Positions 1 to 64,000 of a DNA stretch of 64,000 nucleotides are shown here, piece after piece. Below the pieces are notes generated by a model. The model saw only the letters and a list, made by a program, of their open reading frames with translations, ran no database searches and had not been told where the DNA came from. Source of the DNA: Limisphaerales bacterium (lineage in GTDB: Bacteria; Verrucomicrobiota; Verrucomicrobiia; Limisphaerales; SXTU01). Within the stretch, counting starts at the first letter, position 1; every line of letters starts with the position of its first letter. The translations under genes were made by a program, and so were the position numbers. Location of the stretch: the NCBI GenBank assembly GCA_009773355.1, contig WRPG01000001.1, forward strand, positions 124,001-188,000, given 5' to 3'.

Positions 1-155
1 AACGGCCGGCGCTCTTGGATTTCGCCTCTCCGCCCAATGGGTTCCAAACGTCCCGGCATGAGGGCCGGGCGATGGCTCGCGGGAAAAGGGCTGTTCAATC
101 GGCCTTGCCACACGGCAGGCCACAGCCCGGCTTCACGCGGGCCTGGGAGGAGAGA
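1..155. other. no gene recognised
   Basis: GC-rich opening stretch in which I see no open frame with recognisable protein features and no RNA gene. It lies downstream of the minus-strand gene ending at 156 and may hold its terminator or the end of an element cut by the window edge. Confidence 0.4.
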
Positions 156-569
156 CTAGGCCGCTCGGGGCGGCGGGAGGGGCGGAGACTCGGTTCGCGG
201 GGAAGCGATCAAGTCGGTGGCAGGCGGGAGCGAAAGCGGGGCGGGCGGCGTCAGCGCGAACACGGCGGCGCAGGGCAGCGACTCAATCTTCACCAGCGGC
301 AGGATGGACTCCTTCGCCTTCTCGGATTGCTGCCCCTCGCGGACGAGCTTGCAGATGCGGCAGGGATTCTTGCCGTTGAAGGTCTTGGTGAACGCCTCCC
401 GCAGCGTGGTCTCCTGCGCGAAGCTGACGAACATGCCGGTCCACGCGACGCCTTGCAGCAACACCCAGTGCAGCCCCACGGAGAGGGCCACGGCCAGGAT
501 CACGGCAGCTTTGGCGGCGCGCTTGAACACGACGGCGGGTTTGATGACAGCCACCGGGAGGGAATTCAA
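156..569 (-). CDS. small membrane-anchored hypothetical protein
   Basis: About 137 aa if started at the TTG at 569. One hydrophobic segment (AVILAVALSVGLHWVLL) is followed by a short conserved-looking motif, NGKNPCRICKLVREG, and a low-complexity Pro-rich tail. The CRIC pair could bind metal or heme, but nothing here proves it. The frame stays open upstream to a TTG at 698, but those extra 43 codons are encoded by the inverted repeat at 596-699, so I prefer the shorter form; the start is uncertain. It follows the cyclase gene on the same strand and could be its last cistron. Function unknown. Confidence 0.6.
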   Translation of the reverse strand: MNSLPVAVIKPAVVFKRAAKAAVILAVALSVGLHWVLLQGVAWTGMFVSFAQETTLREAFTKTFNGKNPCRICKLVREGQQSEKAKESILPLVKIESLPCAAVFALTPPAPLSLPPATDLIASPRTESPPLPPPRAA

Positions 570-595
570 GAACGATGTGCCGGAACGGAGTTTCT

Positions 596-699
596 TTGCC
601 ACAAGAAGGCGCAAAGAAGCGCAAAAGAACAACCATGATGGACCGTAACGGCAGGTTTCAAAATTCCTCTTTGCGCCTTCTGTGCCTCTTTGTGGCAAA
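596..699. repeat. inverted repeat of 7-nt units (GCAAAGG type)
   Basis: The left arm (596-628, starting TTTGCCACAAGAAGGCGC) is answered by a right arm at 666-699 that reads as its approximate reverse complement. Both arms are built of degenerate units close to GCAAAGG. The same design recurs at 13513-13680, 46861-46953 and 50621-50702. Here it lies between the cyclase stop and the next minus-strand gene, and it may extend that gene's reading frame. Confidence 0.75.
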
Positions 700-711
700 C
701 AACTTCGTGGC

Positions 712-2826
712 CTACTTGCTCTCCATTTTCCACACGCCCTTCCAGTCGGTGGGCGGGTAGGCAGTCAATTCATCGCAACGGTGGACCATGAGCTTGCTCG
801 GGCCGTCGTTGAACTGCTCGGCGAGCTTCGCGAAGACGGGCCGCGCCTCGGCGAACTTCCCGGCGGTGTAGTCGGCGAACGCGGCGTCCCACGCCTTCAC
901 CAGCTCGCCGTAGTTCGGCGGCGTGCGCGGGTTCTCGATCTCAAACAGCTCCACCGGCGTGCTCTTGCCCTTGACGATGACGCGGTCGAGCTGGCGGTGC
1001 GTCGCCGGACTGGCGAGTTGGGTGAAGCACTCCCGCGAGACCAGCAGCGTCACGCCGTAATACTTGCTGAGGGACTCGATGCGCGCCGCCTCGTTGACCG
1101 TGTCGCCGACGAGGCCGAAGTCGAGCCGCTTGGCGGAACCCTTGTTGCCGAACAGGACGGAGCCGCAGTGCAGCGCGACGCCGTAGCCGAAGAGCGCCTT
1201 GACCTCGGGCGGTTGCGTGGCCTTGAAAGCCTCCAGGCCCTTGATGAGTTCCAGTGCGGCGCGGAGGGCCTGGTTCGGCCCGTCCGGCTGTGGCTGCGGC
1301 GCGCCCCAATAGGTGAGGAACTGGTCGCCGAGGAAGTGTTCGAGCGCGCCGTCCTCGGCCATGACCGCGTTGGTCTCCACCTCGAAGACGTGGTTGAGCA
1401 GGCTGAAGATGCCGGCGGGGCCGAGCTTCTCGGCCAGGGGCGTGGAGTTGCGCAAGTCGGTGAGCAGCAGCGTGACCTCGGCGGAACGCGCCTCCATCGA
1501 GCCGGGATTCGCGAGCACGTAGGCGCTGACCTTCGGGGAGAAGTAGAGGTCCATCGTGGCACGGAGCTTCTCACGAGCCTTCTTCTCGACACGGAAATCG
1601 TAGCCCAGCGTTGTCACCCCGCTGGCGAAGATGATCGCCATCGGCGAGGCGGTCAAAACGAGCAGGTCCTGGTGCTCGAACACCAGCACGGCAGCCCCGA
1701 ACCCCACCGCAATCAGCGCCACCGATATGACCAGCCGGAGAATCCCCGAGCGAACCAGCCACGACAACGCGATGGCCAACGCGAGTGCTCCGCCGGCAAT
1801 CCACACGCTCATGTCCAGCATTCCGACGCGGATGAACTCGCCGCGCAGGGCGGCGTTGATGATGTTCAAGTGGATGATCGGGCCGGGCAGTTGGGTGTCC
1901 GTCATCGGCGTCTGGTGCGTGTCGTGGAAGATGTCGCCCGTCGGCCCGACCAGCACGAGCTTGTCCTTGAAGAACTGCCCGCCCTTGAGGTTGCCGTTCC
2001 AATAGTTGTCCGCGAACAGGTCGTCCAGCTCGACGATGGCAAACGCAGGGTCGCCCTCCTTGCCTGTGCTCGTGTAGCGGAAGCGGAAGAACTCTTCGCC
2101 CTCGGGAATCTTGTCGGCGTGGCCCATGATGCGCAGCGCGCGGGCGGAGAGCGATTCCATGTAGGGATCGTTTGGGCGGGCCGGCTCGTCGCGCTTCAGG
2201 CGTCGGAGAAAGCTGGTCTCCGAAATCCGAAAACGAACCGAGCGGGCCACGCCGTCGGAGTCCGGCCAGATGTTGACGAAGCCGCAGCGGGGATCGTGCT
2301 CCGCGCCTTGCTCGCCGGCGGGGATCAGCTCGTCGGCCACCAGCAGCGCGGAACCCTCACCCGTGTCCTTGTCGGCTTCCATCACCTGATAGCCGATGAC
2401 CACGCGGTCCTTGTATTTGTTGAGCACGGCGGCGAGCTGGTCGTTGCCATCCCGCGTGCCGGGGAGCACCAAGTCAAGCACCACGCCCTTGGCCCCGGCT
2501 CCCATCACGCGTTCGATCGCCTCGGCCCAGACCGCGCGCGACCAGGGGAACGGAGCGCGGAGCAGCTTGAGCACGGGGGCGCTGGCGGTGGCATCCTCCG
2601 CGCCCTGGGTGTATTGGCCCTTGTTGAAGCCGATCAGGACGAGGTCAGGATTGCGGGCCGTCGTGCGGCCGGTGCGCGCCAGCCGGTCTTGAAAGTAGTT
2701 CTCCGCCTTGAAGAGCCACGGGGACTGCTTCGCGAGCGCGAAGGCGATGACAAATCCGACCGCCAGGCACAATCCCGTGCGCACCCAAGGCTGCTGGCGA
2801 GATTGACTTTGGACCGCGGAAGACAT
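712..2826 (-). CDS. CHASE2-domain class III adenylate/guanylate cyclase
   Basis: A 704-aa inner-membrane sensor that should make a cyclic nucleotide. Order: N-terminal membrane segment (about 16-33), periplasmic CHASE2 domain (about 45-335), three membrane segments (about 340-412), class III cyclase domain (about 450-620), then a short tail. Metal-binding Asp residues fit LLTDLRNST (about 456) and FLGDQF (about 501). The LDFGLVGDTVNEAAR block keeps the substrate Asp (about 569), Asn and Arg. The usual adenine-reading Lys ahead of the second Asp appears to be His (LEHFLGD, about 497), so substrate and activity are uncertain. The ATG at 2826 is chosen because it precedes the first membrane segment. 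The gene diverges from the FecR gene across only 36 bp; CHASE2 cyclases and FecR proteins are often neighbours. Confidence 0.9.
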   Translation of the reverse strand: MSSAVQSQSRQQPWVRTGLCLAVGFVIAFALAKQSPWLFKAENYFQDRLARTGRTTARNPDLVLIGFNKGQYTQGAEDATASAPVLKLLRAPFPWSRAVWAEAIERVMGAGAKGVVLDLVLPGTRDGNDQLAAVLNKYKDRVVIGYQVMEADKDTGEGSALLVADELIPAGEQGAEHDPRCGFVNIWPDSDGVARSVRFRISETSFLRRLKRDEPARPNDPYMESLSARALRIMGHADKIPEGEEFFRFRYTSTGKEGDPAFAIVELDDLFADNYWNGNLKGGQFFKDKLVLVGPTGDIFHDTHQTPMTDTQLPGPIIHLNIINAALRGEFIRVGMLDMSVWIAGGALALAIALSWLVRSGILRLVISVALIAVGFGAAVLVFEHQDLLVLTASPMAIIFASGVTTLGYDFRVEKKAREKLRATMDLYFSPKVSAYVLANPGSMEARSAEVTLLLTDLRNSTPLAEKLGPAGIFSLLNHVFEVETNAVMAEDGALEHFLGDQFLTYWGAPQPQPDGPNQALRAALELIKGLEAFKATQPPEVKALFGYGVALHCGSVLFGNKGSAKRLDFGLVGDTVNEAARIESLSKYYGVTLLVSRECFTQLASPATHRQLDRVIVKGKSTPVELFEIENPRTPPNYGELVKAWDAAFADYTAGKFAEARPVFAKLAEQFNDGPSKLMVHRCDELTAYPPTDWKGVWKMESK

Positions 2827-2862
2827 ACAGGTTGCGCGCGACCATAACGACGGACGGACCCT

Positions 2863-4899
2863 ATGACCACGAAGTTTTTCCCTCTCGTTTTGAGTCTGGC
2901 CCTGCCACTTGCCTTGCCCGCCGCCTCGCTGACGGAAGCCACCTTCAGCCAGGTGATCAAGGACGTGAACATCGTCAGCATGGAGACCCGCGCGTCTGCC
3001 AAGGCCAAGCTCGGCGACACCTTCAAGACCCCCGACGTGATCCGCACCGGGCCGGACTCGCTGGCGGAGTTGATGGCCCCCGACAAGACCGTCACCCGCG
3101 TCGGCGCAAACACCGCGTTTTCCTTCGAGAAGACCGGACGGGCAATCAACCTTGAGCAGGGCAGCGTCCTCTTCCATTCCCCCAAGGGCAAGGGCGGCGG
3201 CACCATCCGCACCAAGGCAGCTTCCGCCGCCGTGCTCGGCACCACCATCGTCGTCACGGCCACGGTGGGCGGCGGGTTCAAGGCCATCGTCCTTGAGGGA
3301 CGCGGTCAGATCACCCTGCCCAACGGCAGTTTCCGCATCCTGCAGGCGGGCCAGGTCACGTTCGTCCTGCCCGGCTCGCAGCGGTTCGGCCCGCAGTTGA
3401 ACATCAACCTCAGCAAGCTCGTGGAGAACTCCCGCCTCGTGCAGGGCTTCGAGCAGGAGCTGCCGTCCAAGCCGGTCATTCAAGCCGCCATCGAACGCCA
3501 AGTCGCGCTCATCGTCGCGGGCGTGGCGGAAGACACGCGCATCCTAGTGGGCAACCAGGCCACGGAGGAGACCGTCACCGTCGTGGACTCCACCGTCATC
3601 GAGCAGGTCGTCGAGCAGCGCGAAGACCGGCTCACCATTGCCAAGCGCACCAACTTGGAGATCTTGCCCACTGACCCGATGCTGGGCGTCGCCGACCCCG
3701 GCGCGACTGCCGCGCACCTGTTCCTCGACCGCGTGCCCTTCGACATCCCGATTCTCGGCTCGCTGAACTTCAGCGGCGTCATTGGGCGAAACATCACCAT
3801 CGCCTCCACCGTCACCGCGCTGGATTTCACCGCCTATCTCAACCAGACGGACTTCAACATCGCGGCGACGGAATACTTGTATGTGCAGTCCACGTCGCTC
3901 CAGCTTTCCGCCACGTTGCCCGGCATGGGCACGCCGCTCCTCCAGGATGTGCGGCTGGCCGGCAAGTTTGGCCTCACCATTCCGTCAGGGGCCTCCCTCT
4001 CCGCCTTCCACATCGGCAACCTGCACCTGCTCACCGGCGGCACGATGAGCCTGAACAACGTCAACTTCGAGAATTCCGGCGGCCAGCTTCACCTCAACGC
4101 GGGCACGGTCCTTGACTTGACGGGCGGCGGCATCAGCCGCACGCCTTCCACCTTGCTGGAAGGCGCGACGGTCAGCCTCAACGGCGGCTCCTACAACGTG
4201 ACTGGCACCGCGCAGGTCAGCGCCTACGGCACGGAGCTGAACACCAGCGGCTTCACCACCCTCGGCGGCAACATCGTGAACCTCCAGGCCAACACCTCGT
4301 CCGACCTGCACGACACGACCGTCGCCGCGACCACGCTCGCCTACCTGCGCTCCGAGCAGGATGTAAAGGTGGCGGGCGGCTCCTACAGCGTTTCCGGCGG
4401 CGGCGGCAACGCCACGGTCAGCGCCGGGCGCGACATCTTCATGGGCAGCAGCCCGCAGTTTCAGGCGAACACGATCCAGATGAACGCGGCGCGCGACGCC
4501 TCGCTGACGGGCGTGCAGGCCCGCGGCTTTGCGACGCTGAACGTCGCCGCCGTGAACAACCTCAACGTGGCCAGCGGCTCGTTCACCGGCGCGTCCGCCG
4601 GTTCGAGCACCGCCACGCTGACCGCCGGCAACCGGCTGGACCTCAACGGCACGGCGGTCGCCCAGACGGCCAGCATCTCCCTGAGCGCGCTGACGGTGAA
4701 CATTTCCAATGTCAACTTCCCCGGCGGCTCGATGGTTTACCTGTATTCGCGGGACGGCACGTTCAACAACAACGGCTTCTCCATCCCCGGGGCGGTCAAC
4801 TTTCTGAGCAACGTCCTTTACAACAACCAGGACGCGACCGGGTTCGTCAACCTCATCAACCCCACCAGCCCGACCATCTTCGTCGCCGCCCGCCCGTGA
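2863..4899 (+). CDS. secreted FecR-domain protein with beta-helix-like repeats
   Basis: 678 aa with a Sec signal peptide (MTTKFFPLVLSLALPLALPAAS). A FecR-type domain (about 22-150) contains KLGDTFKTPDVIRTGPDSLA and an AAVLGTTIVV core. A long C-terminal part rich in N, G, S and T has repeating NLxx/LxLN patterns like a filamentous beta-helix. It is probably exported to the cell surface or periplasm; it is not a classical FecR sigma regulator, since it has no inner-membrane segment. It is divergent from the CHASE2 cyclase and followed 28 bp later by an outer-membrane barrel, suggesting one surface-sensing or display locus. The ATG at 2863 directly precedes the signal peptide. Confidence 0.85.
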   Translation: MTTKFFPLVLSLALPLALPAASLTEATFSQVIKDVNIVSMETRASAKAKLGDTFKTPDVIRTGPDSLAELMAPDKTVTRVGANTAFSFEKTGRAINLEQGSVLFHSPKGKGGGTIRTKAASAAVLGTTIVVTATVGGGFKAIVLEGRGQITLPNGSFRILQAGQVTFVLPGSQRFGPQLNINLSKLVENSRLVQGFEQELPSKPVIQAAIERQVALIVAGVAEDTRILVGNQATEETVTVVDSTVIEQVVEQREDRLTIAKRTNLEILPTDPMLGVADPGATAAHLFLDRVPFDIPILGSLNFSGVIGRNITIASTVTALDFTAYLNQTDFNIAATEYLYVQSTSLQLSATLPGMGTPLLQDVRLAGKFGLTIPSGASLSAFHIGNLHLLTGGTMSLNNVNFENSGGQLHLNAGTVLDLTGGGISRTPSTLLEGATVSLNGGSYNVTGTAQVSAYGTELNTSGFTTLGGNIVNLQANTSSDLHDTTVAATTLAYLRSEQDVKVAGGSYSVSGGGGNATVSAGRDIFMGSSPQFQANTIQMNAARDASLTGVQARGFATLNVAAVNNLNVASGSFTGASAGSSTATLTAGNRLDLNGTAVAQTASISLSALTVNISNVNFPGGSMVYLYSRDGTFNNNGFSIPGAVNFLSNVLYNNQDATGFVNLINPTSPTIFVAARP

Positions 4900-4927
4900 C
4901 GGTTTGGCGGCCGATCCTCCTTCCCGC

Positions 4928-5953
4928 ATGAACCGCCCCTCCCTTCCGCTTCTCGCGGGCGCCGCGTGCCTGGCCGGCGCGGTCCTCGCCTCCGCCCAGA
5001 CCCCGCCGCGCGTGGACCAGGCTGATGCCATCAAGCGCCAGCAGGAGCTGGAGAAGAAGCTCCGCGACGCCACCCAGCCCGGCACCGCCGAAGCCGACGC
5101 GCCGGAGCTTTTCCAAGGCGAGCTGAAGGACGTCGGCCCGCAGTCCATCCTCAAGGTGAAGCAGAAGCGCACCGTTTTTCAGGTGATAATGGACAGCCAG
5201 TTCTTCTACACCTCGAACCAGAACCTCGCCGAGGACGCCGCCGGCACCTCGCTCTTTGTCAACAACGCGCAGATCGCCTACGCCCCGCCGCCCATCCAAA
5301 CCGATCGCGGCGCGGTGACCCTGAGAGCGGGCTTCGCTCAACTTTGGTTCAATTATGGTCTCGGCGACCGACCCGCGACGAAAGGCAACATCGACTTCGA
5401 CCTGCAGGGCGTCTTCGGCGAAGCGCGTTGGGCTTTCCGCCAGGGCTGGACTGCCGAGGCGAGTGTCAACTGGTCGCGGCTCATCAATCACCAGCCGACC
5501 TACACGACCTACCGGCAGTTCTACAGCGAGTGGGAATCGCGCATCGGCGTCACGCGCAACGTCTCCTTCAGCGAGACCCGGTCGCTCACCTTCGCGTGGC
5601 AGATGAACTACCACGTCACCGACTCGCCGGACGCGCTCGCCTCCGTGCCGCCGTCGCCGCGCAACACAAACGACCGGATGGACAACTCCTTCCTCGCCGC
5701 CTACACGCACGTCTTCGGCCCCAAGCTGGCGGTGCAGCCCTACTACCGGCTGCTCACCACCCGCTACAGCAGCCAGGACGCGCGCTTCGACTACCTCCAC
5801 AGCTTCGGCCTCTCCGCCTACGTCACGCTGCACCAGAACGTCAGCCTGCGCGGCTTCCTCTCCTACGAGATCAAGGACTCCGACGCCGCCATCGTGCCTG
5901 ACTACCAGAAGTTCGACCTCGGCGCCGGACTGAACCTGAGCGTCCGGTTCTGA
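4928..5953 (+). CDS. outer-membrane beta-barrel protein
   Basis: 341 aa with a signal peptide (MNRPSLPLLAGAACLAGAVLASAQ), a short charged coiled stretch (about 30-50), then alternating amphipathic strands. It ends in LNLSVRF with C-terminal Phe, the usual signal for BAM-dependent insertion. The ATG at 4928 is preferred to an in-frame TTG at 4904 because it starts the signal peptide. It lies directly behind the FecR-like gene and may anchor or export that protein. No substrate can be assigned from the sequence. Confidence 0.8.
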   Translation: MNRPSLPLLAGAACLAGAVLASAQTPPRVDQADAIKRQQELEKKLRDATQPGTAEADAPELFQGELKDVGPQSILKVKQKRTVFQVIMDSQFFYTSNQNLAEDAAGTSLFVNNAQIAYAPPPIQTDRGAVTLRAGFAQLWFNYGLGDRPATKGNIDFDLQGVFGEARWAFRQGWTAEASVNWSRLINHQPTYTTYRQFYSEWESRIGVTRNVSFSETRSLTFAWQMNYHVTDSPDALASVPPSPRNTNDRMDNSFLAAYTHVFGPKLAVQPYYRLLTTRYSSQDARFDYLHSFGLSAYVTLHQNVSLRGFLSYEIKDSDAAIVPDYQKFDLGAGLNLSVRF

Positions 5954-6112
5954 CCGCCGGACTGAAACCCAGTGCCGATGCGACGCCCCGCTGCTGTCAG
6001 CCAAATTTTTTTCATGCGCCCCCGACTCCGGCATTGAACCGCCGCCCCGGCTGTGCCAGCCTTCGTTCGTGACGAACGCGCCGAAAGCGCCCCAACCCAC
6101 GTCCCCACAACC

Positions 6113-6505
6113 ATGCAAATCACCAAGCAGCTCGCCATCTTTCTGGACAACGAACCGGGAATGCTCGCCCGGGTCTGCCACGCGCTGGCCGGCGCGAAGG
6201 TCAACATCTACGCCATCTCCGCCAGCGACACGGTGGACCACACCGTCATCCGCATGGTCGTGGACAATCCCCGGAAGGCGCAGTTCGTCTTCGAGGAGCA
6301 CGGCACGCTCTGCGTCGAGGACGACGTGCTGATGATTGACGGCGACAACCGCCCCGGCTCGCTGGCGCTCATCTGCGAGAAGCTCGGCAAGGCGAAGATC
6401 AACATCGAATACTGCTACTGCGCCACCAGCCCCGGCTCCCGGCGCGGCCTGCTCATCCTGCGCGTCAAGAACCCGCAGAAGGCGTTGAAGGTGCTGAACA
6501 GCTAG
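6113..6505 (+). CDS. tandem ACT-domain protein
   Basis: 130 aa made almost wholly of two ACT domains (about 4-62 and 68-130). Each begins with the ligand-loop pattern: DNEPGMLARVCHALAGAKVN and DNRPGSLALICEKLGKAKIN. Small stand-alone double-ACT proteins bind amino acids and act as sensors or regulatory subunits. Which amino acid or partner applies here cannot be read from the sequence. The start is the ATG at 6113; the frame stays open upstream without protein-like content. A strong hairpin follows the stop. Confidence 0.85.
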   Translation: MQITKQLAIFLDNEPGMLARVCHALAGAKVNIYAISASDTVDHTVIRMVVDNPRKAQFVFEEHGTLCVEDDVLMIDGDNRPGSLALICEKLGKAKINIEYCYCATSPGSRRGLLILRVKNPQKALKVLNS

Positions 6506-6508
6506 GAC

Positions 6509-6539
6509 GGAACTGCGGCTGGCGGCCAGCCCGAGTTCC
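6509..6539. terminator. nested hairpin behind the ACT gene
   Basis: GGAACT pairs with AGTTCC and, inside it, GGCTGGC pairs with GCCAGCC, giving a 13-bp interrupted stem 4 nt after the ACT stop. There is no U-run, so this could be a terminator or another REP-type hairpin. A second hairpin (GGTTT with GCGG, 6628-6654) follows before the next gene. Confidence 0.5.
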
Positions 6540-6699
6540 AGTGCTGGCCGATGAGCCGTCTGCGGTGGCTCAGGGTGGTCGTCGGCTTGCAGTTCGCGCG
6601 GACGAACCAAACCCTCGGGACGGAACGGGTTTGCGGGTCAGGCTCCGCGAAACCTGCGGCTCGCGCTTGCCGTCCATACGTGCAAGAATCGTCCAGCCT

Positions 6700-8094
6700 A
6701 TGAACCCGCTTGAACACCAGGCCCAGCTCCCCGATTTGTTCCTCACCCGCCGCCAGTGGCTCGCCCGTTTCGGCATGGGCATGGGTGCGGTGGGCCTTGC
6801 CTCCATGCTCGACGACGAGGCGCGCGCCGCCGACCTCAACCCGCTCGCGCCCAAGAACCCGCACTTTCCCGCCAAGGCCAAGCGCGTCATCCACATCTTC
6901 GCGCAGGGTGCGCCGTCGCATGTGGACACCTGGGACCCGAAGCCCGCGTTGACGAAGAACGACGGCAAGGAAATCCCCGGCGCGGGCGGCGTGGCGTTCG
7001 GCTCGCCCTTCAAGTTCTCCAAGCAGGGCCGCTCCGGCATCGAGTTCAGCGAGGTTTTCCCGAGTCTGGCGAAGCACGCTGATTCGATGGCCGTCATCCG
7101 CTCGCTCCACACGGACATCCCGGCGCACGACGTGGCGACGGTCTTCATGAACACCGGTTCGCTCCGCCTCGCCAAGCCGTCGCTCGGCTCGTGGGTGCTC
7201 TACGGGCTTGGCACGGAGAATCAGAACATGCCGGGCTTCATCTCGCTGCGGCCCGGCGGCGGCGCGCCCGGCGGCGCGCAGAATTACCAGTCCGCATTTC
7301 TGCCCGGCATCTTCCAAGGCTCCAGCATCAACACACAGGCGCAGTCGGTGGAGCAGATGATTGAGAACATCCGCAACAACTACCTTTCGCAGAAGGAGCA
7401 ACGCCGGCAGCTCGATCTCGTGCATCAGCTCAACGCGATTCACAGCCAGAACTTGCAGAAGGACGCGCAGCTCGAGGCGCGCATCGAGGCGTTCGAGATG
7501 GCCTACAAGATGCAGACGGCGGCCACGGACGCGTTCGACATCGCGCGGGAGCCGGAGAACGTCCGCTCGCTCTACGGCTCCAGCACGCAGGGCAAGCAGC
7601 TCCTCATCGCGCGGCGGCTCGTCGAGCGCGGCGTGCGCTTCGTGCAGGTGTGGGCCAGCGGGTGGGACCATCACCAGGACTTGGCGGACCGGTTGCGCGC
7701 CAAGGCGACGGAGATTGACGGCCCGGCGGCGGCGCTGCTCACGGACTTGAAGCAGCGCGGGATGCTGGACAACACGCTGGTCATCTGGGGCGGCGAGTTT
7801 GGCCGCAAGCCCACGCGCGACAAGAACGGCAACGACGACCCCGGTCGCGACCACAACAACCGCGCGTTCTCCCACTGGCTCGCGGGCGGCGGCGCGAAGG
7901 GCGGCGTGACCTACGGGGCGACGGACGAGTTCGGCGCGATGGCGGTGCAGGACAAGGTCCACGTCCACGATTACCACGCGACGCTGCTGGCGCTGATGGG
8001 CTTCGACCACGAGAAGCTGACGTATCGCTACAACGGCCGGGACTTCCGGCTGACGGATAACTTCGGGCACGTGGTGAAGGGGATTATTGCTTAA
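6700..8094 (+). CDS. DUF1501 family protein, Tat-exported
   Basis: 464 aa. Near the N-terminus is TRRQWLARFGMGMGAVGLAS, a twin-arginine signal. The body carries DUF1501 hallmarks of the alkaline-phosphatase/sulfatase-like fold: FAQGAPSHVDTWDPKP, LARRLVERGVRFVQVW, TLVIWGGEFGRKP, GRDHNNRAFSHWLAGGG and VHDYHATLLALMGFDH. Catalytic function is not established for the family. It is the partner of the PSCyt1/DUF1549/DUF1553 gene 195 bp downstream, the standard Planctomycetes-Verrucomicrobia pairing thought to act on sulfated or complex polysaccharides. The start at 6700 is chosen just ahead of the Tat motif. The 195-bp gap holds only half of a repeat (8100-8125). Confidence 0.9.
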   Translation: MNPLEHQAQLPDLFLTRRQWLARFGMGMGAVGLASMLDDEARAADLNPLAPKNPHFPAKAKRVIHIFAQGAPSHVDTWDPKPALTKNDGKEIPGAGGVAFGSPFKFSKQGRSGIEFSEVFPSLAKHADSMAVIRSLHTDIPAHDVATVFMNTGSLRLAKPSLGSWVLYGLGTENQNMPGFISLRPGGGAPGGAQNYQSAFLPGIFQGSSINTQAQSVEQMIENIRNNYLSQKEQRRQLDLVHQLNAIHSQNLQKDAQLEARIEAFEMAYKMQTAATDAFDIAREPENVRSLYGSSTQGKQLLIARRLVERGVRFVQVWASGWDHHQDLADRLRAKATEIDGPAAALLTDLKQRGMLDNTLVIWGGEFGRKPTRDKNGNDDPGRDHNNRAFSHWLAGGGAKGGVTYGATDEFGAMAVQDKVHVHDYHATLLALMGFDHEKLTYRYNGRDFRLTDNFGHVVKGIIA

Positions 8095-8289
8095 CCGCGA
8101 ATGGACACGAAGGAACACGAATCCGGCACCGACCGGAATGGCGGACTGGAGCTGCGTTCCGCCCGAGAGCACCGGCTCCTTGGCATCTGGCTGGGTGTGC
8201 TGCTCTCAATCGGCTCGCTGCTGCTGGTCAGGCTCTTCACATCTTGATTTCCATGCCGGTGCCCAATTTTCCTCCCATTCAGTGAGCCT

Positions 8290-10869
8290 ATGAAACGCTC
8301 CATCCTCCTCCTCTCTGCCATCTGCCTCGGCCTTGGCGTCGCCGCTGCCGCCGATGCGAAGAAGAAAAAGAAGCAGCCAACTCTCGTGCCCGCGCCCGCG
8401 CCGGCAGTGAAACCCGCGTTGCCCGCCGCCAAGCCGGTCACTCCGTCCGCTGCCCCTGCCGCGACCGCCACCGCCACGCTCACCGCGCAGCAGTCCGCGT
8501 TCTTCGAGGGCAAAATTCGCCCGCTGCTCGCCGCGCATTGCCTCAAGTGCCACAGCGCCGCCGAGGGCAAGACCAAGGGCGGCCTCGCGCTCGACAGCCG
8601 CGAGGGCACGCTCAAGGGCGGCGATTCCGGCCCCGCCGTCGTGCCCGGCAACCCGGACAAATCCTCGCTCATCCGCGCCGTCCGCTACACCGACTCGAAT
8701 CTCCAGATGCCACCGAAGGGCGAGAAGCTCTCCGACGTGCAAATCGCCGACCTCGTCGCGTGGGTGAAGATGGGCGCGCCCGACCCGCGCACCGGCGCGG
8801 CCAAAGGCAAGTATGCGAACGCCGCCGAGCGCAAGGTTTGGTGGGCCTTCCAGCCGGTCAAGAAGCAGGAGCCGCCCGCCGTGCAGAACAAGTCCTGGCC
8901 CGCGAACCCGGTGGACAATTTCATCCTCGCGAAGCTGGAGGAGAAGAACCTCAAGCCCAGCGCGCCCGCCGACCGGCGCGTGTTGATTCGCCGCCTTTAC
9001 TTCGACCTCGTCGGCCTGCCGCCCACGCCGGCGGAGGTCGAGGCGTTCGCGAATGACAAATCATCCACCGCCTACGAGAAGCTCGTGGACAAGCTACTCG
9101 CCTCGCCGCACTACGGCGAGCGTTGGGGCCGGCACTGGCTGGACGTGGCGCGTTACTCGGACACCGTCGGCGATCCCGCCAAGCGTCGCGAGTCACCCGC
9201 GTATCCGTTCGCGTGGACCTACCGTGACTACGTCATCAAGGCGTTCAACGACGACAAGCCTTATGACCAGTTCATCCGCGAGCAGATTGCCGCCGACAAG
9301 CTGCCCAGCAACAAGGACCGCACCACGCTTGCCGCGCTGGGCTTTCTCACGGTGGGCGACCACTTCGATGGCAACCGCGACGACATCATCAACGACCGGA
9401 TTGACGTGGTGACGAAGGGGTTCAACGGCCTGACCGTCGCCTGCGCGCGTTGCCACGACCACATGTTCGACCCGATTCCGACGAAGGATTACTACGCGCT
9501 GCACGGCATCTTCGCGAGCACCGGGGAGCCGAAGGAGCTGCCCATCATCGCCACAAGCGACCGGGTGAGGTATGCGGAATATCTCAAGGAAAAGGCCGCG
9601 CTGGACAAGGCCGAGGCCGACCTCATGGCGCAGGCGAAAGCCGCCAAGGCCGCGAAGAACAAGGGCAACGCGAAAAAGGAACTCCAGAAGCAGGCGCAAC
9701 AGCTCACCGTGCAGGGCGACCGCCTCGACATGACGCATCCCGGTGCGCCCGCCCGCGCGATGGTGTTACAGGATGCGGCCCAACCGAAGGATTCGCCGGT
9801 CTTTATCCGTGGCGAGAAGGACAACCACGGGCCGCTCGTCCCGCGCCGTTACCTGGAAATCTTCCGCGCGCCGAACGCGCCCGCGTTCAAATACGGCAGC
9901 GGCCGCCTGGAACTGGCCTACTCCATCGCGAACAAGAACAACCCGCTCACGGCGCGCGTGATGGTGAACCGGGTCTGGCAGCACCACTTCGGCGAGGGCT
10001 TCGTGCTGACACCGGATGACTTCGGCACCATGAGCACGCCGCCCAGCCACCCGGAGTTGCTCGATTACCTGAGCACCTGGTTCATGGACAACGGTTGGTC
10101 CGTGAAGAAGCTGCACAAGCACATCCTCCTCTCCGCGACCTACCAGCAGGCCAGCACGGACAACCCGCGTTACGCTCAACTCGACCCGTTCAACCGCCTG
10201 CTCTGGCGGCAGAATGTGCGTCGCCTTGAGTTCGAGCCGCTGCGCGACTCCATCCTCGCGATGGCCGGCTCGCTCGATGCAACTCTCGGCGGTCGGCCCG
10301 TGAACCTCGGCGGTGGCAGCAACAACAACACCGGCAAGGAGAAGGCCAAGGGCGGCGCGCTGCGTCCGCAAGGCAGCTACTCCACGCGCCGCACGCTCTA
10401 CGGCTACATTGACCGCGCGAACGTGGCCGAGGTGCTGAACCACTTCGACTTCGCGCAGCCGGAGATGCCCAACGGCAAGCGCTACCAGACGACCGTCCCG
10501 CAGCAGGCGCTCTTCCTGATGAACAACCCATTGGTCATCGAGCAGGCGCGGAAGATTGTCGAGCGTGCCGACTTCAAGGGCGTCGAGGACGACGAGAAGC
10601 GCATCGCCTTTCTCTACCACCTGATTTACCAGCGTCCGCCCGCCGCGCAGGAAATCCAGCTCGGCCTCGCGTTCTTCGAGGAAGCGCCGGCGACCGGGGC
10701 GGGCCTTCCCGCCGCCAAGCCAGCCGCGCAGACCGCGCCCGTGAGAGTCGCGGCCGCGAAGAAGTTCCAGCCGGCCGCGCGCCCCGCCTTCACCCCGCGT
10801 CCGTTGAGCGCCTGGGCCGAATACGCCCACGCCCTCATCCTGGCGAACGAGTTCACCTTCGTGAACTGA
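8290..10869 (+). CDS. PSCyt1-DUF1549-DUF1553 protein (cytochrome-like)
   Basis: 859 aa, with signal peptide [23 protein letters not shown], a Lys-rich linker, then the planctomycete cytochrome c domain with heme site CLKCH (about 80). DUF1549 (about 200-410) includes the second Cxx[18 protein letters not shown]1553 (about 545-800) includes SATYQQAS and [12 protein letters not shown]. The protein is periplasmic and presumably redox-active, and it works with the DUF1501 partner upstream. A charged Ala/Lys segment (about 430-470) may be a coiled coil. The ATG at 8290 heads the signal peptide. Confidence 0.9.
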
Positions 10870-10870
10870 C

Positions 10871-10895
10871 GTGCCGGCGACTTGCAGTCGCCGTC
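10871..10895. repeat. REP hairpin, GTGC/TGC-loop family, single copy
   Basis: Lead GTGC, stem CGGCGACT, loop TGC, stem AGTCGCCG, then TC, immediately after the PSCyt1 stop. The same family occurs at 13986-14055 (pair) and 51153-51177, with compensatory changes (ACT/AGT, GTT/AAC, GCT/AGC). A separate 8-bp hairpin (TCATCCGC with CCT loop) follows at 10932-10950. Confidence 0.75.
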
Positions 10896-11011
10896 CGTGG
10901 GCTGCAGCAGTTCGAGGCCGTCTGGCCGAGTTCATCCGCCCTGCGGATGACGCGGGAATCAGCGTGACTCCGCCCGGTGATTTGCTATCCACCTTTTAGC
11001 AACCACTCGCC

Positions 11012-11905
11012 ATGAACACCAATCGCCGCCAGTTCCTCTCCACCGCCGCCCTTGGCTACGCCGGGTTTGCCGCGTCGTCCCCGGCTGCCGAGACGCCCGC
11101 CGTGCTCAAGTCCGGCATGAAGTTCTCCCGGCCGGCCAGGATGAAGCTCGGCACCGTCACCTACAACCTCGCCAAGGACTGGGACGTTCCCACCATCATC
11201 AAGAACTGCACCGAGGCAAAGTTCGAGGGCGTCGAGCTGCGCACCACGCACGCGCACAAGGTCGAGGTCGAGCTGACCAAGGCCCAGCGCGATGAGGTGC
11301 GGAAGCGCTTCGAGAACTCCAAGGTCGAGCTGATGAGCCTCGGCAGCGCGTTCGACTACCACACGCCCGACCAGGCGAAGCTGCGCAAGGACATCGAGGC
11401 CACCAAGGAATACATCGTCCTCGCGCACGACGTGGGCGCGAGCGGCGTGAAGGTGCGCCCCAACGGGCTGCCCAAGGAAGTCCCGGTCGAGAAGACGCTG
11501 GAGCAGATCGGCCGTTCGCTTCGCGAGCTGGGCCAGTTCGCCAGCGGCTACGGCCAGCAAATCCGCGTCGAGGTCCACGGCGCGGGCACCCAGCTCCTGC
11601 CGCACATGAAGACCATCATGGACGTGGCGAATCACAAGATGGTCGGCGTCTGCTGGAACTCGAACCCCACCGACCTCGACGGCGAGGGCTTCGATCACAA
11701 CTTCGACCTGGTGAAGGACAAGATTTTCACCGTCCACATGCGCGACCTGCACTTGGAGGACTACCCGTTCCGCCGGCTCTTCACGCGCCTGAACGGAATC
11801 AACTTCCAAGGCTACTGCCTCGCGGAAATCCCCGACAGCAAGGATCCGGTGCGGCTGATGAAGTATTACCGCTCGCTGTGGCTGGCGTATCAGGGGCTGT
11901 TGTAA
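11012..11905 (+). CDS. sugar phosphate isomerase/epimerase family (xylose isomerase-like TIM barrel)
   Basis: 297 aa. The N-terminal NRRQFLSTAALGYAGFAA is a Tat-type signal, so the enzyme probably works in the periplasm. The body fits the AP-endonuclease-2/xylose-isomerase-like barrel: FEGVELRTTHAHKVEVEL, VGASGVKVRP, IRVEVHGAGTQLLPHM, VGVCWNSNPTDLDGEGFDHN, FTVHMRDLHLEDYPFR and the closing YCLAEIPDSKDP. Metal ligands are plausibly the conserved Glu and His in these blocks. The true substrate is unknown. It follows the DUF1501/PSCyt1 pair, as is common where these families handle sugars. Confidence 0.85.
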   Translation: MNTNRRQFLSTAALGYAGFAASSPAAETPAVLKSGMKFSRPARMKLGTVTYNLAKDWDVPTIIKNCTEAKFEGVELRTTHAHKVEVELTKAQRDEVRKRFENSKVELMSLGSAFDYHTPDQAKLRKDIEATKEYIVLAHDVGASGVKVRPNGLPKEVPVEKTLEQIGRSLRELGQFASGYGQQIRVEVHGAGTQLLPHMKTIMDVANHKMVGVCWNSNPTDLDGEGFDHNFDLVKDKIFTVHMRDLHLEDYPFRRLFTRLNGINFQGYCLAEIPDSKDPVRLMKYYRSLWLAYQGLL

Positions 11906-11922
11906 GCCGCTCCTCGGGCGGC
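11906..11922. terminator. hairpin between convergent genes
   Basis: GCCGC pairs with GCGGC around a TCCTCGG loop directly behind the isomerase stop and 14 bp before the convergent stop at 11936. Its position suits a bidirectional terminator, but there is no T-tract. Confidence 0.4.
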
Positions 11923-11935
11923 TGGCGCCGCATGG

Positions 11936-13690
11936 CTATTTCCCCGCAGCCACCCCGGCGTCGAAGACGCCGGTCAGCACGCGCCCCTCGCACTTGACTT
12001 GCACCCAGAGCCGGTAGCGACCGGCGCTGGGGAACTCGTAGGGGAATGAGACGAAGTTCGTCGGGCCGATGGCGGGCGCGGGAGTGGCAGTGGTGGGCGG
12101 AACATCCCTCGATTCATTTGCCTTGATCGTGCTGTCTCGCTTCTCCTTCCGCTCTTCGCGTTTGACGAAGACTTCCTGCGCGGCCATCGAGATGGTTCCC
12201 ACCGGATGCAGATGCGCGAACACGCCGCCGTCCGCGCGCCGCACTGCGGCGTGGCCGCTCATGCCGATGTAAGGCTCTAGCAGCGCGGGCGTGCCGTCGG
12301 GCTTGAGCACTTGGAAGCGCAGCGGGGCTTCGCGCTTCGTTTGCAGCGCGCCGGACTTTTCCCAGTGCATCACGAATCCGTCCGACAGCCGGCAAGTGTC
12401 CGGCCCGCTCGCGGGCAGCGGATCGCCGAAGTGCCAGGAGTCGTCCGGGTCGAAGGCGATGGCGGAATCGTCGCCCGTCGCGCGGCGCACCGGCACGCCG
12501 CAGAACGGGTCGGACGCGCCGGCGCGACGCGGGACGTTGGCGAGCGTCGCGGGCGGCTCGGGCAAATCGGCTTCCGCCGTGAGCGTCTGCGTGAAGCCGC
12601 TTTCGTGCGTCACGTCCGCGATGACCGCGTAGCGGCCCGGCGGCAGCGGCGGCAGCGCGGTTTCAAACGTCAGCCCCGCGCGCTGCACGGGATGCAGATG
12701 CGCGAACGTGTCCGGCTCCCCGGCGCGGATGAGGAAGAGGTGCATGAGCTTGCCGTGGTCGGGCGCGAGCGGCGTCCATTGGCGCGGGCCGCTGGCGGTG
12801 TCCACGCGCAGACGCAGCACGGACAGGCCGTTGGTGGTCGTGACCTCCGCGTGCATCGGCCACGGGCGGTAGAGGCGGTTGGTGCGGTAGTCACGGTCCA
12901 CGGAGTCCCACCACGACTTGCCGCCCACAATCAAGCCGGTGAAGAGCAGCGCGCTGGCAAGCTGGGCGAGCGTGGAACGCAGGCGGACAGGCCGGGAAAC
13001 CTCCTCGCCGGGCGGCAAGACCGACTCGCCCCACGCCGCGCCGACCAACTTGACCGCCGTGAGGAAGAGAAGGACGCCCGCCACGATGAGCACCGCTCCG
13101 AACGCGGGCGTCATCTGCTTGCGCTCCATCGCGGCGTTGTTGACCGGCACCATCACCTCACCGGAGCCGCCCGCGCCCTCGACTTGGACATGCACGCTGT
13201 AAGCGCCGGGCGTCATCAGCCAGAGCGTGGCGGCGTAAAGATTGGTCTCACCGCGCACGGGTTGCGCCACGTCGGGCGGCGGGGTGCCGCCCTTGCCGGC
13301 GCGCCAAAACACCGGCAGGACCGCGACGCGCGTCACGCCCGGTCCCAGCGCGCGCACGGAAATCTCCGCCAGCCCCGGCACAACCTCCGGCGGCCGCACC
13401 ACCACGCGCACGGGATGCGGCCCGGCCCGGCCCTCGAAGACGACGTTCGGGCTGCCGATGTGCGCCGCGACTGGGAACGCGAGCCACAGAAGGAGCAGGG
13501 AGAGAAGCCAGCTTTTGCCACTAAAAAGCACAGAAGGCACAAAGGGGAAACGCTCAACGTCCAACGTCCAACATCCAACGTTGAACGAACGCGCCGCTGG
13601 ACGTTGAAAGTTGAAAGTTGAGCGTTGGACGCTTCCGCCCTCCCTCTCTGCGCTCTTTGCGCCCTCTCGCGGCAAAGGATTCTTGCTCAT
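11936..13690 (-). CDS. secreted/membrane protein with FixH/YtkA-like beta-domains, function unknown
   Basis: 584 aa. The ATG at 13690 overlaps the upstream stop as ATGA, so the start is well supported. Codons 3-59 are encoded by a nested inverted repeat; only then comes the signal peptide KSWLLSLLLLWLAFPVAAHIG. The extracytoplasmic part has a beta-domain, one membrane segment (GAVLIVAGVLLFLTAVKLVGAA) and a further hydrophobic stretch. A His-containing domain (HLFLIRAGEPDTFAHLHPV) recurs in simpler form as HLHPVGTISMA. The His-rich blocks and HIG start recall copper-handling or FixH-like proteins, but I cannot name the function. It is translationally coupled to the membrane protein upstream. 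Confidence 0.8.
   Translation of the reverse strand: MSKNPLPREGAKSAEREGGSVQRSTFNFQRPAARSFNVGCWTLDVERFPFVPSVLFSGKSWLLSLLLLWLAFPVAAHIGSPNVVFEGRAGPHPVRVVVRPPEVVPGLAEISVRALGPGVTRVAVLPVFWRAGKGGTPPPDVAQPVRGETNLYAATLWLMTPGAYSVHVQVEGAGGSGEVMVPVNNAAMERKQMTPAFGAVLIVAGVLLFLTAVKLVGAAWGESVLPPGEEVSRPVRLRSTLAQLASALLFTGLIVGGKSWWDSVDRDYRTNRLYRPWPMHAEVTTTNGLSVLRLRVDTASGPRQWTPLAPDHGKLMHLFLIRAGEPDTFAHLHPVQRAGLTFETALPPLPPGRYAVIADVTHESGFTQTLTAEADLPEPPATLANVPRRAGASDPFCGVPVRRATGDDSAIAFDPDDSWHFGDPLPASGPDTCRLSDGFVMHWEKSGALQTKREAPLRFQVLKPDGTPALLEPYIGMSGHAAVRRADGGVFAHLHPVGTISMAAQEVFVKREERKEKRDSTIKANESRDVPPTTATPAPAIGPTNFVSFPYEFPSAGRYRLWVQVKCEGRVLTGVFDAGVAAGK
13513..13680. repeat. nested heptamer inverted repeats inside a gene's N-terminus
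   Basis: The outer arms (13513-13548 and 13643-13679) are of the GCAAAGG type. The inner arms (13551-13587, units like CGTCCAA, and 13597-13632, units like GTTGAAA) are a second type. The 168-bp block begins 10 bp inside the start codon of the 11936-13690 gene and stays open in its frame. Confidence 0.8.
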
Positions 13691-14943
13691 CGCCGCACCT
13701 TGAGCATCCAGTTGCCGAACATCAGGCCGACGCGGCACGCGCCGCAGGCGAGCGCAAGCGCGAAGGCCAGCCCGCGCGCCGTCACCGGGTCGCGGTCCAG
13801 CCGCCAGAAATCGTTCATCCACGGGCCGAGGTTCGAGGTGTAAGGCCAGTGGCGGTGCCCGGCGAAGAGCCAGTTGTCCGACGCGGGACTCAGCATGAAG
13901 GCGGAGAAGTGCCATTGCACCGGCAGCAGCAGGCCGAGGAACGCCACGCCCAGCGCGAGCGCGAGCAGCCAGTCGCGCCACCACGGTGCCGGCGACTTCC
14001 AGTCGCCGTCGGTGGCGTTCGCGTCCTCCAGACGGCGGTTGCAAACCGCCGGCACGACGCGCCGCCGGTCCCACCCGATCAGCAAATCAAGCACCACCGC
14101 CGGCACCACGAGCCACACCGGGAACGGCGGCGGGACCATGTGCGTGACGGGGTTGTAGATGGGCGCGAGCATCGGCTGCGCGGAGAACAGCGGGAGCAGC
14201 CAAATCATCAGCGAATAGAACAGCATATAGACCCCCGCCGCGCACGTCGCACCCCAGCGCAAGTTCCCGGCGCGCGCGGCCATCACCAGCAGCGCCGGGT
14301 AATGCCCGCACACGATGAGGTAGAACGTCAGCGCGTGCTGCGAGTTGGGAAAGCTGTATTCCAGCACGATGATCGAGTTCGTCGTCGTCATGATGCCGAC
14401 CATGAACACGAAGAGCCGCGCGACGCCCGCGCGCTGCGCCTCGGGCACCGTGTTCTTCCACGACAGCACCAGCAGCAGCACGCCCAGCACCACGCTGAAC
14501 ATCCCGACGGCCAGCAGCGAATGCGGCGGGCTGAGAATCTGCACGTCCAGCCCGTAGGTATTGTGCCACCAGTCATCGAACGGCGCGGACGTCAGCATCC
14601 CGAAGCAGCCCCAGATGGAAATCCACGCGCCCAGCGGCGCGCGCGCGCCCCAGAACCGCACCGTCGTCGCGCGCCCGGTCTGCGAGCCGAAGAACGTCGC
14701 CCGCAGCGCCAGCCAGCCGCACGTCAACCCCGGCACCACGCCGCCGAGGTAGATGACGATGTGCGCCGGCGTCCAAAACGTGTCACGCCCGATGCTCATG
14801 TGCCACGAGATGTCCCACAGCGCGCCCAGCGGAATGCAGCACGCGCCGCATGCAGCGATGGCGAGATGCCAGGGGATGGCGGCCGTGGTTGTGCCGCTCC
14901 CAGCCGGAACTGCAGCCAGGTCGTTGGCGGTGGCGCTCTGCAT
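13687..14943 (-). CDS. polytopic membrane protein, function unknown
   Basis: 418 aa with about nine to ten hydrophobic segments (for example ACGACCIPLGALWDISWH, GGVVPGLTCGWLAL, VGMFSVVLGVLLLVLSW, LVVPAVVLDLLIGW). Many His and Trp residues sit at segment ends (WDISWHMSIGRDTFWTPAH, SPPHSLLAVGMF), which could be metal or heme ligands. A REP pair is inserted in frame in a cytoplasmic-type loop after WDRRR (residues about 296-319). It ends in an ATGA overlap with the downstream secreted protein, so the two are probably one functional unit. The family is not recognised. Confidence 0.8.
   Translation of the reverse strand: MQSATANDLAAVPAGSGTTTAAIPWHLAIAACGACCIPLGALWDISWHMSIGRDTFWTPAHIVIYLGGVVPGLTCGWLALRATFFGSQTGRATTVRFWGARAPLGAWISIWGCFGMLTSAPFDDWWHNTYGLDVQILSPPHSLLAVGMFSVVLGVLLLVLSWKNTVPEAQRAGVARLFVFMVGIMTTTNSIIVLEYSFPNSQHALTFYLIVCGHYPALLVMAARAGNLRWGATCAAGVYMLFYSLMIWLLPLFSAQPMLAPIYNPVTHMVPPPFPVWLVVPAVVLDLLIGWDRRRVVPAVCNRRLEDANATDGDWKSPAPWWRDWLLALALGVAFLGLLLPVQWHFSAFMLSPASDNWLFAGHRHWPYTSNLGPWMNDFWRLDRDPVTARGLAFALALACGACRVGLMFGNWMLKVRR
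13986..14055. repeat. REPIN, GTGC/TGC-loop family, inside membrane-protein gene
   Basis: One hairpin at 13986-14010 (stem CGGCGACT/AGTCGCCG) and an inverted one at 14031-14055 (stem CGGCGGTT/AACCGCCG). The two have different but self-complementary stems. The 70-bp element is read through in frame by the 13687-14943 gene, coding VVPAVCNRRLED and GDWKSPAP. Confidence 0.85.
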
Positions 14944-14973
14944 GAACCGGGATACAACGGCGGCGGCGGCTCT

Positions 14974-15018
14974 GGCTCAAGTCCCATCTGCCGTTTGCGG
15001 CACGATTCCACTTGAGCC
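14974..15018. other. nested inverted repeat upstream of tRNA-Tyr
   Basis: GGCTCAAGT (14974) pairs with ACTTGAGCC (15010), and inside it TGCCG pairs with CGGCA around TTTG. It lies between the divergent membrane-protein gene and the tRNA. It may be a REP-type hairpin, a regulatory site or an RNA structure; the sequence does not decide. Confidence 0.45.
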
Positions 15019-15072
15019 GGCGGGAGGTGTTTGGCTTAATCCGCCCTCCAGCGCGCAGGCGCACGGCTGAGT

Positions 15073-15158
15073 GGTAGGATACCCAAGTGGCCAACGGGGG
15101 CAGACTGTAAATCTGCTGGCTCACGCCTTCCCTGGTTCGAATCCAGGTCCTACCACCA
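15073..15158 (+). tRNA. tRNA-Tyr (GTA)
   Basis: Class II tRNA with a long variable arm. The acceptor GGTAGGA pairs with TCCTACC, the discriminator is A, and CCA is encoded. The anticodon stem GCAGA...TCTGC presents GTA (ACTGTAAAT loop). The T-arm CCTGG-TTCGAAT-CCAGG is perfect. This is the only intact RNA gene I can support in the window. Confidence 0.97.
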
Positions 15159-15252
15159 CTTTCCCGCCAGATTCCGCTCGTTCGTTGCGAAAATCCCCCC
15201 TTGCCAAGCGAGGGCAGGCGGCGCAATTTTTCCCAACGTCCTTTTAAGAGCC

Positions 15253-16055
15253 ATGAAACCATTGCGCTTGCACCAGCGGCCAGGCTCCGCGCCAGTGCCC
15301 GGCGGCTTCACCCTCATTGAACTGCTCGTCGTCATCGCCATCATCGCGATTCTGGCTGGAATGCTTCTGCCCGCCTTGAGCAAGGCGAAGGAGAAGGCCA
15401 AACGGACACAGTGCCTTTCCAACCAGAAGCAGGTCGCGCTCGCCTTCATGATGTATGCGTCTGATCAGGATGACCGGACGACATTCCAAGACAATGGCAC
15501 CAGTGTGAACAACTTCGCCACCACCACCACTCCGAATTTTTTGGGTTCCCTTCAACCCAACATCGGCACCAACAGCAAGACATTCACCTGCATCGCTTCG
15601 CGATTGGAATGGCAGAGTCAGGCAAACGCGGCCAACGCCACCAACGACACGATTTTCATCGGCAACGCCGTGGTGATCAGCACCCGGAATTTCATGCGTC
15701 GCACGGTCAACGTGCCCAACCCCAGCCGCATCATCGCCATGCAGGAGAGTTCCGCACGGACGCATGTGGCGTGGCTGCGCCCTCGCGTAGTCAGCGTCAC
15801 AGCCAACCCGCGACCTACACCAATTGGCACCTGACCCGGGATCCGAACACATACCCAGGGCCGGCCTATGGGTATTGGGAGTGGTATTCATCCAACCACC
15901 AAGGCGGCGGTGATCTCATCTTCATGGATGGGCACGTCGAATGGCGGCACCACACCAAGCTCACCAGTGGCGATTTTGGGCTGCTGAACACCGCCGGGCG
16001 GGACACGGACACCGTGGCCGCGCCTTACACGGCCTCCTACACCGCCGCTTTCTAG
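15253..16055 (+). pseudogene. type II-like pseudopilin, frameshifted
   Basis: It starts with a class III prepilin signal: basic leader, then [20 protein letters not shown] with Glu at +5. The first frame runs to a stop at 15834 (193 aa). The expected C-terminal part ([21 protein letters not shown], then FMDGHVEWRHHTKL, typical of Verrucomicrobia/Planctomycetes DUF1559-like pseudopilins) lies in another frame ending at 16055. The switch point is around 15780-15815, so a single-base indel or an assembly error fits; a programmed shift is not indicated. A lipoprotein gene follows 21 bp later with an AGGAG site. Confidence 0.8.
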
Positions 16056-16076
16056 GAGATTGAAGAAGGCCGTCAC

Positions 16077-16457
16077 ATGTTGGGAAGCGTGAGGTTCAAA
16101 CGGAAAGTGTTGATGCTTGCCTTGGCGGGCCTGGTGGTGACGCAGGGTTGCCGGCGCAAGCCTGCCGCCTCGGCAACCGAGCCAGTGGCGGAGACTTCCC
16201 CAGTTCCGGCTGTAGCCGACGCGAAGGAGAGCAGCCCGGACCGCCTGCCCACGGCTCCAAATGATTCGTCCCTCCGACTGCCAATTCACCAGGAACTCAC
16301 CGGGGCCATCCATCTCTACCAGATGGACCACCAGAAAATGCCCCCGGACTTCGACACGTTGGTCAGAGCGAAATATCTGAAGGCGATGCCCAAGCCGCCA
16401 CCGGGCAAACGCTTCGCGGTGGATCGCAATCGAATGCAGGTTGTCATCACCGACTAG
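16077..16457 (+). CDS. small lipoprotein, pseudopilin neighbour
   Basis: 126 aa. Basic start, hydrophobic core and lipobox VVTQGC (Cys about 25), then a Pro/Ala linker and a small conserved C-terminal domain (LTGAIHLYQMDHQKMPPDFDTLVRAKYLKAMPKPPPGKRF). That domain resembles the globular end of type II pseudopilins (length/order check of peptide repeats). AGGAG lies about 20 nt ahead of the ATG. It is probably co-transcribed with the damaged pseudopilin gene. Confidence 0.75.
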   Translation: MLGSVRFKRKVLMLALAGLVVTQGCRRKPAASATEPVAETSPVPAVADAKESSPDRLPTAPNDSSLRLPIHQELTGAIHLYQMDHQKMPPDFDTLVRAKYLKAMPKPPPGKRFAVDRNRMQVVITD

Positions 16458-16682
16458 CGAGGCGGCGCGGAAATTAGGAGGCGACTCGTCGAGCCTTGGC
16501 GCGGGTGTTTGGGGGCGGGTTTCCCCAACAGAATCTCGAAGCCAAGGTGTTTTCAAACTGGCTCCAAAGGCCGGATTCGGACCGGTCCCCGCTTCTACAG
16601 CCTGGGCGATGCCCAAATCTGGCCCAGCCTTGAACAAGCAGCGGTGAGCCGCGCGGGCAGCCCGGCTGCATTGTCACGCCGT

Positions 16683-16997
16683 ATGAGACGAGTCCTATCC
16701 ATCAGCGAAGTCGTGGACACGCTGGCGACTCCCAGCGGCGCGGTCGAGGTGCTGGCCACCGGCGACGCGGGCTACGACGAGGACAGGGCGCAGATGGAGA
16801 TGCAACTGGACAGCCGGTTTCGTCCGGTTGAGGCCAGGTCAGACGGTCGCTGGCCGCTGCCAGCGCGCCTGCCCCAGCGAGACACGGTGAAAGTCAGTCT
16901 CGACTGGCAGGAGGCGCTGCCGGCGGCCCGCGACATTTTCCGGGACTGGGCGAAGCGAGTTCACCAGTCGGTCAGCAGCGCCAAGAACCTTAACTGA
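16683..16997 (+). CDS. hypothetical protein, 104 aa
   Basis: A soluble, charged protein (RRVLSISEVVDTLATPSGAVEVL...WQEALPAARDIFRDWAKRVHQSV) with no signal peptide and no family I recognise. The ATG at 16683 is chosen because upstream codons read as non-protein sequence. It lies 8 bp before the next small gene and may form a two-gene operon with it. The 225 bp before it contain a tRNA-like fragment that I rejected (see rejected list). Confidence 0.6.
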   Translation: MRRVLSISEVVDTLATPSGAVEVLATGDAGYDEDRAQMEMQLDSRFRPVEARSDGRWPLPARLPQRDTVKVSLDWQEALPAARDIFRDWAKRVHQSVSSAKNLN

Positions 16998-17005
16998 ACA
17001 GGCTT

Positions 17006-17290
17006 ATGCTTGCCAAATACCACATCGAATACGCCATGCACGTAGGGCGGAACGCCCATGTGAACCACTACCAGACGGACGACCCCGTGGCCGCCGAGGA
17101 ATTCCTCGTGCATGTGCTGGAACACGGCTACCGCTTCCATGCCCTCCGGCACGACGGCCTGGAACTCCCGCGCCATGAATCCGACAAGATGCTCAAGACG
17201 GCGGCGGGCGTGCTTGCCTCGCGGCACCTGTGCGCCTCGCTCGGCATCAAGCCGGAGGAGGAGCACTTCCGCTTCGGCTTTGCCGCGTGA
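17006..17290 (+). CDS. hypothetical protein, 94 aa
   Basis: A small soluble protein: MLAKYHIEYAMHVGRNAHVNHY, then FLVHVLEHGYRFHALRHDGLELPRHESDKMLKTAAGVLASRHLC. Rich in His and aromatic residues; no signal peptide. It sits 8 bp behind the preceding hypothetical gene. I do not recognise the family; coding is supported by the clean frame and the contextual spacing. Confidence 0.6.
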   Translation: MLAKYHIEYAMHVGRNAHVNHYQTDDPVAAEEFLVHVLEHGYRFHALRHDGLELPRHESDKMLKTAAGVLASRHLCASLGIKPEEEHFRFGFAA

Positions 17291-17367
17291 GCGAAGTGCG
17301 GCGGGGAAGGCAGTGAAACCTGCGCCCGGACGACCGCGTTGGCCGGGCGCGCAGCCGGAGTTGTCTT

Positions 17368-17808
17368 ATGAAAACCAAAACCATCCTCGGGGCCGTGCTG
17401 GGCGCGGTCCTGTTCACCAGCCTCGCCGCCACCGTCGCGCCCAACGATCCCAAGATCACCACGCGCGAGGTGATGAAGGCCAAGCTGGAAAGTTCGCAGA
17501 AAGTGCTCGAAGGCATCGCCACCGAGAACTTCGTCACCATCTCGGCCAACGCGCAGAAGCTCGCGGCCCTGAGCCAGGCCGCCGGCTGGCAGGCGCGGCA
17601 GACGCCCGAATACAAGCAATACACCGCCGAGTTCCGCCGCCATGCCGAGGCGCTGCAAAAGGCCGCGCGGGACGAGAACGTGGACGCCGCTTCCGTCGCC
17701 TGGTTCCAGCTCACGATCAGTTGCGTGAACTGCCACCGGCACCTCCGCGGGGTGCGGACGGTGTCAGTGCCGCTGGCCCCGGCGGCGCAAGCCGTGGCCG
17801 CGTGGTAA
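17368..17808 (+). CDS. periplasmic c-type cytochrome (cytochrome c'-like)
   Basis: 146 aa. Signal peptide MKTKTILGAVLGAVLFTSLAATVA, an alpha-helical body, and a single heme-attachment site near the C-terminus, ISCVNCHRHLRG. One C-terminal CxxCH in a helical bundle is the arrangement of cytochrome c' proteins, which is the basis for the call. Electron-transfer partner unknown. Confidence 0.75.
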   Translation: MKTKTILGAVLGAVLFTSLAATVAPNDPKITTREVMKAKLESSQKVLEGIATENFVTISANAQKLAALSQAAGWQARQTPEYKQYTAEFRRHAEALQKAARDENVDAASVAWFQLTISCVNCHRHLRGVRTVSVPLAPAAQAVAAW

Positions 17809-17930
17809 GGCGGGCTTGAACCGGGGGTGAGGGGGTCTATCCGGCCGGGTGGCGGAGAAATCCGCCGCTCCGCTCAGAATGTTTTTGCACTTCCGGCCTT
17901 CGTGCCTACACTCCGCGCTTTCTCTCGACC

Positions 17931-18896
17931 ATGAAACATCTGTTGAGCCTCGAGAAATTGTCCCGCGCGGACATGGAAACCATTCTGGCGGCCAGCGTCA
18001 GCATGAAGCGCCAGCGCGGCCAGCCCGCGTCCCTGCCGCTGGCGGGGCAGACGTGGGCGCTCATCTTCGCGAAGTCCTCCACGCGCACCCGCGTGTCCTT
18101 CGAGGTCGGCCTGCGCGAGCTGGGCGCGAACGTGATGTTCCTCAACGCCACCGACATCCAGCTCGGCCGCGGCGAGCCGATCAAGGACACCGCGCGCGTG
18201 CTGGGGCGGATGGTGCATGGCGTGGTCTTCCGCACGTTCGCGCAGGCGGACGTGGAGGAGTTCGCCCGCTATGCGAACATCCCGACCATCAACGCGCTGA
18301 CGGACGAGGAGCACCCGTGCCAGATTCTCACGGACATCTTCACCTTTCAGGAGCAGCGCGGCCCGATCCAGGGCAAGGTCGTGACCTTCATCGGCGACGG
18401 CGCGTGCAACGTGCCGGCGAGCTGGGTGTTCGCGGCGGCGAAGCTCGGCTTCGAGCTGCGCGTCGCCGCGCCGAAGCAGTTTCAACCGCCCCTGTCGCTG
18501 CTGGAGCGCGCGGGCTTCACGCACGTTCACGCCCAGCCCTCGCCAACGGGCGAAATCATCACCGGCAGCATCGCCGCCACGGGCGGAAAAATCGTGCTGA
18601 CCGCCGATCTTCCCGCCGCCGCCACGGGCGCGCACCTGCTCTACACCGACGTGTGGGTTTCAATGGGCAAGGAAGCCGAGACCGCCGAGCGCATCCAGGT
18701 GCTGACCGGCTACCAGATCAACGCGACCCTCGTGAAGCTCGCCGCACCGGACGCGCTGGTGATGCACTGCCTGCCGGCGTATCGCGGCAAGGAGATTGAC
18801 GACGCCACCTTCGAGGCGCACGCGCAGACCATCTTCGACGAGGCGGAGAACCGCCTGCACACCCAGAAGGCCATCATCGCCTGGCTGGTGGGCTGA
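17931..18896 (+). CDS. argF: ornithine carbamoyltransferase
   Basis: 321 aa, the normal length for the family. It makes citrulline from ornithine and carbamoyl phosphate in arginine biosynthesis, in the cytoplasm. Signatures: carbamoyl-phosphate loop SSTRTRVSFEVG (about 50-60), EEHPCQILTDIFT, and the ornithine-loop HCLPAYRGKEI (Cys about 280). The ATG at 17931 starts MKHLLSLEKLSRADM, a typical OTC start. It stands alone; no other arg genes are in the window. A hairpin at 18945-18972 separates it from the convergent hydrolase gene. Confidence 0.95.
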   Translation: MKHLLSLEKLSRADMETILAASVSMKRQRGQPASLPLAGQTWALIFAKSSTRTRVSFEVGLRELGANVMFLNATDIQLGRGEPIKDTARVLGRMVHGVVFRTFAQADVEEFARYANIPTINALTDEEHPCQILTDIFTFQEQRGPIQGKVVTFIGDGACNVPASWVFAAAKLGFELRVAAPKQFQPPLSLLERAGFTHVHAQPSPTGEIITGSIAATGGKIVLTADLPAAATGAHLLYTDVWVSMGKEAETAERIQVLTGYQINATLVKLAAPDALVMHCLPAYRGKEIDDATFEAHAQTIFDEAENRLHTQKAIIAWLVG

Positions 18897-18944
18897 CCGT
18901 CACGGCAGGGCTGGCCTGTGGCCGGCCGCGTGATTCCATTTGGA

Positions 18945-18972
18945 GGAACAAAGCCGCGCGCAGCGCGGTTCC
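18945..18972. terminator. hairpin between convergent argF and hydrolase genes
   Basis: GGAAC ... GTTCC enclose GCCGCGC-GCA-GCGCGGT. Its position between two convergent stops suits a bidirectional terminator. It could equally be a REP-type hairpin because the stem sequence resembles those families. Confidence 0.5.
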
Positions 18973-18982
18973 ACCGCGCCCG

Positions 18983-20038
18983 CTATTTCTTCGCATCCAC
19001 GACCGCTTCCATCAGCAGGCGCGCGGCGCGGTTCAATCTCGTGCCGGGGTTGCCAGGGGATTTGTCGTGGTCGTCCACGAGCGAGTCGTTCCACGACACC
19101 ACGAGGTCGAGGCTGGGAATCACCCACAACGTCCGCTTTGCGCCGTGGCCTGAGGCGAGGATGGCGTCGAGCGGTGCGGTGGGCAGTGCGCGGCGGCCTT
19201 CCTTGTCCGTCCGGTTCAGCCACCAGTTGAAGCTGTAAACGCCGGGACCGTTCGGGGTGATGCTCTTGGTTCCGCCGAGGCTGCGCTGGCCGGGCAGCAT
19301 CTCCGCGTCCTGTTTGCCGGTCAGCGGCGTGCTCGCGGGAATGGGCGAGGTGAACATCGTCTCGAACGCGCTGGCGGGCACGAGCTGCTGGTCGCGCCAT
19401 TTGCCCTTGTGCAAGGCGAGCAGGCCGAAGCGCGCGAAGTCGCGGACGGAGAGCGCCAGACGCCCTGGCTTTGGCTTGTCGAAGGAGATGGCGTCCTGAA
19501 ATTGCATCGGTCCGGCGAGGCGTCGGCGGAACACGTCAAAGCCGGGCTGCTGGAAGACTTTCTCCATGAGCGTGTCGTAGTAGAGCGCGAGGGCGAAGTC
19601 GTTGTAGGAGTAGGCCGCGCCGGGGTGCTCCGCGAGGCCGTAGCCGGAGGTTTGCGAGGCGAGATGCCGCCAGGTCATCGTGGCGTCCTTGCCGTTGTTC
19701 AGCGTCTTCAGGCGTGGCTCGAAGTCGGCCACGAGCGCATCGGGGCCGGCAAGCCTGCCCTCCTGAATCGCGAGGAAGAGCAGCGTGCTGATGACGGGCT
19801 TCATGGCGGAGGCCACGTCTTGGCTGCGCGTCTGGTCGCCCCACGCGAAGGCCAGCTTGCCATGCCGCACCACGCAGCCGCGTCCGCCCACGAGTTCGCG
19901 CAGGGCGGCGAGCTTTTCGGCGGAAAGGCCGGCAGCTTCAGGGGCGCAGGTTTCCCATTCCTTGCCGGGAAAGGTTTGACCGAGGGCGGGAGAAAACAAT
20001 GCGGCGAGCAGGAGGAAGGTGAGCAGTCGGATGGTCAC
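18983..20038 (-). CDS. serine hydrolase, beta-lactamase/penicillin-binding-like fold
   Basis: 351 aa, starting with GTG at 20038, followed by signal peptide TIRLLTFLLLAALFSPALG. The catalytic SxxK is SAMK (about 80) and a Tyr motif is present in AAYSYNDFAL. It belongs to the class C beta-lactamase/esterase superfamily, which covers peptidases and esterases; antibiotic resistance should not be assumed. It is periplasmic. No operon partner is evident; the next gene upstream on the same strand is the GH13 enzyme, 135 bp away across REP hairpins. Confidence 0.85.
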   Translation of the reverse strand: MTIRLLTFLLLAALFSPALGQTFPGKEWETCAPEAAGLSAEKLAALRELVGGRGCVVRHGKLAFAWGDQTRSQDVASAMKPVISTLLFLAIQEGRLAGPDALVADFEPRLKTLNNGKDATMTWRHLASQTSGYGLAEHPGAAYSYNDFALALYYDTLMEKVFQQPGFDVFRRRLAGPMQFQDAISFDKPKPGRLALSVRDFARFGLLALHKGKWRDQQLVPASAFETMFTSPIPASTPLTGKQDAEMLPGQRSLGGTKSITPNGPGVYSFNWWLNRTDKEGRRALPTAPLDAILASGHGAKRTLWVIPSLDLVVSWNDSLVDDHDKSPGNPGTRLNRAARLLMEAVVDAKK

Positions 20039-20103
20039 GAGGGGAGTATGACCGGGGTGGAAGTGCGGGACAAGCGGGAGCGAGTTCCGGTCTGCGAAGG
20101 CAG

Positions 20104-20163
20104 CTCGACATTGGAATGTCGGTGCTGATGCGCCCCAAGCTCGACATTGGAATGTCGAGCTAC
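20104..20163. repeat. two REP hairpins, GTAG/CTCGACATT family
   Basis: Read on the minus strand, the copy at 20140-20163 is GTAG followed by stem CTCGACATT, loop CC, stem AATGTCGAG. A second, right-truncated copy lies at 20104-20121 in the same orientation. A third occurs at 53735-53758. They fill the space between the GH13 stop and the hydrolase start. Confidence 0.75.
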
Positions 20164-20173
20164 GCTTTCGCGC

Positions 20174-21739
20174 CTACTTCGCCGGGGTGAAGTGGAAGAG
20201 CTGCGCGCCGCGCGGGGGGAGCGCGAGGTAGAGGCCGCGCGCCTGCATCTCGGTGCCGTTGCGCCAGTATTTTTCCTCGCCGAGCAGGTCTTCCATCTTC
20301 CACTCGCGGCGTGCGAGGCCCGCGATGACCGGCGTGACGTAGCACTGGCTGGGCTGCGCGGCGAGGTTGACCACCACGAGGTCGAAGGCGTCCGGCGCGG
20401 ACTGCCATTGCACGACGACGAAGCAGTGGTCGGTCGTGTTGTCGGACCAGGCGGAGCGGGGGCGGAGGATTTCAAACTCACCGTGGCCGACGGCGGAGTT
20501 GTCCAGCGCCGCGAGCAACTCCTCGTAGAACGAGGAAATCCGCGTGTCCTCGGATTCGACCGGGCGGCGGGACAGATGCACCGGCAGCCGGATGCGCGCG
20601 CCCTCAAGCTGGCCCTCGTGCAGGAAGCGCATCCCCGGCAGGCCGTAGGTCAGCAGCGCGGCGGCGCGGTGCTCCTCGAACGTGAAGCGCGTGGCCGCGC
20701 GCTGCTCGTCGTGGTTTTCCAGGAAGTGGACGCTGTGGCACAGAAAGCCCGGCTCCACGCCAACCAGGTGGTGCTGGGTCTCGGCGTAGTTGTCGTAGGC
20801 GAGGTGGTCGTAGAGCCACTTGTCGTAGGTGTAATCGAAGCCAAGCCGCTGGAGGTTGCGCTCCAGGTCCCAATACACCTCCGCCAGAAACAGGAAGTCC
20901 GGGAACACGCGCTTCACCGACGCGATGGCCTCCGTCCAGAATTCCGCCGGGGTCTGCGGCGCGGTCCTGGGGAGCGTGGCCCAGGTCTTCGCGAACACGT
21001 CGCGCAGGATGAGCATCGCCATGTCGCACCGCACGCCATCGCAGCGGACGGCGACGTCCCGCAGCATCTCCTGCATGATGGCCTGCGTGTCCGCACGCCG
21101 GTAGTCGAGCTGCGCGGTGTCCTCCCAGCAGGGGAAGAAGGGGTCCTTGCCGTGCGCAATCCAGAGGACGCCGGAGTTCGTCTCGGTCGCAAACGTCTCC
21201 CGCGCGCCGGGCGGCCCCTGCACGAACAGCTCCGGCTTCATCTTCACCCACGGATGGCCGAGGCCGGTGTGGTTGGGCACGAAATCCAGGATGAGCTTCA
21301 TCCCGTGCGCGTGGAGGCGTTCGCGGAACCGGCGCAGGCCCTCCTCGCCGCCGAGCGTGTCCGGCACATGATAATCCGCGACCGCGTAAGGCGAGCCGGT
21401 CACGTCGTCGGGCGTCCAGTCGGGCAGCGCCTTGCGAAAGAGGTCAATCAGCGCGGGGTCGTTCAACGCCGTCTCGCGGGCGCGGGAGCAGGTCGTCCAG
21501 GTGCCCATGAGCCAGATGTGCGTGAAGCCCTGGCGCTGCCAGGCCGCAAACTCCTCCTCCGGCACGTTGCCGAGCTGGACCACCCGCCCGTGCTGCCCGG
21601 AAAGCTCGTGCAGCCAGCAGCGGGTGTTCAGTTCGTAGAGGAGGGGGTGCAAGGGGAGAGCGATTGGCAACGAGTCATTGGCCGGCCGGCCGGCGCAGGC
21701 GGAACTGATTACTCCCGCGCAACCAGCCGCGCAAGCCAT
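20174..21739 (-). CDS. GH13 alpha-amylase family enzyme
   Basis: 521 aa with all four GH13 blocks: region I LDFVPNH, II VRCDMAML (nucleophile Asp), III AEVYWD (acid Glu) and IV FLENHDE. It lacks a signal peptide, so it is probably cytoplasmic. The N-terminal PLHPLLYELNTRCWLHEL and DWTPDDVTGSPYAVADYHV resemble proteins near trehalose synthase/alpha-glucan enzymes, but specificity cannot be fixed. The start is uncertain: the ATG at 21739 gives 25 odd residues before the conserved part. It diverges from a DUF1501 gene; the 216 bp between hold both promoters. Confidence 0.88.
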   Translation of the reverse strand: MACAAGCAGVISSACAGRPANDSLPIALPLHPLLYELNTRCWLHELSGQHGRVVQLGNVPEEEFAAWQRQGFTHIWLMGTWTTCSRARETALNDPALIDLFRKALPDWTPDDVTGSPYAVADYHVPDTLGGEEGLRRFRERLHAHGMKLILDFVPNHTGLGHPWVKMKPELFVQGPPGARETFATETNSGVLWIAHGKDPFFPCWEDTAQLDYRRADTQAIMQEMLRDVAVRCDGVRCDMAMLILRDVFAKTWATLPRTAPQTPAEFWTEAIASVKRVFPDFLFLAEVYWDLERNLQRLGFDYTYDKWLYDHLAYDNYAETQHHLVGVEPGFLCHSVHFLENHDEQRAATRFTFEEHRAAALLTYGLPGMRFLHEGQLEGARIRLPVHLSRRPVESEDTRISSFYEELLAALDNSAVGHGEFEILRPRSAWSDNTTDHCFVVVQWQSAPDAFDLVVVNLAAQPSQCYVTPVIAGLARREWKMEDLLGEEKYWRNGTEMQARGLYLALPPRGAQLFHFTPAK

Positions 21740-21955
21740 TGGTTGGGAACGCGGTGCGGTTCAGGGGGGCCAGATCGGCAAGCGCGCCGGTTTCTGGTGC
21801 TGCGTCCGCTGGCGAACCCCCGGCGGGCTTGCAATGCTTCTGACATTTGAGCAGATGCCAGCGCACCCCGCAAACACGGCGAGCGGATGGCTGAAAATTG
21901 CTGACTTGAATCCGGCGGCGGCCCGTCCAAATTGTCGCCAAAACCCGACGCACCG

Positions 21956-23395
21956 ATGGCCAACCCGTTGAAACACCCCGCCGACTGCTCCCGGCGCACC
22001 GCCGTGCAGGCCGGCGCGATTGGCCTGCTCGGCCTGGGCATGAACCACTTGAACTGGCTGCACGCGGCAGGTGGCGCGGGCGGTCGCGGGCGCGCCAAGT
22101 CGGTCATCTACATCTTCCTCTCCGGCGGACTGGCGCAGCAGGACAGCTTCGACCTGAAGCCGGACGCGCCGTCGGGCTTCCGAGGCGAGTTCCAGCCCAT
22201 CCCCACGCGCACGCCGGGCCTGCACATCTGCGAGCACCTGCCGGAACTCGCCAAGCGCAGCGAGCACTGGGCGCTCTGCCGCTCGCTCACGCACAAGTCC
22301 AACGACCACTCCGCCGGGCATCACATCATGCTCACGGGCCGGTCCGACATTCCGCCGGGCTTCAACCCCAGCCTGCCAAAGGATTCCGACTGGCCGTCCA
22401 TCACCGCAGTGGCCGCGACGCGCTTCGCGCCGCAGAACAACCTGCCGCCCGCCATCATCCTGCCGGAGAAGCTGGTGCATCGCACCGGGCGCGTGATCCC
22501 CGGCCAGTTCGCGGGCATCGCCGGCAAGCGCCGCGAGCCGTGGTTCCTCGACTGCGCGCCCTACAACGCGGCGAACTACGGCGCGTATCCCGAATACCTC
22601 TTCCACCATCGCGAGGGCGCGAAGGAGCAGCCGCTTTACTTCCGCGCGCCGAATCTTTCCCTCCCGCACTGGCTGGCGGACGGGCGGTTGCGGGACCGGC
22701 TCTCGCTGGCGAAGGAGTTGAACGGCCAGCGCAGCCAGCTCGCGAGCGCGGGCGAGGCGGGGGGGCATGACCGTTATTGGGAAATGGCCACGTCGCTCCT
22801 TACGGACGGCAAGATCGCCGGAGCCTTTGATGTGACCAACGCGCCGCTGAAGGAGCAGGAGCGCTACGGGCGCAACTCCTTCGGCTGGTCGCTGCTGCTG
22901 GCCTCGCGGCTCGTCCAGCGCGGCGTGCGGCTCGTCCAGGTCAACCTCGGCAACAACGAGACGTGGGACACGCACGAGTCGGCCTTCCCGAACCTGAAGA
23001 ACTTCCTCTTCCCCCCGACGGACCGCGCGGTGTCCGCGCTGCTCGACGACCTGCACGAGCGCGGCCTGCTCGACAGCACGCTGATCGTGATGGCCGGCGA
23101 GTTCGGGCGCACGCCGAAGCTCTCGACCATTGCCGGGGCGAGGCTGCCGGGCCGCGACCACTGGGGCGCGGTGCAGACGGTGTTCTTCGCCGGTGGCGGC
23201 GTGCGCGGGGGCACGGTGATTGGCTCGTCGGACAAGATCGGCGGGTATCCCGCCAGCTCACCGCAGACGCCGGAGAACTTCGCCGCGACGATCTACGACG
23301 CGCTGGGCATCCCGCAGGACGCGCACTGGCTCGACGAGCAGGGCCGGCCCAACCTCTTCTACCACGGCACCCCGATTCCGGGGCTGGTGGGGTGA
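21956..23395 (+). CDS. DUF1501 family protein
   Basis: 479 aa. A short Tat-like start (SRRTAVQAGAIGLLGLG) is followed by DUF1501 blocks IFLSGGLAQQDSFDLKP, SRLVQRGVRLVQVNLG, LIVMAGEFGRTPK, GRDHWGAVQTVFFAGGG and IYDALGIP. It differs clearly from the other two DUF1501 proteins here and has no PSCyt1 partner beside it; such partners can be elsewhere. The ATG at 21956 is chosen because it directly precedes the Tat-like segment. Enzymatic role unproven. Confidence 0.88.
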   Translation: MANPLKHPADCSRRTAVQAGAIGLLGLGMNHLNWLHAAGGAGGRGRAKSVIYIFLSGGLAQQDSFDLKPDAPSGFRGEFQPIPTRTPGLHICEHLPELAKRSEHWALCRSLTHKSNDHSAGHHIMLTGRSDIPPGFNPSLPKDSDWPSITAVAATRFAPQNNLPPAIILPEKLVHRTGRVIPGQFAGIAGKRREPWFLDCAPYNAANYGAYPEYLFHHREGAKEQPLYFRAPNLSLPHWLADGRLRDRLSLAKELNGQRSQLASAGEAGGHDRYWEMATSLLTDGKIAGAFDVTNAPLKEQERYGRNSFGWSLLLASRLVQRGVRLVQVNLGNNETWDTHESAFPNLKNFLFPPTDRAVSALLDDLHERGLLDSTLIVMAGEFGRTPKLSTIAGARLPGRDHWGAVQTVFFAGGGVRGGTVIGSSDKIGGYPASSPQTPENFAATIYDALGIPQDAHWLDEQGRPNLFYHGTPIPGLVG

Positions 23396-23444
23396 GGGAA
23401 CGCCGTCCGGCAAATCCCCTGCGGGCACAGCCCCGCGCCCCCTG

Positions 23445-25262
23445 TTACTTCTTCAACCCCGCTGGCACCGGGACGAAGCTCTTGAAGCTGATGCCCTCGG
23501 GCGTGCCGGTCGCGGACTGCACGGTAAAGCTGAAATACTTCGCAATCGCCTCGAAGGGCGGCAGCAGCGAGAAGTCCGCGATCTCCTTGAACGCCTTGAG
23601 CGGGGCGAGGTTTGCGCCGGGCGTGGGCACGGGCGACGCGAACATCTGTTCGAGCGCCTGCGGGTCTTTCTTCAGCGTGTCGAGCAGGAGGCGCAGCGTC
23701 TCGCCCTGGTTGTCATACTGGAACCAGCCGGTGTTGAAGCCGCCGACCTTCTGCGCGGCGTCGGCGAGGCCGGGCACTTCACTCAGCGGTTTCCCCTGCC
23801 CTTCCGCGCCGCGCAGCACTTCCTCGAGCATCGCCGCGTCGGTGGCCACCGCGAGATAACCACCGGTGGTCGAGAGCACCAACTGGCCCTTGCCGCCCGC
23901 TGGCGCGCCCATGCCGGGCAGCAGCGACAGCGTGTAAATCTTCCGGCCCAGAAACTCCCGCTCCGTCGGCGGCAGCGGGCTGACCGTGCGCAGGGCGGTC
24001 AGCAGCGCCTCCGGCTTGGGCGAGCCGACGAGGTAGAGCGTGGGCGGCGACTTCAAATCCGCCAGCGCCGTGCCGCGCGGGGCCTTCTGCACGGTGACGA
24101 AGTCCGCGCCCAGGTTGCCGAAGAGCTGCTTGCGCAGGTCGAAGTTGGGGTCCTTGTCCTTGCCGACGTTTTCGAGCATGAGCATGACCACGCCGGCCAT
24201 CTGCGGGTTGAGGTCGGTGAGGATGCGCTCCACCGCGGCAAACGCCTTCTGCCCATCGAGGCGGACACGCGTGAACTTCGCCGCGTCGCCGCCCACGGAC
24301 GGCAGCGGCCCGGCCTCCTTCGCCTCCGGCGTGAGGATGGTGAGCAGCCCCTTGCGCTTCGCCTGCGGTGACTGCACGAAGAACTCAACGTGCGTGCCCT
24401 CGCCCGTCTGCCGCGCGGCGAGCGCCAGCCCTTCCACGCTGCCTAGGCCAATCGCGTCCAGCATCCGGCCGGGCGCGACGCCGAGCGGGTTGCCGTCCTG
24501 TGGCCCGGCGGGCAGCTTCGCCAGCACGCCGGTGAAGGCCTTCACGTTGACCCAGCCGAACGCCTGCGCGTCGCGGCCCACGGTGCTGCGCGCGCGCTCG
24601 AATACCGGATCTTCGTCCAAGCCCGCGCCCGCGCCGTCCTGCCGGGCGAGCACCTTCTCAAGCGCCTTGGTGCTCTCGCTCAGGAGCAGCAGCGAACCGG
24701 ACTGGCCGACGTAGGGCTGGGACTTCTTTTTCCCGTCGGCGTCCTCGTGCTTCACCTTCACCGTGCGGGCGAACTTCACTCCCCGCACCGTCTCACGCTG
24801 GATGGTCTTGCCCGCGTCGGCGTCGCGCTTCTCGCACTTCTCGATGAATGCCTTGAGCTGCTTGTCCTTGTCCTTCACGTCGAGGAGCACCACCACGTCC
24901 GGCCCGGTGTTCGGCTCGCCCTGCCAGTCGTTGCGGATGACCCCGAGCGTGACCTGCCCGCCGACCAGCGGCTTGAACTCCGCCCAGTCGCGCTCGAAGT
25001 CCTTGTCCTCCTGGCCGACGAGTTCGCGGAGCTTCGTCTCAAACTTCTCCGTGAACGGCTTCATCGCCGGGTCGCGCCAGAGCTGGGCGAGGGAAAAATC
25101 CTTCGCGGCGGCGAAGGCCTTGTCCCAGTCGGGGACGGTCAGCACGACGAGCGTGTCGGCAGGCAGGAGCTTCTCGGCGGGCGGAACGGCGGCGCGAAGC
25201 GGCAGCGCCAGGATCAGGGCGAAAGCGAGGCCGAGGCAGACGGGAGGTTGGTGGAGTTTCAT
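23445..25262 (-). CDS. large periplasmic protein, function unknown
   Basis: 605 aa. Signal peptide MKLHQPPVCLGLAFALILALPLRAA, then PAEKLLPADTLVVLTVPDWDKAF, a start common in Planctomycetes/Verrucomicrobia DUF3352-like proteins. The remainder is soluble alternating alpha/beta with no catalytic motif I can name. The ATG at 25262 precedes the signal. The long frame upstream (to 25652) is the antisense shadow of dapF. Confidence 0.75.
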   Translation of the reverse strand: MKLHQPPVCLGLAFALILALPLRAAVPPAEKLLPADTLVVLTVPDWDKAFAAAKDFSLAQLWRDPAMKPFTEKFETKLRELVGQEDKDFERDWAEFKPLVGGQVTLGVIRNDWQGEPNTGPDVVVLLDVKDKDKQLKAFIEKCEKRDADAGKTIQRETVRGVKFARTVKVKHEDADGKKKSQPYVGQSGSLLLLSESTKALEKVLARQDGAGAGLDEDPVFERARSTVGRDAQAFGWVNVKAFTGVLAKLPAGPQDGNPLGVAPGRMLDAIGLGSVEGLALAARQTGEGTHVEFFVQSPQAKRKGLLTILTPEAKEAGPLPSVGGDAAKFTRVRLDGQKAFAAVERILTDLNPQMAGVVMLMLENVGKDKDPNFDLRKQLFGNLGADFVTVQKAPRGTALADLKSPPTLYLVGSPKPEALLTALRTVSPLPPTEREFLGRKIYTLSLLPGMGAPAGGKGQLVLSTTGGYLAVATDAAMLEEVLRGAEGQGKPLSEVPGLADAAQKVGGFNTGWFQYDNQGETLRLLLDTLKKDPQALEQMFASPVPTPGANLAPLKAFKEIADFSLLPPFEAIAKYFSFTVQSATGTPEGISFKSFVPVPAGLKK

Positions 25263-25422
25263 GTGACGGAAGCGATGCGGCAGTTGCGGGAAAGACCCGC
25301 GAGCGGGGCGTTGGGTTTCAGGTTTGTCTGCGTGCCGGGGTTGTAGGGGGAAGCCGGGCGGTTGGCAAGCCACGCGCTTTTGCCGCTTGCGCCGTCGCGG
25401 CGCGCCGTTACCTTCCCGCGCG

Positions 25423-26093
25423 ATGATTTTGGACTTCACGAAGATGAACGGCGCGGGCAACGACTTCATCCTCGCCGACAACCGCGCCGGGAACCTTCGC
25501 CTGACGCCGGAGCAGGTCGCGCACCTCTGCCATCGCCAGCGCGGCATCGGCGCGGACGGCCTCATGCTGCTGGTGCCCTGCGCGTCCGGGAAGGCCGACT
25601 GGGCGTGGGAGTTCTGGAACAGCGACGGCAGCCGTGCCGAGATGTGCGGCAACGGCGCGCGGTGCTTTGCCCGCTACATCCAACGGCTCACGGGGCCATC
25701 CACTCGCTCAACACCGGCGTCCCGCACGCCGTGATCTTCGTTCCCGACGCGGACCAGGCGATGGTCAACCAGCTCGGCGCCGAGGTCCGCTACCACGCGC
25801 ACTTCAAGCCCAAGGGCACGAACGTGAACTTCGCGCAGGTGCTCGGCCCGAACCACATTCGCGTCCGCACCTACGAGCGTGGCGTCGAGGGCGAGACGCT
25901 CGCCTGCGGCACCGGCGTAAGCGCAGCGGCGATGATCGCCTCGCGCGTGCAAGGCTTCACCTCGCCGGTGAAAGTGCTCGTTCAAGGCGGCGACACCCTG
26001 GAAGTCAGCTTCCAGTCGAGCGGCGAAGGCTTCTCCGACGTGCGCCTGAACGGCCCGGCGGATTTCTCCTTCGAGGGCCGCGTGGAAGTCTGA
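25423..26093 (+). pseudogene. dapF: diaminopimelate epimerase, internally deleted and frameshifted
   Basis: DapF interconverts LL- and meso-diaminopimelate for lysine and peptidoglycan. The N-terminal part (MILDFTKMNGAGNDFILADN ... MCGNGARCFARYIQRLTG, first catalytic Cys) ends in frame at 25734. The C-terminal part (IHSLNTGVPHAVIFV ... LACGTGVSAAAMIASRV, second catalytic Cys) is in another frame ending at 26093. Both Cys motifs remain, but about 60-70 residues expected between them are absent. The joint is near 25697, so deletion and frameshift coincide. The gene is normally essential, so either another copy exists or this is an assembly fault. Confidence 0.85.
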
Positions 26094-26099
26094 TCAAAG

Positions 26100-26169
26100 G
26101 TAGGGCCGCGCTGCCGCGCGGCTTCGGCTTTGTGAACAGTGCCAAGGCCAACCAGCAGGTCGGCCCTAC
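26100..26169. repeat. REPIN, GTAG/GGGC family
   Basis: Left copy: GTAG, stem GCCGCGC with loop TGCC and GCGCGGC (26100-26122). Right copy, inverted (26146-26169): GTAG, stem GCCGACC, loop TGCT, GGTTGGC. The copies differ in stem sequence but each folds. It lies between the stops of dapF and the convergent DUF1501 gene. A single copy of this family is inside the epimerase gene at 40405. Confidence 0.8.
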
Positions 26170-26173
26170 CGCC

Positions 26174-27682
26174 TCATGCCAGCAACCCCGGCACGACCTT
26201 TCCCGCCACGTCCGTGAGCCGGTGCTCGCGCGCCTGGAACTTGTAGGTCAGCCGTAGATGGTCAATGCCCAGCGCGTGCAGCATCGTCGCGTGCAGGTCG
26301 TGGACGTGGACCGGGCTGTCCACCACGTTGTAGCCGAACTCATCCGTCGCGCCATGCACCGCACCGGCCTTGAAGCCGCCACCGGCGACCCAAGACGTGA
26401 ACGCCCGCATCTGGTGGTCGCGCCCGTAATTCTCCGACTTCGCGTCGCCCTGCGCCATCGGGGTGCGGCCAAACTCACCGGTCCAGATGACCAAGGTGTC
26501 CTTGAGCAAGCCGCGCTGCTTCAAATCCCGCAATAACCCGGCGCACGGCTGGTCCACCTTCTTGCACTCCTGAATCATGCGGCCTTGGATGCCATCGTGA
26601 TGATCCCAGCCGCGATGATAAAGCTGGATGAACCGCACGCCGCGCTCCGCCAGCCGGCGCGCGAGCAGGCAGTTCGCGGCGAATGTGCCTGGCTTGCGCG
26701 CGTCCGGACCGTAAAGCTCAAAGATGCTCTTCGGTTCCTTCGCGAGGTCGGTCAGCTCCGGCACGCTCGTCTGCATCCGGTAAGCCATCTCGTATTGCGC
26801 GATGCGCGTGGCGATCTCGGGATCACCGACCGTCTCCAGCCGCGACTGGTTCAGTTCGCGAACGCTGTCGAGGATGCGCCGCCGCATCGTGCTGTCCATG
26901 CCCGCCGGGTTGTCCAAGTAGAACACCGGCTCGCCCGGTGAACGGAGCTGCACGCCCTGGTGAATCGTCGGGAGAAAGCCGCTCGTCCAGTAACGCGCCT
27001 TCACGTTCTGGTCCTGGCCCTGGCCGGAGAGCAGCACCATGTAGGCGGGCAGGCTCTCGTTCTCGCTGCCGAGGCCGTAGGAAAGCCACGCACCCATCGC
27101 GGGCCGGCCCGGAAGTTGATGGCCCGTCTGCATGAAGGTGACGCCGGGATCGTGGTTGATGGCGTCGGTCTGCATCGAGCGGATGACCGTCAGCTCGTCC
27201 ATGACCTTTCGCATGTGCGGCAGCAAGTCGCTCACCTCGACGCCCGCCCGCCCGCACTTGGCGAACTTCTGGTGCGTGCCGAGGATGACCAGCGGCGCGC
27301 CCTGCAACTGCGCCACGCGCTCGCCCTTTGTCAGGCTCTCCGGCATCGGCTTGCCCCAGAGTTTGTTCAGCCTCGGCTTCGGGTCGAACGTCTCGAACTG
27401 CGACGGCCCGCCGCCCATGAAGAGGAAGATGACACGCTTGGCGCGCGGCGGAACATGGAGTTCCTTCAGCACACCACGCGGCAAGGCCGGAGTCGCCGCG
27501 CCGCTCAAGGCTCTCGCCGCCTGAAGGAAGCCCAGCGCGCCAAAACCAAACGCGCCGAACTGAAGGAACTGCCGCCGGGATGTCCACACAGATTCAGAGC
27601 GGAACACAGATGAACCAGCCCGAGTCTTCCATCTGTGCTCCGCCCCGAACCTGTGTGGCTGTGTCATCTGTGTGGTCCTCAT
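26174..27682 (-). CDS. DUF1501 family protein, Tat-exported, with repeat-encoded N-terminus
   Basis: 502 aa. It starts at ATG 27682 in an ATGA overlap with the PSCyt1/DUF1553 stop, so the two are translationally coupled. Residues about 3-33 are encoded by an inverted repeat; then comes the Tat motif SRRQFLQFGAFGFGALGFL. DUF1501 blocks follow: FLFMGGGPSQFETFDPKP, RRLAERGVRFIQLYHRGWDHHDG, TLVIWTGEFGRTP, GRDHQMRAFTSWVAGGG and VHDLHATMLHALGIDH. A GTG at the end of the repeat could be an alternative start that avoids the extension. The partner is encoded just upstream. Confidence 0.9.
   Translation of the reverse strand: MRTTQMTQPHRFGAEHRWKTRAGSSVFRSESVWTSRRQFLQFGAFGFGALGFLQAARALSGAATPALPRGVLKELHVPPRAKRVIFLFMGGGPSQFETFDPKPRLNKLWGKPMPESLTKGERVAQLQGAPLVILGTHQKFAKCGRAGVEVSDLLPHMRKVMDELTVIRSMQTDAINHDPGVTFMQTGHQLPGRPAMGAWLSYGLGSENESLPAYMVLLSGQGQDQNVKARYWTSGFLPTIHQGVQLRSPGEPVFYLDNPAGMDSTMRRRILDSVRELNQSRLETVGDPEIATRIAQYEMAYRMQTSVPELTDLAKEPKSIFELYGPDARKPGTFAANCLLARRLAERGVRFIQLYHRGWDHHDGIQGRMIQECKKVDQPCAGLLRDLKQRGLLKDTLVIWTGEFGRTPMAQGDAKSENYGRDHQMRAFTSWVAGGGFKAGAVHGATDEFGYNVVDSPVHVHDLHATMLHALGIDHLRLTYKFQAREHRLTDVAGKVVPGLLA
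27584..27674. repeat. inverted repeat (ACACAGAT type) inside DUF1501 gene start
   Basis: The left arm (27584-27612: CCACACAGATTCAGAGCGG, then AACACAGAT) is mirrored by CATCTGTGCTCCGC and CTGTGTGG at 27627-27674. It is read in frame between start codon and Tat signal of the 26174-27682 gene. A related half-element is near 8100. Confidence 0.75.
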
Positions 27683-30600
27683 TCCTTCGTCAGCGTTTCA
27701 TCCAGATTGAACAACGCGTTGCAAACACACAGCCACGCCGCGTGCTGGGCCGGGTTCAGCTTGGGTGAACGTTCAAATTCGCCCACGACCACCAGCTTCT
27801 TGGCGGCCGCCTCATCGGCTTGATAGTGACGTAGCGAATCCTCATACAGCGCCAGCAGCGTGCCGGCCTCGCGCTCGGTCGGCGGCCGGGCCAGCACGAG
27901 GCGGAAGGCGCGATTCAATCTGGCCTTGTCGTCCAGGCCCTCCGCCAGCAGAAGTCGTTGGGCCAGCACCCGCGCGCACTCGACGAGGAGTGTCTCGTTC
28001 AGCAAGGCCAGCGCCTGCGTCGGCGTGTTCGTCACCGGACGGCGCGCGGTGCAGACATCGCGCGTAGGCGCGTCCAGCACGGCCAGATACGGGTGCAGCA
28101 CCGAGCGCTTCCAGAACAAGTAAACGCCGCGCCGATACAATTCCCCTCCGTGGTCCTGGACGTATTTCAGGCTCTCACCGAACGCGAACTCCTTCCACAA
28201 GTCCGGCCCCGGTTGATACGGCAACACGCTGCGGCCCTCCGGCGCGCGCTCACGGTCCAGCAGCCCGCTGGCCGCCAGCGCCGTGTCGCGGATGAACTCG
28301 GCGGGCAGCCGGAAGCGCGGCCCGCGCGAAAGAAGGCGGTTCTCGGGGTCGTCAGCCCGCAGGCGGGAGAAGTGTTCAGTATTCAGTGTCCAGTGTTCAG
28401 AAGAACTTCCGGGCTTCGGACTGATGACTGAATACTGGTTACTGAACACTGGCCCCGAAGCCTGCCGATACGTCGCGCTGGTCACGATGAGCCGGAGCAC
28501 TTTCTTCACGTCCCAACCGTCGTCCATGAAACGCACGGCCAGCCAGTCGAGCAGCTCCGGGTGCGTTGACGGCTCGCCCTGCGCGCCGAAGTCCTCCGAC
28601 GTTTTCACGATGCCCGTGCCGAACACCATCTGCCAGAATCGGTTGACCGTGACGCGCGCAGTGAGCGGATTGTCCCGCGCCGTCAGCCAGCGGGCGAGCG
28701 TCAGCCGGTCGGCCTTCGCGTCGGACGGCAGACTGCCAAGCGTCGCGGGCACGGCGGCCTGAACCTGCTCGCCCTTCCGCCGATAGTCCCCGCGCATGAG
28801 GAGGTGCGTTGGCACGCGGTTTGTGCTGTCCGCCATGATGCGCACCTGCGAACTGCCGCGCGCCGCCGCCGTCTGCTGCTCCTGCGCCAGCTCCACCTCG
28901 TTCTGCGCCGCGTCAATCTCCGCAACGTGCAACTCACGGAAAACCCGCCGCACCATCGTCGCGTCATTGGTCGAGCGCTTCGCCCACGGGATGTCCAAGG
29001 TCTTGTTCTCCTTGAAGGTCTCGACCCGCATCCGATGCGCCGTTGACTCCCGTGCGCCAAACGTGATGTCCACCTTCGGGCTGGTGGGGGCCAGCTTCAC
29101 CAGCAGTCGGTGACGCCCCGGCGGCACGCGGACGTTGAACAGCTTGACGGCGCCGGGGGACTCGGCGTCGCGGCCAGAGGCGTGAACGAGCCGCTCGTTC
29201 AGCCACACCTGCGCCGTCACGTTGGTGTTGACGCGGCAGCGCACGATGCCGCCGGCCACCGTGGCGACATCCCGTTGCAGGAAGGTGATTCCTTCGCGCG
29301 CCGTGAACTTCACGTCGTTCGTCGCGGCCTCCGGCGGTGACACCCACTTGAACAACCTCGCCGCCGCGCGGTCGCCGTCCACCTGGGCGCGCTCCGGCGG
29401 AAACCGCTCGCCAATCGGCCCAACATAAGGCCCGGTCAGCCGCCAGTCGCCGAACCGCATCGGCTCCAGCTTGGTGTCGCGCATCCGCTGCTCCCAGCCC
29501 GCCTGCGCACGATCCCAGTCCGAGCGCGGCTCGTAATACAGCTTGCGCAGCGCGGCCTGCCGGCGCTGCAACTCCTCCTCGGCGGCGATCAGCCGGTCGT
29601 GCATGTCCGGCGAAACGACCCGGAGAATGGGTTTCGCCTGCGCGCCGTTCGCCAGCGGGTTGCCTGGCACCTGGTCGAAGAAGGCAAACATCCGGTAGTA
29701 ATCACGCGTGGTGAGCGGGTCGTATTTGTGGTCATGGCACTCGGCGCACGCGAGGGAAAGGCCGAGCCAGACGGTCGCGGTCGTGTTCACTCGCTCGGCG
29801 GCGTAGCGCAGGCGGTATTCCTCCGCGTCCGCGCCGTTCTCGGAAGTCGTCGGGCCGTTGCGGTTGAAGGCGGTCGCCACGATTTGTTCGCGCGTCGCAT
29901 CGGGCAACAGGTCGCCCGCCAGTTGCTCGATGGTGAACTGGTCGAAGGGCAGGTTGCGATTGAACGCCGCGATGACGTAGTCGCGGTAGCCGTGCATCTC
30001 GCGCAGGTAGTCGTCGTGGTAGCCGTCGGAATCCGCGTAGCGCGCGAGGTCGAGCCAGTGCTGCGCCATGCGCTCGCCGAAATGCTTCGAGGCCAGCAGC
30101 CGGTCCACGACGCGTTCGTAAGCCTGCGGTGACTTGTCAGCGACGAAGGCGTCCACTTCCTCCGGCGTCGGCGGCAGGCCGATGAGGTCGTAACTCAGCC
30201 GGCGAATCAGCGTGACACGGTCCGCCTCCGGCGCAGGCCGCCAGCCGCGCTGCTCCAAGGCGGCGAGGATGAAGCGGTCAAGGTCGCTGCGTGGCCACGC
30301 GGACAGTTTGACTGCGGGAGCCGCGGGCAACTGCGGCGGTGTGAAAGCCCAACCCGGCGACCACGGTGCGCCCTCCTCCACCCACCGACGCAGCAAGGCG
30401 ATCTGTGCCACACTGAGTTGCTTCCCGGTCTTGGGCGGTGGCATCAGCTCCTCTTTGTCCGCTGACGTGACGCGCTTGAGCAACGCGCTCTGGTCCGGCT
30501 GGCCGGGCACGACTGCGTGCCCGCCTTCCTTCAGCGAGCCGAACAATCCTTCCCGCGTATCAAGCTGCAGACTTGCCTTGCGTTTCGCCCCATCCGGGCC

Positions 30601-30750
30601 GTGGCAGGCAAAACAGTGGTCGGAAAGGAGGGGCCGGATGTCGCGGTCGAACTGGATGGCTCCCCTGCCCTGCGCCGCCGCAGTTGCGAGGCCGCCCAGC
30701 GACACGCCCGCCGCGAGGAGAATGGCGAGATGACCAGCGGCGCGTTTCAC
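27679..30750 (-). CDS. PSCyt1-DUF1549-DUF1553 protein with in-frame repeat insertion
   Basis: 1023 aa. A signal-like start (HLAILLAAGVSLGGLATAAA) is followed by the PSCyt1 heme site CFACH (about 50), DUF1549 with LACAECHDHKYDPL (about 335), a beta-sandwich insert (about 440-620) and DUF1553 (about 690-980: DNPLTARVTVNRFWQMVFGTG, TQALALLNETLLVE). Between SATYRQAS and the conserved DDPENRLLSRGPRFRLPAE an extra stretch of about 27 residues is encoded by a heptamer inverted repeat. Periplasmic and probably redox-linked; acts with the overlapping DUF1501 partner. The start at 30750 heads the signal peptide. Confidence 0.9.
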   Translation of the reverse strand: MKRAAGHLAILLAAGVSLGGLATAAAQGRGAIQFDRDIRPLLSDHCFACHGPDGAKRKASLQLDTREGLFGSLKEGGHAVVPGQPDQSALLKRVTSADKEELMPPPKTGKQLSVAQIALLRRWVEEGAPWSPGWAFTPPQLPAAPAVKLSAWPRSDLDRFILAALEQRGWRPAPEADRVTLIRRLSYDLIGLPPTPEEVDAFVADKSPQAYERVVDRLLASKHFGERMAQHWLDLARYADSDGYHDDYLREMHGYRDYVIAAFNRNLPFDQFTIEQLAGDLLPDATREQIVATAFNRNGPTTSENGADAEEYRLRYAAERVNTTATVWLGLSLACAECHDHKYDPLTTRDYYRMFAFFDQVPGNPLANGAQAKPILRVVSPDMHDRLIAAEEELQRRQAALRKLYYEPRSDWDRAQAGWEQRMRDTKLEPMRFGDWRLTGPYVGPIGERFPPERAQVDGDRAAARLFKWVSPPEAATNDVKFTAREGITFLQRDVATVAGGIVRCRVNTNVTAQVWLNERLVHASGRDAESPGAVKLFNVRVPPGRHRLLVKLAPTSPKVDITFGARESTAHRMRVETFKENKTLDIPWAKRSTNDATMVRRVFRELHVAEIDAAQNEVELAQEQQTAAARGSSQVRIMADSTNRVPTHLLMRGDYRRKGEQVQAAVPATLGSLPSDAKADRLTLARWLTARDNPLTARVTVNRFWQMVFGTGIVKTSEDFGAQGEPSTHPELLDWLAVRFMDDGWDVKKVLRLIVTSATYRQASGPVFSNQYSVISPKPGSSSEHWTLNTEHFSRLRADDPENRLLSRGPRFRLPAEFIRDTALAASGLLDRERAPEGRSVLPYQPGPDLWKEFAFGESLKYVQDHGGELYRRGVYLFWKRSVLHPYLAVLDAPTRDVCTARRPVTNTPTQALALLNETLLVECARVLAQRLLLAEGLDDKARLNRAFRLVLARPPTEREAGTLLALYEDSLRHYQADEAAAKKLVVVGEFERSPKLNPAQHAAWLCVCNALFNLDETLTKE
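28372..28452. repeat. heptamer inverted repeat (TTCAGTA type) inside DUF1553 domain
   Basis: Left arm 28372-28400 has units TTCAGTA, TTCAGTG, TCCAGTG. The right arm (28421-28452) has the complementary units ACTGAAT, ACTGGTT, ACTGAAC. On the minus strand it codes VFSNQYSVISPKPG and SEHWTLNTEHF, without stop, inside the 27679-30750 gene. A related block is at 37932-37989. Confidence 0.85.
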
Positions 30751-30817
30751 GATTCAGACTGCTGCGGACAGCGCTGACGGTAGCGGGCATCCGAGTGCGT
30801 CGCAAGCGGACGAAGCC

Positions 30818-30872
30818 GGAGCGCGGCTGTCCCAGCCGCAGCAAGCTCCTGGCGCCGACACAGCCGCGCTCC
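30818..30872. repeat. REPIN, GGAGC/GCGGCTG family
   Basis: Left copy: GGAGC, stem GCGGCTG, loop TCC, stem CAGCCGC (30818-30839). Right arm ACACAGCCGCGCTCC (30858-30872) in inverse orientation. The same arms bound the larger element at 60215-60336. It lies between the lipoate-ligase-like stop and the PSCyt1 start. Confidence 0.7.
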
Positions 30873-30875
30873 GCC

Positions 30876-31592
30876 TCATCGCTGCCGGTTCCACTCCGCC
30901 AGCGAGTAGCGCTCGCGCACGAGACGACGCGTCTCTTCCTCCGGCCATGACGCAGGAGCCGTGTCCGCCTGCCAGGCCGCTGCCAGCGCCCGCTTCACCG
31001 CGTCGGTGGACAACGGAAGGTTTGTGATGAACTCGCGATGCGGACGCGACTGCCGATAATCCGGCTGGCGTGACGGCTCCGGGAGATACTTCTCCACGAG
31101 CGCCAAGTCGAAGCCGAGCAGCACCGTCCCGTGAAACAACAAGTGCGTGCGCCGCCGCCGCTGGGCATTGCCGGAGAACTTGCGTCCGCGCCAGACCAGA
31201 TCGGTGTCGCCGCAGAGTTCCACCGGCTCGCCCAGCAAGCCGCACAACGCGGCGGCGGTGCGGTGGAGGATGAACTTGTTCGCCCCGGAAACAGTGGCCA
31301 GCGCCGCATCGGAGGCGATCTCCAGCACCAGAGCGTAGTTCAGGCAGCCCGGCCCTTGCCGCACCGTCCCGCCGCCGCTGCATCGGCGCAGCACCGGCAC
31401 ACCGGCAGCGTCGCACGCCGGGAGATTCGCCTCGCAGGCCACGGCGTTCGCGTAGCCGACCACGACGAAGGGCACCGGCGATTCCCAGAAGCGGAGCACC
31501 GCGCCGCCACGCGTCTCGCAATCGTTCAGCAGCGCCTCGTCGCACGCCAGATTCTCGGCGGGCGTGGGCAGGTTGAGGTCGAGCAGTTGCAA
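30876..31592 (-). CDS. lipoate-protein ligase A-like (biotin/lipoate transferase fold)
   Basis: 238 aa from a TTG at 31592. Features of the BPL/LplA fold: LPTPAENLACDEALL at the start, lipoyl-AMP region VLRRCSGGGTVRQGPGCLNYALVLE and the Lys block WRGRKFSGNAQRRRRTHLLFHGTVLL. It should attach lipoate or octanoate to E2 or H proteins in the cytoplasm. The start is unusual: no ATG or GTG is near, and a run of nine G (plus strand, 31595-31603) lies just upstream, a likely indel site. Its stop-to-start distance to the upstream glycosyltransferase is 26 bp. A second, divergent relative is at 46112. Confidence 0.82.
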   Translation of the reverse strand: MQLLDLNLPTPAENLACDEALLNDCETRGGAVLRFWESPVPFVVVGYANAVACEANLPACDAAGVPVLRRCSGGGTVRQGPGCLNYALVLEIASDAALATVSGANKFILHRTAAALCGLLGEPVELCGDTDLVWRGRKFSGNAQRRRRTHLLFHGTVLLGFDLALVEKYLPEPSRQPDYRQSRPHREFITNLPLSTDAVKRALAAAWQADTAPASWPEEETRRLVRERYSLAEWNRQR

Positions 31593-31618
31593 GCGGGGGG
31601 GGGTGGCGGGAAGCCGGG

Positions 31619-32593
31619 TCAGGCCTTCTTGGGCGCGCGGTAGCCCGCGAGGCGGAAGTAGAGGTTCGCCAGCCAGGCGGGCAGGTGATCCTTGACCGTC
31701 AGTTGGAAGCTGTGCCAGAGGCTGCGCCGCAACAGCAGCGGCGTGAACCAGCCCTTGAAGCGCGCATCTGTCCGCAGCAGCCGGCGCATCGGCCCGGCGA
31801 ACTGGAAGAGAGATCCGCCCTGCCGGAGCAGCTCCGCCTCGCGCGCGAACTCCGGGCTGGCCAGCCGGTCCAGAATCCCCTGCAACACGGCGCGATGGGC
31901 CGCCTCGTCGCGCCGGCCGGACTTGTAGTAGGAGGTCGTAAAGATGTTGAAGCGCGCCAGCGGTTCCGGCAAATAGCAGATGCCGTAACGGAAGCCGCAG
32001 GCGTAAAGCGCAAACCAGTCCGAGTGCCACTTCAGCGCGGGAAGGAGGCAGCCCACTTCCAGCCAGGCCGAGCGCTTCAGGATCGTCGTGTGGCTGGCGA
32101 TGAAGAACTTGCCCCGTCGCTCCAGTTCCACCATCCGCTCGGGCGACAGGAAGCACGGCGCGTCGGCCATGCCCACGCCAACGTGCCAGTTGAACCCGCT
32201 GGCCAGCTCATGCCAGTCGCCGATGGTGCAGGAGTAGGCCGCCCGGGGATGCTGCTGGAGCAGGCGCAGCGACCGTTCAAAAAAGCCGGGATACACCTCG
32301 TCGTCTGCCGAGCCGAAATAGACATACTCGCCCCGCGCCAGTTCCAAGCCCTTGTTCGTGTTGGCGACCACGCCGAGGTTCTGCTCGTTGCGAAAGGCCC
32401 GGACGAGGGGGTTCTGACGCGCGAAGCCCTGAATGACTTCCCAACTGTCGTCGGTCGAGCAGTCGTCAATGATGATGACCTCCAACGGCGCGGCGGACTG
32501 CTTCAGGATGGCGGGCAGCGAGGTGGAAAGGTGTTTGCCGTGGTTGAAGTTCGGCATCACCACCGAGAGCGTGGGCAGGGAGGAATCCAGCAT
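31619..32593 (-). CDS. family 2 glycosyltransferase
   Basis: 324 aa. GT-A fold signatures: LSVVMPNFNHGKHLSTSLPA, IIIDDCSTDDSWEVI (nucleotide-binding Asp) and YVYFGSADDEVYPGF (DxD-like). The C-terminal region is basic with amphipathic helices. It probably transfers a sugar to a surface polysaccharide; donor and acceptor unknown. The ATG at 32593 is preferred to a TTG three codons upstream. No polysaccharide cluster surrounds it. Confidence 0.88.
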   Translation of the reverse strand: MLDSSLPTLSVVMPNFNHGKHLSTSLPAILKQSAAPLEVIIIDDCSTDDSWEVIQGFARQNPLVRAFRNEQNLGVVANTNKGLELARGEYVYFGSADDEVYPGFFERSLRLLQQHPRAAYSCTIGDWHELASGFNWHVGVGMADAPCFLSPERMVELERRGKFFIASHTTILKRSAWLEVGCLLPALKWHSDWFALYACGFRYGICYLPEPLARFNIFTTSYYKSGRRDEAAHRAVLQGILDRLASPEFAREAELLRQGGSLFQFAGPMRRLLRTDARFKGWFTPLLLRRSLWHSFQLTVKDHLPAWLANLYFRLAGYRAPKKA

Positions 32594-32735
32594 GGGTTTC
32601 AATCATTCACGAGCCGGGCCAGGCGCTCTCGCGGCGCAAATTCAACCCGCGCGGTTTGTTCATTCAGAGACAACACGCCGCCAGTTAAGCCCAGAGTCGG
32701 GCCAAGAGGAAGGCCGGGCAAGCCGGGCGGAACCA

Positions 32736-33338
32736 TCACCGGTAGATGTCCACGAGGAAGACCACCGCCTCGCCCTTGCCGGCGTTGACAATCGCGTGTG
32801 GCACGTCGGCACGGTAGCTGGCGGAATCACCGGGGTTCAGCGTCTCCGCGTCGTCCGCCGACTCCACGCGCACCACGCCCTTCTGGACCGTGATGAACTC
32901 GCGCGTGCCCTCGAAGTGCGCCGAACTACGGAGCGCCCCGCCAGCCTGCAACTGCACTTCGTAGAACTCCACGTCCTTCTCCAGGTTCAGCGGCGAGAGG
33001 GTGCGGATGCGGCAGGCCTTGTCCGAGCGGTAGTGAAACGCGTGGTCGTCCGCGCGGATGACGCTGACGGACGAAGCCGCGCCGGGCATCTCCAGCAGGT
33101 CGCCCAGCCCCATGCCGAACGCCTGCGCGATGCGCAGCGTCACGGCAAGCGTGGGGTTGGCCTCCTCGCGCTCAATCTGACTCAGCATGGACCGGCTCAC
33201 GCCGCTCGCGTTGGCCAGCGCCTCCAGCGACCAGCCGCGCGTGGTGCGCAGGTTCTTCACGCGCGTGCCGAGGTGGCGGTTGATGGCCTCTACGGGCGCG
33301 CGGGCGACGGGCTTTCGGGTTTTCTGCGTGCTGGACAT
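32736..33338 (-). CDS. XRE-family regulator with C-terminal cupin
   Basis: 200 aa. The helix-turn-helix (about 25-80: RVKNLRTTRGWSLEALANASG VSRSMLSQIEREEANPTLAVT) is followed by a cupin domain (about 125-200: YEVQLQAGG, EFITVQKGVVRVES, GDSASYRADVPHAIVNAG). Such regulators control amino-acid or polyamine catabolism, with the cupin binding a small effector. It is divergent from tdh-kbl, and the 114 bp between contain repeated ATACCGGA sites, so it very likely controls both directions. The start is the ATG at 33338. Confidence 0.9.
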   Translation of the reverse strand: MSSTQKTRKPVARAPVEAINRHLGTRVKNLRTTRGWSLEALANASGVSRSMLSQIEREEANPTLAVTLRIAQAFGMGLGDLLEMPGAASSVSVIRADDHAFHYRSDKACRIRTLSPLNLEKDVEFYEVQLQAGGALRSSAHFEGTREFITVQKGVVRVESADDAETLNPGDSASYRADVPHAIVNAGKGEAVVFLVDIYR

Positions 33339-33348
33339 GATGTTCGAT

Positions 33349-33414
33349 ATACCGGAATTTCCTCTTGCATACCGGAATCCGGTATCTAGCATATCGGAAA
33401 CTCTGTCCGGCATA
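33349..33414. promoter_or_regulatory. multi-site operator between regulator and tdh
   Basis: A perfect 17-bp palindrome at 33369-33385 (ATACCGGA-A-TCCGGTAT) is flanked by half-sites ATACCGGAAT (33349), ATATCGGAA (33391) and TCCGGCATA (33406, inverse). Spacing of about 20 bp puts the sites on similar helix faces. This is the likely binding region of the XRE-cupin protein, controlling its own gene and tdh-kbl. The AT content of this stretch also stands out from the neighbours. Confidence 0.75.
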
Positions 33415-33452
33415 CTGGACACACCAAGCGCCGCCCGCAAGCCCAATTGCCC

Positions 33453-34478
33453 ATGAAAGCCCTCGTCAAGCGTCACGCCGCCCCCGGCCTCTGGCTGGAG
33501 GATGTCCCCGTCCCCGTGCCCGGCCTCAACGACGTGCTCATCCGCGTCCACAAGACCGGCATCTGCGGCACGGACCTGCACATCCACAAGTGGGACGTCT
33601 GGGCGCAGAGGACCATCCCGGTGCCGATGGTCGTGGGCCACGAGTTCGTGGGCGAGGTGGTCGAGGTCGGCGCGAACGTCTCGGACTTTCACCCCGGCGA
33701 GTTGGTCAGCGCGGAGGGCCACGTCGTGTGCGGGCGCTGCCGGAACTGCCTCGCGGGCCGGCGGCATCTATGCAAGGACACCTCGGGCATCGGCGTGAAT
33801 CGGCCGGGCGCGTTCGCCGAGTTCATTTCCGTGCCCATGACGAACGTGTGGCACCACCGGCCGGACATTGACCGCGATGTCGCTTCCATTTTCGATCCCT
33901 TTGGCAATGCGGTCCACACCGCCCTGTCCTTTGACCTGCTCGGCGAGGACGTGCTGGTCACGGGCGCGGGCCCCATCGGCATCATGGGCGCGGCGGTCGC
34001 CAAGCACGCGGGCGCGCGTTACGTCGTCATCACCGATGTGAACGACTACCGGCTCGACCTCGCAAAGCGGATGGGCGTGGACGTGGCGGTGAACGTGTCG
34101 CGAGACAACCTTCGCGACGTGCAGCAGCGCCTGGGCATGAAGGAAGGCTTTGACGTGGGGCTGGAGATGTCCGGCAACCCGACGGCCTTCCGCGACCTGA
34201 TTGACCAGATGTGCCACGGCGGGAAAATCGCGATGCTCGGCATTCCGGCGGAGCCGATGGCCATTGACTGGAACAAGGTGATTTTCAACATGCTCACCAT
34301 CAAGGGCATCTACGGCCGCGAGATGTATGAGACCTGGTATAAAATGACCGTGATGCTGGAAAGCGGCCTCGACATCCGCCCTGTCATCACGCACCGCTTC
34401 CACTACACCGAGTTCGAGCAGGGCTTTGCCGCCATGCTGTCCGGCAACTGCGGCAAGGTAATTCTCGACTGGACCTGA
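33453..34478 (+). CDS. tdh: L-threonine 3-dehydrogenase
   Basis: 341 aa, exactly the usual Tdh length. A zinc-dependent medium-chain dehydrogenase that oxidises threonine to 2-amino-3-ketobutyrate with NAD. Catalytic zinc ligands: [14 protein letters not shown] and GHEFVGEV. Structural zinc: [15 protein letters not shown]. Nucleotide fold: [20 protein letters not shown]. The ATG at 33453 is preferred to a TTG two codons earlier. It pairs with kbl downstream (45 bp), and the product passes to it. Confidence 0.95.
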
Positions 34479-34493
34479 GGCGGCCTGCCTCGC

Positions 34494-34518
34494 TTACGTT
34501 TTACGCATTACGCATTAC
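34494..34518. repeat. short heptamer tandem (TTACGCA)
   Basis: Three to four degenerate copies (TTACGTT, TTACGCA, TTACGCA, TTACC) fill the tdh-kbl gap, ending 5 nt before the kbl ATG. No inverted partner is present, unlike the larger elements. Confidence 0.6.
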
Positions 34519-34523
34519 CTCCC

Positions 34524-35714
34524 ATGTTCGGCCCCTTCCAAGAACACCTCACCGCCCAACTCGACGCCATCCGCGCCGCCGGCACCTGGAAGCGCGAGCG
34601 CGTCATCCTCACGCCGCAGGGCACGACCATCCGCGTCGCCGACGGCCAGCCGGTGCTGAACTTCTGCGCGAACAACTACCTTGGCCTCGCGCAGCATCCC
34701 GAGGTGCGCGCCGCCGCGCACGCCGCGCTGGACCAGTGGGGCTACGGCTGCGCGAGCGTGCGCTTCATCTGCGGCACGCAGGGAGTGCACCGGCAGTTGG
34801 AGCAGCGGCTCACCGAGTTTCTGGGCGCGGAGGACACGATTCTCTACGGCTCGTGCTTCGATGCGAACGGCGGCCTCTTCGAGACCTTGCTCGGCCCGGA
34901 GGATGCCGTCATCAGCGATGAACTCAATCACGCGAGCATCATTGACGGCATCCGCCTCTGCAAAGCCCAACGCCTCCGCTACCGCAACAACGACATGGCC
35001 GACTTGGAGGCGAAGCTTGCGGAAGCCGCCGCGAACAACGCGCGCTTCAAGCTCATCGCCACCGACGGCGTCTTCTCGATGGACGGCTACCTCGCCAACC
35101 TCGCCGCCGTCTGCGACCTCGCTGACCAGCACGGCGCGCTTGTGATGGTGGACGACTCGCACGCCGTCGGCTTCATGGGCCGCACCGGTCGCGGCACGCA
35201 CGAGCACTGCGGCGTGCTGGGCCGCGTGGACATCCTCACCGGCACGCTGGGCAAGGCCCTTGGTGGCGCGAGCGGCGGCTACACCAGCGGGCGCAAAGAA
35301 ATCATTGAGTTGCTGCGCCAGCGTTCACGACCGTATCTGTTTAGCAATACGCTCGCGCCCACCATCGCCGGCGCGTCGCTCAAGGTGCTCGACCTCCTCA
35401 CCGCCTCGACGGAGCTGCGCGACAAGCTGGAGGCCAACACAAAGTTTTTCCGAGCCGAGATGGGCAAGCTCGGCTTCAACCTCCTGCCCGGCACGCACCC
35501 CATCTGCCCTGTGATGCTCGGCGACGCCGCGCTCGCCACGCGTTTCGCTGACGCGATGCTCGCCCATGGCGTGTATGTCATCGGCTTCAGCTATCCGGTC
35601 GTGCCGCAGGGCAAGGCCCGCATCCGCACGCAAATCTCCGCCGCGCACACGCGCGAAGATTTAGAACGCGCCGTGCAGGCCTTTGGCGCAGTCAAACGGG
35701 AGCTGGGTGTGTAG
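34524..35714 (+). CDS. kbl: glycine C-acetyltransferase (2-amino-3-ketobutyrate CoA ligase)
   Basis: 396 aa, normal for Kbl. A PLP enzyme that cleaves 2-amino-3-ketobutyrate with CoA to glycine and acetyl-CoA. Signatures: [44 protein letters not shown], and the PLP Lys in [17 protein letters not shown] (about 243). Together with tdh it forms the threonine-to-glycine route under the divergent XRE-cupin regulator. Confidence 0.95.
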
Positions 35715-35780
35715 CCTCAAACCCTCGCCCGCACCGTGATTTTCCTGCGACCGCCTCCGCGCTCATGGCACAATCGGCCG

Positions 35781-37934
35781 ATGACTCCGCACGACTGCTC
35801 AACCGCTGCCGACCAGCTCAGGAGAATTCCGCCCGGCATTGCTGCCCGGACCTGCGGGTGCTTGTCGGCCGTTCTATTGCTCTTCACGGGCTTCACCGCA
35901 CCCGCCCAAGACCGGCTCAAGACCATGCCGGGCTACGAGCAGTTCACCAAGACCAGCCGCGCGGCGACGAACGCCTTCACGTCCGGCGCGGTCGCCGTGA
36001 CTTGGAAGGACGGCGGCAAGGCGCTGGAGTTCGGACACGCGGGCAAGCGTTACCGGCACGACTTGGTCACCGGAGAACGGACGGAGTTGCCGCCACCGCC
36101 CGCACCACCGGCGGCAAAAGCCGGCGAATCGAAGACCCCGAAGCGGGCTGCGCCAGAGAACCCCGCGCGCGGTCGGCAGTTCACTTCCGCCATTTCACCG
36201 GACGGGAAGCAGAAGGCCTTTCATCGCGACCGCAATCTCTGGCTCGGCAACACGAACGGCGCGAACGCCTTCGCCATCACCACGGACGGCAGCGCGCAGA
36301 ATCGAATCAAGTCCGGCACGGCGAGCTGGGTTTATGGCGAAGAGCTGTTTCAGAAGACGGCGATGTGGTGGTCGGGCGACAGCCGGAAGCTCGCGTTCTA
36401 CCGCTTCGATGAAAGCCAGGTGCCGGACTTCCACCTGCAACTCGGGCAGACGAAAATCCTGAGCACGGCGGACGTGGAGCCTTACGTGAAGGCCGGCGGC
36501 ACGAACCCCCTGGTGGACCTGCTCATCTACGACCTCGCGACGAAGCGCACGGTGCGAGTGGACGTGCGCGATGGCCGGCCCTTCGACAACTCCGTCGTCG
36601 GCCACTACGTCTATGGTGTCTCGTGGACCAGCGACAGCAAGGAACTGCTCTTCCATCGCACCAACCGCCGGCAGAACATTCTTGAGCTTTGCGCAGCGAA
36701 CCCGGACACCGGGAAGTGCCGCGTCATCGTGCGCGAGGAATGGCCCGCGAGCTGGACGGAGAACCTGCCAACGCTCCGCTGGCTGAAGGACAGCAAGCGC
36801 TTCATCTGGGCCTCCGACCGCACGGGCTGGCGGAACTATTACCTCTACGACTTGGGCGGGAAGCTGCTGGCCACGTTGACGAGCCACGCCTTCGAGGTCG
36901 CGGGCATCGCGCGAGTGGATGAGGAGGCAGGGTTGCTGCACTACCTCGCGCGCAGCGGCGACAACTCGCTGAAGGTGCAGCTTCATCGCGTTCGACTCGA
37001 CGGCACCGGCGACCTCCGGCTGACCGACCCCGCCTTTCACCACACCGTTGACTTCGCGCCGGATGGACGGCACTTCGTGGACATCGAGCAGACGCACGAC
37101 CAGCCGCCCACGAGCTGGCTGCGCGCGGCGGACGGAACCATTTTCGGTCGGCTGGCCAAGAGCGACCTGGCACGCGCGAACCAGCTCGGCCTCAAGCCTG
37201 TTGAGCTGCTGCGCTTCAAGGCGGCGGACGGCGTGACCGACCTGTTCGGCCTGCTGCACTTTCCGTCGAACTTCCGCGCCAGCCGGAAATACCCGTTGCT
37301 CGTGAGCGTCTATGCCGGGCCGGAGACGGTCGGTGCGCGCGAGACGTTCACGCTCCCGCACCCGCTCACGGAGTTTGGCTTTCTGGTCGCCACGTTTGAC
37401 TCGCGCAGCGCCAGCGGGCGCGGGAAGCACTTCCTTGACGCCATTTACCAAAGGCTCGGCATCGTGGAGGTTGACGACCAAGCCGCCGGCGTGAAATCGC
37501 TCTGGTCGCGGCCCTACGTGAACCGCGCGCGCGTCGGCATCTTCGGCACGTCCTACGGCGGCACCGTTTCCGCCACCGCGTTGCTGCGGCACCCGGATGT
37601 GTTCCACGCCGCGTGCAGCTCGTCGGCCGTCACCGACTACCGCAACTACGACAGCATCTACGCCGAGCGTTATCTGTGGATTCCGCAGGAGGCCAAGGCT
37701 GCCTACGATGCCGCGTCCATCATGACTTACGCACCCAACTTGAAGGGCCGGCTGATGCTCTTCTACGGCACGGCGGACGACAACGTGCATCCGAACAACA
37801 CCATGCAGCTCATCTCGGCGCTCCAGCGCGCGGGCAAGAGCTTCGACGTGCAGGTTGGCCCCGACCTCGGCCACGTCACCATCAACCGCGACCGCATGAT
37901 GGAATTTTTCATCGAGAACCTCGTGCTCCGATGA
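35781..37934 (+). CDS. S9B peptidase, dipeptidyl-peptidase IV-like
   Basis: 717 aa with a signal segment (CLSAVLLLFTGFTAPAQ). Beta-propeller domain (about 60-480) with the double-Glu motif SWVYGEEL that anchors the substrate N-terminus. Alpha/beta hydrolase domain (about 500-717) with nucleophile GTSYGG (about 596), Asp in GTADDNVHP (about 673) and His in DLGHVT (about 705). The class removes dipeptides after Pro. Exported, presumably periplasmic. It lies just ahead of hydroxyproline-catabolic genes, which suggests feeding on Pro/Hyp-rich peptides (inference). An in-frame GTG at 35736 is an alternative start. Confidence 0.92.
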   Translation: MTPHDCSTAADQLRRIPPGIAARTCGCLSAVLLLFTGFTAPAQDRLKTMPGYEQFTKTSRAATNAFTSGAVAVTWKDGGKALEFGHAGKRYRHDLVTGERTELPPPPAPPAAKAGESKTPKRAAPENPARGRQFTSAISPDGKQKAFHRDRNLWLGNTNGANAFAITTDGSAQNRIKSGTASWVYGEELFQKTAMWWSGDSRKLAFYRFDESQVPDFHLQLGQTKILSTADVEPYVKAGGTNPLVDLLIYDLATKRTVRVDVRDGRPFDNSVVGHYVYGVSWTSDSKELLFHRTNRRQNILELCAANPDTGKCRVIVREEWPASWTENLPTLRWLKDSKRFIWASDRTGWRNYYLYDLGGKLLATLTSHAFEVAGIARVDEEAGLLHYLARSGDNSLKVQLHRVRLDGTGDLRLTDPAFHHTVDFAPDGRHFVDIEQTHDQPPTSWLRAADGTIFGRLAKSDLARANQLGLKPVELLRFKAADGVTDLFGLLHFPSNFRASRKYPLLVSVYAGPETVGARETFTLPHPLTEFGFLVATFDSRSASGRGKHFLDAIYQRLGIVEVDDQAAGVKSLWSRPYVNRARVGIFGTSYGGTVSATALLRHPDVFHAACSSSAVTDYRNYDSIYAERYLWIPQEAKAAYDAASIMTYAPNLKGRLMLFYGTADDNVHPNNTMQLISALQRAGKSFDVQVGPDLGHVTINRDRMMEFFIENLVLR

Positions 37935-37989
37935 ACAGTGCGTTAGCCATTTCGCCGGTCTGGACACTGATTACTGAACACTGAACACT
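37932..37989. repeat. heptamer repeat (ACTGAAC type) at the peptidase stop
   Basis: It starts at the TGA of the peptidase gene (TGAACAGTG) and continues with ACACTGA, TTACTGA, ACACTGA, ACACTTG. It matches one arm of the element at 28372-28452; the other arm is largely lost. Confidence 0.65.
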
Positions 37990-38001
37990 TGCCGGACGCG
38001 T

Positions 38002-38025
38002 GAGCCTCCTCACGTCGGCTGCTAC
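38002..38025. repeat. REP hairpin, GTAG/GAGCC family, single copy
   Basis: On the minus strand: GTAG, C, AGCC, GACGTGAGGA, GGCTC. It lies 10 nt before the DapA-family ATG. Paired copies of the family are at 42194, 46085 and 48911. Confidence 0.8.
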
Positions 38026-38034
38026 CAACAAAAC

Positions 38035-38952
38035 ATGAAACCCCACTGGACCGGCGTCTTCCCCGCCGTCACGACCCAACTCAAGCGCGACCAATCCCTT
38101 GACCTGCCCGCAACCGCGCGGCACTTCGAGGCGCTCATCGAGAGCGGCGTCAACGGCCTCATCGTCTGCGGCTCGCTGGGTGAGAATCAGACGCTCGACC
38201 CCGACGAGAAGCGCGCCGTGGTGCGCTGTGCCGTCGAGACAACGAAGGGCCGTGTGCCAGTGCTGAGCGGCGTGGCGGAGTCGTCCACGGCAGCGGCCAT
38301 CCGCTACGTGCGCGACGTGGAGCAACTCGGCGCGGCGGGCGTGATGCTCATGCCGCCGATGAGTTACAAGGGCGACCCGCGCGAAAGCATGACTTACCTG
38401 CGGTCGGTCGCGAAGGGCGGCGGACTGCCCATCATGATTTACAACAACCCCATCAGCTACGCGAACGACATCACGCCCGCGCTCTTCGCCGAGCTGGCGG
38501 ATGAGCCGAAGTTCGTTGCGCTCAAGGAAAGCTCCGGCGACCCGCGCCGCATCACGGAGCTGCACAACACCATTGGCGGGCGCTACGCCGTCTTCACCGG
38601 CGTGGACGACCTCGTGCTGGAGGCGAGCATCCTTGGCATTGACGGCTGGGTGGCGGGGACGGGCATCGCGTTCCCCACCGAGAACCAGCACCTCTGGGAA
38701 CTCACGCGCGCGAGCAAGTGGGACGAGGCGCGCGCGCTCTACCGCTGGTTCCAGCCGCTCCTCAAGCTCGATACGCACGTCCACTTCGTGCAATACATCA
38801 AGCTCTGCGAACAGGAGACGGGCCTCGGCTCCGAGTGGGTCCGCGCCCCGCGCCTGACTATCGCCGGCGATGAGCGAAAACAAGTGCTGCGCATCATCCG
38901 CGACGCGATTGCCAAACGGCCCAAGTTGGCGAAACTGGGCAAAGCCCGTTGA
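38035..38952 (+). CDS. DapA-family lyase, candidate pyrroline-4-hydroxy-2-carboxylate deaminase
   Basis: 305 aa class I aldolase barrel. The Schiff-base Lys is in VALKESSGD (about 163), the catalytic Tyr in IMIYNNP (about 135), and the substrate loop is GSLGENQTL. General DapA, HypD and neuraminate lyase members share these. The context of an epimerase and D-amino acid dehydrogenase of the hydroxyproline route favours the deaminase that forms 2-oxoglutarate semialdehyde, rather than lysine synthesis. The ATG at 38035 is 9 nt after a REP hairpin. Tightly followed (7 bp) by a protease-like gene. Confidence 0.85.
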   Translation: MKPHWTGVFPAVTTQLKRDQSLDLPATARHFEALIESGVNGLIVCGSLGENQTLDPDEKRAVVRCAVETTKGRVPVLSGVAESSTAAAIRYVRDVEQLGAAGVMLMPPMSYKGDPRESMTYLRSVAKGGGLPIMIYNNPISYANDITPALFAELADEPKFVALKESSGDPRRITELHNTIGGRYAVFTGVDDLVLEASILGIDGWVAGTGIAFPTENQHLWELTRASKWDEARALYRWFQPLLKLDTHVHFVQYIKLCEQETGLGSEWVRAPRLTIAGDERKQVLRIIRDAIAKRPKLAKLGKAR

Positions 38953-38959
38953 ACCCGCC

Positions 38960-39865
38960 ATGAACTTGCGCCTCCTCCTCTTGCTTTGGTCGTTGGTGGC
39001 GGCGCCGCTTGCCCGCACCCAGTCACCCGCCGTCCCGCTTTTTCCCACCGACTCGCGTGACGACAGCGCCTTGAAGTCTGCGGCCGCGAAACTCCGCGAG
39101 TCCGGTGCGCTGGTCCCGGAGGCCACGCTCACGAGCCAGCTCACCCGCACCAACTGCACTCTCACGCTGCCGGGACCGCGCAAATCGCGCCTGAGCGGAC
39201 GCGAACTCTGGGCCGCCGCCCGCGCCGCGCACATCCGCATCGGCTGGAATTTCCTCTGCACCCGCTGCAACAACTGGCACCTCGACCTTGCCGGTGGCTA
39301 CGCCATCACGAAGGACGGTGCGGTCGCCACCTGCCACCACGTCGTGAAGCGCCCGGCGAACTTCAAGGAAGGCGCGCTCGTCGCGGCCGACGAGGATGGG
39401 CGTGTTTTCCCCGTGATTGAAGTCCTCGCCGCCAACGCGCGCGCGGACGCCTGCATCCTCCGCGTCGCCGCGAAAGACTTGAAGCCGCTGCCGCTGAACA
39501 CCGATGTCGCGCCGGGCGACCGCTGCTTCTGCTTCAGCGACCCGTTGAGCCAGCGCGGCTATTTCAGCGACGGCATCGTGAACCGGTTCCTGGCCCGCCA
39601 TCCCAACAACAGCACCAACGCCCCGCCCGTCACGCGCCTGAACGTCACGACGGACTGGGCACCCGGCTCCAGCGGTTCGGCGGTGCTGGACGAATTCGGC
39701 AACGCCATCGGCCACGTCACCACCATCACCACACTGCCGCACCTCCCCGCCAAGTCCGGCGAGGCCGACAAGGGCAAGACCCCCGAACGCACGCTCATCA
39801 CGCTGCACGAGGCCGTCGGCGCGAAGGACGTGCTGGCCCTGATTCAAAAGCCCGGCAAGCGATGA
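38960..39865 (+). CDS. trypsin-like serine protease, secreted
   Basis: 301 aa. Signal peptide MNLRLLLLLWSLVAAPLART. S1-type triad: His in TCHHVV (about 131), Asp in ADACILRV (about 161), Ser in PGSSGSAVLD (about 236). A CTRCNNWH pair before the domain may bind metal or form a disulfide. No PDZ domain, unlike DegP. The ATG at 38960 is chosen at the signal peptide. It is 7 bp from the lyase gene, so likely in the same operon; its role there is unknown. A REPIN follows the stop. Confidence 0.8.
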   Translation: MNLRLLLLLWSLVAAPLARTQSPAVPLFPTDSRDDSALKSAAAKLRESGALVPEATLTSQLTRTNCTLTLPGPRKSRLSGRELWAAARAAHIRIGWNFLCTRCNNWHLDLAGGYAITKDGAVATCHHVVKRPANFKEGALVAADEDGRVFPVIEVLAANARADACILRVAAKDLKPLPLNTDVAPGDRCFCFSDPLSQRGYFSDGIVNRFLARHPNNSTNAPPVTRLNVTTDWAPGSSGSAVLDEFGNAIGHVTTITTLPHLPAKSGEADKGKTPERTLITLHEAVGAKDVLALIQKPGKR

Positions 39866-39879
39866 AGCACCTCTGCACC

Positions 39880-39946
39880 GGAGCGCAGGTGTCCAACCTG
39901 CGAGTCCCAGCGACCGCGCAACCCGCAGGATGGACTCCTGCGCTCC
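39880..39946. repeat. REPIN 1, GGAG/GTCCA family
   Basis: Left hairpin 39880-39902: GGAG, stem CGCAGGT, loop GTCCA, stem ACCTGCG. Right hairpin, inverted, 39924-39946: GGAG, CGCAGGA, GTCCA, TCCTGCG on the minus strand. The stem bases differ between the two but stay paired. It fills the gap before the epimerase ATG at 39952. Confidence 0.9.
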
Positions 39947-39951
39947 ACTGA

Positions 39952-41751
39952 ATGCACCGCATCCAAGTCATTGACTCGCACACCGGCGGCGAGCCGACGC
40001 GCGTCGTCATCAGCGGCGGGCCGGACCTCGGCGGTGGCAGTGTTGCGGAGCAGCTCAAGGTCTTCCGCGACCAGCACGACCGCTTCCGCTCCGCCATCGT
40101 GAACGAGCCGCGCGGCTCGGATGTGCTCGTGGGTGCCCTGCTCTGCCCGCCTGCGGACAAGAGCTGCGTCAACGGCGTCATCTTCTTCAACAACGTCGGG
40201 ATGCTTGCCATGTGCGGCCACGGGACCATCGGCCTCATCGTGACGCTCGCGCACCTCGGCCGTATCGGCCCCGGCGAGCATCGCATCGAAACCTGCGTGG
40301 GCGTCGTGACCGCGACCTTGCACCCGGACGGCTCCGTCTCCGTGGCCAACTTGCCCAGCTACCGAAAAGTCAAAGCCGCGACCGTGGAAGTGCCTAACAC
40401 CGACGGCGCGCTGGGGACAGCGCGCCCTACCGCGAAAATCAACGGCGACGTGGCGTGGGGCGGCAATTGGTTTTTCCTCGTGGAGAACCACGGTCTGTCA
40501 CTCGACCTCAAAAACGTCGAGCAACTCACTGACGTGAGCTGGCGCATCCGCCAGGCCGTGAACGCGCAGGGCTGCCCCGAGGTGGACCACGTCGAGCTGT
40601 TCGGCCCACCGCAATCCGGCGGTCACTCACGCAACTTCGTCCTCTGTCCCGGCAAGGCCTACGACCGCTCCCCCTGCGGCACCGGCACCAGCGCCAAGCT
40701 CGCCTGCCTCGCCGCCGACGGGAAGCTCGCCGAGGACGCGGTCTGGATTCAGGAGAGCATTCTCGGCACGAAGTTCACCGGCCGCTTCCACTGGCTCGAC
40801 CGTGCGAAAGGCGAAATCGCCCCTGTCATCACCGGCACCGCCTCCGTCAACGCCGAGGCCACGCTGCTGCTGGATGACAAGGACCAGTTCTGCTGGGGAA
40901 TCGGAGCGCAGGAGTCCATCCTGCGCGAAGCTCCGAAGGCCGATGAATCCCCAAACCCGACGCCGGTTGGACACCGGCGCTCCAGCGCAACGCTGCCGTC
41001 CATCCCCGCCAAGCGACAACAAGTCCGCGCACTCGTGGCCGAGAAGCGCCGCCACCACTCGCCGCCGCCACCCACACCCGAGCAGAAGGCCGGCTTCAGC
41101 GGCTGGCGCTCACGCGGCTACCTCCCTCACTTTGACCGCGCTGGCCTTTATCAATTCCTCACCTTTCGACTGGCCGACGCCATGCCCGTCGCCCGTCGGC
41201 GCGAATGGGCCCCACTGCTAACCATTGAGGATGAACTCGACCGGCTGACAAAGATCGAAGCCTACCTGGACAAAGGCCATGGCGCGTGCCATCTCGGCAA
41301 TCCGCAAGCGGCGAAGTTGGTTGAAATCGCCTTGCTGAATTTCGACGGTGAGCGCTACCGGCTGCTGGCTTGGGCTGTGATGCCGAATCACGTTCACGTC
41401 CTAATGGAAGTCACCACGGTGCCGATGGCCGAAATCCTGCACAGTTGGAAAGCCTTCACCGCGCTCGAAATCAACCGGCTGTTGAACCGGCGTGGCCCGC
41501 TCTGGCAGCGCGAATACTTCGACCGCTACATCCGTGACGCTGACCACTTCCGCCGGGCGTTGCGTTACATTGAGAACAATCCCGTGAAGGCTGGTTTGGT
41601 GAAAGCCCCGACGGAGTGGGGCTTCAGCAGCGCTCGCCGTGCCGGTCCGCAGGCCGACCGGAGCGCCGGTGTCCAACCGGCGACCCGCTTGGCGCAAATC
41701 TACGCGGGAAACACAGCGACGCCCACACCCAAGCCAAAGCCTTCAAACTAA
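39952..41751 (+). CDS. 4-hydroxyproline epimerase/proline racemase family, ORF running on into a RAYT
   Basis: The first 317 codons (to 40902) are a full proline racemase/hydroxyproline 2-epimerase. Active-site Cys residues lie in MCGHGTIG (about 86) and SPCGTGTSAK (about 243), with SHTGGEPTRVV at the start. It would convert trans-4-hydroxy-L-proline to the cis-D form. About 8-10 extra residues after VEVPNT (codons 151-160) come from a REP hairpin. The native C-terminus ends at FCWGI; there a REPIN starts and no stop follows, so the frame reads through the element and a whole RAYT transposase to 41751 (599 aa). Whether the fusion is made is unknown. Enzyme calls rest on family knowledge. Confidence 0.85.
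   Translation: MHRIQVIDSHTGGEPTRVVISGGPDLGGGSVAEQLKVFRDQHDRFRSAIVNEPRGSDVLVGALLCPPADKSCVNGVIFFNNVGMLAMCGHGTIGLIVTLAHLGRIGPGEHRIETCVGVVTATLHPDGSVSVANLPSYRKVKAATVEVPNTDGALGTARPTAKINGDVAWGGNWFFLVENHGLSLDLKNVEQLTDVSWRIRQAVNAQGCPEVDHVELFGPPQSGGHSRNFVLCPGKAYDRSPCGTGTSAKLACLAADGKLAEDAVWIQESILGTKFTGRFHWLDRAKGEIAPVITGTASVNAEATLLLDDKDQFCWGIGAQESILREAPKADESPNPTPVGHRRSSATLPSIPAKRQQVRALVAEKRRHHSPPPPTPEQKAGFSGWRSRGYLPHFDRAGLYQFLTFRLADAMPVARRREWAPLLTIEDELDRLTKIEAYLDKGHGACHLGNPQAAKLVEIALLNFDGERYRLLAWAVMPNHVHVLMEVTTVPMAEILHSWKAFTALEINRLLNRRGPLWQREYFDRYIRDADHFRRALRYIENNPVKAGLVKAPTEWGFSSARRAGPQADRSAGVQPATRLAQIYAGNTATPTPKPKPSN
40405..40430. repeat. REP hairpin, GTAG/GGGC family, inside epimerase gene
   Basis: Stem GGCGCGCTG, loop GGGA, stem CAGCGCGCC, then CTAC (GTAG on the minus strand). 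26 nt, read in frame as GALGTARPT between VPNT and INGDVAWGGN, where relatives have only a short turn. Confidence 0.85.
40903..40983. repeat. REPIN 2, GGAG/GTCCA family, left of RAYT
   Basis: Left hairpin 40903-40925 with stem CGCAGGA/TCCTGCG and loop GTCCA. Right hairpin, inverted, 40961-40983 with stem CGCCGGT/ACCGGCG and the same loop. Read in frame as GAQESILREAP and PVGHRRSS; it replaces the epimerase stop codon. Confidence 0.92.
41035..41751 (+). CDS. RAYT: REP-associated tyrosine transposase (TnpA-REP, IS200-like HUH fold)
   Basis: 238 aa if begun at GTG 41035; there is no ATG ahead of the domain and the frame is open to the epimerase. RAYT blocks: GWRSRGYLPHFDRAGLYQFL, TFRLADAMP, AWAVMPNHVHVLMEV with the HUH metal pair HVH, WQREYFDRYIRDADHF, and RYIENNPVKAGL with the likely catalytic Tyr (codon 41566-41568). 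Known RAYTs cut single-stranded REP hairpins and are thought to move or maintain them; they do not usually spread as IS. The last 30 codons include a REP hairpin (SAGVQPATR). All key residues are present, so it may be active. Confidence 0.9.
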   Translation: MAEKRRHHSPPPPTPEQKAGFSGWRSRGYLPHFDRAGLYQFLTFRLADAMPVARRREWAPLLTIEDELDRLTKIEAYLDKGHGACHLGNPQAAKLVEIALLNFDGERYRLLAWAVMPNHVHVLMEVTTVPMAEILHSWKAFTALEINRLLNRRGPLWQREYFDRYIRDADHFRRALRYIENNPVKAGLVKAPTEWGFSSARRAGPQADRSAGVQPATRLAQIYAGNTATPTPKPKPSN

Positions 41752-41786
41752 TCCCCCGCTCGACGCAGGATGGACTCCTGCGCTCC
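41660..41786. repeat. REPIN 3, GGAG/GTCCA family, right of RAYT
   Basis: Left hairpin 41660-41682 (stem CGCCGGT/ACCGGCG) inside the RAYT 3' end. Right, inverted hairpin 41764-41786 (stem CGCAGGA/TCCTGCG) just before the FAD enzyme gene; 81 nt lie between. Stem types mirror REPIN 2 in order. Confidence 0.88.
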
Positions 41787-41805
41787 GCTCTCTCGGATTT
41801 CACCA

Positions 41806-43215
41806 ATGTCCAAGCACATCCTCATCATCGGCTCCGGCGTCATCGGGCTGTCCACGGCTTACTACTGCGCGCGGCGCGGGCACCGGGTCACGGTGCTGGA
41901 ACGCGGTCCGGAGTCGCGCGATGGCTGCTCGTTCGGCAATGCGGGGATGATTACGCCGAGCCATTTCGTGCCGCTCGCCGCACCGGGCATGGTGGTGCTC
42001 GGCCTCAAGTGGATGTGGAACCCGGAGTCGCCCTTCTACATCAAGCCACGACTCGACTGGGACTTGTTCAACTGGGCCTTCAAATTCTGGCAGGCATCCA
42101 CTGCCGCGCGCGTGAACCGCGCCGCGCCGCTGTTGCGCGACTTGAACCTCGCCAGCCGCGCGTGCTTCGAGGAACTGGAGGACACTTGGTCCGGTAGCAG
42201 CCGACGTGAGGAGGCTCCAACTTCCCAATCGGCAGTCAATGAGAGCCTCCTCACGTCGGCTCCTACGGGGGACTTCGGCCTCGTGACGAAGGGCCTGCTC
42301 ATGCTCTGCAAAACGCAGCACCGGCTGGACGAGGAAGCCGAGTTCGCCGCGCACGCCAACCGGCTCGGCGTGCCCGCGCAAGTGCTCGACGCCAAGCAAG
42401 CCGCCGCGATGGACCCAGCGGTCACGCTGGACGTGGTGGGTGCGGTCTTCTTCCCCAAGGACGCGCATCTCCCGCCGGGGCGTTTCATGGCCGCGCTGCT
42501 GGCGCAGTGCGTGGCGGCAGGCGTGCAGTTCGAGTGGAATGCCGAAGTCGTAGGCTGGCGGGCGGAAGCCAAGCGGGTCGTGGAAGTTCAACTCGCGCCC
42601 GGAGCGCCGGTGTCCAACCGGCGCGATGTTCCTTCCACAGCGGGGGCCGCGAGCGACTTCCCGACGCAGGTTGGACACCTGCGCTCCGTCGCGTTCGATG
42701 AGTTCGTCCTCTGCGGCGGCGCGTGGTCGCCGCTGCTCGCGCGCGAACTCGGCTTGAGCATCCCGATGCAGGCCGGCAAGGGCTACAGCCTCACGCTGCC
42801 CAAACCGCCTCAGCTCCCGCAGCTCTGTTCCATCTGCACCGAGGCGCGGCTAGCCGTCACGCCGATGGGCACCGCGCTCCGCTTCGGCGGCACGATGGAA
42901 ATCGCCGGCCTCAACGAGGACATCAACCCTGTGCGCGTGCGCGGCATCATCAAGTCGGCGCTGAAGTATTTCCCCGCGTTCAAGGAATCGGACTTCGACG
43001 GCGTCCAGCCGTGGCGCGGGCTGCGTCCCTGCTCGCCAGACGGCCTGCCCTACATCGGGCGCACCACGAAGTTCGCGAACCTCTCCATCGCCACCGGCCA
43101 CGCGATGATGGGCCTGAGTCTCGGCCCCATCACCGGCAGGCTGATGGCGCAGGTGCTTTCCGGCGAGCCGCCGCAGTTTGATTTGTCCCTTCTCTCACCT
43201 GACCGCTACGCCTGA
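41806..43215 (+). CDS. FAD-dependent D-amino acid dehydrogenase (DadA/D-hydroxyproline dehydrogenase type) with two in-frame REPINs
   Basis: 469 aa. FAD-binding start ILIIGSGVIGLSTAYYCARR, then DAO-family blocks KGLLMLCKTQ, LCGGAWSPLLAREL, LRFGGTMEIAG and PWRGLRPCSPDGLPYIG ... GHAMMGLSLGPITG. It should oxidise cis-4-hydroxy-D-proline (or D-proline) to the pyrroline, passing electrons to the membrane. Residues about 129-154 (SSRREEAPTSQ ...) and about 265-294 (GAPVSNRRDVP ... QVGHLRS) are encoded by two REPINs of different families. Both sit between conserved blocks, probably in surface loops. The ATG at 41806 begins the FAD fold. Confidence 0.9.
   Translation: MSKHILIIGSGVIGLSTAYYCARRGHRVTVLERGPESRDGCSFGNAGMITPSHFVPLAAPGMVVLGLKWMWNPESPFYIKPRLDWDLFNWAFKFWQASTAARVNRAAPLLRDLNLASRACFEELEDTWSGSSRREEAPTSQSAVNESLLTSAPTGDFGLVTKGLLMLCKTQHRLDEEAEFAAHANRLGVPAQVLDAKQAAAMDPAVTLDVVGAVFFPKDAHLPPGRFMAALLAQCVAAGVQFEWNAEVVGWRAEAKRVVEVQLAPGAPVSNRRDVPSTAGAASDFPTQVGHLRSVAFDEFVLCGGAWSPLLARELGLSIPMQAGKGYSLTLPKPPQLPQLCSICTEARLAVTPMGTALRFGGTMEIAGLNEDINPVRVRGIIKSALKYFPAFKESDFDGVQPWRGLRPCSPDGLPYIGRTTKFANLSIATGHAMMGLSLGPITGRLMAQVLSGEPPQFDLSLLSPDRYA
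42194..42266. repeat. REPIN, GTAG/GAGCC family, inside FAD enzyme gene
   Basis: Left arm 42194-42217: GTAG, CAGCC, GACGTGAGGA, GGCTC. Right arm 42243-42266 is its inverse with one change (G for C) that completes a 5-bp GAGCC/GGCTC stem. 25 nt lie between. The whole is open in the host frame. Confidence 0.9.
42601..42687. repeat. REPIN 4, GGAG/GTCCA family, inside FAD enzyme gene
   Basis: Left hairpin 42601-42623 with stem CGCCGGT/ACCGGCG; right inverted hairpin 42665-42687 with stem CGCAGGT/ACCTGCG; loop GTCCA in both. 87 nt, exactly 29 codons, no stop in frame. Confidence 0.92.
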
Positions 43216-43219
43216 AAAC

Positions 43220-44170
43220 ATGAAGCCAGACCAAGTCTCGACGCACCACACGCCCGGAGCGCAGGTGTCCAACCTGCGCGTTAGAGGACGGTCGAAACGC
43301 GCAGGTTGGACACCTGCGCTCCGCCGCGCCCCGACCCTGCTCGCGCTGTCGCTGTTCGCCGTGGTTCCGGGGTTCGCCGCCGACGCGCCGACGGCTCCCC
43401 GCGCCGCGCGCTCCATTCACCTTGGCTATCCCGCACCGGACGCGACCGCGTTCTACAACGAGGCCGTCGTGGACGAGTCCGTGAACGGCAGCTACTTCAT
43501 GGCGTGCGGCTGGAACACCGGCTACTTCGGCATCCAGCAAATCCGCAACTCGAACGACAAGGTCGTCATCTTCTCCGTGTGGGATCCGACGAAAGGCGAC
43601 GACGCGAAGGCCGTGCCGCTGGAGCAGCGCGTCGAAGTGCTCTTCGAGGGCGAGGGCGTGAAGGTGAGCCGTTTCGGCGGCGAGGGCACCGGCGGCAAGA
43701 GCATGTTCCCGCACGCGTGGAAACTTGGCGAAACGAACCGTTTCCTCGTCGAGGGCAAGGTCGAAGGTGACAAGACCGCTTACACCGGCTGGTTTTTCCT
43801 GAACGAGAGGCGCGAGTGGAAGCGGCTCGTCACCTTCCGCACGAAGACCGGCGGTAAGCCGTTGCGCGGCCTGTATTCGTTCGTCGAGGACTTCCGGCGC
43901 GACACCAAGAGCGCGACTGAAATCCATAGCGCGCGCTTCGGCCACGGTTGGGTGCAGACGCTCGCCGGCGACTGGCAGCCACTCGCGAAGGCGCGCTTCA
44001 CCGCGTCAAACGCGAAAACCGAGGCGAAGGAAACCATCAACGCCGGCACGCGCGACGGCTGGTTCTTCCTCACTACAGGCGGCGAGACGAAACAGGTCCA
44101 GGCGCTGAACCAGTTCATCGAAGGCATTGCCTCCACCCAGCGCCCGATGGACTTGCCCGCGACGAAGTAA
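43220..44170 (+). CDS. secreted protein, DUF3472-like, with REPIN in its leader
   Basis: 316 aa. After ten native residues, residues 12-34 are encoded by a REPIN, then the signal core APTLLALSLFAVVPGFAADA follows. The mature part (ARSIHLGYPAPDATAFYNEA ... SYFMACGWNTGYFGIQQI) looks like DUF3472/DUF5077 proteins of bacterial polysaccharide or peptide degraders; no catalytic role is established. The ATG at 43220 lies 5 nt after the FAD enzyme stop, so the genes are probably cotranscribed. The long basic n-region created by the insert may still permit export. Confidence 0.8.
   Translation: MKPDQVSTHHTPGAQVSNLRVRGRSKRAGWTPALRRAPTLLALSLFAVVPGFAADAPTAPRAARSIHLGYPAPDATAFYNEAVVDESVNGSYFMACGWNTGYFGIQQIRNSNDKVVIFSVWDPTKGDDAKAVPLEQRVEVLFEGEGVKVSRFGGEGTGGKSMFPHAWKLGETNRFLVEGKVEGDKTAYTGWFFLNERREWKRLVTFRTKTGGKPLRGLYSFVEDFRRDTKSATEIHSARFGHGWVQTLAGDWQPLAKARFTASNAKTEAKETINAGTRDGWFFLTTGGETKQVQALNQFIEGIASTQRPMDLPATK
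43256..43322. repeat. REPIN 5, GGAG/GTCCA family, ahead of a signal peptide
   Basis: Hairpins 43256-43278 and 43300-43322 (inverted), both with stem CGCAGGT/ACCTGCG and loop GTCCA. Read in frame as GAQVSNLR and AGWTPALR within the n-region of the signal peptide. Confidence 0.92.
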
Positions 44171-44182
44171 CTCGCCGCCGCG

Positions 44183-44815
44183 ATGCAACCACTCCTCGAA
44201 CACTTCGGCATCGCCGTCGCCGCGCTCACGGGCGTGCTGGCGGCACGCGGACGGCGCGTGGATTTGTTCGGCGTGGTGGTTCTCGCGATGGTCACGGCGC
44301 TTGGTGGTGGGACATTGCGCGACTTGCTCGCGGGCGACACGCCCGTGCTGTGGGTTCGCCAGCCGGAGTATTTGCTGAACGCCGTGGGCGTCGCGGTCAT
44401 TGGCTTTTTCCTCGCCCGCCATCGGACGCCACCGCTCGCCGCGCTGCACGTGGCCGATGCCTTCGCACTAGCGCTGTTCAGCATCATTGGCGCGAAGAAG
44501 GCACTCGGGCTGGAGTTCAGCGCGCCGGTCGCCATCGCGATGGGCGTCATCACCGGCGTGGCGGGCGGCATCCTGCGTGACGTGCTGGTCGGCGAAATCC
44601 CGCTGGTCTTCCGTCCTGAAATCCACCTCTACGCGACCGCCGCGCTGGCTGGCGTGGCACTGCACGTCGCGCTGCGACCGCACATGGCTGACGAGACGGC
44701 GCTGACGGTTCTGAGCACCTGCGCGATTCTCGCGCTCAGGCTGTCGGCGATTCGCTGGCGGCTGGCCTTGCCGCTGTTTGAAGCGGAGAAGGAAGAGGCG
44801 AAGAAACCGGATTGA
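44183..44815 (+). CDS. UPF0126/YicG-type membrane protein (TRIC-like channel fold)
   Basis: 210 aa with about seven hydrophobic segments and two copies of the family motif: ALGGGTLRDLLAGDTPV and GVAGGILRDVLVGEIPL. Members are bacterial relatives of TRIC cation channels, and some are reported as glycine transporters. Glycine or amino-acid transport would suit the surrounding amino-acid catabolism, but that is inference. Starts at ATG 44183, 12 nt after the previous stop. Confidence 0.9.
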   Translation: MQPLLEHFGIAVAALTGVLAARGRRVDLFGVVVLAMVTALGGGTLRDLLAGDTPVLWVRQPEYLLNAVGVAVIGFFLARHRTPPLAALHVADAFALALFSIIGAKKALGLEFSAPVAIAMGVITGVAGGILRDVLVGEIPLVFRPEIHLYATAALAGVALHVALRPHMADETALTVLSTCAILALRLSAIRWRLALPLFEAEKEEAKKPD

Positions 44816-44843
44816 TGGCCCGCGAAACACGCGAACGACGCAA

Positions 44844-46088
44844 ATGAAATCCCAAACTCCAAGCTCCAAGTTCCAAAGAAATCCCAAGCTCCAAGCTCCA
44901 AACCCCGATAGCGAGGGGTGCATCCGTGCGCACCGATTTGGAGCTTGGGATTTGGAGCTTCTTTGGAACTTGGAGCTTGGGATTTGGAGCTTCCTCCGCC
45001 TCGCGATTCTTCTGCTGCTGGCCGCCGCGCCCGCTTTCGCCGCCCCTGCCCTGCAAACCCGCCACGTCCTGCTCGTCATGGCCGATGGCGTGCGGTGGCA
45101 GGAGGTTTTCACCGGCGCGGAGGAGCAACTCATCAGCAAGGAGTTTGGCGGCGTCACCAAAACCAACGACATCCGCAAGGAGTTCTGGCGCGCCACGCCC
45201 GAGGCGCGACGCGAGGCGCTGATGCCGTTCTTCTGGGGCACGCTCGCGAAGCAGGGCCAGCTCTACGGCAACCAGCACAAAGGCAGCACCGCGCACGTCA
45301 CGAACGGCAAGAACTTCTCCTACCCTGGCTACAGCGAGATTCTCTGCGGCTTCTCCGACCCGCGCATTGACAGCAACGCCAAGAAGCCCAACGCGAACGT
45401 GACGGTGCTCGAGTGGCTGAACGGCAAGCCCGCGTTCGCCGGACGCGTCGCCGCCTTCGGCAACTGGGACGTGATTCCCTACATCCTCAACCGCGAGCGC
45501 AGCCGGCTGCCCATCTGGACCGGCTTCGAGAAGACCGACCCTAAGCTGAACGCGCATTGGGCCATGCTGGAAAAGCTCGTGGCCGACCACACGCCGACCT
45601 GGGGCACGATGATGACCTACGACACGTTCATCCACGCCGCCGCGCTGGAGCATCTCAAGACCAAGAGGCCGCGCCTCATGTATGTCTGTTACGGCGAGCC
45701 GGACGAGTGGGCGCACTTGGGCCGCTACGACCACTACTTGCAGGCCACGCACCATTTCGACCGCTTTGTGGGCGAGCTGTGGGCCGCCTCGCAGGCCGAC
45801 CCTGAGATGCGCGGGCGCACGTCGCTCCTGCTCGTGACCGACCACGGTCGCGGCACCAGCAATGCATCGTGGAAAAACCACGGCGCAAACATCGCCGACT
45901 CGCGTTTCATCTGGATGGGAGCGCTCGGACCGGACACGCCCGCGCTCGGCGAGCGCACGAACGTGCCGACGGTGACGCAGAATCAAATCGCGCCCACCGC
46001 CGCCGCGCTGCTGGGCTTGGATTACAAAGCCGAGCAACCGCAGGCCGGCCCCGTGCTGGTGGATGCGCTGCCGAAGATAACCCGGTAG
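44844..46088 (+). CDS. alkaline phosphatase superfamily protein, secreted, repeat-encoded N-terminus
   Basis: 414 aa. Residues 2-50 (KSQTPSSKFQRNPKLQ ... LELLWNLELGIWSF) are encoded by a heptamer inverted repeat; the signal core LAILLLLAAAPAFAAPA follows. The mature fold is that of sulfatase/phosphodiesterase-type enzymes: HVLLVMADGVRWQEVF (metal Asp), PDEWAHLGRYDHYL and LLVTDHGRG ... NHG (metal Asp and His). Substrate unknown. The stop codon TAG belongs to the GTAG of the REPIN at 46085, so the element sets the gene's end. Confidence 0.85.
   Translation: MKSQTPSSKFQRNPKLQAPNPDSEGCIRAHRFGAWDLELLWNLELGIWSFLRLAILLLLAAAPAFAAPALQTRHVLLVMADGVRWQEVFTGAEEQLISKEFGGVTKTNDIRKEFWRATPEARREALMPFFWGTLAKQGQLYGNQHKGSTAHVTNGKNFSYPGYSEILCGFSDPRIDSNAKKPNANVTVLEWLNGKPAFAGRVAAFGNWDVIPYILNRERSRLPIWTGFEKTDPKLNAHWAMLEKLVADHTPTWGTMMTYDTFIHAAALEHLKTKRPRLMYVCYGEPDEWAHLGRYDHYLQATHHFDRFVGELWAASQADPEMRGRTSLLLVTDHGRGTSNASWKNHGANIADSRFIWMGALGPDTPALGERTNVPTVTQNQIAPTAAALLGLDYKAEQPQAGPVLVDALPKITR
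44847..44992. repeat. heptamer inverted repeat (CTCCAAG type) in a gene start
   Basis: Left arm 44847-44911 is a run of units such as CTCCAAG, TTCCAAA and ATCCCAA. The right arm 44935-44992 carries the complements (CTTGGAG, TTTGGAG, GGAACTT). It is open in the frame of the phosphatase-like gene for about 49 codons. Confidence 0.85.
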
Positions 46089-46178
46089 CAGCCGACGTAA
46101 GGAGGCTCTGATTGAACTCCGCACTCCACACTCCGCACTCCGCATCGGCAGATGGAGCCTCCTCACGTCGGCTGCTAC
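46085..46178. repeat. REPIN, GTAG/GAGCC family, spanning a gene junction
   Basis: Left arm 46085-46108 (GTAG, CAGCC, GACGTAAGGA, GGCTC) and inverted right arm 46155-46178. Between them is a small heptamer run (CTCCGCA, CTCCACA, CTCCGCA). It supplies the TAG stop of the upstream gene and the TTG start region of the downstream one. Confidence 0.9.
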
Positions 46179-46858
46179 CGGGCGATTCGTGGCTCCTCCT
46201 CAACTCCGGCTCCTGCCCTCCCGCCTTCAACATGGCGCTGGACGACGCCTTGCTTGAAGCCGTCGCCGGCCTCGGCCAGCCCGTGCTGCGCTTCTATGCG
46301 TGGACAGAACCCGCCGCCACGTTCGGCTACTTCCAGCACTACGCGGAGATTGAGCGCACCACGCACCTGCGTCCGCTCATCCGTCGTCCGACCGGCGGCG
46401 GCCTCGTGCCGCACGATGCGGACTGGACTTACAGCGTCGTGATTCCGCCAGGCCACCCGTGGCACGCGCTCAACGCGGTGGACAGCTACCGCCGGATGCA
46501 CAAGTGGATTCGCGCCGCCTTCGCCCGCCTCGGCGTGGCGACGGAGCTGGCCGACTGCTGCCGCAAGTCCGCACCGGGGCAATGCTTCGTCGGATGGGAG
46601 AAGTTCGACGTGCTCTGGCAGGGCCGCAAAATCGCCGGTGCAGCGCAGCGCCGGAACAAGCTCGGTCTGCTCATCCAAGGCTCCGTGCAGCCGCCGCCGG
46701 TGGGCTTGGAGCGCAAGGGTTGGGAAGAAGCGATGGTTTTGGTTGAGGTCGGAATCGCCAGTCTCGCCGAGCTGAAGGTGACACCCGAGTTGCAGGACCG
46801 GGTGACGTGGTTGGCAAAGGAGCGTTACTCAAGCGCCGCTTACAACGAGCGCCGCTGA
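46112..46858 (+). CDS. lipoate/octanoate transferase-like protein (second copy)
   Basis: About 248 aa from TTG 46112. The first 23 residues are repeat-encoded, followed by GDSWLLLNSGSCPPAFNMALDDALLEA. BPL/LplA fold blocks: IRRPTGGGLVPHDADWTYSVV and a Lys motif FDVLWQGRKIAGAAQRRNKLGLLIQGSV. It differs strongly from the 30876 protein, so the two may serve different targets or act as transferase and ligase. The native start may have been lost: the only ATG in the domain (46231) is inside a conserved helix. Expression probably depends on the TTG in the REPIN. Confidence 0.8.
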   Translation: MNSALHTPHSASADGASSRRLLPGDSWLLLNSGSCPPAFNMALDDALLEAVAGLGQPVLRFYAWTEPAATFGYFQHYAEIERTTHLRPLIRRPTGGGLVPHDADWTYSVVIPPGHPWHALNAVDSYRRMHKWIRAAFARLGVATELADCCRKSAPGQCFVGWEKFDVLWQGRKIAGAAQRRNKLGLLIQGSVQPPPVGLERKGWEEAMVLVEVGIASLAELKVTPELQDRVTWLAKERYSSAAYNERR

Positions 46859-46860
46859 AC

Positions 46861-46953
46861 TTAACGCAAGGGCGCAAGGACGCAGAGGCGCGGGGAAGAA
46901 CCAGATTGGGGAACATGCTTTGCGTCTCTGCGCCTTGGCGGCTTTGCGTTGAA
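46861..46953. repeat. heptamer inverted repeat (GCAAGG type), intergenic
   Basis: The left arm (AACGCAAGGGCGCAAGGACG, then CAGAGGCG) and the right arm (TTTGCGTCTCTGCGCC, then TTGGCGGCTTTGCGTT) are near inverse copies around about 28 nt. It starts 3 nt behind the transferase stop. Confidence 0.8.
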
Positions 46954-47034
46954 AAGGCGGCGGCCGCGACTTCCGCCTAACGGACGTGCTTGGGCACGTC
47001 ATCCAGAATGGTTTTGAGCGAAGGAGAGCTCGAA

Positions 47035-47733
47035 CTACGGTTGGCGCGGCTGCGTCGCAGTAGGCGACTCGACACCTTTGGTCGGTGCTTGAATTGTTTT
47101 GTCAGCCCCTTTCGACAGTCCAAGGGCGGCTGCTCCTGCGGGCTGAATCGGCTCCTGTTTGGAAAATGCGATACGAATGGAGAACCCGGCAATGGTTAGA
47201 AACGACAGGGTCAGAATCGCCGCGAAAGCGCGCTTCGACCAGAAATAAACAGGCTCGCCCTCTTTGACTCGGCTCCATTCGCTACGAAGCAGAATTTGTC
47301 CTACATCCCTTACAGTTCGTAGATGTTCGCTCGCTTCGGAGAATTTGTTCTCTTTGAAGAAGTCTTGGACGACTTTTAATTCACTAATCAAGGCAGCGCT
47401 TTTCTCGTTCTTTGTGCCTTCAGGATTTAACCGTAACAGAACTTTGTTCAATGCGATTAGGCCCGTCTCGTAAGGCTCGGATATCGCCGCATCAACCTCT
47501 GTTGGTGGAATAGTTGAGCCATGCTTGCGCTTCAGAATTTGAAGTTTGAAATTTATTAGCCGCGCAGCAGCGAGGAATTCCGCCAGCTCTTTGCGCAGTT
47601 CATCAATCCATGCCTGCCTCAATTCAGAAACTTTGTTCTCCTTTGAAATGATAAGAGCTAGGTAAGAAAAGAGTCCCGCGATAAGCGCCGCAGTAATCAC
47701 ACCGAGTGGAATCAAGAGATGCTGTGGAATCAT
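47035..47733 (-). CDS. membrane protein with coiled middle, low-GC, function unknown
   Basis: 232 aa. An N-terminal membrane segment (LLIPLGVITAALIAGLFSYLALII), an alpha-helical middle (ELRQAWIDELRKELAEFLAAARLI ... LISELKVVQDFFKENKF) and a second membrane segment (AAILTLSFLTIAGFSIRI), then a Pro/Thr tail. Topology and helical middle resemble bacterial effector or DUF proteins of unknown role. The base composition is clearly more AT-rich than its neighbours, suggesting recent acquisition. The ATG at 47733 begins the first membrane segment. Confidence 0.75.
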   Translation of the reverse strand: MIPQHLLIPLGVITAALIAGLFSYLALIISKENKVSELRQAWIDELRKELAEFLAAARLINFKLQILKRKHGSTIPPTEVDAAISEPYETGLIALNKVLLRLNPEGTKNEKSAALISELKVVQDFFKENKFSEASEHLRTVRDVGQILLRSEWSRVKEGEPVYFWSKRAFAAILTLSFLTIAGFSIRIAFSKQEPIQPAGAAALGLSKGADKTIQAPTKGVESPTATQPRQP

Positions 47734-47976
47734 AGGTGCTTTGCAGTGACCGCTTACGGTGGAGTGAATAGGAACGCCTCTCACGGCACCCGTTTCACCG
47801 CCGGGTCGCTCCACGGGCTTTTGATTTTCTTGGGGCCGAGGGCACGGACACACGCACGGGTTTCTACGACGCTCTGCGCGGTGTCGAAGGGGGTGAACGC
47901 TTGGTCTTGAGGCCTCATGGGTTTCGGGAACGAAAGTAGCGGCAGCCACGAGACCGTCAAGCGCGGGAGTTCGTGG
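47734..47976. other. gap with one doubtful 45-codon ORF
   Basis: Contains the upstream region of the low-GC gene and a minus-strand frame (47781-47918, MRPQDQAFTPFDTAQS ... PWSDPAVKRVP) that I cannot match to a family. It may be the remnant of a gene broken by the acquisition of its neighbour. Confidence 0.3.
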
Positions 47977-48849
47977 TCACAGCCCAATCGGATGCCACGC
48001 GGTCTTCATCTCGACGGTGTCCAGAATCCAATACGGGTCTTCGCCCTTCTCCGTGAACCAGTCGGCCTCGGGCAGCGCGTGGTTGGAGTAGCGCTTGAGG
48101 TTCGTGGCGACACCGGCCTGGAGTTGCGCGGAGAGTTCCGGCACGCCCGCGCCGTCCACGATGGCGTTCACGTCCATGTGCGACGCGATGTGCGGGGCGA
48201 GTTCGGCGCGCTTGCCGGCGAGGATGTTCACGACGCCGCCGGGCAGGTCGCTGGTGGCGAGGATTTCGGCGAAGGACAATGCAGGCAGCGGCGCGCGCTC
48301 GGAGGGGATGACGATGGCGGTGTTGCCGCTGAGAATCACCGGCAGCAGCAGGGACACCATCGGCAGCAGCACCGGCAGGTCCGGCGCGAGCACGACGACG
48401 ACGCCCATCGGCTCCGGCGTGGTGAAGTTGAAGTGCGGCGAGGCGACGGGGTTCACGCTGCCAAAGATCTGTTGGTATTTGTCCGTCCAGCCGGCGTGAT
48501 GCACGAGGCGGTCGCACACGCGGCCCACGCCGGTGCGGGCTTGGTCGAGCGTGACGCCGTGCGAGCGGGAGACTTCGGCGGCAAGCGCCTCGCGGCGGCT
48601 CTCCAGCATCTCGGCGGCGCGGTAGAGGATTTGGCCGCGGTTGTAAGCGGTCGCCTTCGCCCAGCCGACCTGCGCGGCGCGCGCGGCGACCACGGCGTCG
48701 CGGAAGTCCTTGCGCGAGGCCCAGGAGTAGTTGTCGAGATGCGCGCCGTCCGGCCCGTGCGCGGCGAGATACTTGCCGCTCTCGCTGCGGACGAACTTGC
48801 CGCCAATGTAGAGCTTGTAGGTCTTCCGAACGTCGAGGCGCGTGCTCAT
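47977..48849 (-). CDS. aldehyde dehydrogenase-like protein lacking the catalytic half
   Basis: 290 aa, against about 480 for active members. The N-terminal NAD-binding half is clear: KTYKLYIGGKFVRSESG, HHAGWTDKYQQIFG, PEPMGVVVVLAPDLP, GNTAIVIPSERAPLPAL and LPGGVVNILAGKRAEL. The frame then ends in WILDTVEMKTAWHPIGL, without the ELGGK-type Glu or the catalytic Cys region. Similar short ALDH-like proteins exist beside full ones in some Verrucomicrobia and Planctomycetes gene sets (memory-based). In the hydroxyproline context a semialdehyde dehydrogenase is expected, but this protein should not do that alone. The start at 48849 is chosen; the upstream frame lacks family features. Confidence 0.8.
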   Translation of the reverse strand: MSTRLDVRKTYKLYIGGKFVRSESGKYLAAHGPDGAHLDNYSWASRKDFRDAVVAARAAQVGWAKATAYNRGQILYRAAEMLESRREALAAEVSRSHGVTLDQARTGVGRVCDRLVHHAGWTDKYQQIFGSVNPVASPHFNFTTPEPMGVVVVLAPDLPVLLPMVSLLLPVILSGNTAIVIPSERAPLPALSFAEILATSDLPGGVVNILAGKRAELAPHIASHMDVNAIVDGAGVPELSAQLQAGVATNLKRYSNHALPEADWFTEKGEDPYWILDTVEMKTAWHPIGL

Positions 48850-48910
48850 GTGAAGTAGTGCGTGAACCCTAGCGAACTGCACGGCAGCCGACAATCACTT
48901 CAATCAACCC

Positions 48911-48980
48911 GTAGGAGACGACGTGAGGAGTCTCTGACCTCCAAAAGGCAACAAGTGAGACTCCTCACATCGTCTCCTAC
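48911..48980. repeat. REPIN, GTAG/GAGAC variant
   Basis: Left arm 48911-48934: GTAG, GAGAC, GACGTGAGGA, GTCTC. Right arm 48957-48980 is its inverse with one base changed. Against the copies at 42194 and 46085, the C-G pair of the stem is replaced by A-T on both sides, a compensatory change. Located between the ALDH-like start and the ggt stop. Confidence 0.9.
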
Positions 48981-48986
48981 GAAGGA

Positions 48987-50726
48987 TTACCAGCCCGCCG
49001 CCTTGCCATCGGTCACGCGGGGGTCGTGGGCACCGAGGAAGGCTTTGCCGTCTTTCGTGCGGCCGATGGCCTGGCACGCGCCGATGGAATCGAGTTCCTT
49101 TAGCTTGTGGCCACGGCGTTCCAGCTCGCGGCGCAGCTCGGCGGGAAACTGTTTCTCAATTCGCAGCTCGTCGGGACTCCATTGCTGGTGGAAGCGCGGC
49201 TGGGCGAGCGCCTCCGCCGGATTGCGCCCGAAGTCTATCGTATGAAGAATGGCCAGCAGCGTCTGCGTGATGATGGTCGGGCCGCCTGCCGCGCCGACGC
49301 TCAGGATGGGCTGGCCGTTCCGCAGCACGATGGTCGGCGACATGCTGGAGAGCGGGCGCTTGCCGGGCGCGACGGCGTTGGCCTCCGCGCCGACGAGGCC
49401 GAAGAAGTTCGCGGTGCCGGGCTGCGCAGAGAAGTCGTCCATCTCGTTGTTCAGCACAACGCCGGTGCCGGGCACGACGACCTTCGAGCCGTAGCTCGTG
49501 TTGATGGTGGCGGTGCAGGCCACCCAGTTGCCCTCGGCGTCGGCGGCGGAGAAGTGCGTGGTGTGCTTGCTGAAGACGTCGCTCGTGGCGTTCGGCGGGG
49601 TGTTGTGCTGCGGCACGGGCGTGGCCTTCTTCAAATCAATCTTCTTGGCGAGTTGTGCGGCGTAAGCCTTGTCCACGAGGCCGCGCGGGACGGGCGCGAA
49701 GTCGGGATCTCCGAGCCAGTGCGCGCGGTCGGCGAAGGCGAGTTTCATCGCCTCTGCGACGACGTGGACGAAGTCCGGCGAGTTCGCGCCGAGCGCCCGG
49801 AGGTCGAAGTGTTCGAGGATGTTGAGAATCTGCGCGACGTGGACGCCGCCGGAACTGGGCGGCGGGAAGCCGATGATTTCGTGGCCGCGATAGGTCGTGC
49901 GCAGCGGCGTGCGGGGCTTGGCGACGTAGCTGGCGAAGTCCGCCTCCGTGAGCAGACCGCCATTGGCGCGCATCCAGTCCGCCGTAGCCTTGGCGAAGGG
50001 GCCGCGATAGAACCAGTCGCTCCCCTGCTCTGCCAGCGCGCGGAAGGTCTTGGCGAGGTCGGGCTGGCGCAACGTGTCGCCGGCCTTCCATGGCGAGCCG
50101 TCGGGCCGGAGGAAAATCGCGCGACTGGATGGAAACTTCTCGATGTCCTTGGTCACGCCCGCGAGGCGGCTGGCGTAGTTGCGCGTAACGGGGAAGCCGC
50201 CTTCAGCTGTCTTCGCGGCGGTCAGGCAATGGTCCTTCCATGACAGCTTGCCGAACTTCGTCACGGCCTGGTGGAACGCGGCGACTTCGCCGGGCACACC
50301 GGAGGCGAGTGCGCCGGTCTGGCTGAGTTCGGCGACGGCCTTGCCTTCACGGAGGAACATGTCGCGCGTCGCCTTCGCCGGGGCCATCTCGCGCCCGTCA
50401 ATCGCCACGACTTCGCCGTTGGCGCGGCGGATGACAAGGAAGCAGCCACCGCCAATGCCGGAGTTGTGGCTGTCCACGACGCTGAGAGTGAGTCCGGCAG
50501 CGACGATGGCATCCACGGCATTGCCGCCGCGCCGCATCGCATCCACGGCGGCATCGGTCGCGAGCGGGTGGACGGTGACGGCCATGCCGCGCTCCGCCGC
50601 GAAAGCACCGAGGGGGAGGATTTGCCACAAGAGGGCGCAAAGAGCACAAAGAAAAGCGGAGGGAGAGATTTCTTTGCGGACTTTGCGTCCTTTCGCGGCC
50701 AACCCTGAAGTGCGGAGCTTCTTCAT
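48987..50726 (-). CDS. ggt: gamma-glutamyltransferase
   Basis: 579 aa, Ntn hydrolase that cleaves gamma-glutamyl bonds (glutathione, peptides) in the periplasm after self-processing. The processing/nucleophile Thr is in KHTTHFSAADAEGN (about 390); other blocks are NSGIGGGCFLVI, RPLSSMSPTIVL and GAAGGPTIITQTLLAIL. The N-terminal 8-35 residues are encoded by a heptamer inverted repeat, and the hydrophobic stretch SAFLCALCALLWQILPLGAFA, serving as signal peptide, lies largely in it. The cupin gene upstream ends 12 nt before the ATG at 50726. Confidence 0.93.
   Translation of the reverse strand: MKKLRTSGLAAKGRKVRKEISPSAFLCALCALLWQILPLGAFAAERGMAVTVHPLATDAAVDAMRRGGNAVDAIVAAGLTLSVVDSHNSGIGGGCFLVIRRANGEVVAIDGREMAPAKATRDMFLREGKAVAELSQTGALASGVPGEVAAFHQAVTKFGKLSWKDHCLTAAKTAEGGFPVTRNYASRLAGVTKDIEKFPSSRAIFLRPDGSPWKAGDTLRQPDLAKTFRALAEQGSDWFYRGPFAKATADWMRANGGLLTEADFASYVAKPRTPLRTTYRGHEIIGFPPPSSGGVHVAQILNILEHFDLRALGANSPDFVHVVAEAMKLAFADRAHWLGDPDFAPVPRGLVDKAYAAQLAKKIDLKKATPVPQHNTPPNATSDVFSKHTTHFSAADAEGNWVACTATINTSYGSKVVVPGTGVVLNNEMDDFSAQPGTANFFGLVGAEANAVAPGKRPLSSMSPTIVLRNGQPILSVGAAGGPTIITQTLLAILHTIDFGRNPAEALAQPRFHQQWSPDELRIEKQFPAELRRELERRGHKLKELDSIGACQAIGRTKDGKAFLGAHDPRVTDGKAAGW
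50621..50702. repeat. heptamer inverted repeat (GCAAAGG type) encoding ggt leader
   Basis: Left arm 50621-50659 (TTTGCCACAAGAGGGCGC, AAAGAGCACAAAG) and right arm 50669-50702 (TTTGCGGACTTTGCGTCC, TTTCGCGGCCAA). Open in the minus-strand frame of ggt, starting eight codons after its ATG. Close relative of the blocks at 596 and 13513. Confidence 0.85.
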
Positions 50727-50738
50727 GGGAATGGAATT

Positions 50739-51068
50739 TCACACCACCGTCAGCGGGCCATCGAAGATGGTGAGGCTGGTGACTTCCGTCTTGGCGAAGT
50801 GCGGGCCGTGGCGCTCGCCCTTGGGCGCGTGGAAGAGCGTGCCGGGGCCGTAGGTCACGTCGGACTCGATCCACTCGCCGGACAGGATGTAAGCCCACTC
50901 GTTCGTGACCGGGTGCGTGTGGGCGGGGATGCTGGTGCCAGCGGTGAACTTGCGCAGGACGACCAGGCCGCCGGTGGCTTCGTGCTTGTGAAGGATCTTC
51001 AGCTCAACGCCGGCGTAGGGGCCGGGCTGCCAGGGCTTGTCGTTGGCGTGCGCCAAGTATTGGAACAT
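50739..51068 (-). CDS. small cupin protein
   Basis: 109 aa single-domain cupin: LRKFTAGTSIPAHTHPVTNEWAYILSGEW carries the metal-binding H-x-H and Glu, and GTLFHAPKGERHGPHF the last His. Related proteins include ChrR-like anti-sigma cupins and small oxygenases or isomerases; the substrate is unknown. Immediately ahead of ggt on the same strand (12 nt), so probably cotranscribed. Confidence 0.85.
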   Translation of the reverse strand: MFQYLAHANDKPWQPGPYAGVELKILHKHEATGGLVVLRKFTAGTSIPAHTHPVTNEWAYILSGEWIESDVTYGPGTLFHAPKGERHGPHFAKTEVTSLTIFDGPLTVV

Positions 51069-51152
51069 GGGGTGATGGCAACCGCTGGCCAACGGTTTGG
51101 CAAGTCTGGGGACGCGGAAGGCCAGGACGATTGCTGCTGGACTAGGAGCCGG

Positions 51153-51177
51153 GACGGCGGCTGCAAGCCGCCGGCAC
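51153..51177. repeat. REP hairpin, GTGC/TGC-loop family, single copy
   Basis: On the minus strand: GTGC, stem CGGCGGCT, loop TGC, stem AGCCGCCG, TC. It ends 3 nt before the pseudopilin stop at 51181, in the gap to the cupin gene. Confidence 0.8.
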
Positions 51178-51180
51178 GGA

Positions 51181-51951
51181 TCACGGCGAGTAGCCGAGCG
51201 TGGTATTGACGATGACCGGGTTCTTGATGATCTCGACGTGCCAGTCCCAGTAAAGCCGGTTCCAAGTGCTGCCGTGCGAGGGGCGGAGCGGCAGGTTGGC
51301 ATACCAGCCCCAGTTGGGCGCGTTGCAGAGCTGGCGGTCCACGTCGGTCAGCGCCCAGATGGCAGAGGGAGAACCAAAACCCTCGATGTAAGTGAGGCGC
51401 TGCGGGCTGGCAGGCGCGGCGGCATTGCCATAGCCGAAGGGCTTGGCGGCTAGGATGGCGTCGGCGGAGGTGTTGACGCTCCAGTTCACGGAGTAGCAAC
51501 GGACTTGGTTGCCGAGCAGTGAGTTGGCGGTCGTCTGCCGCTGATAACCCGCGCAAAGGAGGGCTTTGAGATCATTGGTCTGCGTCGCGGCGAGCGTCGC
51601 GGGCCGGGGCTGGCTGAGGTAGGGCGCGAGGAACCAGGACAGGAAGGTGTTTCCCGAACGGGTGTAGCTGGGCGGCACCCCGATCTCCATCGGGCCGGGG
51701 AGCTTGCCGTCGTAATCGTCCGCGTAGAGCTGGATGGCCAGCCCGACCTGCTTGAGGCTGTTCTGGCACTGCGCCTGGGTGGCCTTCTGCTTGGCCTTGG
51801 CCAGCGCGGGCAGCAGCATGCCGGCAAGAATCGCGATGATGGCGATGACCACCAGCAACTCAATCAGGGTGAAGCCAACAACCCGGCGGACGCTGTTTTC
51901 GAATCGGTTCATGCGGTGCATCGGACGGCACTGGGCGGCGAAAGATTTCAT
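51181..51951 (-). CDS. type II-like pseudopilin (DUF1559-type)
   Basis: 256 aa, intact. Basic leader, cleavage at [20 protein letters not shown] with Glu at +5, a long helix ([33 protein letters not shown]) and a C-terminal domain ending near [15 protein letters not shown]. It matches the large pseudopilin families of Verrucomicrobia and Planctomycetes. Assembled by a type II/IV system encoded elsewhere. Compare the frameshifted copy at 15253. Confidence 0.92.
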
Positions 51952-51965
51952 GGAAACCAGAGGAC

Positions 51966-52113
51966 GGAGGCTCGCGTGCGCCCACGCGGGGGTAAATGGC
52001 CCGTTCGAGCCATCGGCGCGCCGGCTGGCTGCCGGCGTGGGTCGCTCGAAGTCTGAACAGCGAACGAACCGCCCGGCGCATCGGACGGAAAGCCGGCTGC
52101 CAGCCAGCGCTCC
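51966..52113. repeat. probable REPIN, degenerate GGAG-lead hairpins
   Basis: Hairpin 51966-51988 (GGAG lead, stem CGCGTG/CACGCG) and, inverted at 52092-52113, GGAG, CGCTGGCT, GGC, AGCCGGC. Further self-pairing (GCCGGC) lies between at 52018-52037. It fills the 175-bp gap between the CobA-HemD stop and the pseudopilin start. Confidence 0.55.
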
Positions 52114-52126
52114 GAGACGACGCGGC

Positions 52127-53641
52127 TCAGGACTGAACCGCCTTCACCAGCCCGTCAATCGTGTGCGGCTTGGCTTCGGCGGTGGGTTTCAGGCCAAGCG
52201 CGACCAACGCTTTCGTGGTCTCCGGGCCGATGCTCGCAGTCTTGAGCGCGGGAAACTTCTTGAGCAACGCCGGCAGCGGGAAACGCGCGTGAAAGTTCTC
52301 CACAGCTGAACTGCTCGCGAAGGTCAGCCAGTCCGCGCCGTCATCCAACAGGCGCGCGGCCGCGCCGGTCACGTCCTCGGTCTCGGGCACGGTCTGATAC
52401 ACGGCCACGTCGTCCACAATGGCGCCGGCGTCTTCGAGCAGCTTGGGCAACTCGGGATTCGCCACCTCGGCACGCAGCAGGAGGACGCGGAGGTTTTCCA
52501 AGTCGTCCTTCTCCGCGATGGCCTTGGCGATGGCCTTGGCGACGTATTTGTCCGGCATCGCGTCCACGGAGAGGTGAAGTTCCGCAAGCTTGGCTGCCGT
52601 GGCCGGGCCGACTGCGGCGAGGCGCACGCAGCCCAGGCTGCGGATGTCGTCGAAGGCCTTGAAGAAGTAGTCGAAGAAGCTGGTGACGCCGTTCGGGCTG
52701 GTGAAGACGATCCACTGGTATGTGCCAAGACCGCCCATCGCCTCGGCGAGCATTTCGCGCTTCGAGGGCGCGGTGATCTTGATGGTGGGAATCTCCAGCA
52801 CGTCCGCGCCGAGTTCCGTGAGCTGGTGCGCAAGCTCGCTGGCCTGCTCGCGCGTGCGGGTGACGACGATGCGCTGGCCGAAGAGCGGACGCCGCTCAAA
52901 CCAGTTCAGCTTTCCGCGCAGTTTCACGACACCGCCGATGATGGTCACGGCGGGCGCGGTGAACTTCGCCTGCTCGACCACTTCAGCGATGGTCGCGAGC
53001 GTGCCCTCGATGCTCTGCTGCCGGCCCGTCGTGCCCCAGCGCACGAGCGCGACCGGCGTGTCAACCGCCATGCCATGCGCGATGAGCTGCTCGGCGATGC
53101 GCCGGATGCGCTCGACGCCCATGAGAACGACCTTGGTGCCGGTGGACTTGGCGAGCTGCGCCCAGTCAATGCTGCTCTCGTCCTTCGTCGGGTCTTCGTG
53201 CCCGGTGAGCACGGTGAAGCTGGAGCAATGGTCACGGTGCGTGACGGGAATGCCCGCGTAGTTCGGCCCGGCGAAGAAGGAGGAGACGCCCGGCACCACC
53301 TCGAACGGCACCTTCGCCGCCGCGAGTTCCTCCGCCTCCTCGCCGCCACGCCCGAAGATGTAAGGGTCGCCGCCCTTAAGTCGCACGACGGTCTGGCCGG
53401 CCTTGGCTTTCGTGACGAGCAACTGGTTCAGTTCCTCCTGCGGGATGGCGTGGGCGGCGGCGCGCTTGCCGCCGTAGATGAACTCGGCGGTTTTGGGCGC
53501 GAGACGTAGCAGGTCGGGATTGACCAGCGCGTCATAGACCACCACGTCGGCGCGCGCGAGCAACTCGGCCCCGCGCCGCGTGAGCAAACCCGCGTCACCC
53601 GGCCCCGCGCCAACCAAATAGACTGTGCCCTTCGACTTCAT
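52127..53641 (-). CDS. uroporphyrinogen-III C-methyltransferase/synthase fusion (CobA-HemD)
   Basis: 504 aa with two enzymes in one chain. Residues about 1-240 are [56 protein letters not shown]. Residues about 255-504 are uroporphyrinogen-III synthase: [37 protein letters not shown], and [12 protein letters not shown]. It makes precorrin-2 from hydroxymethylbilane for siroheme or cobalamin. The fusion order is the common one in bacteria. No other tetrapyrrole gene is beside it. Confidence 0.93.
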
Positions 53642-53687
53642 GTGCGCGGGACTGTAAAAGCGGGGCGCGAAAGCTCAAAGGGCAAAA

Positions 53688-53820
53688 GGAGCGCGGACGC
53701 CCACGTCCGCAACCCGGCTGTCAGCGCGTTCACACTCGACATTGGAATGTCGAGCTACCTTCGTCGTGCGGCGCTGATGCGCGAAACAGCTCGTCATGCG
53801 GACGGGGACGTCCGCGCTCC
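53688..53820. repeat. REPIN, GGAGC/GCGGACG family with an inner GTAG hairpin
   Basis: Outer hairpins 53688-53710 (GGAGC, GCGGACG, CCCA, CGTCCGC) and inverted 53798-53820 (loop TCCC). Between them is a GTAG/CTCGACATT hairpin (53735-53758) like that at 20140. Two families are thus nested or abutting in the 191-bp gap between the CobA-HemD start and the SDR stop. Confidence 0.8.
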
Positions 53821-53832
53821 CCAATCCGTTGC

Positions 53833-54615
53833 CTACTTGATGCCGTGGCTGACGCGCGGGCCGATGGTGTGGCCGCCGTCCACGACCATCGTGTGGCCCG
53901 TGACGAGATCGGTGGAGATGAGCGCGAGGATGGCGTCAGCGATGTCCTCGGGTTGGCAGACTTTGCCCAGCACAGCGTGCTTGGCCTTGGCGTCCTTCGC
54001 GGACTCGAAGTCCTCGCCCAAGCCCTTCCGCAGCCACTCACCATCAATGAAGCCGGGCGCAACGGCGTTGACGCGGATGCTCGGCCCCAGCGTGCGAGCG
54101 AGCGCGAGGGTGAGGTTGATGACCGCCGCCTTCGAGGCGCAGTAGGGAATGCTGCTGCCCGAGCCGACGATGCCCGCGACGCTGGCGACGTTGATGATGA
54201 CGCCGTCGCCGTGGCGCTCCAGATGCGGACGCGCGGCGCGGGCGCACTGGAACGGGCCTTTCAGGTTCACGCCCAGGATGCGGTTCCAGTCGTCGTCCGT
54301 GACGGCTTCGAGGTCAGGAAAGTTGATGAAGCGCGTGGTGCCGGCGTTGTTCACCAGCACGTCGAGGCGGCCAAACTCGCGCACGGCGGCATTCATCATC
54401 GCGCGGCAGACGGAGTCGTCCGCCACGCTGCCGGCGAAGCAGGCGGCCTTGCCGCCCAGTGCGCGGACCTCGGCGGCGGTGCGCTCCGCCTCGTCGCGCG
54501 AGGTGCTGTAGTTGATGAGCACGCGGCAGCCGCGCCGGGCAAGCGCGAGCGCGGTGGCGCGGCCCACGCCGCGCGAGGAGCCGGTGACGACGGCGGCTTT
54601 GCCAGAGAGGTCCAT
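53833..54615 (-). CDS. short-chain dehydrogenase/reductase (FabG-like)
   Basis: 260 aa. Classical SDR: cofactor loop VVTGSSRGVGRATALALARRG, NNAG (VLVNNAGTTRF), catalytic Ser in NVASVAGIVGSGSS, and YCASK (Tyr and Lys). The Arg after the first Gly-rich loop and the RDE that follows suggest NADP. It resembles 3-oxoacyl-ACP reductases, but the family is broad, so the substrate is open. Starts at ATG 54615; the TTG nine codons upstream would add repeat-derived residues. Confidence 0.9.
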   Translation of the reverse strand: MDLSGKAAVVTGSSRGVGRATALALARRGCRVLINYSTSRDEAERTAAEVRALGGKAACFAGSVADDSVCRAMMNAAVREFGRLDVLVNNAGTTRFINFPDLEAVTDDDWNRILGVNLKGPFQCARAARPHLERHGDGVIINVASVAGIVGSGSSIPYCASKAAVINLTLALARTLGPSIRVNAVAPGFIDGEWLRKGLGEDFESAKDAKAKHAVLGKVCQPEDIADAILALISTDLVTGHTMVVDGGHTIGPRVSHGIK

Positions 54616-54636
54616 GCGGGGAGGGTGGAGTTCCAC

Positions 54637-54697
54637 GTTCAAGGTTCAAAGTTCAAAGTTGGCCGCCGCGAGTGACTTTGAACCTTGAACTTTGAAC
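54637..54697. repeat. heptamer inverted repeat (GTTCAAA type) between divergent genes
   Basis: Left arm 54637-54660 (GTTCAAG, GTTCAAA, GTTCAAA, GTT) and right arm 54675-54697 (ACTTTGA, ACCTTGA, ACTTTGA, AC) around 14 nt. It occupies the promoter space between the SDR gene and zwf. Confidence 0.85.
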
Positions 54698-54722
54698 CCG
54701 GAACTTCACTGTCTGTCGTCGT

Positions 54723-56279
54723 ATGGACGACCTCAACCAACTCGACGAACTCATGGCGTGCCGCCTCGATGACGGGCGCAAGGCCGTGTCCCCCTGCACC
54801 ATCGTCATCTTCGGCGCGAGCGGCGACCTCACCATCCGCAAGCTCATCCCCGCGCTCTACCACCTCGCCGTGGAGAAGGCGCTGCCCAGCCCGGTGCGCA
54901 TCATCGGCTTCGCGCGGCGCGAGAAGGACGACGCGTCGTGGCGCGAGGAGCTGAAGGCGGGCGTGGCGCAGTTCAGCCGCTCGAAGTCGGTGGATGAAAA
55001 AGTCTGGGCCGAGTTCGCAGCAAACGTGTCCTATTGCCAGGGCGACCTGACCGACCCTGCCGCCTACACGCGGCTGGCGGAGAAGCTCGCGTCGTTCGGC
55101 GTGCCCGAGTTGAAGAAGAACCTGCTGTTCTACCTCGCGATTTCGCCGAGCCAGTTCGGCGCGGTGGTCGAGCAATTGTGCGGCGCCAACTTGCTCAAGC
55201 GCGACGAACCGCCCGGCGAGTGGCAGCGCGTGGTCGTGGAGAAGCCCTTCGGCACGGACCTGCCCAGCGCGCTGAAACTCAACAACGAGCTGACGCGGTT
55301 CGCGCACGAGAAGCAGATTTTCCGCATTGACCACTACCTCGGCAAGGAGACGGTGCAGAACATCCTGATGTTCCGCTTCTCGAACGCCATCTTCGAGCAG
55401 CTCTGGAACCGCACCTCCGTGGACCATGTCCAGATCACCGTGTCCGAGAAAGTCGGCGTGGGCGGGCGCGGCGGTTACTACGAGGAGTCCGGTGCGATGC
55501 GCGACATGGTGCAGAACCACCTGCTCCAAGTGCTCTCGCTCATCGCGATGGAGCCGCCGGTGTCGCTGGAGGCCGAGGCCGTGCGCGACGAGAAGGTGAA
55601 GCTGCTCAAGTCCATCCGCCCCGTGCGCGACGTGAGCAAGCAGGTCGTGCGCGGCCAATACTTCGCCGGCATGGTGGACGGCAAGCTGCGCAACGGCTAC
55701 CGGCAGGAGGAGAAGGTGAAGACGGATTCCAACGTCGAGACCTACCTCGCACTGAAGCTCTTTATAGACAACTGGCGCTGGAGCGGCGTGCCGTTCTTCC
55801 TGCGCACGGGCAAGTCCATGCCACTATCCGCGAGCGAGGTGCGCATCCAGTTCCGGCCGACGCCGAACGTGCTCTTCGCCGCGAAATGCGGGCTGAAGCT
55901 GGACCCGAACGCCATCACGCTGCGACTCCAGCCCAACGAGGGCATCACACTGCGCTTCAACGGCAAGGTCCCCGGCGCGAGCCTGCAAGTGCGCCCGGTG
56001 CGGATGCACTTCAGCTACGACTCCGAGTTCGGCGCCTACACTCCGGAGGCCTATGAGCGGCTGCTGCTGGAGGCCATCGCCGGCGACGCGACCCTCTTCA
56101 TCCGCCGCGACGAAGTGGAGACGGCTTGGGGCATCGTGGACCCGATTCGCACCGGCTGGGCGGACAAGCCGCTGACGAATCGAGAGTTCTACTCCGCCGG
56201 CACCTGGGGACCGGTCGCCGCCGAAGACCTGCTCGCCCCGACCGGCCACGTCTGGCGCGACCCGCAGCCGGCGAAGTGA
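54723..56279 (+). CDS. zwf: glucose-6-phosphate 1-dehydrogenase
   Basis: 518 aa. First step of the oxidative pentose phosphate route. NADP fold IFGASGDLTIRKLIPALYHL and substrate/catalytic block RIDHYLGKETVQNI (about 203-216), then FFLRTGKSMP. Length slightly above the usual 490 because of an N-terminal tail. The ATG at 54723 lies 25 nt after a heptamer inverted repeat, so its promoter may be inside or ahead of that repeat. pgl follows 30 bp later. Confidence 0.95.
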   Translation: MDDLNQLDELMACRLDDGRKAVSPCTIVIFGASGDLTIRKLIPALYHLAVEKALPSPVRIIGFARREKDDASWREELKAGVAQFSRSKSVDEKVWAEFAANVSYCQGDLTDPAAYTRLAEKLASFGVPELKKNLLFYLAISPSQFGAVVEQLCGANLLKRDEPPGEWQRVVVEKPFGTDLPSALKLNNELTRFAHEKQIFRIDHYLGKETVQNILMFRFSNAIFEQLWNRTSVDHVQITVSEKVGVGGRGGYYEESGAMRDMVQNHLLQVLSLIAMEPPVSLEAEAVRDEKVKLLKSIRPVRDVSKQVVRGQYFAGMVDGKLRNGYRQEEKVKTDSNVETYLALKLFIDNWRWSGVPFFLRTGKSMPLSASEVRIQFRPTPNVLFAAKCGLKLDPNAITLRLQPNEGITLRFNGKVPGASLQVRPVRMHFSYDSEFGAYTPEAYERLLLEAIAGDATLFIRRDEVETAWGIVDPIRTGWADKPLTNREFYSAGTWGPVAAEDLLAPTGHVWRDPQPAK

Positions 56280-56309
56280 CGCGCGGCGCATTTGCAAACT
56301 CTCCCGCCC

Positions 56310-57020
56310 ATGTCCAATTGGGAACTGAAGTCCTGCGCCAACGCTGCCAGCTTGGCGGAACAGTGCGCCGCTGAATTCATTGGCTGGGCAGCCTCCTCTC
56401 CCGCACTCAAGTCCGTGGCAATATCGGGCGGACGCATCGCCAAGGATTTCTTCGGCGCGGTGTCGCGGCAGGCAAAGGAGCGTTGCCAATCGCTTGCCCA
56501 CGTCCACTTCTTCTGGGCCGACGAGCGGTGCGTGCCGCCGGACCACGCGGAGAGCAACTATCGCGGCGCGGCGGAACTGCTCTTCGCGCCGCTGGGCTTG
56601 CCGCCGCAGAACCTCCACCGGGTTCGCGGCGAGGACGAACCGGAGCACGCCACGCGGGAAGCCGAGCGAGAGTTGCGCCGGTTCACGGCGGAGAACACTG
56701 CCGGCCAGCCGGTGCTCGAGTTGATTCTGCTGGGGATGGGGGAGGACGGGCACGTCGCCTCGCTGTTTCCGGGCGAGGCGGAGGACACGATGAACTCGCC
56801 CGCCGTCTATCGCGCCGTGACGGCGAGCAAGCCGCCGCCGCGCCGCATCACCCTGGGCTACGCGACGATTGCCGCCGCGCATGAGGTCTGGGTGCTGGCC
56901 TCCGGCGCGGGCAAGGAGGCGGCGTTGCGGGATTCGCTTTCGCCGACGGGAACAACGCCGCTGGCGCGCGTGCTGCGCGGACGGGAACGGACGAGGATTT
57001 TCACCGACATCGCGCGCTGA
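56310..57020 (+). CDS. pgl: 6-phosphogluconolactonase
   Basis: 236 aa of the DevB/SugarP_isomerase fold: SVAISGGRIAKDFF, HFFWADERCVPPDHAESNY and LELILLGMGEDGHVASLFPG. It hydrolyses the lactone made by Zwf, whose gene precedes it by 30 bp. The ATG at 56310 is chosen at the usual N-terminal distance from the ISGG block. One operon with zwf; no gnd in the window. Confidence 0.93.
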   Translation: MSNWELKSCANAASLAEQCAAEFIGWAASSPALKSVAISGGRIAKDFFGAVSRQAKERCQSLAHVHFFWADERCVPPDHAESNYRGAAELLFAPLGLPPQNLHRVRGEDEPEHATREAERELRRFTAENTAGQPVLELILLGMGEDGHVASLFPGEAEDTMNSPAVYRAVTASKPPPRRITLGYATIAAAHEVWVLASGAGKEAALRDSLSPTGTTPLARVLRGRERTRIFTDIAR

Positions 57021-57033
57021 GGCGGCGGCGCAC

Positions 57034-57291
57034 TCAGCCCTTGAAATCAGGGTGAAACGCGCCCGGGCGGACGCCCTTGCTGGCCGAAATGAACCCGAGC
57101 GTCAGCGCACAGGGTTGGCCGTCCCGCAGCGAGAACACGATCACCCGCTCCAAGGTCAGGCCGGGCCTCGGCTCGGAGCAGACCTTGACCATCTCCTCCA
57201 GCGTCTGAAACGGGACGTTGACCTCCGCATACTCCAGCACATCCGTGCGGATGAACACCGCCTGGCCGATGGTGTTGGCGGGGGGATTCAT
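57034..57291 (-). CDS. small hypothetical protein, 85 aa
   Basis: NTIGQAVFIRTDVLEYAEVNVPFQTLEEMVKVCSEPRPGLTLERVIVFSLRDGQPCALTLGFISASKG: a compact alpha/beta protein without signal peptide. Family not recognised. Convergent with pgl (13-bp gap) and 52 bp behind nothing on its own strand except the long secreted protein's end further right; probably monocistronic. Confidence 0.6.
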   Translation of the reverse strand: MNPPANTIGQAVFIRTDVLEYAEVNVPFQTLEEMVKVCSEPRPGLTLERVIVFSLRDGQPCALTLGFISASKGVRPGAFHPDFKG

Positions 57292-57342
57292 TGCTTGTCC
57301 GCACCATAGCCACCCACCGGCGCGAGGCAAGCGGGAACTCCG

Positions 57343-60129
57343 CTACGGCAGCAGCACGATGCGGTAAAAGCGCAGCACATTGCCGGCGGCGGTGCTGTCC
57401 GTGAACGAGGCGGTGCCGCCGGAGACCGTGTTGGTCACGATGGGCGTCCAGGTCACCAGGTTCGTGGAAGTCTCGAGCCGGTAGGCGCGTCCGTTGTCCC
57501 CGCCAGCGGTCATCTGAAACAGTCCGCCGGGCTGGAACGAAGCGCTGCCGACGGAGAACGGGTTGAACACGACGAGCGTCGCGTTGGAACTGGTGATGGG
57601 GCCGAGCGGCGAGCCGACCACGCAGGCGTAGTTGCCCGAGTTGACGAGCTGCAGGCTGCTCAACGCGAGCGACGAGCTGGTCTGGCCAGCCAAGGGCGAG
57701 CCGTTGAGCGTCCATTGATACGTGAACGGCCCGGTGAACGCCCCGATCCCCACCGCGCCGACGGCAAGCGTGGCGCTGCCGCCGACGGTGACCGCCGCGT
57801 TCGTCGGCTGCGGGCTGATGCTGAAGGGCGGCAGGACGGTGAGCACCGCGCTGGCGCTGAAGACCGAGGTGAACGGATTGGTCACCACCACGTCATACGT
57901 GCCGGCATCGCCGGCCTGCGCGTTGGTGAGGGTGAGGCTCTGGTTGACCGCCCCGTTGATGGGCGTGCCGTTGCGGCGCCACTGGTATCCCAAGGGCGCG
58001 GTGCCATCCGCCGAGACGGTGAAAGTGACGTTCGAGCCAATGATGACGGACTGGTTGGTCGGGCTGGCGAGGATGATGGACGGGGCGTTCACGAACAGTC
58101 CGGCGTTGGCGCTGAAGACGGCATCCACATCGTTGGACAACTGGAGCGCATACAGCCCCACGTTGGCCAGTTGCACGTTGGTCAGCGTCAGCGTGGGACT
58201 GAGGGCGTTGGTCAGCGGGAGGCCATTAAAAAACCACAGGAAGCTCAAGGGGGCGTCCCCGGTGCCATTCGCAGCGAATGTCACCGTGGAACCCGCCGTG
58301 ACCGTGCGGCTGAGCGGGTTCTGCGTGATCACCGGCGGCAGCTTGACGGTCAACGTGGCATTGGAACTGATCAGAACGCCGGTGAAACCACTGACCCGCA
58401 CCGAGTAGATGCCCGAGTCGGAAGTCTGGGCGTTGGTGATGGAATAGTTCGTGCCGTTGGCCCCCGGGATCGGGGTGCCGTTGAACAACCACTGGTAGAT
58501 CACCGGCAGGGTGTTCGACGTGACGACGCTGAAACTGGCCGTCTGCCCCAGCTTGATTCGCGAACTTTGCGGGTGCTGCAAAATGCTGAAGTCCCCCGCC
58601 AGCGATGCCATGTAGAGGTCGCCGCTGCCGGCGTTGGTCAACGTGAATGAGCCAAACGTGGCCGCTCCCTCGTAGCGTCCGGCAAGATAGAAGCGACCGA
58701 GCTGGTCGTATCCGATGCGGGGGCCGGCTCCGAAAAGGCTCGTCGTGGGCGAGCCGCCACTGAAGCCAAACCCGATCGTCGCGCTGGCCGACTGCGCCCA
58801 CAAGGGCGATCCGTTCGGGTCGAACTTCATGATGAACGTGGCCGTTGTTCCAGAGGTGTTTGCCACGCCGACGGTGCCGAACCTGATATCGGTGGAGTCG
58901 AACTGACCGCTCAGGTAGATGTAGCCGCCCGCGTCCGTGGTCACAAAAAAGCCCACTTCATTGTTGGTGTCCGTGCTCACCCCGCGCCGCGCCCACAAGA
59001 GCTGGCCCGCCGCGCTGAATTTGGCGATGAAGGCGTCGAACGCGCCTTGGTTGGTCAGCACGGTGGGGCCGAGGGCCAGATCGGCCGCCGCGTAGCCTGA
59101 CACGATGATGTTGTTCGCCGGATCCGTGGCCAGGCCCAACGGCCCGTCTTCCGCCGGGCTGCCGAACGACTGAATCCAAACCGGCTGCAAGCCTTGCGTG
59201 AACTTCGCCATCACCACGTCAGGTCCGCCCCGGCTTGTGATCGTGGTGGCCCCCAATGTGATGTCCGCGTCCGAAACGGCCAGGACTACGACCTCCCCTT
59301 GGTTGTCCACACTGAGGCTGCGGGGCGCGTCATTGCCAGCGCCGCCGAACTGGGTGGCACCGAGCGGGTTTCCCGCCAAGTCCAGCTTCACGATGGCCAC
59401 ATCCTGGGCGCCTTGCGACGAGAGGACTTGAAACACGCCCCCGCCCACGTCGATCTGCACGCTCCCCGCGAAATCGAAGGTGGCGAACAGATTTGTCCCG
59501 CTCAAAGCCAAACCAGCCCGGCCCGCCGTCGCCGATGGGTTGGTGGTCTCATCCAATGGGCCGCCAAAGGCACGGGCCCACAACACGTTCCCGTTGGGGT
59601 CCAGCTTGGCGATGAAAACGTCACGGGAGTTCACGGAGGATTGGAACGTGAACGGGCCAATCGTCATGCTGCCGGCGAAAGACCCCATGACATAGACGTT
59701 CCCACCCGCATCGAAGGCGACCCGGTGCGCCCCGGCCACGAGCGTGCCTTGGACTGTCCGAACCCAGAGGGCGTTGCCGTCGGAGTCATACTTCGCGAAG
59801 TAACCACCAATCGCACCAACGGGCAGGTTCACGGTGATCGCCCCAAACGTGGTTGGCGAACCGGGGTTCAAATTGCCCACGATGACATAGTTGCCAGCCG
59901 GATCCACCGCCATGTCCCTCAAGTCCTCGCTCGCAATGCTGCCCGCCCGCGTCGCCCAGCGGTAGGCTGGTGCCGTCACCTGCGCCTGCGCGGCCCCCAG
60001 CAGCAGTCCCAAGGCGAGCATCAGGCCGGCCAACCAGCGCGTCCCCCGCACGGCCAATACGGGCCGGTGACTCGTTCCCTCCCTGCGGACAGGCAAAGGC
60101 CCGCGTGCCGTTCTCTTGGTAAGCTGCAT
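57343..60129 (-). CDS. large secreted protein: beta-propeller-type repeats plus Ig-like domains
   Basis: 928 aa. A long basic leader, then signal core GLMLALGLLLGAAQAQV. Residues about 55-450 have repeats of the SBBP kind (AFDAGGNVYVMGSFAGSMTIG, IAKLDPNGNVLWARAFGG). Residues about 455-835 hold four Ig-like domains, each with a QW or FLW core and a DSGIYSVRV/DAGTYDVVV end. The C-terminal domain ends NVLRFYRIVLLP. Extracellular adhesion or polymer binding is likely; no catalytic site seen. ATG 60129 is chosen; a later start at the signal core cannot be excluded. Confidence 0.85.
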   Translation of the reverse strand: MQLTKRTARGPLPVRREGTSHRPVLAVRGTRWLAGLMLALGLLLGAAQAQVTAPAYRWATRAGSIASEDLRDMAVDPAGNYVIVGNLNPGSPTTFGAITVNLPVGAIGGYFAKYDSDGNALWVRTVQGTLVAGAHRVAFDAGGNVYVMGSFAGSMTIGPFTFQSSVNSRDVFIAKLDPNGNVLWARAFGGPLDETTNPSATAGRAGLALSGTNLFATFDFAGSVQIDVGGGVFQVLSSQGAQDVAIVKLDLAGNPLGATQFGGAGNDAPRSLSVDNQGEVVVLAVSDADITLGATTITSRGGPDVVMAKFTQGLQPVWIQSFGSPAEDGPLGLATDPANNIIVSGYAAADLALGPTVLTNQGAFDAFIAKFSAAGQLLWARRGVSTDTNNEVGFFVTTDAGGYIYLSGQFDSTDIRFGTVGVANTSGTTATFIMKFDPNGSPLWAQSASATIGFGFSGGSPTTSLFGAGPRIGYDQLGRFYLAGRYEGAATFGSFTLTNAGSGDLYMASLAGDFSILQHPQSSRIKLGQTASFSVVTSNTLPVIYQWLFNGTPIPGANGTNYSITNAQTSDSGIYSVRVSGFTGVLISSNATLTVKLPPVITQNPLSRTVTAGSTVTFAANGTGDAPLSFLWFFNGLPLTNALSPTLTLTNVQLANVGLYALQLSNDVDAVFSANAGLFVNAPSIILASPTNQSVIIGSNVTFTVSADGTAPLGYQWRRNGTPINGAVNQSLTLTNAQAGDAGTYDVVVTNPFTSVFSASAVLTVLPPFSISPQPTNAAVTVGGSATLAVGAVGIGAFTGPFTYQWTLNGSPLAGQTSSSLALSSLQLVNSGNYACVVGSPLGPITSSNATLVVFNPFSVGSASFQPGGLFQMTAGGDNGRAYRLETSTNLVTWTPIVTNTVSGGTASFTDSTAAGNVLRFYRIVLLP

Positions 60130-60214
60130 TGAGGCGGCATCATCGGGGAAGCGTCCCGCAAAAATCAATACCGTAGAAGCCGCAGACTGCGGAAAGGGGC
60201 GCATCTTGCCCCTT

Positions 60215-60336
60215 GGAGCGCGGCTGTGTCGCAGACCACCCGCAGCAGCCACGTCCGCACACAACGGCTGGCCGACCCGGACCACGCGACCGCAGGCCAC
60301 GCGCTGCGGCTGGTGTTCCACACACAGCCGCGCTCC
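60215..60336. repeat. REPIN-like element, GGAGC/GCGGCTGTGT arms
   Basis: Exact 15-nt inverted arms (GGAGCGCGGCTGTGT at 60215 and its complement ending at 60336) around 92 nt. The right side also folds alone (GCGGCTG with GTGT and ACAC inside). Located in the 306-bp gap between two divergent secreted-protein genes; nothing else recognisable is there. Shares arms with 30818-30872. Confidence 0.75.
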
Positions 60337-60435
60337 GGCCAATCTAACTTCAGGGCAGTGCCCAGATGCGCCCGTCAGAACCTCCGCCGAACTATTGGCT
60401 GGTTTTGGAACGCGATTTGACCAACATCGCGGGCC

Positions 60436-61605
60436 GTGAAGCTCGCCGCCTCCGCCCTGCTTGGATTCGCCGCCGGTCTGGTGTTGTTCTGCTCGCCGGC
60501 CGAGGCCCAGCAGCATCGCGCCACCCGGCTGGGCAATCCCGCCACGCGCTTTGCCCCGCCGCTTTACACGCCCGATGACCTGCGTGCGCGCTTCCGCGAT
60601 CCCAAGCTCCGCCCCGACTTCGCCTCCGTCCTCGCGCAATGGGGCTGGGCGGGCAACCTCGAAGACCTCTTCCGCGCCGCCGAGGCCGCCGAGGTGGTCG
60701 AGTGGCCCATCCCCGTCGGCGAGCGGATGCCCTTCATGTCGTCGCGCGAGGGCGGCCGGGCCATCTGCCTCAAGGACGTGCTTTGGGCGGGCAAGGAACC
60801 CGCGCCGGCCTACGCGTTCAACTTCACCTCGATGGGCCGCCGCTACCGCTGCGTGACGCCCAAGGCGTGCAGCAACTTCTTCCTCTACGACCTCGGCGGC
60901 GAACCTAAGCCCGCGCTGGCCCTCGTGTGCCACGCCCCCGCCCGCGAGTTCACGGGCCGGCCCATGAAAGTCTGCTTCACCCTCCGCAACACCGGCGATG
61001 GTCCCGAACCGAGGACGACCATCACCCTGCCCATCCCCGTGGGAGCCGCCTTCAACAGCGCCACCGAGGGCGGCGTCTCGACCGAGGAGCGCGTCACCTG
61101 GGAGATTCCCGAGCTGGCCCCGAAGACCAGCCGCGAGGTCTGCGCCGTCTTCACGATGCGCACGCCGGGCCGGGTGAACTTCAAGCCGGTCGCCAGCGGC
61201 GCAATCGCCGGCCCCGCCCATTGCGAATGCCAGACCCAGATCATCGGCGTCCACGCCCTCGGCGTCGAAGTCGTGGACCTCGCCGACCCCATCGAAGTCG
61301 GCAAGGTCGTCACCTACGTCATCAGCATCACCAACCAGGGCGACCAGGTCGGCACCGGCATCCGCGTCGTCTGCACCGTGCCGGACAGCCAGGAATTCGT
61401 CTTCGGCAGCGGCACCACGCCCGTGTCGGCGCAGGGCCGCACCCTCACCATGCAGGTGCTCCCCGCGCTGGAGGGCAAGGCCACGGCCACCTGGCGCGTG
61501 CTCACCAAGGCGTTGCGTCCCGACGATTCCCGCTTCCGCGTGGAATACAGCAGCGACCAGTTCGAGAAGCCCATCCGCGAGGACGAGGCCACGCGGCTGT
61601 ATTGA
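60436..61605 (+). CDS. secreted DUF11-type repeat protein
   Basis: 389 aa from GTG 60436. Signal peptide KLAASALLGFAAGLVLFCSPAEAQ. Two DUF11-like beta-domains in the second half: GRPMKVCFTLRNTGDGPEPRTTITLPIP and VGKVVTYVISITNQGDQVGTGIRVVCTVP. The N-terminal part (about 30-160) has Cys pairs (ICLKD, RCVTPKACSNFF). Probably a cell-surface structural protein. ATG is absent; GTG is the only start ahead of the signal peptide. Confidence 0.8.
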   Translation: MKLAASALLGFAAGLVLFCSPAEAQQHRATRLGNPATRFAPPLYTPDDLRARFRDPKLRPDFASVLAQWGWAGNLEDLFRAAEAAEVVEWPIPVGERMPFMSSREGGRAICLKDVLWAGKEPAPAYAFNFTSMGRRYRCVTPKACSNFFLYDLGGEPKPALALVCHAPAREFTGRPMKVCFTLRNTGDGPEPRTTITLPIPVGAAFNSATEGGVSTEERVTWEIPELAPKTSREVCAVFTMRTPGRVNFKPVASGAIAGPAHCECQTQIIGVHALGVEVVDLADPIEVGKVVTYVISITNQGDQVGTGIRVVCTVPDSQEFVFGSGTTPVSAQGRTLTMQVLPALEGKATATWRVLTKALRPDDSRFRVEYSSDQFEKPIREDEATRLY

Positions 61606-61765
61606 GTCTCCGCCGACCTTCAGCAGGCTCGCGCCGGCGTTTGGCCCAGAAAGGAAAGTTCGATCAAGGGCCGCTTCTCCGGCGCGTTGGGCAGGCTGAA
61701 TTCTCCATCTCAAATGGCGAGAAATGTTATCGCGGCCCGGTGGCTAATCCGTCAGATTCACTGGC

Positions 61766-64000
61766 ATGAGAACCTTGATTTGCGGTCTGGCTGGGCTGCT
61801 TGCCTGGACGGCCTTCGCGGCCGACCCGAAGCCGAAGGCGAAGACCAAGGCCATGCCCGCGCCCGCCGGCGTGCCGGCCATCACGCGGCTGGAACCGCGC
61901 GGCATCCAGCGCGGCGTGGAGACGCGGCTCAAGCTCGTGGGCAGCAATCTCGCGGGGCTGACCAATGTCACCTTCCACAGTCCCAAGCTCACAGGCGCGC
62001 TGCTGCCGGATGCGAAGGCGGGCGAGGCGTGGCTCACGGTCAAGGCGGTGGCGGACTTGGCGCGCGGGAGCTACGAGTTGTCCGTGAAGAGTGCGGCGGG
62101 CGAGAGTGCGCGGGTGAAGCTGCATGTGGATGACTTGCGGCAGGCGACGGATGCGGCGCAGACGGAAGCGTTGCCCGTGAGTTTCTGGGGCACGCTGGAG
62201 CAGCCGGGCAGGCCGGTGGAGTTCAGCTTCAACGCCGTCGCGGGCCAGAACCTCGTCTGCGACCTCGCCGCCGAGCGCCTCGGCTCCAAGGCCGTCAACG
62301 CCATGCTCACGCTGCTGGACGCACGCGGGCGCGTGCTGGCGGTGAACCGCGGCTTCGACGGCAGTTCGGACGCGTTGCTCGTCCATCGTCTGACCGCCGC
62401 CGGTCGCTACACCGTGCGCGTGAGCGACCTGCAATACATGGCGTCGCCGGAGCATTTCTTCCGCGTGTCAGTGGGCGAGCTGCCGGTGGTCACGGGCGTT
62501 TTCCCGCTCGCGGTGCCGGCAGACAAGGAGACGGAAGTGCAACTCTCAGGCGAGAATTTGCCGCCCGGCGCGAGCGCGAAGGTGAAGGCTGGCACGATGG
62601 GCGAAGTCACCGTGCCGGTGGACGCGGAGAAGTTCCGCGCCAGGAAAGAATTCAAAGTGCTCGTGAGTGCGACGGCAGAGCTGTTGGAGACGGAGCCGAA
62701 TGACACGCCGGCCAGCGCGACTTCCATTCAAGTTCCAGGCGGCGCGAACGGACGGTTGAGCAAGCCCACGGACGCCGACCTCTTCCGCTTCGACGCCAAG
62801 AAAGGCCAGCGCTGGGTCATCGAAACGATGGCCGCGCGGCGTGGTTCGCCGGCGGACACGAAGATTGAGGTGCTGCACGCTGATGGCCAGCCCGTCGAGC
62901 GGCTGTGGCTTCAGGCCGTGCGCGATTCGAGCGTCACCTTTCGTGGCATTGACTCGAACAACCCCGACGTGCGCCTCGTGAACTGGGAGGAGATGGAGTT
63001 GAACCAGTGGCTCTACCTCGGCGGCGAAGTGTGCCGGCTCTTCCGCGCGCCGCGCGGGCCAGACGCGGGCTTCCTGCTCTACAACCGCGCCGGCCGCCTC
63101 GCCTACTTCGATACCAGCCCGGTCGCGCATCCGCTCGACGAGCCGGCCTACATCGTGGAGCCGCACCCGCCCGGCGTGCGGTTCGTGCCGAACGGACTAC
63201 CGGTCTTCAAACTGCCCTACGCGAACGACGACGACGGCGAGCGCAAGCTCGGCACCGACTCGCGGCTGAACTTCTCCCCGCCCGCCGACGGCAGCTATCT
63301 CGTGCGCGTCACGGAGTCGAAGGGTTTCAGCGGCGACCGTTACGCCTACCGGCTCATTGTGCGCGAGGCGAAGCCGGACTTCACCCCGACGCTCACCGGC
63401 GCGAACCAGACCATCCCGCGCGGCTCGGGCCGGAACTTCTCGGTGAAGCTCGACCGCGCGGACGGCTTCACCGGCGCGGTGCGCGTGGATGTGAGCGGCA
63501 TGCCGCGCGGCTGGTTCGCCTCGACGCCGCTGGTGGTCGAGGCCGGGCATTTCGAGGCCGACGGCTCGTTGTTCGCCAGCGCCGACGCCGCCGAGGTCTC
63601 CACCGCCGCGTGGAAACTGGTGAAAGTCACCGCCACCGCGACCGTGGACGGCCAGCCGGTCACGAAGCCGCTGAACAACTTCGGCACGCTCAAGCTTGGC
63701 GACGCGCCGAAGGTTTTCCTCTCGCTCCAAAACTCAGCGTTGCCGCTGCCGGCCGCCGCCGTGGGCGCGATTCCCACCAGCATCCCCGAAATCACCATCG
63801 CGCCCGGCACGGAAGTCCCCGCGTGGCTGCGCGTCGTGCGCAACGGCGACACGAACCTCGTGGACATGGACATCGAGAACCTTCCGCACGGCATCATCGT
63901 CTCGGACATCGGCTTGAACGGCGTGCAAATCGCGGCGGGCGAAGCCGAGCGGAAAATCTTCTTCAGTTGCGCCCGTTGGGTGCCGGAGACCGACCGCCTC
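61766..64000 (+). CDS. secreted PPC-domain protein (planctomycete type), 3' end beyond window
   Basis: At least 745 codons, open to the window edge. Signal peptide RTLICGLAGLLAWTAFA. IPT/TIG-like start (PAITRLEPRGIQRGVETRLKLVGSNL), then pre-peptidase C-terminal-type domains (FSFNAVAGQNLVCDLAAERLGS, TEPNDTPASATSIQVPG ... DADLFRFDAKKGQRWVIE, SYLVRVTESKGFSGDRYAYRL). Such proteins accompany DUF1501/PSCyt1 sets in Planctomycetes and Verrucomicrobia; no catalytic site is visible in the part seen. Confidence 0.85.
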   Translation, partial: MRTLICGLAGLLAWTAFAADPKPKAKTKAMPAPAGVPAITRLEPRGIQRGVETRLKLVGSNLAGLTNVTFHSPKLTGALLPDAKAGEAWLTVKAVADLARGSYELSVKSAAGESARVKLHVDDLRQATDAAQTEALPVSFWGTLEQPGRPVEFSFNAVAGQNLVCDLAAERLGSKAVNAMLTLLDARGRVLAVNRGFDGSSDALLVHRLTAAGRYTVRVSDLQYMASPEHFFRVSVGELPVVTGVFPLAVPADKETEVQLSGENLPPGASAKVKAGTMGEVTVPVDAEKFRARKEFKVLVSATAELLETEPNDTPASATSIQVPGGANGRLSKPTDADLFRFDAKKGQRWVIETMAARRGSPADTKIEVLHADGQPVERLWLQAVRDSSVTFRGIDSNNPDVRLVNWEEMELNQWLYLGGEVCRLFRAPRGPDAGFLLYNRAGRLAYFDTSPVAHPLDEPAYIVEPHPPGVRFVPNGLPVFKLPYANDDDGERKLGTDSRLNFSPPADGSYLVRVTESKGFSGDRYAYRLIVREAKPDFTPTLTGANQTIPRGSGRNFSVKLDRADGFTGAVRVDVSGMPRGWFASTPLVVEAGHFEADGSLFASADAAEVSTAAWKLVKVTATATVDGQPVTKPLNNFGTLKLGDAPKVFLSLQNSALPLPAAAVGAIPTSIPEITIAPGTEVPAWLRVVRNGDTNLVDMDIENLPHGIIVSDIGLNGVQIAAGEAERKIFFSCARWVPETDRL

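Follow-up and report, generated by a model that had tools for sequence, protein, structure and literature searches.

RU-2, a 168-bp enterobacterial repeat, forms the predicted signal peptide of the Yersinia pestis protein YPO1552, while the signal peptides of the YPO1552 homologs are unrelated (Delihas, 2007; PMC2759123), so the principle of a repeat-made signal peptide is not new. The Rickettsia palindromic elements (RPEs) are palindromic repeats that lie in frame in protein genes and are retained across species (Ogata 2000, 2002, reviewed in PMC10969869). The GTAG/CGTC REP elements are dispersed palindromes found mostly between genes, with some in ORFs, among them ORFs of the verrucomicrobium Opitutus terrae, and some at N-termini (PMC3733652).

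In this study, the gamma-glutamyltransferase gene (ggt) of a Limisphaerales bacterium was analyzed within a window of 64,000 nucleotides, the whole stretch of DNA examined, to which all coordinates refer. Like the RPEs, the repeat at the 5′-end of ggt belongs to a dispersed palindromic family, lies in frame in a protein gene and is retained in relatives; unlike the RPEs, which occupy many unrelated metabolic genes, it was found in one gene, at the signal peptide, and the 18 other copies examined are intergenic. It also differs from the REPs, which measure 20–40 bp, carry a GTAG or CGTC tag and have RAYT transposases, since the ggt repeat is about 80 bp long and the ends of its 12-copy consensus carry no such tag. 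The ggt case goes beyond YPO1552, described as a putative exported protein, in that it involves another repeat in another phylum and a core enzyme, draws on both repeat arms, is conserved in nine species and comes with signs of selection on the leader, whereas the portion of PMC2759123 dealing with YPO1552 reports no selection test. Very probably, a repeat copy was captured in frame as the ggt signal peptide in the ancestor of the genus, and its hydrophobic core has since been kept by selection.

The Ggt leader and the repeat family it belongs to

The ggt product scored 523 bits against TIGR00066 (cut-off 358) and 578 bits against PF01019. The full chain of 2e0w, the best solved relative, aligned from residue 43, and solved small-subunit chains aligned from residue 389; residues 1–43 were therefore assigned to a leader, and the alignment to solved Ggt places the predicted cut between the large and small subunits before residue 389. 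The mature enzyme begins at ERGM in the alignment to solved enzymes. The features of the locus are as follows.

48987..50726, minus strand: ggt, gamma-glutamyltransferase, 579 aa including the repeat-derived leader (TIGR00066, PF01019)
50726-50595, minus strand: Ggt leader, reading MKKLRTSGL-AAKGRKVRKE-ISPSA-FLCALCALLWQ-ILPLGAFA/A (slash, predicted cleavage)
50700..50726, minus strand: codons 1–9 (MKKLRTSGL) with the start codon, outside the repeat core (ortholog alignment)
50669..50699, minus strand: 5′ repeat arm on the coding strand, in which codons 10–19 (50670–50699) form the basic n-region AAKGRKVRKE (sequence, nine-ortholog alignment, pN/pS 0.92)
50655..50668, minus strand: repeat loop, essentially codons 20–24 (ISPSA) (sequence)
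50624..50654, minus strand: 3′ repeat arm on the coding strand, codons 25–34, the h-region FLCALCALLW (sequence, pN/pS 0.33 over codons 25–35)
50595..50621, minus strand: codons 36–44 (ILPLGAFAA), outside the repeat core, with the end of the h-region and the predicted signal peptidase I site AFA/A (sequence)
50739..51071, minus strand: upstream cupin gene (PF12973/PF07883), with its stop 12 nt ahead of the ggt start; syntenic anchor for the leader
50616..50708, no strand assigned: copy spanning the entire dispersed inverted repeat of ~80 bp, together with the flanks that the model takes in (79.1 bits against the R1 covariance model, E 2.6e-20 for a search of the window)

The hydrophobic stretch FLCALCALLWQIL corresponds to Ggt residues 25–37. 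A sequence-only reading of this DNA had traced it to the right-hand part of an inverted repeat, which holds for residues 25–34, encoded by the arm at 50624–50654; the other arm proved to be coding as well, since it specifies residues 10–19 of the basic n-region, and therefore nearly the whole module of n- and h-regions is repeat-derived. The same reading had stated that no other hydrophobic segment precedes the mature protein, and the alignment of solved Ggt chains from about residue 43 agrees with this. It had also named a better downstream start with its own signal as an outcome that would speak against it; the in-frame starts that follow in ggt are TTG codons, still within the leader, and the ATG for the methionine of ERGM (codon 48), already in the conserved protein, and none has its own signal.

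The leader resembles a Sec/signal peptidase I signal peptide in all three parts. Its n-region carries a net charge of +4, with basic residues in every ortholog, and its h-region, for which about 7–15 hydrophobic residues are expected, reaches a best 9-residue Kyte-Doolittle mean of 2.96 (2.28–3.00 across the nine species that carry the leader). Small residues at −3 and −1 (A-x-A) are present as AFA/A, and by eye A/S-x-A recurs in eight of nine orthologs, the exception being PFAA in genome G006. Judged from these sequence features, Sec targeting, cleavage at AFA/A and a periplasmic location of Ggt are predicted.

The family consensus is GCCGCGAAAGGGCGCAGAGAGCACAAAGA...loop...TTTCTTTGCGnnCTCTGCGCCCTTTCGCGGC, and the R1 covariance model was built from 12 genome copies, the ggt copy among them. 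A DNA search of the host genome with the ggt leader stretch gave 18 further matches, the best other copy at E 2e-13, and a degenerate 28-mer allowing ≤3 mismatches gave 20 matches in the genome versus 0 for the reversed control. With the covariance model, at least 32 distinct genomic places, including ggt, were recovered at E ≤ 2e-4 among the 150 scored of 2153 first-look candidates, and on the whole-genome search the ggt copy scored E about 1e-18 with both arms and the loop covered. Every one of the 11 genus genomes contains the family, as do 17 of the 30 genera sampled. It has terminal inverted repeats, which in a MITE would be accompanied by a target-site duplication and a mobilising transposase, and no match above threshold was obtained for it in Rfam.

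Further R1 matches in the window lie at 589–705, 13508–13682 and 46873–46940, and another inverted repeat, of the GTCCAACGTCCAACATCCAACGTTGAAC type, lies in the loop of the copy at 13508–13682, making a nested palindrome. In the flanks of two other copies of this genome (L002 on C18 and L008 on C132), the repeat is bordered by another repeat of CACGGATGAACACGGATGAACACGG-like units, and the two families tend to co-occur between genes.

Signal peptides are low in information content, so that an ordinary signal peptide might come to resemble the repeat by chance or convergence, and a hydrophobic Ggt leader without the repeat does exist in one relative, G003. However, the similarity spans both arms and the loop at the genome-wide E-value given above, the independent DNA search matched the best other copy at E 2e-13, and the ggt copy is a palindrome with 26 of 34 arm positions matched, in addition to the empty reversed-pattern control. 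The two-arm match excludes chance resemblance in the window species, and the probability of this explanation is practically negligible.

The leader in relatives and the age of the probable insertion

Of the ten genus genomes that have an orthologous Ggt, nine share this leader in the same frame (this one, G001, G002, G004, G005, G006, G007, G009 and G010). The cupin gene directly precedes it in eight of these nine carriers as far as the alignment shows, while the stretch upstream differs in G002. The tenth genome, G003, has an unrelated Ggt leader, and in other families of the order Ggt starts with a hydrophobic leader that shows no relation to the repeat. Relatives sharing the leader but lacking the repeat, the other outcome that could have countered the earlier proposal, were not seen, as the repeat stands at that place in every carrier of the genus and both G003 and the other families differ.

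The ggt gene tree is weakly resolved within the genus, and the compared genomes are draft MAGs. In the rpoB tree, G003 groups with G001 inside the genus (100/98), and in the gyrB tree with G004 and G005 (91/96); the two trees concur that G003 is nested in the genus, but not on its sister. The insertion therefore predates the split of the sampled species, and the leader of G003 is a later replacement. The view of G003 as a basal keeper of the original leader was dropped after these trees. When the G003 leader was compared with the repeat for remains of it, four of the five comparisons did no better than codon shuffles and the fifth was only marginally better (2%). That G003 does without the repeat counts against the capture reading.

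Selection on the arm that encodes the h-region

A signal peptide is expected to keep the character of its core, and of its n-region no more than the charge. By the Nei-Gojobori method, the nine leader carriers gave pN/pS ratios of 0.92 for the n-arm, 0.33 for the h-arm (codons 25–35), 0.43 for codons 36–44 and 0.15 for mature Ggt. None of the nine leaders contains an in-frame stop across ~3.5 four-fold substitutions per site, and indels occur in multiples of three. The h-region is thus constrained by selection while the n-region sequence and the palindrome drift, as expected of a signal peptide, and this codon-level purifying selection in nine species indicates that the sequence is kept as protein.

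For a neutral expectation, the majority sequence of the leaders was evolved on the tree of four-fold sites, which has a total length of 3.5 substitutions per site, under two base-composition models. An h-arm pN/pS as low as that observed arose in 0 of 2000 runs with either model, in simulations that begin from the post-insertion sequence and contain no repeat-specific mutation or gene conversion. The observed mean hydrophobicity was reached in 0 and 0.05% of runs, respectively, and in nearly every run one or more lineages lost the hydrophobic segment.

Compared over a shared 27 nt in the leader frame, the 18 repeat copies elsewhere in the genome gave a pN/pS of 0.44, versus 0.30 in the orthologs, so these paralogous copies also favour synonymous sites and part of the low h-arm ratio could be built in. 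On this basis, the leader might be repeat-derived and its h-region ratio yet be a by-product of repeat mutation or gene conversion, with selection on the peptide weak or absent. The leader of G009 (L018, on C351) is in keeping with conversion, being, unlike its relatives, an almost perfect palindrome (28 of 34 positions, −44.4 kcal/mol), which could reflect either gene conversion from another copy or slower decay. In contrast, the orthologs show a lower ratio than the paralogs despite a higher pS (0.49), codons 36–44 outside the repeat are similarly constrained, and the arms are diverging in G001, G005 and G006, where the original arm match is largely lost. We consider such a by-product very improbable.

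Many intergenic palindromes act on mRNA stability or translation, and at ggt the repeat could accordingly be untranslated, or translated only incidentally, with the true start at ATG codon 48 and the palindrome serving as a 5′ hairpin. The copy in this genome (G000) folds strongly, at −37.7 kcal/mol, and all 18 other own-genome copies examined lie between genes, many of them 0–60 nt from a gene end. Over-called starts are known where palindromes fall on ORF starts (PMC3733652), and the window holds an over-extended start of this kind at a DUF1501 gene, whose palindromic segment is missing from the orthologs. Against the hairpin reading, pair counting over the ggt copies showed no excess over shuffles (84.0% paired vs. 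83.2%; covariation 0.139 vs. 0.130), which leaves a hairpin function unsupported, and the pairing is degraded in several lineages, whereas the h-arm and codons 36–44 are constrained and the frame stays open in nine lineages. A start at codon 48 would, moreover, strip Ggt of any export signal, whereas the relatives in other families have hydrophobic leaders. An untranslated hairpin is therefore rated improbable: constraint on the h-arm, an open frame and covariation not beyond shuffles together point to selection on the peptide rather than on a hairpin.

The DUF1501 palindrome differs from the ggt repeat. It is ~74 bp long (CCACACAGGTTCGGGGCGGAGCACAGATG...CATCTGTGTTCCGCTCTGAATCTGTGTGG), lies at 27584–27657, spans the N-terminus of the longest DUF1501 reading (26174–27682, minus strand) and immediately precedes a twin-arginine motif, SRRQFLQ. 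DUF1501 orthologs match only from residue 31–35, so the start is probably a GTG inside the palindrome or nearby, and this palindrome was rejected as a second case of leader capture because the orthologs lack that segment. DUF1501 genes are strongly amplified: at E ≤ 1e-50, this genome has 53 matches and the other genus members have 22–59.

Coding potential of the repeat and proposed origin of the leader

The repeat was translated from 17 copies on both strands, and a frame was counted when it was open and encoded a net charge of at least +2 followed by a 9-residue stretch of mean hydropathy ≥2.0. This basic-then-hydrophobic order appeared in 28 of 102 frames (about 27%), compared with 2.6% of first-order Markov shuffles and 0.95% of flanking windows from this genome. 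Since both strands of a copy were counted and are not independent, the count was also halved, which still gave p about 2e-16. The bias arises because the A/G-rich arm (AAAGG, CGCAAAG) encodes Lys and Arg, while its complement (CTTTGCG, CCTTT) encodes Leu, Phe, Cys and Ala.

A leader profile was run against this genome, the 11 genomes of the genus and 320 of the order, and ggt was the only clear N-terminal use. The other strong matches that were read lay between genes, out of frame within real genes or in short frames. Two genes identified by eye, CinA (C68) and one that is arsenate-reductase-like (C63), stand just behind a repeat copy, with their ATG after it. As the other examined copies are intergenic, ggt represents one capture; the order-wide search was confined to a single frame and a strict threshold and may have overlooked further captures. 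It is conceivable, though doubtful, that the family is pre-adapted as a genome-wide reservoir of ready signal peptides, with ggt as one fixed capture and others in related genomes.

For ggt, the best reading is a predicted functional signal peptide built from the repeat. In the ancestor of this verrucomicrobial genus, a copy of the dispersed palindrome would have inserted in frame at the 5′-end of ggt, insertion being suggested here rather than recombination, and one arm would have been read as the lysine/arginine-rich n-region and the other as the cysteine/leucine-rich h-region of a Sec-type signal peptide. What lies on either side of the repeat core, ~9 codons at the start and a short end with an A-x-A signal peptidase I site, is probably left over from an earlier leader. 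The resulting 43-residue signal peptide would have taken over from the earlier targeting signal, after which selection would have preserved the hydrophobic core and left the palindrome to drift. The sequence-only proposal of a selfish repeat turned into a targeting signal is supported as a reading by the repeat-bearing leader in nine species and the purifying selection on the h-arm, the repeat being putatively selfish and export presumably leader-driven.

The origin of a new bacterial targeting signal is seldom caught in sequence. At ggt, the sequences show which DNA was the source, where it went and what became of it: a noncoding palindrome appears to have supplied both parts of a signal peptide, and the nine species reveal what selection kept, the hydrophobic core, and what it released, the n-region sequence and the palindrome. 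Palindromes with one purine-rich and one pyrimidine-rich arm naturally encode charge and then hydrophobicity, which makes them apt as a source of signal peptides.
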